Shown piece after piece: positions 1 to 32,973 of a stretch of DNA of 32,973 bases. Source of the stretch: Gammaproteobacteria bacterium (lineage in GTDB: Bacteria > Pseudomonadota > Gammaproteobacteria > Steroidobacterales > UBA11654). The translations under genes and the position numbers were made by a program. Location: NCBI GenBank assembly GCA_002717445.1, contig PBDY01000022.1, positions 1 to 32,973 of the forward strand, read 5' to 3'. Position 1 is the stretch's first letter. Each line of letters begins with the position of its first letter. The notes under the pieces are model-generated. The model saw only the letters and a program-made list of their open reading frames with translations, made no database searches and had not been told where the DNA came from.

Positions 1-3
1 TAA

Positions 4-2385
4 TCAGGCAACAGGATGCGCGCTATCCATGAATCCTTGCATGGGACTCATGCTTAAATCAACACCAAACTCTCTGTCTGCCTTTGATTCGATAGACTCA
101 TATAGTGTATTTCTGAGTCGAGGTTTTCTGCCGGCATTTTTAATGAATGCTCGCATTCTTTTTGCTTCAAACTCCTGACCATGAATGCTTCCAGCAGCTT
201 TTGAGATTGATTCATTCATCAAAGTTCCACCCATGTCATTTACCCCTGCGTTGAGACAACTCAACGCGCCTTCTTTTCCAAGCTTCACCCAACTCGCTTG
301 AATGTTATTGATGTATGGATTTAAAGCTATTCTCGATACTGCATGCATCAGCAAAACCTCGCTAAAAGTAGGTCCAGGCCTCGCATTCCCTCTTTTATAC
401 ATGGGCGATTCCATGCTCACATATGGCAGCGGTATGAATTCAGTGATGCCACCGGTCTCTTTTTGAATTTCTCTTAATTTTATGAGGTGAGTTGACCAGT
501 CAGAAGGTTCTTCGGTATGACCAAACATGATTGTGGAGGTGGTTCTTATGCCAACTCTGTGAGCGGCCTTAATGACATTCATCCATTCCTTAGAACCCAA
601 TTTATCAGGACAAATATTTCTCCTGACGTCATCATCCAAAATTTCTGCAGCCGTGCCCGGCATAGTGCTTAGGCCTGCCTCTTTCAGTTTTTCCAGATAT
701 TTATCCACTGGCAATCCCAATGAGTTTGCCCCGTGCGTGACTTCTAAAGGAGAGAATGCATGGATGTGGATTTCAGGAACCCGTTTTTTTATTGCCTTAC
801 ATATATTGATATAGGTATAGCCATCATAGTGAGGATGAATTCCCCCTTGAAGGCAGACCTCATGAGCCCCTCTAGACCAAGCCTCAGATGCTCTATTAGC
901 AATTTCATCGTTATCAATGAGGTATGGTTTACCCCTTAAATTTTCCTTTGTTTTACCTTTTGAGAATGCACAAAAATGACAGGAATATTTACAGATGTTG
1001 GTGTAATTGATATTTCTAGTGATGACATAGGTCACTTCTTCGCCATTCATTTTTTGTCTCATTTCATCTGCATGACGAAGAACCCGATGATAATCAGGAC
1101 CTCGGGTATAAAAAAGTTTGGTAATTTCATGATGATTTAAGTCGATTCCATGAAAAGATTTATCGAGGATATTTTCTATTTCCTTGGAAACATGACTTGA
1201 TTCATTGAATATCCAGCTACCGTAATATCCAGATTCGGGAATCGCAGATGATTCACCACAGCGCCATTGATCATGCCTCCCATAACCCGATGAATCAGAA
1301 AGCTCCAAGATGCCTGAACGCAAGTTTTTATCACACCAAGATTGATCTTTGATGTAATCCGGGTAAATCGCCAATCGCTCAACAAGTTCCAGCCCTTGAT
1401 TATTTGTTATTTCTTCCAATTGCTTAATTTGTGGCCACGGTGATTCAGGATTTACATGATCAATTGTGATTGGCGAGATGCCACCCCAATCGTTGATTCC
1501 GCAATCTAGAATTTCATCAAGGTAATCCGAATTGAGATTAGGCGGACATTGTATGTTCATGTTTTTTCCAAAAATAATTCTTGCTGCCGATAACGTCCAA
1601 AGAAGATCCTCTCGAGATGCAGGAGTGTGCTTTCTCATTCTCGTGCCTTCTTTGGGAATAAAGTTTTGAATGATCACCTCTTGGATATGACCAAATTCAT
1701 CATGCATTTTTTTTATATCAAGAAGGCTCTGAATTCGCTCTTCAATGGATTCACCAATACCAATCAGTATACCGGTGGTTATTGGTATTCTCAGTTTTCC
1801 AGCATTTTTTATCGTTTGCAGTCGAGTTTGAGGGTATTTATCTGGCGATCCATAATGCGGCCCACCCTTATTGCAAAGTTTTTCTGAGCTCGATTCCAGC
1901 ATGATACCCATGGAGACAGAATGCTCCCTAAGCATTTCCATTTCTTGAACCGTCATATTTCCAGGATTTAAGTGTGGGAGTAGGCCCGTTTCTTTATAGA
2001 CCAATTTCGCCATAGAGCCCAAATATTCGATCGTTGTCTTAAAGCCCAATTTTTTAAGATGATCTCTGGCAGTTTGATACCTTAACTCGGGCTTTTCACC
2101 AAGCGTAAATAAAGCCTCTTTGACATATTGCGATTTGCCTTCCTCTGCAATGTCGAGGACTTCCTCAGGTTCAAGATAGGGTGTTTTGAGTTTTTTGGGT
2201 GCTTTTGCGAAAGTGCAGTAATGACAGACATCACGACAAAGTTCAGTCAAAGGAATGAATACTTTCTTGGAGTATGTGATCACCTTCGTGTCAGCTTCTC
2301 TGATCTCTTTGGCTTTTTGCATTAAATCATCCAACTCATGGGAATTGAGTAAAGATAAATAATGATTCAGTTCTTGTTTAGGCAT
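4..2385 (-). CDS. fbiC: FO synthase, fused CofG/CofH type (FbiC)
   Basis: A radical SAM protein that makes the deazaflavin chromophore FO (7,8-didemethyl-8-hydroxy-5-deazariboflavin) from tyrosine and the riboflavin precursor 5-amino-6-ribitylamino-uracil. Two radical SAM halves are visible: a CofG-like half with a C-x3-C-x2-C cluster motif at about residues 50-57 (CRDVCHYC) and the hallmark INDWGGISP, then a CofH-like half with CKYSCHFC at about 465-472, EVCLQGGIHP and GTAAEILDDDVRR. At 793 residues it has the length of fused FbiC proteins; archaea use two separate proteins. I chose the ATG at 2385 over a TTG one codon upstream; the Shine-Dalgarno is weak. It is the last gene of the F420 operon, 43 bases after cofC. 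Assignment is very secure. Confidence 0.96.
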   Translation of the reverse strand: MPKQELNHYLSLLNSHELDDLMQKAKEIREADTKVITYSKKVFIPLTELCRDVCHYCTFAKAPKKLKTPYLEPEEVLDIAEEGKSQYVKEALFTLGEKPELRYQTARDHLKKLGFKTTIEYLGSMAKLVYKETGLLPHLNPGNMTVQEMEMLREHSVSMGIMLESSSEKLCNKGGPHYGSPDKYPQTRLQTIKNAGKLRIPITTGILIGIGESIEERIQSLLDIKKMHDEFGHIQEVIIQNFIPKEGTRMRKHTPASREDLLWTLSAARIIFGKNMNIQCPPNLNSDYLDEILDCGINDWGGISPITIDHVNPESPWPQIKQLEEITNNQGLELVERLAIYPDYIKDQSWCDKNLRSGILELSDSSGYGRHDQWRCGESSAIPESGYYGSWIFNESSHVSKEIENILDKSFHGIDLNHHEITKLFYTRGPDYHRVLRHADEMRQKMNGEEVTYVITRNINYTNICKYSCHFCAFSKGKTKENLRGKPYLIDNDEIANRASEAWSRGAHEVCLQGGIHPHYDGYTYINICKAIKKRVPEIHIHAFSPLEVTHGANSLGLPVDKYLEKLKEAGLSTMPGTAAEILDDDVRRNICPDKLGSKEWMNVIKAAHRVGIRTTSTIMFGHTEEPSDWSTHLIKLREIQKETGGITEFIPLPYVSMESPMYKRGNARPGPTFSEVLLMHAVSRIALNPYINNIQASWVKLGKEGALSCLNAGVNDMGGTLMNESISKAAGSIHGQEFEAKRMRAFIKNAGRKPRLRNTLYESIESKADREFGVDLSMSPMQGFMDSAHPVA

Positions 2386-2428
2386 CAATCTTTTATAGCT
2401 TTTTCATGAGCCCAAAACAATCTTAAAT

Positions 2429-3040
2429 TCATATCTTCAGCGGGTTTTTTTCTGGTTGATACCGTTTGACCAAATATTCCCAATCGTCTTGGTCATCCAG
2501 ATCAAAGCTCAATCCTTCAATGGATTGAATATTTGTTTTTAATTTCTCGATTTTCGAGGCCTGCACATGTTTACGAAAACTATTCGTGCCAAATTGAAAA
2601 CTAATTCTTCGCGGAAGGTCGCAGATAAGAGCATTCGTGCCCCCATCTTTTTTTGCCTCGACAATTGTCAGGCCTTCGCTATGTGATTCAATCATTCGTA
2701 TAATGTCTTTTTCTTCCACAAGCGGGAGATCAATGGATAGGTAGATCAATTTTTTTGCACCCATCCCGCAAGCCATATCTGCAACAGAATCAATTTTTCT
2801 TTTAAAGGACTGCTGACCTTTGTCTTCATGGATGATTAATTTTGAATGCTTGATTTTTTTTGACCAGTTTGTCTCAGAAGTAAACACAATTACTTTTTCG
2901 ATCCCTTTCATTGGAACAAGGATATGAATCAATCGGGTCGATAAATTTTTTGCCAACTCAATTCTCTCATCCAGATCAAGAATGGGGGAGAGCCTACTGA
3001 GTGATTTAGAAAAGGTATTTATTGGGATGATTGCCCACAT
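2429..3040 (-). CDS. cofC: 2-phospho-L-lactate guanylyltransferase family protein (CofC/FbiD)
   Basis: Nucleotidyltransferase of the MobA-like fold that joins GTP to a three-carbon phospho-acid (2-phospho-L-lactate, phosphoenolpyruvate or 3-phosphoglycerate, depending on lineage), giving the activated side chain for F420. Seen: an N-terminal MWAIIP strand, the DLPL metal-binding segment, a GGTNAL motif and FGTNSFRKH, all typical of CofC/FbiD. About 203 residues, a normal length. The ATG at 3040 follows the cofD stop after one base; a TTG 12 bases upstream would overlap cofD and is less likely. The substrate cannot be decided by eye. Family assignment is strong and supported by the operon. Confidence 0.93.
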   Translation of the reverse strand: MWAIIPINTFSKSLSRLSPILDLDERIELAKNLSTRLIHILVPMKGIEKVIVFTSETNWSKKIKHSKLIIHEDKGQQSFKRKIDSVADMACGMGAKKLIYLSIDLPLVEEKDIIRMIESHSEGLTIVEAKKDGGTNALICDLPRRISFQFGTNSFRKHVQASKIEKLKTNIQSIEGLSFDLDDQDDWEYLVKRYQPEKNPLKI

Positions 3041-3041
3041 T

Positions 3042-3998
3042 TTATGAATCAATCTCTTTAATAAAATTAACGCTTTCTTCTGCCAATCTCATCTTTTCTT
3101 CTTTGGTATTGACAATGATTTTAGAGAGTTTGACTTCGATGCCCAGCTTTGTGATTTTCTCTGCTTCTTTCTCATCGCTTCGATCAATGATCATTCCATC
3201 AATTAAGCCTTGATAGTGTTTTGCAATAGACACAGAAGAAACCTCAATTCCCATTTCATTCATTAACTTCGATGTTGGGCCTTTGATGGATTTTTGGCCA
3301 ACAATTGGAGAGATAGCCACCCTTGGTTGATTGTGATTCTCGATTAATTTTCGTATCCCATCGATTGAGAGAATGGGATCGATGCTTAAAAAAGGGTTGG
3401 AAGGACAGAATATGACACCATTTAGATTTTTATCCAACAGAGCTTTCTTCACTGCATCTGTTGCCACTGGGTTCTTAGACTTAAATATAACCTTGGAGAC
3501 CTTTGGCTTGCATTTCTTTCTTACAAAATAGTCTTGAAAAGAAATCTCCCCATCTTCAGTTTTCAGAACGGTTTGGACCGTGTGATTACTCATTGGAAGG
3601 ATATTGGTTCTCAGGCCAAATTTCTTGGTAATTTTTCTGGTTATTGTGGTCAGCAGTTCACCGTTTCTTGTTTCTTTTGATCTAAAGAGGTGAAGTGCCA
3701 AATCTTTATCTCCAACTTTAAACCAAGTATCTGCACCCAATTCTTTCAGGACATCCAATGTTTTCCATGTTTCATCTTCTCGTCCCCATCCCGTTTTCGG
3801 ATTACTCACTCCTGCCAAGGTATAGATGACTGTATCGATATCAGGACAAATATAAAAACCCAGATACAAGAAATCATCGCCCGTATTTGTAATGATGCTT
3901 AGATTTTTCTGCTTAAGGGTATTATTCAAGCCCAGCGCAAGTTTTGAGCCTCCAATGCCTCCGCATAATGCAACGATTTTTGTGTCGCTGTAATTCAT
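3042..3998 (-). CDS. cofD: 2-phospho-L-lactate transferase (CofD/FbiA)
   Basis: Transfers the activated phospho-acid made by CofC onto FO, giving F420-0 or dehydro-F420-0. Seen: an N-terminal CGGIGGSKLALGL nucleotide-binding segment, NTGDDFLYLGFYICPDIDTVIYTLAG, and the central CPSNPFLSIDPIL segment, all characteristic of the CofD family. At 318 residues it is family-typical. Its ATG overlaps the cofE stop by four bases (ATGA), which implies translational coupling. Whether the product is saturated F420-0 or the dehydro form depends on the donor and is not visible here. Confidence 0.96.
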   Translation of the reverse strand: MNYSDTKIVALCGGIGGSKLALGLNNTLKQKNLSIITNTGDDFLYLGFYICPDIDTVIYTLAGVSNPKTGWGREDETWKTLDVLKELGADTWFKVGDKDLALHLFRSKETRNGELLTTITRKITKKFGLRTNILPMSNHTVQTVLKTEDGEISFQDYFVRKKCKPKVSKVIFKSKNPVATDAVKKALLDKNLNGVIFCPSNPFLSIDPILSIDGIRKLIENHNQPRVAISPIVGQKSIKGPTSKLMNEMGIEVSSVSIAKHYQGLIDGMIIDRSDEKEAEKITKLGIEVKLSKIIVNTKEEKMRLAEESVNFIKEIDS

Positions 3999-4774
3999 CG
4001 AAATAAATCTTCCTCAGCTGACCTAATTAGATCCTTCACCGTATCAGAGTCATCACACAAGTCCAAACCTCTAACAATTATTGCAGGTGTGCCCTCAGAG
4101 CTTTCACCCATTAAAAGTGTGGACGCAGATGCGATTTGATCGGCAACACCAATGACTGTGCTCTGTAATAATCTTCCGTCTCTATCGAACTCGTTGTTTC
4201 TCAAATCCATTAAAGTTTTTATTCCGGATGAACCCAGCGCATGACCAGTCGTGCCTAATCGCCATGCTCTTCCAATGCTGTCAGTGATCAAAACCCCAAT
4301 CTTAATTTTGTAAAGACCCTGAAAATAATTTTTGATTTTTCTTGCGGATGCATCAGGATCTTTTGGTAGCAAAAGGACATGATCACTTGTTCTCGCAATA
4401 TTGGATCGATCAATGCCAGCATTTGCAAGTATGTGCCCCAGTTTATGCTCAACAACCAAAATGCCTTTTTCGGCACGAATAATTTCGTTTGCTTCCCCAA
4501 GGATTGACTCAACCAATCTTGGATCTTTGTCGGTTTTTTTTGAAATTTCTAATGCTTTCTCAGAGGGTTTTACTGTTTTTAGATCAACAAATCTGTCTTC
4601 AGATTTTGAAATAATTTTCTGCGCAATAACTAAAATGTCTTTATTTTTAAGATCAAGATTTTGATCTGTTAAGCACCGATTGATAATGTGAGGAACATCA
4701 TCATCCGGATTGATTTCTGGGATATTTTGAATCGCAGTTAGGTTGAGCTCAGAACCAGCATATTTCTTGTTCAT
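3995..4774 (-). CDS. cofE: Coenzyme F420-0:L-glutamate ligase (CofE), single domain
   Basis: GTP-dependent ligase that adds L-glutamate, and probably further gamma-linked glutamates, to F420-0. Seen: LVIAQKIISKSE near the N terminus, IRAEKGILVVEHKLG, and ITDSIGRAWRLGTTGHALG, which are family signatures. It is 259 residues, the size of archaeal CofE. Actinobacterial FbiB carries an additional C-terminal FMN-dependent reductase domain that reduces dehydro-F420-0; that domain is absent here. The ATG is 21 bases after the npdG stop. Function is secure; the number of glutamates added is unknown. Confidence 0.95.
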   Translation of the reverse strand: MNKKYAGSELNLTAIQNIPEINPDDDVPHIINRCLTDQNLDLKNKDILVIAQKIISKSEDRFVDLKTVKPSEKALEISKKTDKDPRLVESILGEANEIIRAEKGILVVEHKLGHILANAGIDRSNIARTSDHVLLLPKDPDASARKIKNYFQGLYKIKIGVLITDSIGRAWRLGTTGHALGSSGIKTLMDLRNNEFDRDGRLLQSTVIGVADQIASASTLLMGESSEGTPAIIVRGLDLCDDSDTVKDLIRSAEEDLFR

Positions 4775-4795
4775 TTCAGGTTTTTAGCTTATTTG

Positions 4796-5446
4796 TCAAT
4801 GACTGGTAATTTTTATACCCGATGACTTCAATTTGTGTTTTTGGTTGATTGAAATAAGAACCGATGTCAACGCTTCGGCAGCAGCTGAATTCTCAATTGA
4901 GCCAGCATGCCAGCACGTTAACCCAAGATCCGTAATGAGAGCAATGGCTTTGTCAACCGCATCATCTGAGTTGCCACATACCAAAACTTCAGCATGTGGA
5001 TCTTCTGATCCCACTAGATGAGAGCCAATATTTTGCAAAGCTGACACCACATGAACCCCTTCACCAAGAAGCAACTGCGCTTCGAGTGCTGCGGAACCAG
5101 ATTTAGGTAGGTTTACTTTTGTCACAGGTTTTGAGAGCGGTACCGTTGTATCGATTAAAATCTTTCCTCCAAGAAATGGCTTAATTTTTTGAAGCGTCTC
5201 TATATGGCTAGAGTAGGGCACCGTAAGAACTGCAATCTCACAATTTTTTGCAGTTTCCATCAAGTCACTTCCCGTGACATTTTTATTTCCAATTTCAGCA
5301 TTGATCTCTTCAGCCACAGAAATTGCTTTTTCTGCATTTCTTGAGCCAATGATGATCTGATGACCGGATCCTGACCATTTTCTTGATAATGCAGAACCGA
5401 GGGCACCTGTGCCACCAAAGACGCCAATTACTTTTGCGCTACTCAT
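4796..5446 (-). CDS. npdG: F420-dependent NADP+ oxidoreductase (NpdG/Fno)
   Basis: Moves hydride between reduced F420 and NADP. Seen: a Rossmann N terminus [10 protein letters not shown] at about residues 7-16, GSRNAEKA for NADP recognition, LTVPYSSH, and [11 protein letters not shown] in the second half, consistent with the Fno/NpdG family. The ATG at 5446 lies inside the end of ilvD, giving an 8-base overlap; a TTG two codons upstream is possible but weaker. It sits at the head of the F420 genes, so it is probably the route by which the cell charges or discharges F420. A different NADP reductase of the same fold is possible in principle, but the operon argues strongly for F420. Confidence 0.9.
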
Positions 5447-7292
5447 TGTCAATGATTCCTTTTATTTGTCTAACAGCCCCATCCGATGCGGATGATGCCA
5501 ATAATGCATACGCCTGCAACGCCAAGCTAACGGTTCTATTTCTTTTACTGGGTTTCCAAGCTTTTTTCCCAAGAGAAACCATTTCTTTCCTTCTCATCTC
5601 CAACTCTTCATCCAAGAGATCAACTTCAATGGATCTTTTTGGAATATCAATATTAATGATGTCTCCATCATTAATGAGAGCAATATAACCTTTTGATGCT
5701 GCTTCAGGGGACACATGCCCTATGGATAAACCGGAAGTCCCCCCTGAGAATCTTCCATCCGTGATCAGTGCACATTTTTCACCCAGTCCTTTGGCTTTTA
5801 AGTAACTGGTTGGGTATAACATTTCCTGCATGCCTGGACCACCTTTGGGTCCCTCATATCGAATGACCAATACATCACCCGAAACAATTTCATCTCCGAG
5901 AATTGCTTCAACCGCATCGTCTTGGCTTTCAAAAACTTTTGCAGGCCCACTAAAGGTTAGGATCTTCTCATCCACGCCAGCCGTTTTTACGATACAACCA
6001 TCGGTTGCGATATTTCCTTTTAATACTGCCAAACCTCCATCTTGACTGTGGGCATTGTCAGAATTCCTAATGCATCCATTTTCTCGATCCGTATCCAGTT
6101 GCGGATATCTTTTATTTTGCGAGAATGGCTGAGTCGTTGGAATCATTCCAGGCGCTGCTGAGTAGAATTCCTCGACTTCAGAAGATGGTTTCCTATTAAT
6201 ATCCCATTTATTTATGGCATCCAGCATTGTCTCTGAATGAACTGTTTTGCTGTCAGAATTGAGTAATTTTGCTTTCTCAAGTTCTCCCAGAATGGCCATG
6301 ATGCCACCGGCCCTATGAACATCTTCCATATGAAAACTGCTGCTTGGCGCAACTTTGCATAAGTTTGGAACCCTTCTCGATAAGCGATCAATGTCATCCA
6401 TTCCGAATTCAAGCTCAGCCTCTTTGGCTGCTGCAAGTATGTGAAGGACGGTATTGGTTGAACCACCCATGGCTATATCCAATGTCATGGCATTTTCAAA
6501 TGATTCTAGATTCGCTATATTTCTTGGAAGAACGCTGCCATCATCCTGTTCATAGTATTGTTTGGTTAATTCGACAATTATTCTTCCTGCCCTTAGGAAA
6601 AGCTCCTTGCGATCAATGTGTGTTGCAAGCACGCTTCCATTCCCAGGGAGTGCGAGCCCCAGAGCCTCAACCAAACAATTCATCGAATTGGCAGTGAACA
6701 TTCCTGAACATGAACCACATGTAGGGCACGCCGATCTTTCAATTTTTTCAACCTCTTCATCAGAAACACTCGGATCTCCGGCCAGAACCATGGCATCAAT
6801 CAAATCCAAGCTTGCCTCTTGCCCCTTCACCAAACCTTTTCCAGCCTCCATCGGTCCACCAGAGACAAAAATAGTTGGTATATTCAGCCGCATTGTCGCC
6901 ATCAACATTCCAGGAGTAATTTTGTCACAATTAGACAAGCAAACGAGCGCATCTGCACAGTGAGCATTTGCCATGTATTCAACTGCATCCGCTATTAATT
7001 CTCTAGAAGGCAAGCTGTATAGCATTCCTGAATGCCCCATTGCAATTCCATCATCAACGGCAATGGTGCTGAATTCTTTGGCAACTGCACCTGATTTCTC
7101 AATTTCTCTAGCAACCATTTGACCCAAATCTTTGAGATGAACATGGCCCGGCACAAACTGAGTAAAAGAGTTGGCGATTGCAATGATTGGTTTTCCAAAA
7201 TCATCATCACCCATGCCAGTTGCACGCCAGAGAGCTCTTGCTCCTGCCATATTCCTTCCATGTGTTGATGTTTTTGATCTGTAATCAGGCAT
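5439..7292 (-). CDS. ilvD: Dihydroxy-acid dehydratase
   Basis: Fe-S dehydratase that converts 2,3-dihydroxy-isovalerate and 2,3-dihydroxy-3-methylvalerate to 2-oxo acids in valine, leucine and isoleucine synthesis. The 617-residue protein is close to the E. coli enzyme from its first residues ([18 protein letters not shown]). Cluster-region cysteines are visible at C122 ([11 protein letters not shown]) and in CPTCGSC at 189-195. It starts with ATG at 7292 and overlaps npdG by 8 bases, so it heads the same transcript as the F420 genes. I know of no general functional reason for this pairing, which may be a simple insertion behind a housekeeping gene. Confidence 0.98.
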
Positions 7293-7343
7293 ACTTAATC
7301 CAATGATTTAAGGAATAATATTATCTCATTTCCTGATCATAAG

Positions 7344-7349
7344 TATAAT
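7344..7349 (+). promoter_or_regulatory. Candidate -10 element for aceE
   Basis: A perfect TATAAT lies about 65 bases before the aceE ATG, within the 122-base divergent space between ilvD and aceE. No good -35 match stands 16-18 bases upstream (TTATCT at best), so the call rests on the -10 alone. The same space must also hold the ilvD promoter, for which I see no convincing match. Confidence 0.4.
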
Positions 7350-7414
7350 TCTCGTGGTAAAGTAATATTTTTTTATGGCGAGAAGCGAATAATCCAATGG
7401 TTGCTTAATGACAA

Positions 7415-10024
7415 ATGGCTGAATCTGAAAAAAATACCCAAGTTGCTTCAAAAGATCAGAGCGACACTTACGAATTCCAAAACCAATGGCGAATGGAGAT
7501 TAATGAGTGGATTGAGTCTTTACAAGCAGTGAAGGAAAGCTACTCAGAAAGAGAGGTCAAAGAACTTCTCAGGGAATTGCAAAATTACGCATTGAGCCAT
7601 GGGATCACGCTCTCAGAAGCCACGCTAAACACCCCTTATAGAAATACCATTCCACTATCAGAGCAACCAAGTTACCCCGGTGATATGGAAATGGAATCAA
7701 AAATAGAAAACATTATCAGATGGAATGCAATGGCCATGGTGCTTCAAGCATATGACCTCGGCGAGGGACTTGGTGGGCATATAGCGACTTATGCCTCGAC
7801 AGCAACAATGACAGAGGTTGCGCTCAATCATTTCATTAAATCGAGATCCGAAAACGATCAGGGCGACATGTTAAATATTCAAGCGCATTCATCTCCCGGA
7901 ATTTATGCAAGAGCATTTTTGGAAGGGCGATTATCAATCGAAGAAATAGGCAATTTTAGGAGAGAGCTACAAAAAGAGGGTGGATTACCATCGTATCCTC
8001 ACCCAAGAAGAAGGCCTGAGTTATGGCCAAGCCCAACTGCTTCAATGGGCCTCAATGGAGTGTCTTCAATTTATTATGCTCGTTTTTCAAAATACTTAGA
8101 GAACAGGGGATTACTCTCTAAGAAAGGCGGCAAAGTTTGGGCTTTTCTCGGCGATGGAGAAATGGATGAGCCTGAAACGATCGGAACAATCAATATCGCT
8201 GCAAGAGAAAAGCTGGATAACTTAATTTTTGTTGTTAATTGCAATCTACAAAGATTAGACGGACCCGTAAGAGGCAATGGAAAAATCATACAAGAACTGG
8301 AAGCCGTTTTCAGGGGTTCTGGGTGGGATGTCATCAAAGTCATTTGGGGCTCAGAATGGGATCCGCTATTTGCAATCGATGATAATGATGTGATGCAAAG
8401 AAGAATGGATGAGGTCCTTGATGGCGAATATCAAATGTACTCTGTTTCAAGCGGTGCAGATCAAAGAGCTCATTGGGTAAAAGACAATAAAGAGCTTGAG
8501 TCTATCATGAAAAACTTAAGCGATGACGAGCTCAAGGCAATCAAGCGAGGCGGTTTTGATCACAAGAAGTTATACGCAGCATTTGATCGGGCTACAAAAT
8601 CATCTGGAAAGCCTACGGTTATCCTCGTTAAAACCCTAAAGGGTTATGGTTTAGGCGAAGGATCTGAAGGGCAAAACATTGCACACCAAAAGAAAACAAT
8701 GTCTGACGATGAGAGAGTCGAGATTGCCAAAAGACTCGGAATACCGCTTTCCGAAGAGGAATGTATTGCAGCCAAGTTTTATGTTCCTAATCCAGATTCG
8801 GAAGAAATGAAATACATGCATAAAATGAGGCAAAATTTAGGAGGTTATCAACCGATAAGGCATCAAGAGTATAAATCTCTCAAGGCACCTGATTTTGATT
8901 TATTTTCAGATTTTACAGATGGCATCGACCGGTCCATATCTACAACTTTGGCTTTGGTTAGAATGATGTCAAAAATGTTAAGAGACAAAGAGATTGGACC
9001 ATATTTAGTTCCAATTATTCCGGATGAAGCAAGAACTTTTGGTATGGATGGGTTATTTTCTCAAGCGGGAATTTATTCTCCTGATGGGCAGAATTATGAA
9101 CCTGTGGATGCAGGCACAATCTCTCCATATAAAGAAGCAAAAGATGGGCAGATTCTTCAGGAAGGAATTTGTGAGGCGGGCGCTTTGGCATCATTTATGG
9201 CTGCCGGAACCGCTTACTCGCATTCCGAGCTACCAATGATTCCAATTTATATCTTTTATTCCATTTTTGGCATGCAAAGAATTGGAGACATGGTCTGGGC
9301 CTGCGGCGATGCCATGACCAAAGGGTTTTTAATTGGTGGAACAGCAGGCAGAACGACTCTCAATGGTGAAGGTGTTCAACACCAAGACGGTCAATCCCAT
9401 GTTCTGGCTTCGGTCGTTCCTAACATGATGACTTATGACCCAGCTTTTGCATATGAGCTCTCTGTAATCATGCAAGATGGGATAAAAAGAATGTATCAAG
9501 ATCAAGAAGACGTTTTTTATTACATCACTGTCTATAATGAAAACCACACTCATCCAGCAATGCCAAATGACAGCCGTGAAGGGATTCTGAAGGGAATGTA
9601 TTGTTTTAAGGGAGCCTCTGATAACTTATTGAAAGAATACAAAGGAAAGCCTATACACCTTCTGGGAAGTGGGAGTCTCATGCAACAGGCCATTGAGGCA
9701 CAAAAGGTTTTAGAGGAAGAGGGCATTCCAACATTTATTTGGAGTGTAACCAGTTACAATCTTTTACACAGAGATTATCGTGCTTCAAAAAATTCAGACA
9801 GGAAATCTTACACCGAGACGATTCTAGAAGGTTATGACGGCCACTTTTTATCTGTAAGCGACTGGATTACTTTGCTTCCAGATAGTATTTCTCATCTTTT
9901 CCCAGGAGGGTTGATAACACTTGGGACAGATGGTTATGGCTTAAGCGAGACTCGAGAAGCATTGAGAGATCACTTCGGCATTAGCGCCAATTCTATTGTC
10001 GAAAAAGTGAAAGAGTTAATATAA
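7415..10024 (+). CDS. aceE: Pyruvate dehydrogenase E1 component, homodimeric type
   Basis: Thiamine-diphosphate enzyme that decarboxylates pyruvate and passes the acetyl group to the lipoyl E2. Seen: the ThDP motif beginning GDGEMDE at about residue 245 and ending NCNLQRLDGPVRGN, the IAHQ histidine segment, and GVQHQDGQSH in the second half. At 869 residues it is slightly shorter than the 887 of E. coli AceE. The ATG at 7415 is the only reasonable start and its Shine-Dalgarno is poor. No aceF or lpd follows; the next gene converges after four bases, so E2 and E3 must be elsewhere. The E1 identity is secure. Confidence 0.97.
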   Translation: MAESEKNTQVASKDQSDTYEFQNQWRMEINEWIESLQAVKESYSEREVKELLRELQNYALSHGITLSEATLNTPYRNTIPLSEQPSYPGDMEMESKIENIIRWNAMAMVLQAYDLGEGLGGHIATYASTATMTEVALNHFIKSRSENDQGDMLNIQAHSSPGIYARAFLEGRLSIEEIGNFRRELQKEGGLPSYPHPRRRPELWPSPTASMGLNGVSSIYYARFSKYLENRGLLSKKGGKVWAFLGDGEMDEPETIGTINIAAREKLDNLIFVVNCNLQRLDGPVRGNGKIIQELEAVFRGSGWDVIKVIWGSEWDPLFAIDDNDVMQRRMDEVLDGEYQMYSVSSGADQRAHWVKDNKELESIMKNLSDDELKAIKRGGFDHKKLYAAFDRATKSSGKPTVILVKTLKGYGLGEGSEGQNIAHQKKTMSDDERVEIAKRLGIPLSEEECIAAKFYVPNPDSEEMKYMHKMRQNLGGYQPIRHQEYKSLKAPDFDLFSDFTDGIDRSISTTLALVRMMSKMLRDKEIGPYLVPIIPDEARTFGMDGLFSQAGIYSPDGQNYEPVDAGTISPYKEAKDGQILQEGICEAGALASFMAAGTAYSHSELPMIPIYIFYSIFGMQRIGDMVWACGDAMTKGFLIGGTAGRTTLNGEGVQHQDGQSHVLASVVPNMMTYDPAFAYELSVIMQDGIKRMYQDQEDVFYYITVYNENHTHPAMPNDSREGILKGMYCFKGASDNLLKEYKGKPIHLLGSGSLMQQAIEAQKVLEEEGIPTFIWSVTSYNLLHRDYRASKNSDRKSYTETILEGYDGHFLSVSDWITLLPDSISHLFPGGLITLGTDGYGLSETREALRDHFGISANSIVEKVKELI

Positions 10025-10028
10025 AGAT

Positions 10029-10913
10029 TTAAAATTCAAGATTTGCGATTTCTCTTATATGCTCAGGTCGAGTACTGCAGCAGCCCCCAACAACATATGC
10101 TCCTTCCTGAATCCATTTTTTAGCTTCTCTGGCGTATTCCTTTGGCGAAACTGATTTAGTATTCGAATGATGATTAATATCCACATCACAATCTGGCCCC
10201 AAGTCTTTGACTGGGTGATCTAGGACAGCAGAATTTGCAAAAATACCAAATTTTTTTGATTTTTTTAGTATTTCAATTTGTTCTGTAACGCAATCCATTG
10301 CCAGGCAATTCAACAGTTGGCATTCGATATCAAGTTCATTGCCTTGTTCAATCGCATCGCTTAAAGAATCTCCATTAGGCAGGCTCTCCCCAGAAAGCCC
10401 TCTTGCAGTCCAGCTTAGCCAAACTCTATTACTATAGTTTTTTCCTATTGTAGCTGCCAAAAGACCCTCCCTAATGGAGCTCATTGTTTCACACAAGATA
10501 ATGTCAACTTGGCGTTTAGCAATTTGACCTATTCTTTCATAGAACTCAGTAATGATTTCATTTGAGGGTGTGAGATCAGGCCTAAAGCTTGTGTCTATTG
10601 GAGGAAAAGAGAGCGCAATCAAAATATCTGGATTATCTTTTTTTGCCTCGATAGCTAAGTCAATCGATCGTTGTGTGAGAGATTCAAATTGGTTTTCCAG
10701 TCCTTCTCTTTTAAGGATATTTGGCGTGACATAATAATTATTAGTGGTGATCACATTGCAGCCGGCTTCAATATTTGCCTTATGTATTTCTAGCACAGCC
10801 TCAGGTTCTTCATTTAGAGCATGGGCTGACCATATGGATTTTTTCCAATCTGGAACTTTGTATCCTCTATCATGGAGTTCAGTCCCCATTCCTGAATCTA
10901 ATATGTATTTCAC
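10029..10913 (-). CDS. Homocysteine S-methyltransferase family protein
   Basis: Zinc-dependent methyltransferase of the MmuM/BHMT type, which moves a methyl group from a donor (S-methylmethionine, S-adenosylmethionine or a betaine) to homocysteine. Seen: LDSGMGTEL at the N terminus, the first zinc cysteine in LLNC (C203), and the paired zinc cysteines in GGCC (278-279). At 294 residues it has the single-domain size. Translation begins with GTG at 10913, three bases after the stop of the small gene before it, so it is the last gene of a six-gene run. The methyl donor cannot be told from sequence by eye. Confidence 0.88.
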   Translation of the reverse strand: MKYILDSGMGTELHDRGYKVPDWKKSIWSAHALNEEPEAVLEIHKANIEAGCNVITTNNYYVTPNILKREGLENQFESLTQRSIDLAIEAKKDNPDILIALSFPPIDTSFRPDLTPSNEIITEFYERIGQIAKRQVDIILCETMSSIREGLLAATIGKNYSNRVWLSWTARGLSGESLPNGDSLSDAIEQGNELDIECQLLNCLAMDCVTEQIEILKKSKKFGIFANSAVLDHPVKDLGPDCDVDINHHSNTKSVSPKEYAREAKKWIQEGAYVVGGCCSTRPEHIREIANLEF

Positions 10914-10916
10914 GCT

Positions 10917-11156
10917 TTAAGCCTCTAAAACTTCTTCCCACGAAGTGACTGTATCAAGTCGAACATCTTCCCATTCATTTGATTCAGTTTTGAAAACCAG
11001 AATATTATCGTTTTGGAGGTCTTGAGTCATCGTCTGATGATTCCTTAAGAGCCTTTCATTGAGTGTGCAAACTATTGTTCTCCCTTCTCCAGAGTTCATG
11101 CTGGTAAAGCTCAGTTTCACCAACCCTTTTTGCAGAGATTGCATTAATTTTTGCAT
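10917..11156 (-). CDS. Small WYL_2/DUF2693-like SH3-fold protein
   Basis: A 79-residue protein that resembles the WYL_2 (formerly DUF2693) Sm-like SH3 beta-barrel proteins, common in T4-like phages and some bacteria: KLSFTSMNSGEGRTIVCTLN, then LQNDNILVFKTESNEWEDV and a closing TVTSWEEV. This is from memory of the family pattern and not a search. Start ATG at 11156, nine bases after the DUF5652-like gene. Members have been suggested to bind nucleic acid or act as regulators, but no function is shown. It may be a phage-derived gene that has become resident. Confidence 0.6.
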   Translation of the reverse strand: MQKLMQSLQKGLVKLSFTSMNSGEGRTIVCTLNERLLRNHQTMTQDLQNDNILVFKTESNEWEDVRLDTVTSWEEVLEA

Positions 11157-11165
11157 ATTTATTTT

Positions 11166-11357
11166 TTAGGATTTATCCGTTTGGTAATAATAGATATATA
11201 GGATCGGAAGAATACCTGCCGTGTTGAAAATCGCAAGGCATATGAACCATGTCAGTTGACGATTTCTTGCCGCTTTCCAAAGCGCGGTCAGTTTCCATAT
11301 CGCAGACCAGATAATCAACGGAATTATCCAGTAATATAGCAAAGGAGGTTCTAGCAT
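11166..11357 (-). CDS. Small two-helix membrane protein, DUF5652-like
   Basis: A 63-residue protein with two hydrophobic segments, roughly residues 6-26 and 36-57, separated by a basic stretch (WKAARNRQ). The pattern LWKAARNRQLTWF followed by NTAGILPILYIYY matches small DUF5652-type membrane proteins of unknown role. A good Shine-Dalgarno (AAGGAT) lies about seven bases before the ATG at 11357. It starts three bases after the kinase gene and precedes the WYL_2-like gene by nine bases. Function is unknown. Confidence 0.65.
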   Translation of the reverse strand: MLEPPLLYYWIIPLIIWSAIWKLTALWKAARNRQLTWFICLAIFNTAGILPILYIYYYQTDKS

Positions 11358-11360
11358 GAT

Positions 11361-12014
11361 TTATATCCTTTTGATAAATTTCCTATAAAACTTTTCTACA
11401 AAAGTGGGTGAATAATAAGTCGTATCTTCTCTTGAGATATTATCATAAGACCTCTTGTATTTATGCTTTACCCAAGCATTTAGGTCTGTTTTTTTTAATA
11501 AATTAAAAACAATGTTTTTAAAATATCCACTCCGATCATATTTGACGACAGCGGTTCCAAAATCAATAAGATAAGGCTTTAGGTTTTTATCAACCATAAG
11601 ATTGTCTTTTCTTTTGAGATCTCCATGAGCAATACCCAGGTCATGGATTGAAATGATGATTTTTAGAAGAGAGTTAAAGAAGTGATCATTGCCATCTAAC
11701 TCAAATTGCTTATCTCTATATGACTCTCCATCTATATATTCAAGTACCAAATCTCCCTCATTGGTTAAACCATAGCATTCAGCGATTCCTGTCACATTTT
11801 TGAGTCTTTTATAGATATTGTATTCATGTTTAATGCTCCATCGGTTAACCCATGTAGACCACCAATGCTTTATTTTTGCCGATTTAACAAGATAGGTTTT
11901 TTCATTGAGCTTAACTTTGAAGAGTTTGCCTTGATTGCCCTCAAATAGGGCCTCAGAAGCTTCTGATGATTTTAGCTTGAATGCAATTGTTTTGAGTAAC
12001 TCTTTATTCTCCAC
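11361..12014 (-). CDS. Small protein-kinase-fold protein
   Basis: A compact 217-residue kinase-like protein. Visible catalytic elements: YLVK with lysine 44, a KHE glutamate at about 64, the catalytic loop HGDLKRKDN with D132 and N138, and LIDFG with D151. The spacing fits Bud32/RIO or lipopolysaccharide-core kinases better than Hanks-type bacterial serine/threonine kinases, and the glycine loop is poor. Very basic in its second half. Starts with GTG at 12014, nine bases after the methyltransferase stop, preceded by a purine-rich GAGAAA. The substrate could be a protein, lipid A core sugar or small molecule. Confidence 0.75.
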   Translation of the reverse strand: MENKELLKTIAFKLKSSEASEALFEGNQGKLFKVKLNEKTYLVKSAKIKHWWSTWVNRWSIKHEYNIYKRLKNVTGIAECYGLTNEGDLVLEYIDGESYRDKQFELDGNDHFFNSLLKIIISIHDLGIAHGDLKRKDNLMVDKNLKPYLIDFGTAVVKYDRSGYFKNIVFNLLKKTDLNAWVKHKYKRSYDNISREDTTYYSPTFVEKFYRKFIKRI

Positions 12015-12023
12015 TTTCTCAAT

Positions 12024-12626
12024 CTATCTTAGTGCAAGAATAATAAGCCAAGTAATAACATATATTACAATGACTGGTTCGTAGTTTGACTTTAAGCTTT
12101 TCGAGAAAGACCATTCTTTAAAAGAGAACCCTTTTTTTATATTGCCACCATTGATTTTAGGTAAAAGTGCTGGCGTATTATTTGCCCATTGAGGCCAATC
12201 AACAGGAAACAATTGCTTTAACTTTCTGTCTTCATATTCGATTGCAGTTGGGTAATAGAAAACAGCAAAGACGAAACCAACTAGAAAGGACCACCACAAA
12301 CCATTAATGAGCGCCAGTCCAGTTAACAGCACTAAATTTCCAGTATAGAGAGGATGTCTTACAAATGAGTATGGACCGGTTGTGGAAAGTTCTTTATTTT
12401 TTAGCACATAACCTGATGCCATTAACCTAATTAATAGTCCAATTATGGCGATTACATATCCCGCCTCTATTTGAAAAGGAATGGCCGGGTTTAACGGTGT
12501 GAAATAACAGAAAATGCTTACGAGAATTATTCCAAGACTTTGTCTAGAAAATTCGTGGTATCGCATCTCTCTGATGAGATATTTAACCCCTCTTAGCTGA
12601 GACAGATCTTCAGTTCTATGAGGCAT
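12024..12626 (-). CDS. ICMT/PEMT-like membrane methyltransferase
   Basis: A 200-residue integral membrane protein of the isoprenylcysteine carboxyl methyltransferase/phospholipid methyltransferase superfamily. The signature TTGPYSFVRHPLYTGN at about 82-97 holds the RHP triad, and a second conserved block IEYEDRKLKQLFP follows at about 129-141. About four to five hydrophobic segments surround these, and one more lies at the C terminus. It would use S-adenosylmethionine at the membrane. Bacterial members often act on unknown lipids or small thiols. It starts two bases after the preceding gene's stop. Family is clear; substrate is unknown. Confidence 0.8.
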   Translation of the reverse strand: MPHRTEDLSQLRGVKYLIREMRYHEFSRQSLGIILVSIFCYFTPLNPAIPFQIEAGYVIAIIGLLIRLMASGYVLKNKELSTTGPYSFVRHPLYTGNLVLLTGLALINGLWWSFLVGFVFAVFYYPTAIEYEDRKLKQLFPVDWPQWANNTPALLPKINGGNIKKGFSFKEWSFSKSLKSNYEPVIVIYVITWLIILALR

Positions 12627-12628
12627 AA

Positions 12629-13501
12629 TTACTTCCTTTTATTATTCACTTCTTCAACAAATGCTTTATCAATCGAAGTAATACCCTGATCTTTTGCCTC
12701 TTTGACAATGCTTTTCAGTGCAGGTTTTAAAAAGACTTTTGGTATCCCAGTCAATTGCTTACAAGCATTTTCAGTGAAAGCAATATCCTTATCAAGTCTA
12801 TTCGCAATATACATAACTGCATCATGTTTTGATCCTTTGTTCTCTGGTGTTGGCAGCCAAAAAGCTTTTTTATGTTTTGCAAACCAGAATTGATTGGCAT
12901 TTCTAAAGCCAAAGCTGATCGGCATATTTGGTATCTCCATGTCATTGCCTTTATCTAAATTATTCCTCCATTTCTCTCGTAGGTGGATGTGATTAATTTT
13001 TAAAAGCAAATATTCAGTATGCTCTGTTCCAGCATAGTAGAAATCTTCTGGGTTATCATTGAGTTCACATTCAAATACTTGGAAAGCTTCTTTGATGATT
13101 TTTGGTCTTTCTGAGTCGCTGACAAATGACTCTGTTGGTGTTTCTTCTAGCTCAAAAGAGCAGTCTTCCATTTTTTCATCAGGAGGTTGTCCTGGATATC
13201 CAAGATCGACAATATTCGGGATCTTTTTTTGATCATATTCAATAAAATTAAGGGCACACTTCTTGTTTCGTAATAGGTTCTTTGATGTGTTTGAACCTCT
13301 TCTTGATATCATGATCCATTCTCTTCGCTCAATTACACCAAACGGGAATGTCAGTTGATAAGGGCCTATACTTGTTACACCTTCTTCATTGACAGAGGTG
13401 ATTAATGCAAATGAGCTTAGGAAATAGGAGCTGGACTGGTACCAATTATTGTGCATTGGGCTTTCAATCCATCTATCGGTTTTCTTTTTCCAAAAAGACA
13501 T
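12629..13501 (-). CDS. Flavin-reductase-like split-barrel protein with PCP_red-like tail
   Basis: A 290-residue protein. Residues about 25-100 (GVTSIGPYQLTFPFG, then ISRRGSNTSKNLLRN and CALNFI) resemble the FMN-binding split barrel of flavin reductase-like proteins. The last 45 residues (LTGIPKVFLKPALKSIV, AKDQGITSID) resemble PCP_red, the small helical domain at the C terminus of protochlorophyllide reductase subunit B. It starts with ATG at 13501, divergent from a DUF169 gene whose tail is a clearer PCP_red domain. It heads a run of six genes. Both domain calls are by eye and moderate. A flavin or F420-type cofactor is possible; no substrate can be named. Confidence 0.6.
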   Translation of the reverse strand: MSFWKKKTDRWIESPMHNNWYQSSSYFLSSFALITSVNEEGVTSIGPYQLTFPFGVIERREWIMISRRGSNTSKNLLRNKKCALNFIEYDQKKIPNIVDLGYPGQPPDEKMEDCSFELEETPTESFVSDSERPKIIKEAFQVFECELNDNPEDFYYAGTEHTEYLLLKINHIHLREKWRNNLDKGNDMEIPNMPISFGFRNANQFWFAKHKKAFWLPTPENKGSKHDAVMYIANRLDKDIAFTENACKQLTGIPKVFLKPALKSIVKEAKDQGITSIDKAFVEEVNNKRK

Positions 13502-13549
13502 AAGCTGATTCTAACGCTTTTTTTAAATATAAATACTATAATTACATAA

Positions 13550-14512
13550 ATGAGAGATCTTAGTGTATTAGATGACTCTCTTAGGGGGAAAGTGAGAGGC
13601 AATCCAGTTGGAGTTAGTCTTTTTTATTCAGAGATCCCAGAAGAGTATCAAAAAAAGAAAGTGGTTCCTTGTTCCATCGTAAGGCACGCCATGGACAAGG
13701 GTGAAGTTGTTTCATTTGACAAGCATCACCACGATTGCACCACTGGAGTCTACACCGCAGGCGTTCATGAGGGCACAGAAGAGATTAGAAGTGGACAATA
13801 TCTTGCAGTAAACATTCCTGTCTATACTGATGAAGCCGCTGAAAAGATAAAGTCAGGAGATTATATCCTGCCTCAAGATACGGTTGTTGGCATTGGTGCC
13901 GCACCAATATTGGACGTACCAGAGAGTGTCGACATCGATTGGATTGTGGTTGTCTGCAATCCTCATTGGGCAAATTTTATAGGAGGGGCTAGAACGGTAA
14001 TTGATGGTACGCCACCTCGAGGTGCATGTGGATCATCATTCTGCAGTGATCTATTCGCAACACCATGGCACGATGACAATGTCGTTATTACGCCCGGTGA
14101 CTTGGGTGGAAGAATGAATAATCGATTAAAGCCTGAGGAGATGTTTGTGGTGATACCAAGCAAATATCTAGACAGTTTACTCACCATAATGACTTCCATA
14201 CCCGATGCGAGAGCAGTGCTGGAGGCCACAAAACCAAAGGACTCAGATTATTGGAAGAAAAGAGAACGTGCAAAGCAGGCCAAGAAGCAGATTGACCAAT
14301 CAACTGGAGATGATTCTTTTGACTCAAAAGTCAGTATGAATTGGAGCGCAGAAGCCAAAGCCATGATTTCAAAAGCCCCAACAGGCATCGTTGAAATGGC
14401 CATCAATAATGTTGAAGATTTTGCCAGAGATAATGGGATTTATGAAATCGATGAAGAGGTTGTGCTTGATCAAATGAAAAGCGTAGGGATGGACCCAAAG
14501 ATGCTTTCATAA
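13550..14512 (+). CDS. DUF169 family protein with C-terminal PCP_red domain
   Basis: A 320-residue protein. Residues about 10-225 fit DUF169 (COG2043): VPCSIVRHAM, a KHHHDCTTG segment, GACGSSFCSD, and a late GGRMNNRLKPEEMFVVIP. The tail, residues about 262-315, fits PCP_red well: MNWSAEAKAMISKAP, then VEDFARDNGI and IDEEVV, matching the W..EA...L...P......VE.FAR..GI..I pattern. Several cysteines and a histidine cluster might bind metal or an Fe-S centre. The start ATG is 48 bases from a divergent gene with a similar tail; a TATAAT eight bases upstream would give an almost leaderless message. Function is unknown. Confidence 0.75.
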   Translation: MRDLSVLDDSLRGKVRGNPVGVSLFYSEIPEEYQKKKVVPCSIVRHAMDKGEVVSFDKHHHDCTTGVYTAGVHEGTEEIRSGQYLAVNIPVYTDEAAEKIKSGDYILPQDTVVGIGAAPILDVPESVDIDWIVVVCNPHWANFIGGARTVIDGTPPRGACGSSFCSDLFATPWHDDNVVITPGDLGGRMNNRLKPEEMFVVIPSKYLDSLLTIMTSIPDARAVLEATKPKDSDYWKKRERAKQAKKQIDQSTGDDSFDSKVSMNWSAEAKAMISKAPTGIVEMAINNVEDFARDNGIYEIDEEVVLDQMKSVGMDPKMLS

Positions 14513-14517
14513 CCTCA

Positions 14518-15144
14518 TTAGAAGTTATTTAAGATTGTGTAAAGGTCATCCCTTAATTCATCCACCGTATTTGCTGGACTCATTGTTGCGAAAAGAGAAC
14601 CCTCTTGATTGAAAACAAAAATTGAGGCGGTATGGTTAAAGTCATATCCCTCATCTTTATTAATCCTTTGGTAAAAAACACTCAAACCTGAAGTGAAAGA
14701 TTGTATGTTTTTGTATGTGCCAGTGACACCAAGCATGCTTTCATCAAAATAACCAATGTATTCATCCAATCTTTCTGTGGTATCTCTCTCAGGGTCCAGT
14801 GTCACCAGAACAGTAACAAGCTTTGCTGAAGAGAGATTATTTTGTATTTCGTTTTTGATTTCAGCAAGTTTGTATATTGTGGTTGGGCAAACATCAGGAC
14901 AGTTGGTATAACCAAAGAAAAGGATTGTCCAATTTCCCTCGAGGCTTTTATTATTAAAGATCTCATTGTTCTGATCGATCAACTCAAAGCTTTTCAATTC
15001 CATTGGTCGTTTGAGTATTTTACCGGTCACTAAAGTCGGTTTTTTTTCTAAGAGTGATGGCAAGGATTGAAAATAAGTAAACAGAACGGTGACACCAGTG
15101 AGAATGAATAATAAAAAAAGGATGTTTCTTTTATTCATACCCAT
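14518..15144 (-). CDS. SCO1/SenC family copper-delivery protein
   Basis: Membrane-anchored thioredoxin-fold protein of the SCO1/SenC/PrrC family, which supplies copper to the CuA site of cytochrome c oxidase or keeps its cysteines reduced. Seen: an N-terminal membrane anchor at about 8-24, the metal motif CPDVCP with C82 and C86, and the partner histidine H171 in DFNHTAS. About 208 residues, typical. Two ATG codons (15144 and 15138) both lie within the end of the PCu(A)C gene, so the two are probably coupled. It converges on the DUF169 gene with five bases between stops. Confidence 0.93.
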   Translation of the reverse strand: MGMNKRNILFLLFILTGVTVLFTYFQSLPSLLEKKPTLVTGKILKRPMELKSFELIDQNNEIFNNKSLEGNWTILFFGYTNCPDVCPTTIYKLAEIKNEIQNNLSSAKLVTVLVTLDPERDTTERLDEYIGYFDESMLGVTGTYKNIQSFTSGLSVFYQRINKDEGYDFNHTASIFVFNQEGSLFATMSPANTVDELRDDLYTILNNF

Positions 15145-15583
15145 TCCTTAAAACCATTGCATCGCTTCTGAGGATCTTGATTCCATCTTTAATCTCATAA
15201 TAAATAATTAGTTCAACCAGATGACCTTCGTTGATGGCTTTCTTGGGCTTCATTAACATCAGGTGATAGTTGCCTGGCTCTAGATTAAATTCAGAATGAA
15301 TCGGCACTTTCAAACCATCTATCTTCTTCATTAAGGATATGCCGTTTTCAATAGATGAAGAATGTATTTCAATTTTCTCAAAAGCGTTCGATTTTAGATT
15401 GTTTATAATAATTTCATCCGACGAAGTATTCTTAAGCTTCAAATAACCCGAGAATTTTTCTGAATTTGGAGGTGCCGTTCTAATCCACGCATTTTTCACT
15501 TCAAGTTCTGCAAAACTCTTCTGCCCAAAAATAATGACAAAGAAGGCGAGAGGGATTAGAGATTTTATACTCTTGGACCGCAA
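15131..15583 (-). CDS. PCu(A)C periplasmic copper chaperone
   Basis: Periplasmic Cu(I)-binding protein that works with SCO1 in cytochrome oxidase assembly. After a signal peptide (cleavage probably near residue 25, after KSFA) the full copper motif H-x10-M-x21-H-x-M is present exactly: H74, M85, H107, M109. It is 150 residues. The only reasonable start is TTG at 15583; an in-frame TGA lies 24 bases upstream and there is no ATG before the mature region. The start lies inside the end of the 50-codon gene upstream (19-base overlap), so its translation may depend on that gene. Confidence 0.92.
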   Translation of the reverse strand: MRSKSIKSLIPLAFFVIIFGQKSFAELEVKNAWIRTAPPNSEKFSGYLKLKNTSSDEIIINNLKSNAFEKIEIHSSSIENGISLMKKIDGLKVPIHSEFNLEPGNYHLMLMKPKKAINEGHLVELIIYYEIKDGIKILRSDAMVLRNGYE

Positions 15584-15717
15584 ATGACTGCTACAGGGTT
15601 GTATTCAGGAAAGAAAAGCATCGAGAGAAAGGCCCAAACATTGAATAGAACTAAAATTAAAAAAGGGATGGAAGCCAATCCGCCGAAAATAAGGAGATAT
15701 TTTTTATCTGCTTTCAT
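15565..15717 (-). CDS. Small single-pass membrane protein (50 residues)
   Basis: An ATG-initiated reading frame of 50 codons ending in TAA. The product starts MKADKKYLLIF, has one long hydrophobic stretch (residues about 7-36) and ends with a short tail containing FFPEYNPVAV and one cysteine. It fits between the FAD oxidoreductase stop (33 bases upstream) and the PCu(A)C start, which it overlaps by 19 bases, in the same strand and order as the rest of the run. I do not recognise a family. Position suggests a copper or cytochrome-oxidase assembly helper, or just a coupling leader. A chance frame of this length with such a clean membrane profile is possible but less likely. Confidence 0.55.
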   Translation of the reverse strand: MKADKKYLLIFGGLASIPFLILVLFNVWAFLSMLFFPEYNPVAVICGPRV

Positions 15718-15750
15718 TTACTTGCCATTTTACATTTCTGTATTTGCATA

Positions 15751-16944
15751 TCAACCAAATCTCGAAGGCCTAAAATGGTCTAGAATAGGAATATTTTTAT
15801 TTTCTAAAAGCTCTTCACTGATCAATTTTGAAACAATTGCTGCCAAACTGATTCCACTGTGCATCATAGACACATAAACGCCTTGCATCTTCTTTATTCT
15901 TCCAATGATTGGGATTCGATCCTTTGGCAAGGGTCTCCAACCGATTGAGACTTGATTGACGTGGATATTTTCTAGCCCACTGGTGAATTTTTTTGCAGTA
16001 TTTATGATTCTTTCTGTGTGCATTTGTTCAAATTCCTTAGATGGGAATATGCTCGGTCTTTCTTTTAAGCGGTCAATATGAGTCAACGGTGCACCGCCTT
16101 GCTCTCCCAAAACGATTACACCATCTTTTTGTTGATGAATGTGCACACCCGGCCCTACTATGATTCTATTAAATCGATTATCAACTGGTGCAGTTCTCAA
16201 GATGATTCCAGGAGTTGGAGTCGACGAGATATTTAGGCCCAAGTTTTTGTCAGTATTAATCCCACTGGCAAAGACTGCTTGATTCGTTTCAATCGTTCCT
16301 TGGTTTGTTTCAATTGATTTGATTTTTCCATTCTGTTGATTGAGTTTTAAAAACTCACATGGAAAAATGCTTTCTCCACCGAGTCTCTCAAATTTATTCT
16401 GAATCATCTGAATTGCTTGAACCGTATCTAGAGCACCATCAGATTTAGAATATGCAATTTGTTTTTTATTTCCAAAATAAACATTAGGCTCCATACGTTT
16501 AGCTTCCGATTTTGAGATGAGGTCTACAGGAGTAAATGTTGGATATTTCTTGACCTCATTGATCTCAGCGACGAGATTTTTTTGCTGACTGCTTTGTTTA
16601 AACCACTCAAGTGATCCATTCCATTTGATATCAAAGTGAAATTCTTTTTCCAGAGATCTATAGGCATCGATACCTAGTTGAGATAAAAGATTATAGCTAT
16701 AGGGCTTTTTGGGGTATGTAGCGTTGATCCAAGAAAAAGAGTTTCCACTTGCACCAGAAGCTGGATAATTTTTGTCTATCAGTGTGACTCTTGATCCTCT
16801 CTTAATCAGTTCATATGCGATCATTGTCCCTAGAATTCCTGCTCCAATGACCACTATATTTGTGTTTTTGAGTGTCTTTCCAAAGCTCTTACCGGAAGGC
16901 ATTGCCAGTAAGCCAATTAATTTTGTGAATGTTCTTCTATCCAT
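15751..16944 (-). CDS. FAD-dependent oxidoreductase, DAO family, with Tat-type leader
   Basis: A flavoprotein of the D-amino-acid-oxidase/dehydrogenase (DAO) family. Seen: the FAD Rossmann motif VVIGAGILG at about residues 31-39, SGASGNSFSW shortly after, and a C-terminal GWRPLPKDRIPIIGR segment typical of DAO enzymes. The N terminus MDRRTFTKLIGLLA carries RRTFTK, close to a twin-arginine export motif, so the folded enzyme may be sent to the periplasm. I chose the ATG at 16944 (397 residues), which puts the arginine pair at residues 3-4 and overlaps the preceding gene by eight bases; a longer reading from 16995 lacks sense as a leader. The substrate is unknown, likely an amino acid or amine. 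Confidence 0.85.
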   Translation of the reverse strand: MDRRTFTKLIGLLAMPSGKSFGKTLKNTNIVVIGAGILGTMIAYELIKRGSRVTLIDKNYPASGASGNSFSWINATYPKKPYSYNLLSQLGIDAYRSLEKEFHFDIKWNGSLEWFKQSSQQKNLVAEINEVKKYPTFTPVDLISKSEAKRMEPNVYFGNKKQIAYSKSDGALDTVQAIQMIQNKFERLGGESIFPCEFLKLNQQNGKIKSIETNQGTIETNQAVFASGINTDKNLGLNISSTPTPGIILRTAPVDNRFNRIIVGPGVHIHQQKDGVIVLGEQGGAPLTHIDRLKERPSIFPSKEFEQMHTERIINTAKKFTSGLENIHVNQVSIGWRPLPKDRIPIIGRIKKMQGVYVSMMHSGISLAAIVSKLISEELLENKNIPILDHFRPSRFG

Positions 16945-17554
16945 TTGAAGAGATCTCAATTGCGAGATATAAGAAAATAATACCGCTCGATGCAAATAAA
17001 GTTGTCAGCCCATGATAGAACTGATTTTCAGTTTTTAAGAGCTTATTGAAAAAAATCACAGTGAACGCAATAAAAAGAAATTGCAGAAAAACTATTTCTT
17101 GCTCAAAAAGGAAGTAGGCACTGAAGGTGTTTGCTGCTCCAATGATTGTGAGAGGTAAAAAAGGCAGTATCTTTTTGTAGTACATGATCGGCATCGCAAG
17201 AACGAGAAAGAAGCATAAGCATTTGATCAAGGTGTGATCTCCAATGAAACTGTATAGGATCAGGCACTGACCCATTACTATCGAAAAAGAAAAGAGACCG
17301 TCTAACAAACTATATCCATTACCACTTGCAGAACTTTCTGTGACATACCATTCATCAGAATGATTTTGGCATACCTCAAAAAAACTGCCCGCCATTAAAA
17401 ATAAAACAGCAAGGAAGAGACTCTGTTGATCATGGATACGAGCAGATAGAAATGATTCATTCTGGTTGATCATGGGGATAAAAATCAGTGGTATAAATAG
17501 TGCATATAAATGAATAGGGAGGATCCAAGCGCTCATTTTTGCATCTATTTTCAT
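16937..17554 (-). CDS. Multi-pass membrane protein of unknown function
   Basis: A 205-residue protein with about six to seven hydrophobic segments and a short polar loop after the second (EVCQNHSDEWYVTESSASGNG). I do not recognise the family. It begins with ATG at 17554 and overlaps the FAD oxidoreductase by eight bases, so the two are very likely translated together. It could anchor or receive electrons from the exported flavoprotein, but no heme-ligand pattern is clear. First gene of a five-gene minus-strand run that ends with SCO1. Confidence 0.8.
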   Translation of the reverse strand: MKIDAKMSAWILPIHLYALFIPLIFIPMINQNESFLSARIHDQQSLFLAVLFLMAGSFFEVCQNHSDEWYVTESSASGNGYSLLDGLFSFSIVMGQCLILYSFIGDHTLIKCLCFFLVLAMPIMYYKKILPFLPLTIIGAANTFSAYFLFEQEIVFLQFLFIAFTVIFFNKLLKTENQFYHGLTTLFASSGIIFLYLAIEISSNG

Positions 17555-17593
17555 TACAATTAATCATACAACACTCTATTTCAGAGGTTTGGA

Positions 17594-17622
17594 TTGATTG
17601 CTTTTTGTTATTGGGATAGATT
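17594..17622 (+). promoter_or_regulatory. Candidate promoter for the duplicated secreted protein gene
   Basis: TTGATT at 17594-17599 and TAGATT at 17617-17622 are 17 bases apart, each matching four of six sigma-70 consensus positions. A start of transcription would fall near 17629, so the 14-bp inverted repeat at 17652-17683 would lie in the 5' untranslated leader. Confidence 0.4.
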
Positions 17623-17651
17623 CTTGGCCTTTATTTTCTTTTAAAAGACTC

Positions 17652-17683
17652 ATAAAGATCAGTTAGGATTAACTGATCTTTAT
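17652..17683 (+). promoter_or_regulatory. Perfect 14-bp inverted repeat upstream of a strong ribosome site
   Basis: Arms ATAAAGATCAGTTA (17652-17665) and TAACTGATCTTTAT (17670-17683) are exact complements around a GGAT loop. The following AAGGAGG (17686-17692) is two bases away, and the ATG six bases after that. No U-run follows on either strand, so it is not an intrinsic terminator. In RNA it would be a stable hairpin next to an exposed, near-perfect Shine-Dalgarno; in DNA it could be an operator for a dimeric regulator. Confidence 0.65.
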
Positions 17684-17698
17684 AAAAGGAGGAATTTC

Positions 17699-18382
17699 AT
17701 GAGGATTATATTAACAATTTTGGCATTGATCACATTTGATCTTTACGCTGATGGCCATGCATCTGACGAATCTAAAGATAATGGCTATATGTTGCTATCA
17801 ACATATGAAATAGCACCGGGTCAAAATCCAGCTGACCTTGAGAAAGAACTGGCTCAATTACAGTTAGATCAGGAATCTTACGGATTCAATGATTGCGGAC
17901 TCTATCGCCACTGGTATGGAGGCCAAAGAGCGTATTATGCATATTGCTTCTTCTCTGATTTTGATCAGTTTGAGGCGATTCGTATAAAATCAGATGCCGA
18001 TGATGACCGAATGGCAATTACTCAGAATTATTCTGGTCATACCGATCATATACTGCATATTCAGAAAGCCAATTTAACAGAGGCACCAACCAATCTTCTT
18101 TGGATGAAATGGGAATTTGGACCATATCTGACCGTTGTAGAGAAACAAGAAAGGGCGGATAAACTCTTTGATGCATTCACTAGAGCATTTGGAGCGTGCA
18201 ACCTTTATTTTCATTCTTGGGGACCTGAAATTGCACACTATATCGATTGTGGATTTGAAAACTTCTCAGATTTTGGCAAAAAGCACGATGCTATCAATAA
18301 GATTTTGGCTGAAGAGCTTTCAACCGCAAAACTCGATATACTGGAGCACTCAGACGATTTATTAGTATTGATACAGGACTAA
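17699..18382 (+). CDS. Secreted protein with two duplicated C-x16-C domains
   Basis: A 227-residue protein with a short signal peptide (residues 1 to about 18, ending near LYADG). The rest is an internal duplication: CGLYRHWYGGQRAYYAYCFF at 66-85 matches CNLYFHSWGPEIAHYIDCGF at 167-186, with the pattern C-x-L-Y-x-H, then A-x-Y-x-x-C-x-F, then a following F-x-x-F. The cysteines are 17 apart in both copies (C66-C83 and C167-C184) and the copies are offset by 101 residues. Each half could be a dimeric alpha/beta-barrel (ABM-like) unit with one disulfide; this fold is inferred. I know no named family. The very strong Shine-Dalgarno suggests high expression. Confidence 0.85.
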   Translation: MRIILTILALITFDLYADGHASDESKDNGYMLLSTYEIAPGQNPADLEKELAQLQLDQESYGFNDCGLYRHWYGGQRAYYAYCFFSDFDQFEAIRIKSDADDDRMAITQNYSGHTDHILHIQKANLTEAPTNLLWMKWEFGPYLTVVEKQERADKLFDAFTRAFGACNLYFHSWGPEIAHYIDCGFENFSDFGKKHDAINKILAEELSTAKLDILEHSDDLLVLIQD

Positions 18383-18393
18383 TTTATAAGACT

Positions 18394-18422
18394 TTCAGGC
18401 AGTCAGACATCCTGACTGCTTG
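18394..18422 (+). terminator. Hairpin between convergent genes, probable terminator
   Basis: Stem TCAGGCAGTCAG / CTGACTGCTTGA, twelve pairs with one G-U, around the loop ACATC. It lies 11 bases after the secreted-protein stop and 8 bases before the trhO stop. On the plus strand it is followed by TTATGTTTT, an imperfect U-rich tract; on the minus strand the tail is poorer. It most likely ends the plus-strand transcript and may act in both directions. Confidence 0.65.
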
Positions 18423-18430
18423 ATTATGTT

Positions 18431-19369
18431 TTAGATTGCATTGGTTTTGTATGTTTTACCAATGTGTTCCTCACCCCTCTCTTTAGCGAGTTTGATTTGC
18501 TTTTGCCTTTCAGCAAATCGCATTTTTCTGTCTTCACTATGAGTTCCATGACAGTTTGGGCAACTAATTCCCTCAACGTACTGATCGGATACAATATCTT
18601 CCTCATCGATAGGCATTCTGCAGGCATGGCAAAGTGAAAAATCCCCTTCTAATAATCCATGCTTGATGGATACCCGATCATCAAAAACAAAACATTCTCC
18701 ATCCCAAAGGCTTTCGGCTTCATTCATATCTTCTAAATATTTTATTATTCCCCCATCCAATTGATAGACATCGGCACATCCATTCTTGATCAATAGTGAA
18801 CTCGCTTTTTCACAACGAACGCCTCCAGTACAAAACATGGCAACTCTTTTCTTATCAATCATTAATTTTTCAAGGTTGTCCTTGATCCATTTTGGGAACT
18901 CTCTGAAAGAATTTGTCTCTGGATTAATTGCATTCTTGAAAGACCCTATGGAATATTCGTATTGATTTCGTGTATCAATAACCAGAGTATCGTGATCATC
19001 GATCATTTCATTCCACTTTTCATTCTTAATGTGTTCACCAGTGCTTTCATAAGGATTAATATTGCTCACACCCATTGTCACGATCTCTTTTTTGATTTTT
19101 ACCTTCATCCTTGCAAAGGTTTTGCTAGATGCGTACGAGTACTTGGGTTCTAAATCTACAAGATGGGGATCAGTTTTTAAGAATTCCACCACTTCATTTA
19201 TGTGTTGATCTTTGCCTGATATGGTCCCATTGATGCCTTCATTGGCAAGAATGATGGTTCCGAGAATATTTCTTTTTATGCAAAAGCGTTCTAGATTTTT
19301 CTTTCTTTTGGAAACGCCGCCCCAGTTGACGAATTTATAAAAAGAAATGACTGTATTTTTTTCACTCAT
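18431..19369 (-). CDS. trhO: tRNA uridine-34 hydroxylase TrhO (rhodanese-like, YceA family)
   Basis: Oxygen-dependent hydroxylase that forms 5-hydroxyuridine at position 34 of certain tRNAs. Seen: the N-terminal FYKFVNWGG and ANEGINGTISG segments of the family, a central rhodanese domain with active-site CTGGVRCEKAS, and a C-terminal pair of C-x2-C motifs (CHAC, CPNC) that could bind zinc. The ATG at 19369 gives 312 residues and starts seven bases after the ispB stop; a TTG eight codons upstream would overlap ispB and is less likely. Family is clear. Confidence 0.92.
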   Translation of the reverse strand: MSEKNTVISFYKFVNWGGVSKRKKNLERFCIKRNILGTIILANEGINGTISGKDQHINEVVEFLKTDPHLVDLEPKYSYASSKTFARMKVKIKKEIVTMGVSNINPYESTGEHIKNEKWNEMIDDHDTLVIDTRNQYEYSIGSFKNAINPETNSFREFPKWIKDNLEKLMIDKKRVAMFCTGGVRCEKASSLLIKNGCADVYQLDGGIIKYLEDMNEAESLWDGECFVFDDRVSIKHGLLEGDFSLCHACRMPIDEEDIVSDQYVEGISCPNCHGTHSEDRKMRFAERQKQIKLAKERGEEHIGKTYKTNAI

Positions 19370-19376
19370 CTTGATA

Positions 19377-20399
19377 TCAATAAGCGCGATCAAGAATTAT
19401 TTCTGCCAAGCTGATCAGAGCTTTTTTATATTTGTTGTTGTCTAGTGATTGAATTGAATGCAATGCAGATTCTGTTTTCTCTCTGGCATCATTGATTGAC
19501 GAAGCAATTGAACCCGTTGTTTGAATGCATTCAATGATTTCTTCTGAATTTTGTGAGTCTTTATTCAAAATAGCTTCGCTGATTATTTTTTGCATGTCTG
19601 GCGTGGCGCGTTCAATGGCATAAATCATTGGCAGAGTTACCTTTCCATCAGCGAGATCATCTCCCACATCTTTTCCCATGATTTCAAAAGAGGAGGTATA
19701 GTCCAATACATCATCCACAATTTGATAGGCCATGCCCATTTCTTTACCAAAGATTTGAAGTGCATTGATTACAGTTTGAGACTGATTATTCAAAAGTCCA
19801 CCTACAACCATCGATGCTTCAAACAGTTTTCCAGTTTTTCGGTAAATCACCTCAAGATACTGCTCTTTATTGGTTTTAGGATTTCCACTGTTAATCAGTT
19901 GAAGTACTTCGCCTTCGGCGATTGTATTTGTTGCATCTGACATGACTTCCATAATGGCCATATGATTTATTTGCACCATTATTTGAAAAGCTCTCGAGTA
20001 AAGAAAGTCGCCAACCAGAATTGTCGATTCATTGCCATAACTCTGGTGCGCTGTTTTAATACCTCTTCTTGAATCGGAATTATCCACAACATCATCATGA
20101 AGCAGTGTAGCGGTATGGATAAACTCGATCATTGCTGCCGCTTTTACAACACGATCAAGATCGGATGCGCCACAAGCTTTTGCTGACAAAAGAACAATCA
20201 GGGGCCTAATTCTTTTTCCGCCGCTTTCAACAATGTATTGAGAGATACTGTTTATAAGCTCTATATCGCTTGACAACTGTTTCTCTATTTCTTGATCAAG
20301 CAATGACCATTCTTCAGAAACCAGGTCCCTTATTTCATTGAGAGATGCTTTTTGAGCACTAATTTTTTCTACGCTTTTCATTGTGTTCATCATTCTCAT
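19377..20399 (-). CDS. ispB: Polyprenyl (octaprenyl) diphosphate synthase
   Basis: Trans-prenyltransferase that builds the ubiquinone side chain from farnesyl and isopentenyl diphosphates. Seen: GGKRIRP, the first aspartate-rich motif LHDDVVDNSDSRRG and the second motif VDDVLDY. Divergent from rplU, as in many gammaproteobacteria, including E. coli. A TTG at 20420 is possible but would overlap a candidate extended -10 (TGATATATT), so the ATG at 20399 or one slightly downstream (20393, 20390 or 20381) is more likely. The chain length of the product cannot be read directly, so octaprenyl is by homology of context. Confidence 0.94.
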   Translation of the reverse strand: MRMMNTMKSVEKISAQKASLNEIRDLVSEEWSLLDQEIEKQLSSDIELINSISQYIVESGGKRIRPLIVLLSAKACGASDLDRVVKAAAMIEFIHTATLLHDDVVDNSDSRRGIKTAHQSYGNESTILVGDFLYSRAFQIMVQINHMAIMEVMSDATNTIAEGEVLQLINSGNPKTNKEQYLEVIYRKTGKLFEASMVVGGLLNNQSQTVINALQIFGKEMGMAYQIVDDVLDYTSSFEIMGKDVGDDLADGKVTLPMIYAIERATPDMQKIISEAILNKDSQNSEEIIECIQTTGSIASSINDAREKTESALHSIQSLDNNKYKKALISLAEIILDRAY

Positions 20400-20415
20400 T
20401 CTCGATGTCAGATTG

Positions 20416-20446
20416 AACAATATATCAGACCATTAAAATTATTGAA
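20416..20446 (-). promoter_or_regulatory. Candidate promoter for ispB-trhO
   Basis: On the minus strand a TGATATATT extended -10 (TATATT at 20424-20419) stands 16 bases from TTCAAT. Transcription would start about 13 bases before the ATG at 20399. The -35 is weak; the extended -10 carries the call. Confidence 0.4.
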
Positions 20447-20470
20447 TAAAAAAGCTTTAATCTATAGAAT
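20442..20470 (+). promoter_or_regulatory. Promoter for rplU-rpmA
   Basis: TTGAAT at 20442-20447 and TAGAAT at 20465-20470, spaced by 17 bases, match four and five of six consensus positions. The predicted start near 20477 gives a leader of about 27 bases before the rplU ATG, in keeping with a strong ribosomal-protein promoter. It overlaps the divergent ispB promoter region. Confidence 0.6.
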
Positions 20471-20503
20471 TGCGTTCACTTTACGTTGGATTGATTAGAG
20501 AAA

Positions 20504-20848
20504 ATGTACGCAATAATTAAAACAGGTGGCAAACAGTACCGAGTGACAAAAGGCGAGAAGCTTAAGCTTGAAAAACTGGATGCAGAAATTGGTAAAAAGG
20601 TAGTATTTGATGAGGTACTATCGGTGGGAGAAGGTGCCGATCTTAAAATTGGAACTCCATACTTAAAAGACGCAACAGTTGAAGCAAAGGTACTCGAGGA
20701 AGGAAAATCAAAGAAGATCGAAGTGGTCAAATTTAAAAGAAGAAAGAATTACAAAAGAAACTTCGGGCATCGTCAACATTATTCATTGGTTGAAATAACA
20801 AACATCACTGTCAAGAAGGCTCCATCCAAGAAGGAAGAAAAAGAATAA
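20504..20848 (+). CDS. rplU: 50S ribosomal protein L21
   Basis: Large-subunit protein that binds 23S rRNA near L20. The 114-residue sequence opens with MYAIIKTGGKQYRVTKGEKL, the family signature, and carries the basic FKRRKNYKRNFGHRQ segment. A lysine/glutamate-rich tail (KKAPSKKEEKE) makes it about ten residues longer than the 103-residue E. coli protein. Followed by rpmA after 18 bases. Confidence 0.98.
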   Translation: MYAIIKTGGKQYRVTKGEKLKLEKLDAEIGKKVVFDEVLSVGEGADLKIGTPYLKDATVEAKVLEEGKSKKIEVVKFKRRKNYKRNFGHRQHYSLVEITNITVKKAPSKKEEKE

Positions 20849-20866
20849 TCATTTAGAGGATTTATC

Positions 20867-21130
20867 ATGGCACACAAGAAAGCAGGCGGAAGTTCCAGAA
20901 ACGGTAGAGATTCAGAGTCCAAGAGACTGGGCCTTAAAAAGTATGGTGGCCAGATAGTTCAAGCCGGCAATATTATTGTCAGACAAAGAGGAACCAAGTT
21001 CCATCCAGGTAGAAATGTTGGGATCGGCAAGGATCATACATTGTTTGCAAAAATTGATGGCGAGCTGAAGTTTGAAAAAAAAGGGCCAAGCCTAAAGCAA
21101 TACGCTACAGTCACTCCTCTCTCAGACTAG
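20867..21130 (+). CDS. rpmA: 50S ribosomal protein L27
   Basis: Large-subunit protein whose N terminus reaches the peptidyl-transferase centre. [19 protein letters not shown] is the standard start, without the cleavable extension found in Firmicutes. 87 residues. A GAGGA ribosome site precedes the ATG. A hairpin-plus-U-run terminator lies 26 bases after its stop, so most rplU-rpmA transcripts probably end before obgE. Confidence 0.98.
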
Positions 21131-21156
21131 CTCTCAATTCCACTCACCTTAATTCT

Positions 21157-22213
<1,057 letters not shown>

Positions 22214-22219
22214 GCTGCT

Positions 22220-22483
22220 TTATCCAATCGACTGAATTATTTTAACAAGCTTACTCTTTTGATTGGCTGCTTTATTTCGGTGAATGACACCTTTTCGAGC
22301 AAGAGAATCAATCAAAGGCTGAGCTTTCTTGTACTCATTGGAAGCTTCTTCTGAGTTTCCTTCGCTGGCAGCTTGCAAGACTCTCTTTACAGAGGTTCTC
22401 ATTCTATTTTTGAGCGCAATGTTCTTGTCTCTATTAGTTTTATTTTGCCTAGCTCTTTTCTTTGCTGAGGGAGTATTAGCCAT
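22220..22483 (-). CDS. rpsT: 30S ribosomal protein S20
   Basis: Primary 16S rRNA-binding protein. The 87-residue product begins MANTPSAKKRARQNKTNRDKN and is lysine/arginine-rich throughout, a standard S20. It is divergent from murJ, as in other gammaproteobacteria. ATG at 22483. Confidence 0.98.
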   Translation of the reverse strand: MANTPSAKKRARQNKTNRDKNIALKNRMRTSVKRVLQAASEGNSEEASNEYKKAQPLIDSLARKGVIHRNKAANQKSKLVKIIQSIG

Positions 22484-22528
22484 ATTTAATTACCTAGTAT
22501 TAAGCTTATTAATGTTAAAAAGGGGTGT

Positions 22529-22558
22529 ATTCTTTTATATTTTTAGGGTTATTGTCAA
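22529..22558 (-). promoter_or_regulatory. Candidate promoter for rpsT
   Basis: On the minus strand a perfect TTGACA (22558-22553) stands 18 bases from AAGAAT (22534-22529), which matches four of six -10 positions. Transcription would begin near 22522, about 40 bases before the rpsT ATG. Confidence 0.5.
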
Positions 22559-22627
22559 TAAATATTATTCATCAATCCTTACTTATTAAGATCTGATATC
22601 TTGTTATCATTCTTTTAAGTGAAAATA

Positions 22628-24226
22628 ATGCCAAAATCTATCGCAAGAGATAATCTTCTTAAATCGACCACTGTGGTTGGGTTTATGACATTCTTGTCAC
22701 GAATTTCTGGGCTGATCAGAGACATAATCTATGCGAGGTTATTTGGCGCGCTTCCTTTGATGGATGCTTTCTTGGTAGCATTCAGGGTTCCAAATTCCTT
22801 CAGGCGGTTTTTTGCTGAAGGTTCATTTTCTAGAGCATTTATTCCCGTCCTTTCAGACTATGAAGAAAATGAGAACGAGGAGGGAATCAGAGAGCTGATT
22901 GATAGGACAGCAGGGACATTGGGGCTTATTTTGTTCTTCATTACTTTTGTCGGCGTCATTTTCTCACCACTTCTGATTTTCTTATTTGCGCCAGGATTTT
23001 TAGAATCAAATGCAGGGAATGATCGTTATGAGCTTTCAATTGAAATGTTGAGGTTGACATTTCCTTATCTGCTTTTCATTTCACTGACTGCTTTATGCGG
23101 AGCAGTCTTAAATACCAAGAAACATTTCTGGGCAACTGCATTTAACCCAATCATCTTAAACATTGTCCTAATTCTTTTTGCTGTACTTATGTCGCCACGA
23201 TTTGAAAAACCTGGAACTGCATTGGCCCTTGGAGTCTTCATCGCTGGTATTTTGCAATTGCTTTTTTTACTTCCTTTCTTGAAGAATTATGACCGCTTGC
23301 CACGACCAAAATGGGGATGGAATCATTCTGGCGTAAAACGAGTGATTAAGCTTATGATTCCTTCGCTTATTGGAAGTTCAGCCTCTCAGATTAACCTATT
23401 GATCAATACTTTGATTGCCTCCTTTTTAGCGACTGGAAGTGTCAGCTGGATTTACTATTCTGATCGTTTGCTCGAGTTTCCCGTTGGGGTTTTCGGCGTT
23501 GCCTTATCAACAGTAGTTTTACCTTTTTTATCTAAAGAAAATGCTTTGGATAACCAAAAACAATTCAAAGAAACACTGCGCTGGGGATTAAGTCTCGCAT
23601 TATTGGTATCTGTTCCATCAGCAGCTGGCCTTTTTTTACTTTCTGGGCCACTGATTTCCACAATTTTCTTGGGAGGCAGTTTCAGTGGTTATGACTTAAT
23701 GATGACTGACATAAGTCTTAGAGGTTATTCAGTTGGCATCATAGGGCTTTGCATGGTTTTGGTTTTATCGCCTGCATTTTATGCAAGAGAAGACACAAAA
23801 ACGCCGCTCAGATATGGCCTTATTACACTATTGGTAAATGTTATTTTATCAATCGTTCTTGTTTCTTACCTTGTGAGCGAGAATTCCGAAATTCCTCATT
23901 TAGGCTTGGCTCTTTCTTTTTCAATTGCCTCAATCACCAATGCGGTATTATTGCTCTATCAGTTGATTAATGACGGCCTTATTGAGGTAGATAAAGATGG
24001 CCTCAAACATATTCTTCGGATTTCATTGGCCACGATTGGAATGATTGCTTTCTTAATAACTTTCAATCCAGATAATTCACTTTGGGTAAGCAGTGGGATC
24101 GCTGAAAGGATAAGATCCTTATTCTTTCTGATCTCATTGTCTGTCATCATTTATTTTTCAATTCTTTTTCTTCTGGGATTCAGGTTCAAGGACTTACGTA
24201 TTGAAACCACAAGCCAGCGACTATAA
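22628..24226 (+). CDS. murJ: Lipid II flippase MurJ
   Basis: Integral membrane protein of the MOP superfamily that carries lipid II across the inner membrane for peptidoglycan synthesis. Seen: the family N terminus TVVGFMTFLSRISGLIRD, DAFLVAFRVPNSFRRFFAEG and about fourteen hydrophobic segments. 532 residues from the ATG at 22628; a GTG three codons upstream is also possible. It leads into ileS after 22 bases. In many gammaproteobacteria ribF lies between murJ and ileS; it is missing here. Confidence 0.96.
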   Translation: MPKSIARDNLLKSTTVVGFMTFLSRISGLIRDIIYARLFGALPLMDAFLVAFRVPNSFRRFFAEGSFSRAFIPVLSDYEENENEEGIRELIDRTAGTLGLILFFITFVGVIFSPLLIFLFAPGFLESNAGNDRYELSIEMLRLTFPYLLFISLTALCGAVLNTKKHFWATAFNPIILNIVLILFAVLMSPRFEKPGTALALGVFIAGILQLLFLLPFLKNYDRLPRPKWGWNHSGVKRVIKLMIPSLIGSSASQINLLINTLIASFLATGSVSWIYYSDRLLEFPVGVFGVALSTVVLPFLSKENALDNQKQFKETLRWGLSLALLVSVPSAAGLFLLSGPLISTIFLGGSFSGYDLMMTDISLRGYSVGIIGLCMVLVLSPAFYAREDTKTPLRYGLITLLVNVILSIVLVSYLVSENSEIPHLGLALSFSIASITNAVLLLYQLINDGLIEVDKDGLKHILRISLATIGMIAFLITFNPDNSLWVSSGIAERIRSLFFLISLSVIIYFSILFLLGFRFKDLRIETTSQRL

Positions 24227-24248
24227 TATGCACATCAAATGAGCATCT

Positions 24249-27038
24249 ATGAAAGATTATAAGGACACTTTGAATCTACCAGGCACGTCTTTTCCTATGA
24301 AGGCGAATCTGCCCAATAGAGAACCTGAAATTCTTAAATTTTGGGATGAGATTGATCTGTATAAAAAAATTAGGAACAAATCCCATGGGAAAAAGCCATT
24401 TCTCCTTCTGGATGGTCCGCCGTATGCAAATGGGAAGATTCACATCGGACATGCTCTCAATAAAATACTGAAAGATTTCATCATCAAGTCAAAAACATTG
24501 TTTGGATTTGACGCACCCTATCTTCCGGGTTGGGATTGTCATGGCTTACCAATTGAGCATCAAGTGGAGAAGAAAAAAGGGAAGGTTGGACCCAAATTAA
24601 CTGCAAAAGAATTCAGAGAGCATTGTCGCGAGTATGCTTTAAGACAAGTGGAAGAACAAAAAGAGGATTTTATCCGTTTAGGCATACCTGGGGAGTGGCA
24701 AAATCCTTACTTAACATTGGACAAAAGATACGAGGCCGAGCAGATTCGTGCATTTGCTGAGATATATGCCAATAATCACGTTATGCATGGACACAAGCCA
24801 GTGCATTGGTGCTTGGATTGTCAGTCTGCATTGGCAGAGGCGGAAGTGGAATACATCGATAAAGTGTCTACCTCCGTTGATGTATTATTCAGGGTGGTCG
24901 ATGCTTCTGATTTTATCAAAAGAACGGAATCAAAGAAGATTGAAGGCGGGGCAAAATTGTATGTCCCAATTTGGACCACAACACCATGGACGCTTCCTTC
25001 AAATGAAGCCGTGGCAATGGGCAAAGACATTACTTATGCCATCTTTAGTCTCAAGCTTCATGAAAGAGATATTTTGGTGATCATTGCCAATGATCTTCAA
25101 GAGAGCATCACAAAAAGGTGGGGAGTCGATAACCTCGAAATGCTCGAAGAGATTTCAGCTGAAAATCTATCTGGACTTCAATTACAGCACCCGTTTGATG
25201 AGCGAACTGTTCCAGTTTTACTGGGGGAGCATGTAACCACAGAGAATGGTACGGGCTCTGTTCATACTGCGCCCGCTCATGGCCAAGAAGACTTTTACCT
25301 GGGAAAAGAAAATGATTTGGATCTCAATTGTTATGTCAATACCTATGGCGTATTCATCGAGGACAAGGAGAGCTTTGCCAATCAACATATTTTCAAATCA
25401 GAACCCAATATCATAGAAAAACTGGATGATTCAGGTTTATTGATCTCGAGTGAAAAATTTGAACACAGCTATCCACATTGCTGGAGACATAAGACACCAT
25501 TGATCTTCAGGACCACAAGACAATGGTTTATCAGTATGGAAAATGAAGATTTCCGTTCTGCTTGCTTGAAATCAATCAAAGATGTTAATTGGCAACCTGG
25601 GTGGGGAGAAGAGCGAATCAATGGAATGATCGAGACAAGACCGGATTGGTGTATATCTAGGCAAAGATATTGGGGAGTACCCATACCTTTATTTACTCAC
25701 AAGGACGATCAAAGCATTCACCCCAAAACCCCAGAATTACTTCATCAGATCGCTGACAAAATTGAAGAGAATGGAATCGATGCATGGTTTGATGCCGATG
25801 CTGAAGAATTCTTAGGTGATGAGGCAAGCTCATACCAAAAATCTTCAGACACCATGGATGTTTGGATGGACTCAGGAATTGCTCATCAAACGGTCAGCCA
25901 TCTTTTTGAGCACATCACAAATGATGCAGATTTGTATCTTGAAGGGTCCGACCAACATCGTGGCTGGTTCCAAAGTTCTTTGTTGACCTCTGTAGCAATT
26001 AATAATCAAGCACCCTATAAAGAAGTTCTCACCCATGGATTTGTGGTTGATGAAAAAGGTCATAAGATGTCTAAATCTTTAGGAAATACTGTCTCACCAC
26101 AATCTGTCATCAACAATATGGGAGCTGATATTTTAAGACTTTGGGTTGCCTCTACCGATTACACCAGTGAAATGAAGATCTCGGATCAGATACTAAAACG
26201 CAATGCCGATACTTATAGAAGAATTAGGAACACAGCAAGATTTTTACTGAGTAATCTAAGTGATTTCGACCCCAAAAAAGATCAACAGAAAGTTGATGAA
26301 TTGGTTTTGCTTGATCAATTAGCTGTAAAACGCATAGCACTCCTGAATGAGCAAATCATGAATGAATACAACAGTTATTCATTCCATAAAATCATTCAGT
26401 TACTGCATAACTTTTGTGTGAATGATATGGGCGGTTTTTATTTGGATATTCTTAAGGATCGGCTTTATACAATGCCGCTTGATTCAGCCGGAAGACGATC
26501 TGCACAAACGGCTTTATATTTAATTTCAGAGTCACTGACACGATGGATTGCACCAATTTTATCGTTCACCGCTGAAGAAATATGGAAACACATGCCAGAA
26601 AGAAAAGAAGAGTCAGTCTTTCTTTCTGAGTGGTTAGAGTTAACAAAGACTGAATCCTGCACTGATTGGGATCGTTTGAATGAGATCAATACTGTTGCCC
26701 TCAAAGCATTAGAGGTTGCAAGAGACGATGGACAAATCGGTTCTCCACTTGATGCACATTTGATTATTTCTGCCGGAAAAGACACCCATGATTTTCTCAG
26801 CCAGTTTTCAGAAGAGTTGAGATTCTTATTCATTACTTCTTCAGTAGATCTTCGCCTTGATGATAACAATGAATCTAATGATGAGGTTAGAGTAGAAGTA
26901 AATAAATCTAATGACGAGAAATGCGGAAGATGTTGGCATCGACAACAAACAGTTGGGGATTCAGCCGAACATCCAGAAATTTGTGGCAGATGCATCAGCA
27001 ATATCACTGATTCCCCAGAAGAGAGATCTTTTTTCTAA
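24249..27038 (+). CDS. ileS: Isoleucyl-tRNA synthetase
   Basis: Class I synthetase that charges tRNA-Ile and edits valine. Seen: HIGH at 65-68, the WTTTPWTLPSNEA editing-site segment, KMSKS at 606-610, and a C-terminal zinc ribbon (CGRCWHRQ and CGRC). 929 residues, close to E. coli IleS at 938. The stop TAA is immediately followed by the lspA ATG, so the two genes are translationally linked. Confidence 0.98.
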   Translation: MKDYKDTLNLPGTSFPMKANLPNREPEILKFWDEIDLYKKIRNKSHGKKPFLLLDGPPYANGKIHIGHALNKILKDFIIKSKTLFGFDAPYLPGWDCHGLPIEHQVEKKKGKVGPKLTAKEFREHCREYALRQVEEQKEDFIRLGIPGEWQNPYLTLDKRYEAEQIRAFAEIYANNHVMHGHKPVHWCLDCQSALAEAEVEYIDKVSTSVDVLFRVVDASDFIKRTESKKIEGGAKLYVPIWTTTPWTLPSNEAVAMGKDITYAIFSLKLHERDILVIIANDLQESITKRWGVDNLEMLEEISAENLSGLQLQHPFDERTVPVLLGEHVTTENGTGSVHTAPAHGQEDFYLGKENDLDLNCYVNTYGVFIEDKESFANQHIFKSEPNIIEKLDDSGLLISSEKFEHSYPHCWRHKTPLIFRTTRQWFISMENEDFRSACLKSIKDVNWQPGWGEERINGMIETRPDWCISRQRYWGVPIPLFTHKDDQSIHPKTPELLHQIADKIEENGIDAWFDADAEEFLGDEASSYQKSSDTMDVWMDSGIAHQTVSHLFEHITNDADLYLEGSDQHRGWFQSSLLTSVAINNQAPYKEVLTHGFVVDEKGHKMSKSLGNTVSPQSVINNMGADILRLWVASTDYTSEMKISDQILKRNADTYRRIRNTARFLLSNLSDFDPKKDQQKVDELVLLDQLAVKRIALLNEQIMNEYNSYSFHKIIQLLHNFCVNDMGGFYLDILKDRLYTMPLDSAGRRSAQTALYLISESLTRWIAPILSFTAEEIWKHMPERKEESVFLSEWLELTKTESCTDWDRLNEINTVALKALEVARDDGQIGSPLDAHLIISAGKDTHDFLSQFSEELRFLFITSSVDLRLDDNNESNDEVRVEVNKSNDEKCGRCWHRQQTVGDSAEHPEICGRCISNITDSPEERSFF

Positions 27039-27515
27039 ATGAGGCTTGCTGCATTTAGATTATTGATCATCGCAGCTGTCATTTTTATTGATCAATGGTC
27101 CAAAAGCACAATCATTTCTTTTATAGAGGAGTATGAGAGATCAAGGCTTCTTGGCTTTCTAGACTTCACTTTAATATTTAATAAAGGCATTGCTTTCAGT
27201 CTTTTTGATTATCAATCGGGCATGCAAACACTGCCTTTGATCATTCTTTCAGTGTTTGCCATCTTGTTCTTCACTTTTCTTTTGTTGAGAAATCCATGGT
27301 CAAAGGTTGAGGAGGCGGGGATTCTATTCATCATAGGTGGAGCCATTGGGAATCTTATTGATCGTATCATCCAAGGCGCCGTCACAGATTTTATTCTTTT
27401 TTATTACAATGACTTTTATTTCCCTGCATTTAATTTGGCAGACAGCTTTATTACAATTGGAATTTTGATGCTGTTGATTACAGAGTTTTTAAACCAGGAA
27501 AAAAAAGCAGTATAA
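27039..27515 (+). CDS. lspA: Lipoprotein signal peptidase (signal peptidase II)
   Basis: Aspartyl protease in the inner membrane that cleaves prolipoprotein leaders. Four hydrophobic segments are visible, with FNKGIAFS and the catalytic aspartates in GNLIDRIIQGAVTDF (D117) and FNLADSFITIG (D135). 158 residues. The start codon directly abuts the ileS stop. Confidence 0.96.
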   Translation: MRLAAFRLLIIAAVIFIDQWSKSTIISFIEEYERSRLLGFLDFTLIFNKGIAFSLFDYQSGMQTLPLIILSVFAILFFTFLLLRNPWSKVEEAGILFIIGGAIGNLIDRIIQGAVTDFILFYYNDFYFPAFNLADSFITIGILMLLITEFLNQEKKAV

Positions 27516-27566
27516 TAAGGCATTGAAAATACTGGAAAAATAAAGAATCCAATTTAGAATAACCCT

Positions 27567-27983
27567 ATGGATGATGTAATTCAGTTAAAATCGAAGGTTC
27601 AAGAAAAGCTTAAGCTCTATGGCTTAAGGCCTACAAGAGCCCGTACGCGTATTGGTATGATATTGCTCGACAAGCCTAATCACCTCTCTGCCGAACAAGT
27701 TCATGAAAAACTAAAACAAAAAGGTTATTCCATTTCTAAGGCAACCGTTTATAACACGCTAAATGCCTTTACAGAATGTGGAATTGTCAGCGAAGTTACC
27801 GTTGATCCCACTAGAACCTATTATGATTCTACCACTGCGCCACATCATCACTTTTTCAACGTTGATACTGGACAATTAGTCGATATAGCTGTCGACGATA
27901 TGAACGTCGAAAATATCCCAAGACTTCCAGATAATACCCAGATTCAAGATCTTGAAATCGTCGTCAAGATCTCAAATAAGTAG
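27567..27983 (+). CDS. Fur-family regulator, Irr-like
   Basis: A 138-residue winged-helix metal-responsive regulator. The DNA-binding half (LRPTRARTRIG, HLSAEQVHEKL, SKATVYNTLNAF) is Fur-family. The second half fits Irr, the heme/iron-status regulator of alphaproteobacteria: TYYDSTTAPHHHFF with a histidine triplet at 93-95, then VDIAVDDM, a LPD element and a closing IVVKI. The C-x2-C zinc pairs of Fur and Zur are absent; the only cysteine is C71. It follows lspA by 51 bases and precedes the Bax-inhibitor gene by 19. Targets cannot be predicted here, but iron, heme and oxidative-stress genes are likely. Confidence 0.85.
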   Translation: MDDVIQLKSKVQEKLKLYGLRPTRARTRIGMILLDKPNHLSAEQVHEKLKQKGYSISKATVYNTLNAFTECGIVSEVTVDPTRTYYDSTTAPHHHFFNVDTGQLVDIAVDDMNVENIPRLPDNTQIQDLEIVVKISNK

Positions 27984-28002
27984 TTTCAAATAGGAGAAAA
28001 TA

Positions 28003-28779
28003 ATGGCTCGCCACCGCGCACTCAAAATGTTTGGTAAATCAGGTAACCCAGCTTTTAAAAGTAAAGCATTTACACACCGTTCATCTGATTTCACTACGAA
28101 CGAAGTTATGACTTTATCAGGAACAGTCAATAAAACAGGTTTCTATCTATTGTTATGTGTATTGTCTGCTGCATGGACTTGGAATATCTTCTTTAATACC
28201 GGCGACCCCAGCTCGGTGTCTGGCCTAATGATTTTTGGACTCATCGGTGGCTTTATTGCTGCAATGGTTACAATATTCAAGCCGACTTCAGCAAATATTT
28301 CTGCACCAATATATGCACTCCTTCAAGGGTTAGCCATAGGCGGTATTTCAGCGATGTATGAGTCTGCCTTTGACGGCATTGTTATGCAAGCTGTCGCACT
28401 CACATTTGGAACGCTCGCAGCCTTATTGCTTGCTTATAAGTCAGGATTAATAAAGCCTACTGAAAATTTTCGCCTGATGTTGTTTGCAGCAACAGGCGGT
28501 ATATGTGTTCTCTATTTTGTGAGCTTCATAATGAGCTTTTTTGGAGGCTCCATTGGCTTTATCCATTCAAATAGTCTCATGGGTATAGGGTTTAGCCTTG
28601 TTGTGGTAGCAATTGCGGCACTTAATCTAGTGCTTGATTTTGACTTCATTGAACAAGCTGCAGAGCAGGGTGCTCCTAAATATCTAGAGGCCTATGGCGC
28701 TTTCTCATTAATGGTGACCTTGATTTGGCTCTATCTCGAAATTCTTCGCTTACTTGCAAAGCTTAACTCGAGAGATTAG
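28003..28779 (+). CDS. Bax inhibitor-1/YccA family membrane protein
   Basis: A 258-residue protein with a hydrophilic N terminus (about 45 residues) and seven hydrophobic segments. The last two segments, with DFDFIEQAAEQGAPKYLEA between them, fit the TMBIM/YetJ group of pH-sensitive calcium-leak proteins, including the conserved aspartates of that loop. A strong TAGGAGA site precedes the ATG. The stop overlaps the GTG of the next, small gene by one base (TAGTG). Physiological role in bacteria is not settled; membrane-protein quality control and ion leak are both proposed for the family. Confidence 0.88.
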   Translation: MARHRALKMFGKSGNPAFKSKAFTHRSSDFTTNEVMTLSGTVNKTGFYLLLCVLSAAWTWNIFFNTGDPSSVSGLMIFGLIGGFIAAMVTIFKPTSANISAPIYALLQGLAIGGISAMYESAFDGIVMQAVALTFGTLAALLLAYKSGLIKPTENFRLMLFAATGGICVLYFVSFIMSFFGGSIGFIHSNSLMGIGFSLVVVAIAALNLVLDFDFIEQAAEQGAPKYLEAYGAFSLMVTLIWLYLEILRLLAKLNSRD

Positions 28780-28940
28780 TGGGTTCTGATCTTTTCTATT
28801 CAATACTGATTGTTCTATCTCTGGGAATCTTCTTTTATTTTGGGAGCATCAGGGCTTCACAAAAACAAACCGAAAGGGAAGATAGAATCAATTGGGGAAA
28901 GTCCATCTTTAAAAAGATCAAACGAAAGCTTTCAAAATAA
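28779..28940 (+). CDS. Small single-pass membrane protein (53 residues)
   Basis: A GTG-initiated frame of 53 codons whose first base is the last base of the Bax-inhibitor gene's stop. The product has one N-terminal hydrophobic segment (residues about 5-22, LFYSILIVLSLGIFFYF) followed by a charged, strongly basic tail (QKQTEREDRINWGKS, then FKKIKRKLSK). It ends five bases before the GTG start proposed for mrp. No family recognised. The stop-start overlap and the tidy membrane-plus-basic-tail design support a real gene; it also explains the gap better than extending mrp upstream. Confidence 0.6.
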   Translation: MGSDLFYSILIVLSLGIFFYFGSIRASQKQTEREDRINWGKSIFKKIKRKLSK

Positions 28941-28944
28941 AACC

Positions 28945-29751
28945 GTGAAGACAAATACACAAATCATAGCCATTGCATCAGGCAAAGGCGGGGTAGGTAA
29001 GTCAACAGTGAGTAGCAATCTAGCAATTGCTTTATCAAAGAAAGGGTCGAAAGTTGGTTTATTGGACGCAGACATATATGGACCCAGTATTCCAAGAATG
29101 TTCGGAGTTCCAGGACAATCAGTGACATCCAATGATGGGAATTCATTTGAGCCCATTGAATCAAATGGCATTCAATTGATGTCCATTGGATTCGTGCAAA
29201 CCAATAATGATGCAATGATTTGGAGAGGCCCGATGCTCTCTCAAGCAATCAATCAATTGCTTTTTCAGACCAATTGGAAGGATCTTGAATACCTCATCAT
29301 TGATCTACCGCCTGGAACAGGAGATGCACAATTAACCATTTCTCAAAAAGCAAATTTAACCGGAGCAATATTGGTTACCACTCCCCAACATATTTCACTC
29401 ATCGATGTGGAGAAATCGTTACTAGCCTTTAGAAAACTTGATATTGAAGTTCTTGGGTTGATTGAAAATATGAGTTATTTCAACTGCGCTGATTGTGGCA
29501 AGGATCATTATATTTTTGGTGAAGGAAATATGGAGTCATTTTGTGAAAAGCATGGTGTAGACCTGATCTCAAATTTGCCAATTTCGCCTGAGCTGGCTAG
29601 TTACTCAGATGATGGAACATTGTTTCTTAACTTTGAGAACCTACCTGTTGTTAGTAAAAAGTATCAGCAAATTGCAGACTATTTAATAACCAAGATGTCT
29701 TCAATAGAGAAGAATGATTCATTGGATTCAATCCCTGTTGTAACTGAATAG
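28945..29751 (+). CDS. mrp: Mrp/NBP35-type Fe-S carrier ATPase (ApbC)
   Basis: P-loop ATPase that holds and delivers Fe-S clusters. Seen: ASGKGGVGKS at about 11-20 (deviant Walker A), LLDADIYGPSIPRMFG, IDLPPGTGDAQ and the cluster-bridging CADC in YFNCADCGK. The N-terminal DUF59/MIP18 domain of longer Mrp proteins is absent. I place the start at the GTG at 28945 (268 residues), which gives a natural KTNTQIIAIASGKGG opening; a longer frame from TTG at 28810 would run over the 53-codon gene in another frame and its first 45 residues look meaningless. The stop is two bases from the convergent regulator. Confidence 0.92.
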   Translation: MKTNTQIIAIASGKGGVGKSTVSSNLAIALSKKGSKVGLLDADIYGPSIPRMFGVPGQSVTSNDGNSFEPIESNGIQLMSIGFVQTNNDAMIWRGPMLSQAINQLLFQTNWKDLEYLIIDLPPGTGDAQLTISQKANLTGAILVTTPQHISLIDVEKSLLAFRKLDIEVLGLIENMSYFNCADCGKDHYIFGEGNMESFCEKHGVDLISNLPISPELASYSDDGTLFLNFENLPVVSKKYQQIADYLITKMSSIEKNDSLDSIPVVTE

Positions 29752-29753
29752 AT

Positions 29754-31307
29754 TTAAATCAGCTTTGCTTTCTCAAGCAAAAGTATATTTTCCTTTAGAC
29801 TACTAATCTCATCTAAACGATAAGGATTTCTGATGGATTTGCATGGGACTTCTCTCTTGCAACCAGAGCTTCTTGGGCAGATGATTCTGGCTGGTGAATC
29901 CAGGGCATTTCGAATCCACCCAATTTTTAGGATATGGCTAATTTGCTGAATTGCAGTTATTGCATCACTTTCCAATAAGGACTCTCCATTGGCTTTCGTG
30001 CAACTCTCTTCAATCATCTCTAAGAGTTCTTTATGGTCAAAACCCTGATCTTTAAATGCAGGAATCAAATCAAGACCAAGGGAATAGAGTTTTAAGTTTC
30101 CGGCAGAATCACTGATTCTGATGGAGTGGCATGCATATAGGTGCACTGATTGATCTGTCTTAAGTAAGGAGATCTGAGACTCCGGATTTTTAACATAGTC
30201 TTCATTTAATAATCGAAAGACGGCCCAATTTGGACAAGGGTCATTCACCATATTTAAATTACCCCATGGGAGTTGTATGCCGTTACCCCTATACACTGCT
30301 GTTAGAAATCCTGGTTGATAGGCTTCAAAATAATGCCAATAGGGATACTGGGAGACGGCTGTGACTCTTCTCATCAAAAGCGCAGGCGATAGATTCAGAT
30401 CATTTTTAGCAGAGATATGATGCTCATTTTTAATCAAATAATTTCTATAGGCCTTTCTAGGGCAAAGCAAAGCGCCTGCAAAAAAACTGGACTCAAAGTC
30501 ATGCCAGGCCAATAAAACATCGTGCGATTGCACAATTGAACTTGAACTCTTTGATGTGAAACTGCTGGTGCCAGAAGTAATGGGCGATCTTAATCCATCT
30601 CCACCATGAAGAATCTTATGACCAAGATGTGTTGCCATGTCATATTTCAATCTCTTTGCATCATCTTTTAAAGCTTCATTGATATACACTTTGTTTTTGC
30701 TGTCAAAAAATGATCTTAAAAGCATTTTATTTTTGCCATGCGGATAATTTGTATTGATCTTGTTTTGATTGAACCACTTTATCTTCAAGCCATGTTTTTT
30801 ATATAAACGACGAATATCACTGACCTTAATTGGAAGAATTTGTTCAGATTCTTGATCGGCAATTTTTTCAATATCTGGGAATTGATTCTGATTCTTCTCT
30901 TGGTAGGAGCGAATCAATAACTGAGCAAATTGTTTACCCGTAATGCCCGTTTGTTCGAGTAACTCAGGTATTGCATCTTGAAGCAGATCCTTGGAGTAAA
31001 GGAATCCTGGCTCAAGAGGGATATTTTTTACAGGTTCCTCATCGTCGGATTGAACTGTAATCTCTAAGTTTTCATCAAGAAACCAAGACTCATCTTTCTG
31101 AAAAACATTTGCAATGAGGGTTAAAACATCTTCTGATGGCAGCCTTTTCCCATTTTCAATCATGCTGATATATGAGACGGAGGGTGCTGATTTTGGATCA
31201 ATCTGGCTGCACCTCAATGAGAGGTCTTCTAAGGTAAGTCTGTTTGATTTCCTTATGTTTTTTAATTTCACACCAAGTAGGTGGCTGTTTCTTATTAGAG
31301 TATTCAT
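29754..31307 (-). CDS. RamB/ScfR-type XRE-family transcriptional regulator
   Basis: A 517-residue regulator of the short-chain fatty acyl (ScfR)/RamB type. Seen: an N-terminal helix-turn-helix (LKNIRKSNRLTLEDL, then SVSYISMIENGKRLPS) at about 12-60, an IrrE/DUF955-like middle in which the usual HExxH reads HLGHK so it is probably not a peptidase, a WHDFESSFFAGALLCPR segment, and a cysteine-rich end (CPRSSGC, then VPC). RamB controls acetate and glyoxylate genes in actinobacteria. Here the gene is divergent from malate synthase across an 88-base space, with repeats that begin at its own start codon, so it very likely controls both. Confidence 0.85.
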   Translation of the reverse strand: MNTLIRNSHLLGVKLKNIRKSNRLTLEDLSLRCSQIDPKSAPSVSYISMIENGKRLPSEDVLTLIANVFQKDESWFLDENLEITVQSDDEEPVKNIPLEPGFLYSKDLLQDAIPELLEQTGITGKQFAQLLIRSYQEKNQNQFPDIEKIADQESEQILPIKVSDIRRLYKKHGLKIKWFNQNKINTNYPHGKNKMLLRSFFDSKNKVYINEALKDDAKRLKYDMATHLGHKILHGGDGLRSPITSGTSSFTSKSSSSIVQSHDVLLAWHDFESSFFAGALLCPRKAYRNYLIKNEHHISAKNDLNLSPALLMRRVTAVSQYPYWHYFEAYQPGFLTAVYRGNGIQLPWGNLNMVNDPCPNWAVFRLLNEDYVKNPESQISLLKTDQSVHLYACHSIRISDSAGNLKLYSLGLDLIPAFKDQGFDHKELLEMIEESCTKANGESLLESDAITAIQQISHILKIGWIRNALDSPARIICPRSSGCKREVPCKSIRNPYRLDEISSLKENILLLEKAKLI

Positions 31308-31349
31308 TGTGAAATTTACATTGTGAAATTTTTACTGTGAAAATTCAAT
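31308..31349. repeat. Three tandem 14-bp repeats, probable operator
   Basis: TGTGAAATTTACAT (31308), TGTGAAATTTTTAC (31322) and TGTGAAAATTCAAT (31336) follow one another exactly every 14 bases; all share TGTGAAA and the first two share TGTGAAATTT. The first copy abuts the regulator's start codon and the third overlaps the probable -35 of malate synthase. This is a natural binding array for the adjacent ScfR-like protein. Confidence 0.75.
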
Positions 31350-31366
31350 AGATAATTCTCTAAAAT
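31337..31366 (+). promoter_or_regulatory. Candidate malate synthase promoter
   Basis: TAAAAT at 31361-31366 matches five of six -10 positions. GTGAAA, 18 bases upstream and part of the third tandem repeat, matches four of six -35 positions. Binding at the repeats would cover the -35. The leader to the ATG would be about 23 bases. Confidence 0.45.
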
Positions 31367-31395
31367 TGTCGTTAGTTCTAATAATTAAATACGAA

Positions 31396-32973
31396 ATGAC
31401 GCCACAACTAAACATCAAGAATCCATTGTCTGAGGTCGAGAAACAAATTCTTAACCCAACAACTGTTTCACTCATTGAATCTCTTCACGATAGTTTTGAG
31501 ACTAAAAGAAAGGATTTGCTTGAACAAAGAGAAGCCTCACAAAAAGAGCTGGACGATGGAAGATTTCCTGACTTCTTGTCTCAAACTGAGGCGGTTAGAA
31601 AAAGTGATTATGTCGTTGCTCCCATTCCTAAAGATCTTCAAGATCGAAGGGTTGAAATCACTGGCCCGCCTGACCGCAAGATGGTTATTAATGCACTGAA
31701 TGCACCAGTTAAAACTTTTATGTGTGATTTTGAAGATTCTTGTTCACCCACATGGAATAACATCATACAAGGTCATGTGAATGTTAAAGATGCTGTCGAT
31801 AAAAGCATTGAATTCAAAAGAGAGACGGATGGTAAGGTCTATAGACTCAATGATGAAATTGCAACTCTTATCATTAGACCAAGAGGATGGCACCTTGATG
31901 AAAAGCATGTGACGATCAATGATGAGCCTGTTTCTGCATCATTATTTGATTTTGCCGTCTATCTTTCAAATAACTATGAAGCTCTATTGAATCATGGGAC
32001 TGGACCCTATTTTTATTTGCCTAAGCTTGAAAACCACCTTGAGGCGAGACTCTGGAATGAGGTTTTTGTTCACGCCCAAGATTTTTTGAATATTGATCGA
32101 GGGACAATCAAGGCTACTGTTCTGATTGAGACGATTACTGCAGCTTTTCAAATGGATGAAATTATTTTTGAGCTTAAGGATCATTCTGCTGGGCTTAATT
32201 GTGGTCGATGGGACTATATATTCAGTTTTATAAAGAAATTTAGAAATCACCAACATTTTCTTCTACCCAACAGAACCGAGGTAACCATGGAGCGACATTT
32301 TTTGAGAAGCTATGTCGATTTACTGATTCAAACTTGTCACAAAAGGAATGTCCATGCCATGGGTGGAATGGCGGCTCAAATACCAATCAGAGGTGATGAG
32401 GTACAAAATCAAATCGCTATGAATAAAGTTGCCTCCGACAAGTCAAGAGAGGCCAATGCTGGGCATGATGGAACATGGATTGCCCACCCCGGTTTATCAC
32501 AAGTTGCAATGAATGCTTTCAATCAAGCAATGGGAGAATCTGCCAACCAGATTTCTAACAAGAGGAATGATGTCTCTGTGAATGCAAAAGACCTCATGAA
32601 AGTACCCGGTGGGACCATTACCGAAGATGGCTTGAGACAAAATATATTAATAGGCATTCAATACATCGAAGCATGGCTCTCAGGCAATGGCTGTGTTCCG
32701 ATTTATAATCTAATGGAGGATGCTGCTACAGCAGAAATATCCCGCTCACAAATATGGCAGTGGATTCATCATCATGCGAAAATCTCAGATTCAAATAAAA
32801 CCATAACGGAAGAGTATTTCACTCAAGTACTTGAGGAGGAAATGAATCAATTGCAATCATCCAGAGGTTTTGAGAGTGATTACCTTCAACCAGCAATTAA
32901 TCTATTTAAGGAAATGTCAACGAATTCAGAGTTTGATGAATTTTTAACATTGCCAGCATATAAACACCTCTAA
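31396..32973 (+). CDS. aceB: Malate synthase A
   Basis: Glyoxylate-cycle enzyme that condenses acetyl-CoA with glyoxylate to malate. Seen: ITGPPDRKMVINALN, the metal-binding region CDFEDSCSPTW, IRPRGWHL, VLIETI with the catalytic-site glutamate, and GGMAAQIPI. 525 residues from the ATG at 31396, close to 533 in E. coli AceB; a TTG ten codons upstream lies in the promoter region and is unlikely. It ends exactly at the window edge with a complete TAA. Isocitrate lyase is not in the window. The divergent ScfR-like gene and its repeats are the likely control. Confidence 0.96.
   Translation: MTPQLNIKNPLSEVEKQILNPTTVSLIESLHDSFETKRKDLLEQREASQKELDDGRFPDFLSQTEAVRKSDYVVAPIPKDLQDRRVEITGPPDRKMVINALNAPVKTFMCDFEDSCSPTWNNIIQGHVNVKDAVDKSIEFKRETDGKVYRLNDEIATLIIRPRGWHLDEKHVTINDEPVSASLFDFAVYLSNNYEALLNHGTGPYFYLPKLENHLEARLWNEVFVHAQDFLNIDRGTIKATVLIETITAAFQMDEIIFELKDHSAGLNCGRWDYIFSFIKKFRNHQHFLLPNRTEVTMERHFLRSYVDLLIQTCHKRNVHAMGGMAAQIPIRGDEVQNQIAMNKVASDKSREANAGHDGTWIAHPGLSQVAMNAFNQAMGESANQISNKRNDVSVNAKDLMKVPGGTITEDGLRQNILIGIQYIEAWLSGNGCVPIYNLMEDAATAEISRSQIWQWIHHHAKISDSNKTITEEYFTQVLEEEMNQLQSSRGFESDYLQPAINLFKEMSTNSEFDEFLTLPAYKHL

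Follow-up and report, generated by a model that had tools for sequence, protein, structure and literature searches.

The divergent gene pair

The stretch of DNA analyzed here (the window, 32,973 nucleotides) is one whole contig of a gammaproteobacterial genome of 1.5 Mb that is 84% complete; the close relatives that carry names, MED641 and AG-365-L08 among them, comprise bins of Gammaproteobacteria and one single cell. It contains a divergent pair of genes encoding a split-barrel protein (hereafter SB1) and a DUF169 protein, with the coordinates and arrangement given in the original prediction. The latter also suggested that both products end in a domain of the PCP_red type, which is best known from BchB, a subunit of the light-independent protochlorophyllide reductase. 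The features are:

4–5452, minus strand: coenzyme F420 biosynthesis genes CofGH, CofC, CofD, CofE, and NpdG, each above the NCBIfam cut-off of its model
11361–12014, minus strand: small protein-kinase-like gene, next downstream after the methyltransferase (PF00069, E 1.5e-10)
12024–12626, minus strand: PEMT/ICMT-like methyltransferase, directly downstream of SB1 (PF04191, E 1.4e-11)
12629–13501, minus strand: SB1, FMN-type split-barrel protein (flavin reductase/flavoredoxin-like) with a PCP_red-like tail, ORF of 290 aa
12632–12832, minus strand: PCP_red-like tail of SB1, residues 224–290, domain core approximately 236–283 (hhalign)
13502–13549, no strand: divergent intergenic region, 48 bases between the start codons (ORF calls)
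13550–14512, plus strand: DUF169 protein with PCP_red tail, 320 aa (PF02596 and PF08369)
13589–14179, plus strand: DUF169 core, residues 14–210 (PF02596)
14342–14464, plus strand: PCP_red tail of the DUF169 protein, residues 265–305 (PF08369; fold match 2KRU)
G000:C8:121008–121835 (L001 859–1689), same genome as the window pair: SB2, another split-barrel protein that clearly ends in PCP_red

The spacing of 48 bases is identical in two relatives (G003 and G008), and scanning 13502–13549 for promoters revealed no sigma-70-like site. The methyltransferase is a conserved neighbor of SB1 in the window's family (11 close loci), and the protein-kinase-like gene is present at 10 close loci. The earlier remark that no photosynthesis genes are near agrees with a search of the 84% complete host genome for PCP_red proteins, which returned only the window pair and SB2 and neither BchB nor BchZ.

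The DUF169 protein scores 86.9 bits against PF02596 (cut-off 27; E 2.3e-24). At its C-terminus it passes PF08369 (33.2 bits, cut-off 32.5), and in fold comparison the modeled tail best matches 2KRU, the PCP_red domain of known structure (Z 8.8, rmsd 2.2, 58 residues); the protein carries a true PCP_red tail. Outside the tail the structure model is poor (pLDDT 57). The match to the full-length BchB model covers the tail region only (26.9 bits versus 509). In the fold comparison, which used model residues 253–318, lid domains of the AAA+ ATPase RuvB tied behind 2KRU (Z 8.0–8.6, approximately 1.8–1.9 Å over 60 residues). Four cysteines of the core (Cys41, Cys63, Cys136, Cys165) are invariant among tailed members, and Cys41, Cys63, and Cys165 are also kept in a tail-less DUF169 protein (L045); judging by this conservation, they could possibly hold a cluster or metal. 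Searches of PDB sequences found no solved DUF169 structure, the DUF169 profile matching BchB tails only, and no relatives were found in viral contigs. The literature on DUF169 that we found consists of a transposon fitness entry (Desulfovibrio, nitrate) and passing mentions; we found no role assigned to either DUF169 or non-photosynthetic PCP_red.

SB1 was modeled with a pLDDT of 87 and has the FMN split-barrel fold. Its fold matches cover residues 20–218 and include 3hmz (Z 19.1) and the FMN-bound 3e4v (Z 17.9); the top Foldseek matches were NbaA (4z85) and the NtaB-like 3bpk. The core thus shares the fold of the flavoredoxin/NADH:FMN oxidoreductase family (PF01613; 3hmz, 3e4v, 1eje, 2d5m; Z 16–19), but SB1 differs by its score of 18.7 bits, under the cut-off of 27, and by the extra tail; the paralogous SB2 family reaches 60–64 bits. 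The reductases of two-component flavin monooxygenases (NtaB-like 3bpk; HpaC 2d36) have a split-barrel fold as well and sit by a luciferase-like enzyme, with which SB1 and SB2 are likewise clustered in one related family, f15. The SB1 of the window differs in that no luciferase-like gene adjoins it; as none was found among the window genes scanned, the oxygenase linkage of a two-component reductase is not seen here. To our knowledge, the PCP_red tail is absent from NtaB and HpaC.

Kinship of the two tails

While the tail of the DUF169 protein was recognized directly, that of SB1 stays below the Pfam cut-off and was connected to PCP_red by profiles. Single-sequence Pfam and NCBIfam scans gave nothing significant for it, hmmscan gave no PF08369 match, and the genome search yielded a sub-threshold 12.8 bits (E 0.23; cut-off 32.5) at 12650–12775. 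Taken alone, this single-sequence result would go against the original prediction, which had named a non-significant PF08369 match in SB1 as evidence against itself; it is, however, overruled by profile–profile comparison. The profile of the SB1 tail, built from 76 homologues, aligned in hhalign with the tails of BchB (E 4e-6, prob 87, 41 columns) and with the DUF169 tail (E 1.5e-6, prob 90), whereas split-barrel core controls gave E 0.3–0.5. A profile of the DUF169 tail in turn recovered SB1 homologues from Erysipelotrichaceae, Firmicutes, and Bacilli bins (E 2e-4 to 7e-3). Homologues of SB1 match PF08369 at the same position in a Thermodesulfobacteriota bin (E 3e-4) and a Lokiarchaeota bin (E 1e-3), the best score of 21.1 bits being still under the family cut-off. 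In the predictions, both tails run from a strand through a short helix, a long helix, and a further strand to a final helix. Moreover, standalone proteins of 65–86 aa match the SB1 tail and, weakly, PF08369. In 10 of 10 loci examined, from two families of the order, such a protein lies beside a DUF1015 gene:

G000:C22:9766–9963 (L100); also L022 and L025–L033: standalone tail relative beside DUF1015

Because of these profile matches, homologue scores, standalone relatives, and the predicted element order, we call the SB1 tail PCP_red-like and do not treat it as a Pfam member; the case for its homology to PCP_red is indirect but consistent. The pair differs from the known occurrence of the domain in that a DUF169 protein and a split-barrel protein carry it in an apparent non-phototroph.

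SB1 including the tail was found at full length in Gammaproteobacteria and in bins labeled Actinobacteria, Thermodesulfobacteriota, Firmicutes, and Lokiarchaeota. Judged by the alignment of the 76 homologues, which come from several phyla, conservation of the tail is similar to that of the core: mean identity is 47% in the tail versus 54% and 43% in two parts of the core, and positions conserved to at least 80% make up 25% of tail and core alike.

Gene neighborhoods and other carriers of the domain

The gene calls in the relatives were mechanical, and many of these genomes are metagenome bins with possibly wrong labels. In the window's family, f1, SB1 lies beside the DUF169 gene in all 11 genomes, the gap being 48 to roughly 120 bases or occupied by a single cytochrome c gene; in one of them (G005) the DUF169 gene is divided between two contigs. 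A tailed DUF169 protein occurs in 16 of the 196 genomes of the order, all 16 of which also encode SB1 and CofE, although such counts do not come from phylogenetically independent cases. The single case of a tail-less DUF169 protein found in this survey (G011) is from a genome lacking SB1. In f15, DUF169 and SB1 are not neighbors. Tailed neighbors with unrelated cores recur, as SB1–DUF169 in f1 and as SB1–SB2 in other lineages. SB1 and SB2 are divergent and 127 bases apart in family f13, and SB2 is found within 8 kb of SB1 in 11 named loci in total, including two bins labeled actinobacterial. One f15 locus (L228) has on one strand SB2, an alpha/beta hydrolase, a luciferase-like gene, and SB1; in another (L233) a luciferase-like gene is 74 bases from SB1. 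In a bin labeled delta-proteobacterial (L250), SB1 follows 44 bases after a gene resembling, by eye, old yellow enzyme/dienoyl-CoA reductase. In Firmicutes bins SB1 stands alone and has no recurrent partner.

Beyond f1, the tailed DUF169 gene adjoins a short-chain dehydrogenase (SDR) in G067 and G089, overlaps a luciferase-like gene in G161, and lies beside an RND efflux-type gene (by eye) in G130 and G138. DUF169–SDR loci number four intact and one broken in f1 and are found in two of five cases in f15. Since the adjoining SDRs of f1 and f15 are 57–60% identical, this arrangement is probably the older one, and the SDR was probably lost in the window's subclade, where only the bare divergent pair is left, neither the cytochrome c gene nor the SDR of other f1 members being present. 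In G009 (L189 7261–9107), the DUF169 tail and the adjoining SDR appear broken by stops or frameshifts, through either decay or assembly error.

The tail is only about 45–65 residues long and sits on at least eight types of core. Within the order it also ends VanA-type Rieske oxygenases that are adjacent or fused to an SDR: Rieske, PCP_red, and SDR share one frame of approximately 760 aa in L168 (5543–7810) and L176 (5812–8094) and are separate adjoining genes in L091 and L177. A TauD-like dioxygenase in an f13 genome (L169 6901–8424, minus strand) has a weak PCP_red tail (20.5 bits, below the cut-off). A radical-SAM protein ending in PCP_red scores best with the AhbD and NirJ2 models, without reaching the cut-off of either, and its gene adjoins one for a Usp protein with PCP_red repeats in L164, L104, L165, and L167 (four repeats in L164, 5283–8554). 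Genomes with BchB mostly carry a second PCP_red protein of about 500 aa, presumably BchZ. Across families the tails lack a conserved Cys or His, which makes a metal or axial tetrapyrrole ligand shared by these tails unlikely; an Fe-S or heme ligand within the tail was set aside for this reason. Fusions of Usp and PCP_red in archaea likewise place the domain outside photosynthesis, although on another core, and the part of that paper available to us describes no flavoprotein or DUF169 partner for them (PMC12159084).

Possible functions of the pair

SB1 would be an FMN-binding split-barrel protein of the flavin reductase/flavoredoxin kind, most likely a donor of electrons or reduced flavin for partner oxidoreductases, with its C-terminal domain acting as a protein-docking module. 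The DUF169 protein, with its homologous domain, would be one such partner in the window's family and might contact SB1 directly, and SB2 would be the neighboring tailed partner in related families; the enzymes that accompany tailed genes are of the luciferase-like, SDR, or Rieske oxygenase type. We give this reading as a whole about an even chance. For the tail itself, a docking (or regulatory) module that joins SB1 to partner oxidoreductases is the most likely function, and docking fits best because a small helical domain occurs alone, in repeats, and on unrelated redox enzymes that are clustered. The earlier suggestion of docking on a common partner or on each other is supported in part, as the homology of the tails and the recurrence of tailed neighbors argue for a common function or docking. 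Against docking speak the unlinked DUF169 and SB1 genes of f15 and the Firmicutes SB1 without a recurrent partner; furthermore, a well-studied flavin reductase transfers its flavin by diffusion, without docking (PMC10816480). The link of DUF169 and PCP_red to SDRs, flavin reductases, and luciferase-like enzymes offers a first testable function for both domains; it would also hint that a tail known from chlorophyll synthesis is one of a broader class of modules for protein docking. A bolder version, which we regard as unlikely, takes PCP_red for a general docking tag that assembles unrelated redox proteins of non-phototrophic bacteria into common complexes (flavin reductases, DUF169 proteins, Rieske and TauD oxygenases, SDR fusions); the window pair would then be its minimal form, with SB1 reducing the DUF169 protein as a cysteine-containing enzyme, and the domain of BchB would be of the same kind.

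The main rival to docking is an intramolecular regulatory domain, autoinhibitory or effector-sensing, by analogy with AbHpaC, the reductase C1 of the Acinetobacter baumannii HPA 3-hydroxylase. Like SB1, that enzyme has an accessory domain C-terminal to a split barrel of this type; in AbHpaC the domain holds back flavin reduction as long as no 4-HPA is bound (PMC10816480). The AbHpaC structures 5zc2 and 5zyr are among the fold matches of SB1, and a regulatory role could explain why one tail occurs on many cores. The accessory domain of AbHpaC is, however, MarR-like, larger, and not PCP_red; the short standalone tail proteins and the Usp protein with four copies fit a binding module better than regulation, for which a tail of this size is also small, and regulation does not predict that different tailed genes should adjoin. 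We consider this explanation somewhat unlikely, yet the most serious competitor. Mere coincidence, with two unrelated proteins each acquiring a common mobile domain, is hardly credible: the domain is indeed promiscuous and the two genes are unlinked in f15, but with three tailed enzymes in a genome of 1.5 Mb the chance adjacency of two is below approximately 1% by our estimate, and pairs of tailed genes with different cores are found repeatedly in further lineages. It also appears very improbable that the tail binds a tetrapyrrole or helps to hold an Fe-S cluster and that the pair acts on a tetrapyrrole. The presence of the domain in BchB, in the probable BchZ of phototrophs, and on the radical-SAM protein with its best, sub-threshold scores for AhbD and NirJ2 would agree with this, and the core cysteines of DUF169 might hold a cluster; yet the tails lack a conserved Cys or His, the TauD, VanA-type Rieske, and SDR fusion carriers have no evident link to tetrapyrroles, and BchB and BchZ are missing among the PCP_red proteins of the host genome. 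The earlier idea that the tail supplies such a ligand is thus not upheld.

Another possibility is that the pair belongs to F420 metabolism and that SB1 and the DUF169 protein use or recycle this coenzyme. The window encodes the complete F420 pathway with NpdG as one operon; this operon stays near the pair in conserved order in close relatives, and the luciferase-like partner enzymes resemble F420-type models, below cut-offs. Besides accompanying every tailed DUF169 protein, CofE is found in 29 of 40 SB1 genomes outside f1, as against 55 of 185 genomes overall, but this co-occurrence is confounded by phylogeny. Several kb with genes for IlvD, pyruvate dehydrogenase E1, and homocysteine methyltransferase, unrelated to either, separate the F420 genes from the pair. 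The fold of SB1 is nearest to FMN proteins, and neither SB1 nor the DUF169 protein matched an F420-dependent family (FDOR, LLHT) in the model scan. SB1 is likewise present in bins of Erysipelotrichaceae and Clostridia. Furthermore, seven f13 genomes, in which SB1 and SB2 are adjacent, contain SB1 without CofE, as do two of the three genomes with the SB2–LLM–SB1 cluster (G098 and G110, assigned to L220 and L228 from their contig positions). SB1 accordingly does not need F420, and its dependence on the coenzyme was set aside; a role of the pair in F420 metabolism is improbable. Luciferase-like genes are present in 10 of 10 genomes of the genus and are for this reason other likely users of F420. 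Why Proteobacteria produce this coenzyme has been stated to be an open question (PMC8498797). In several relatives of the host, a luciferase-like gene lies approximately 9 kb beyond CofE.
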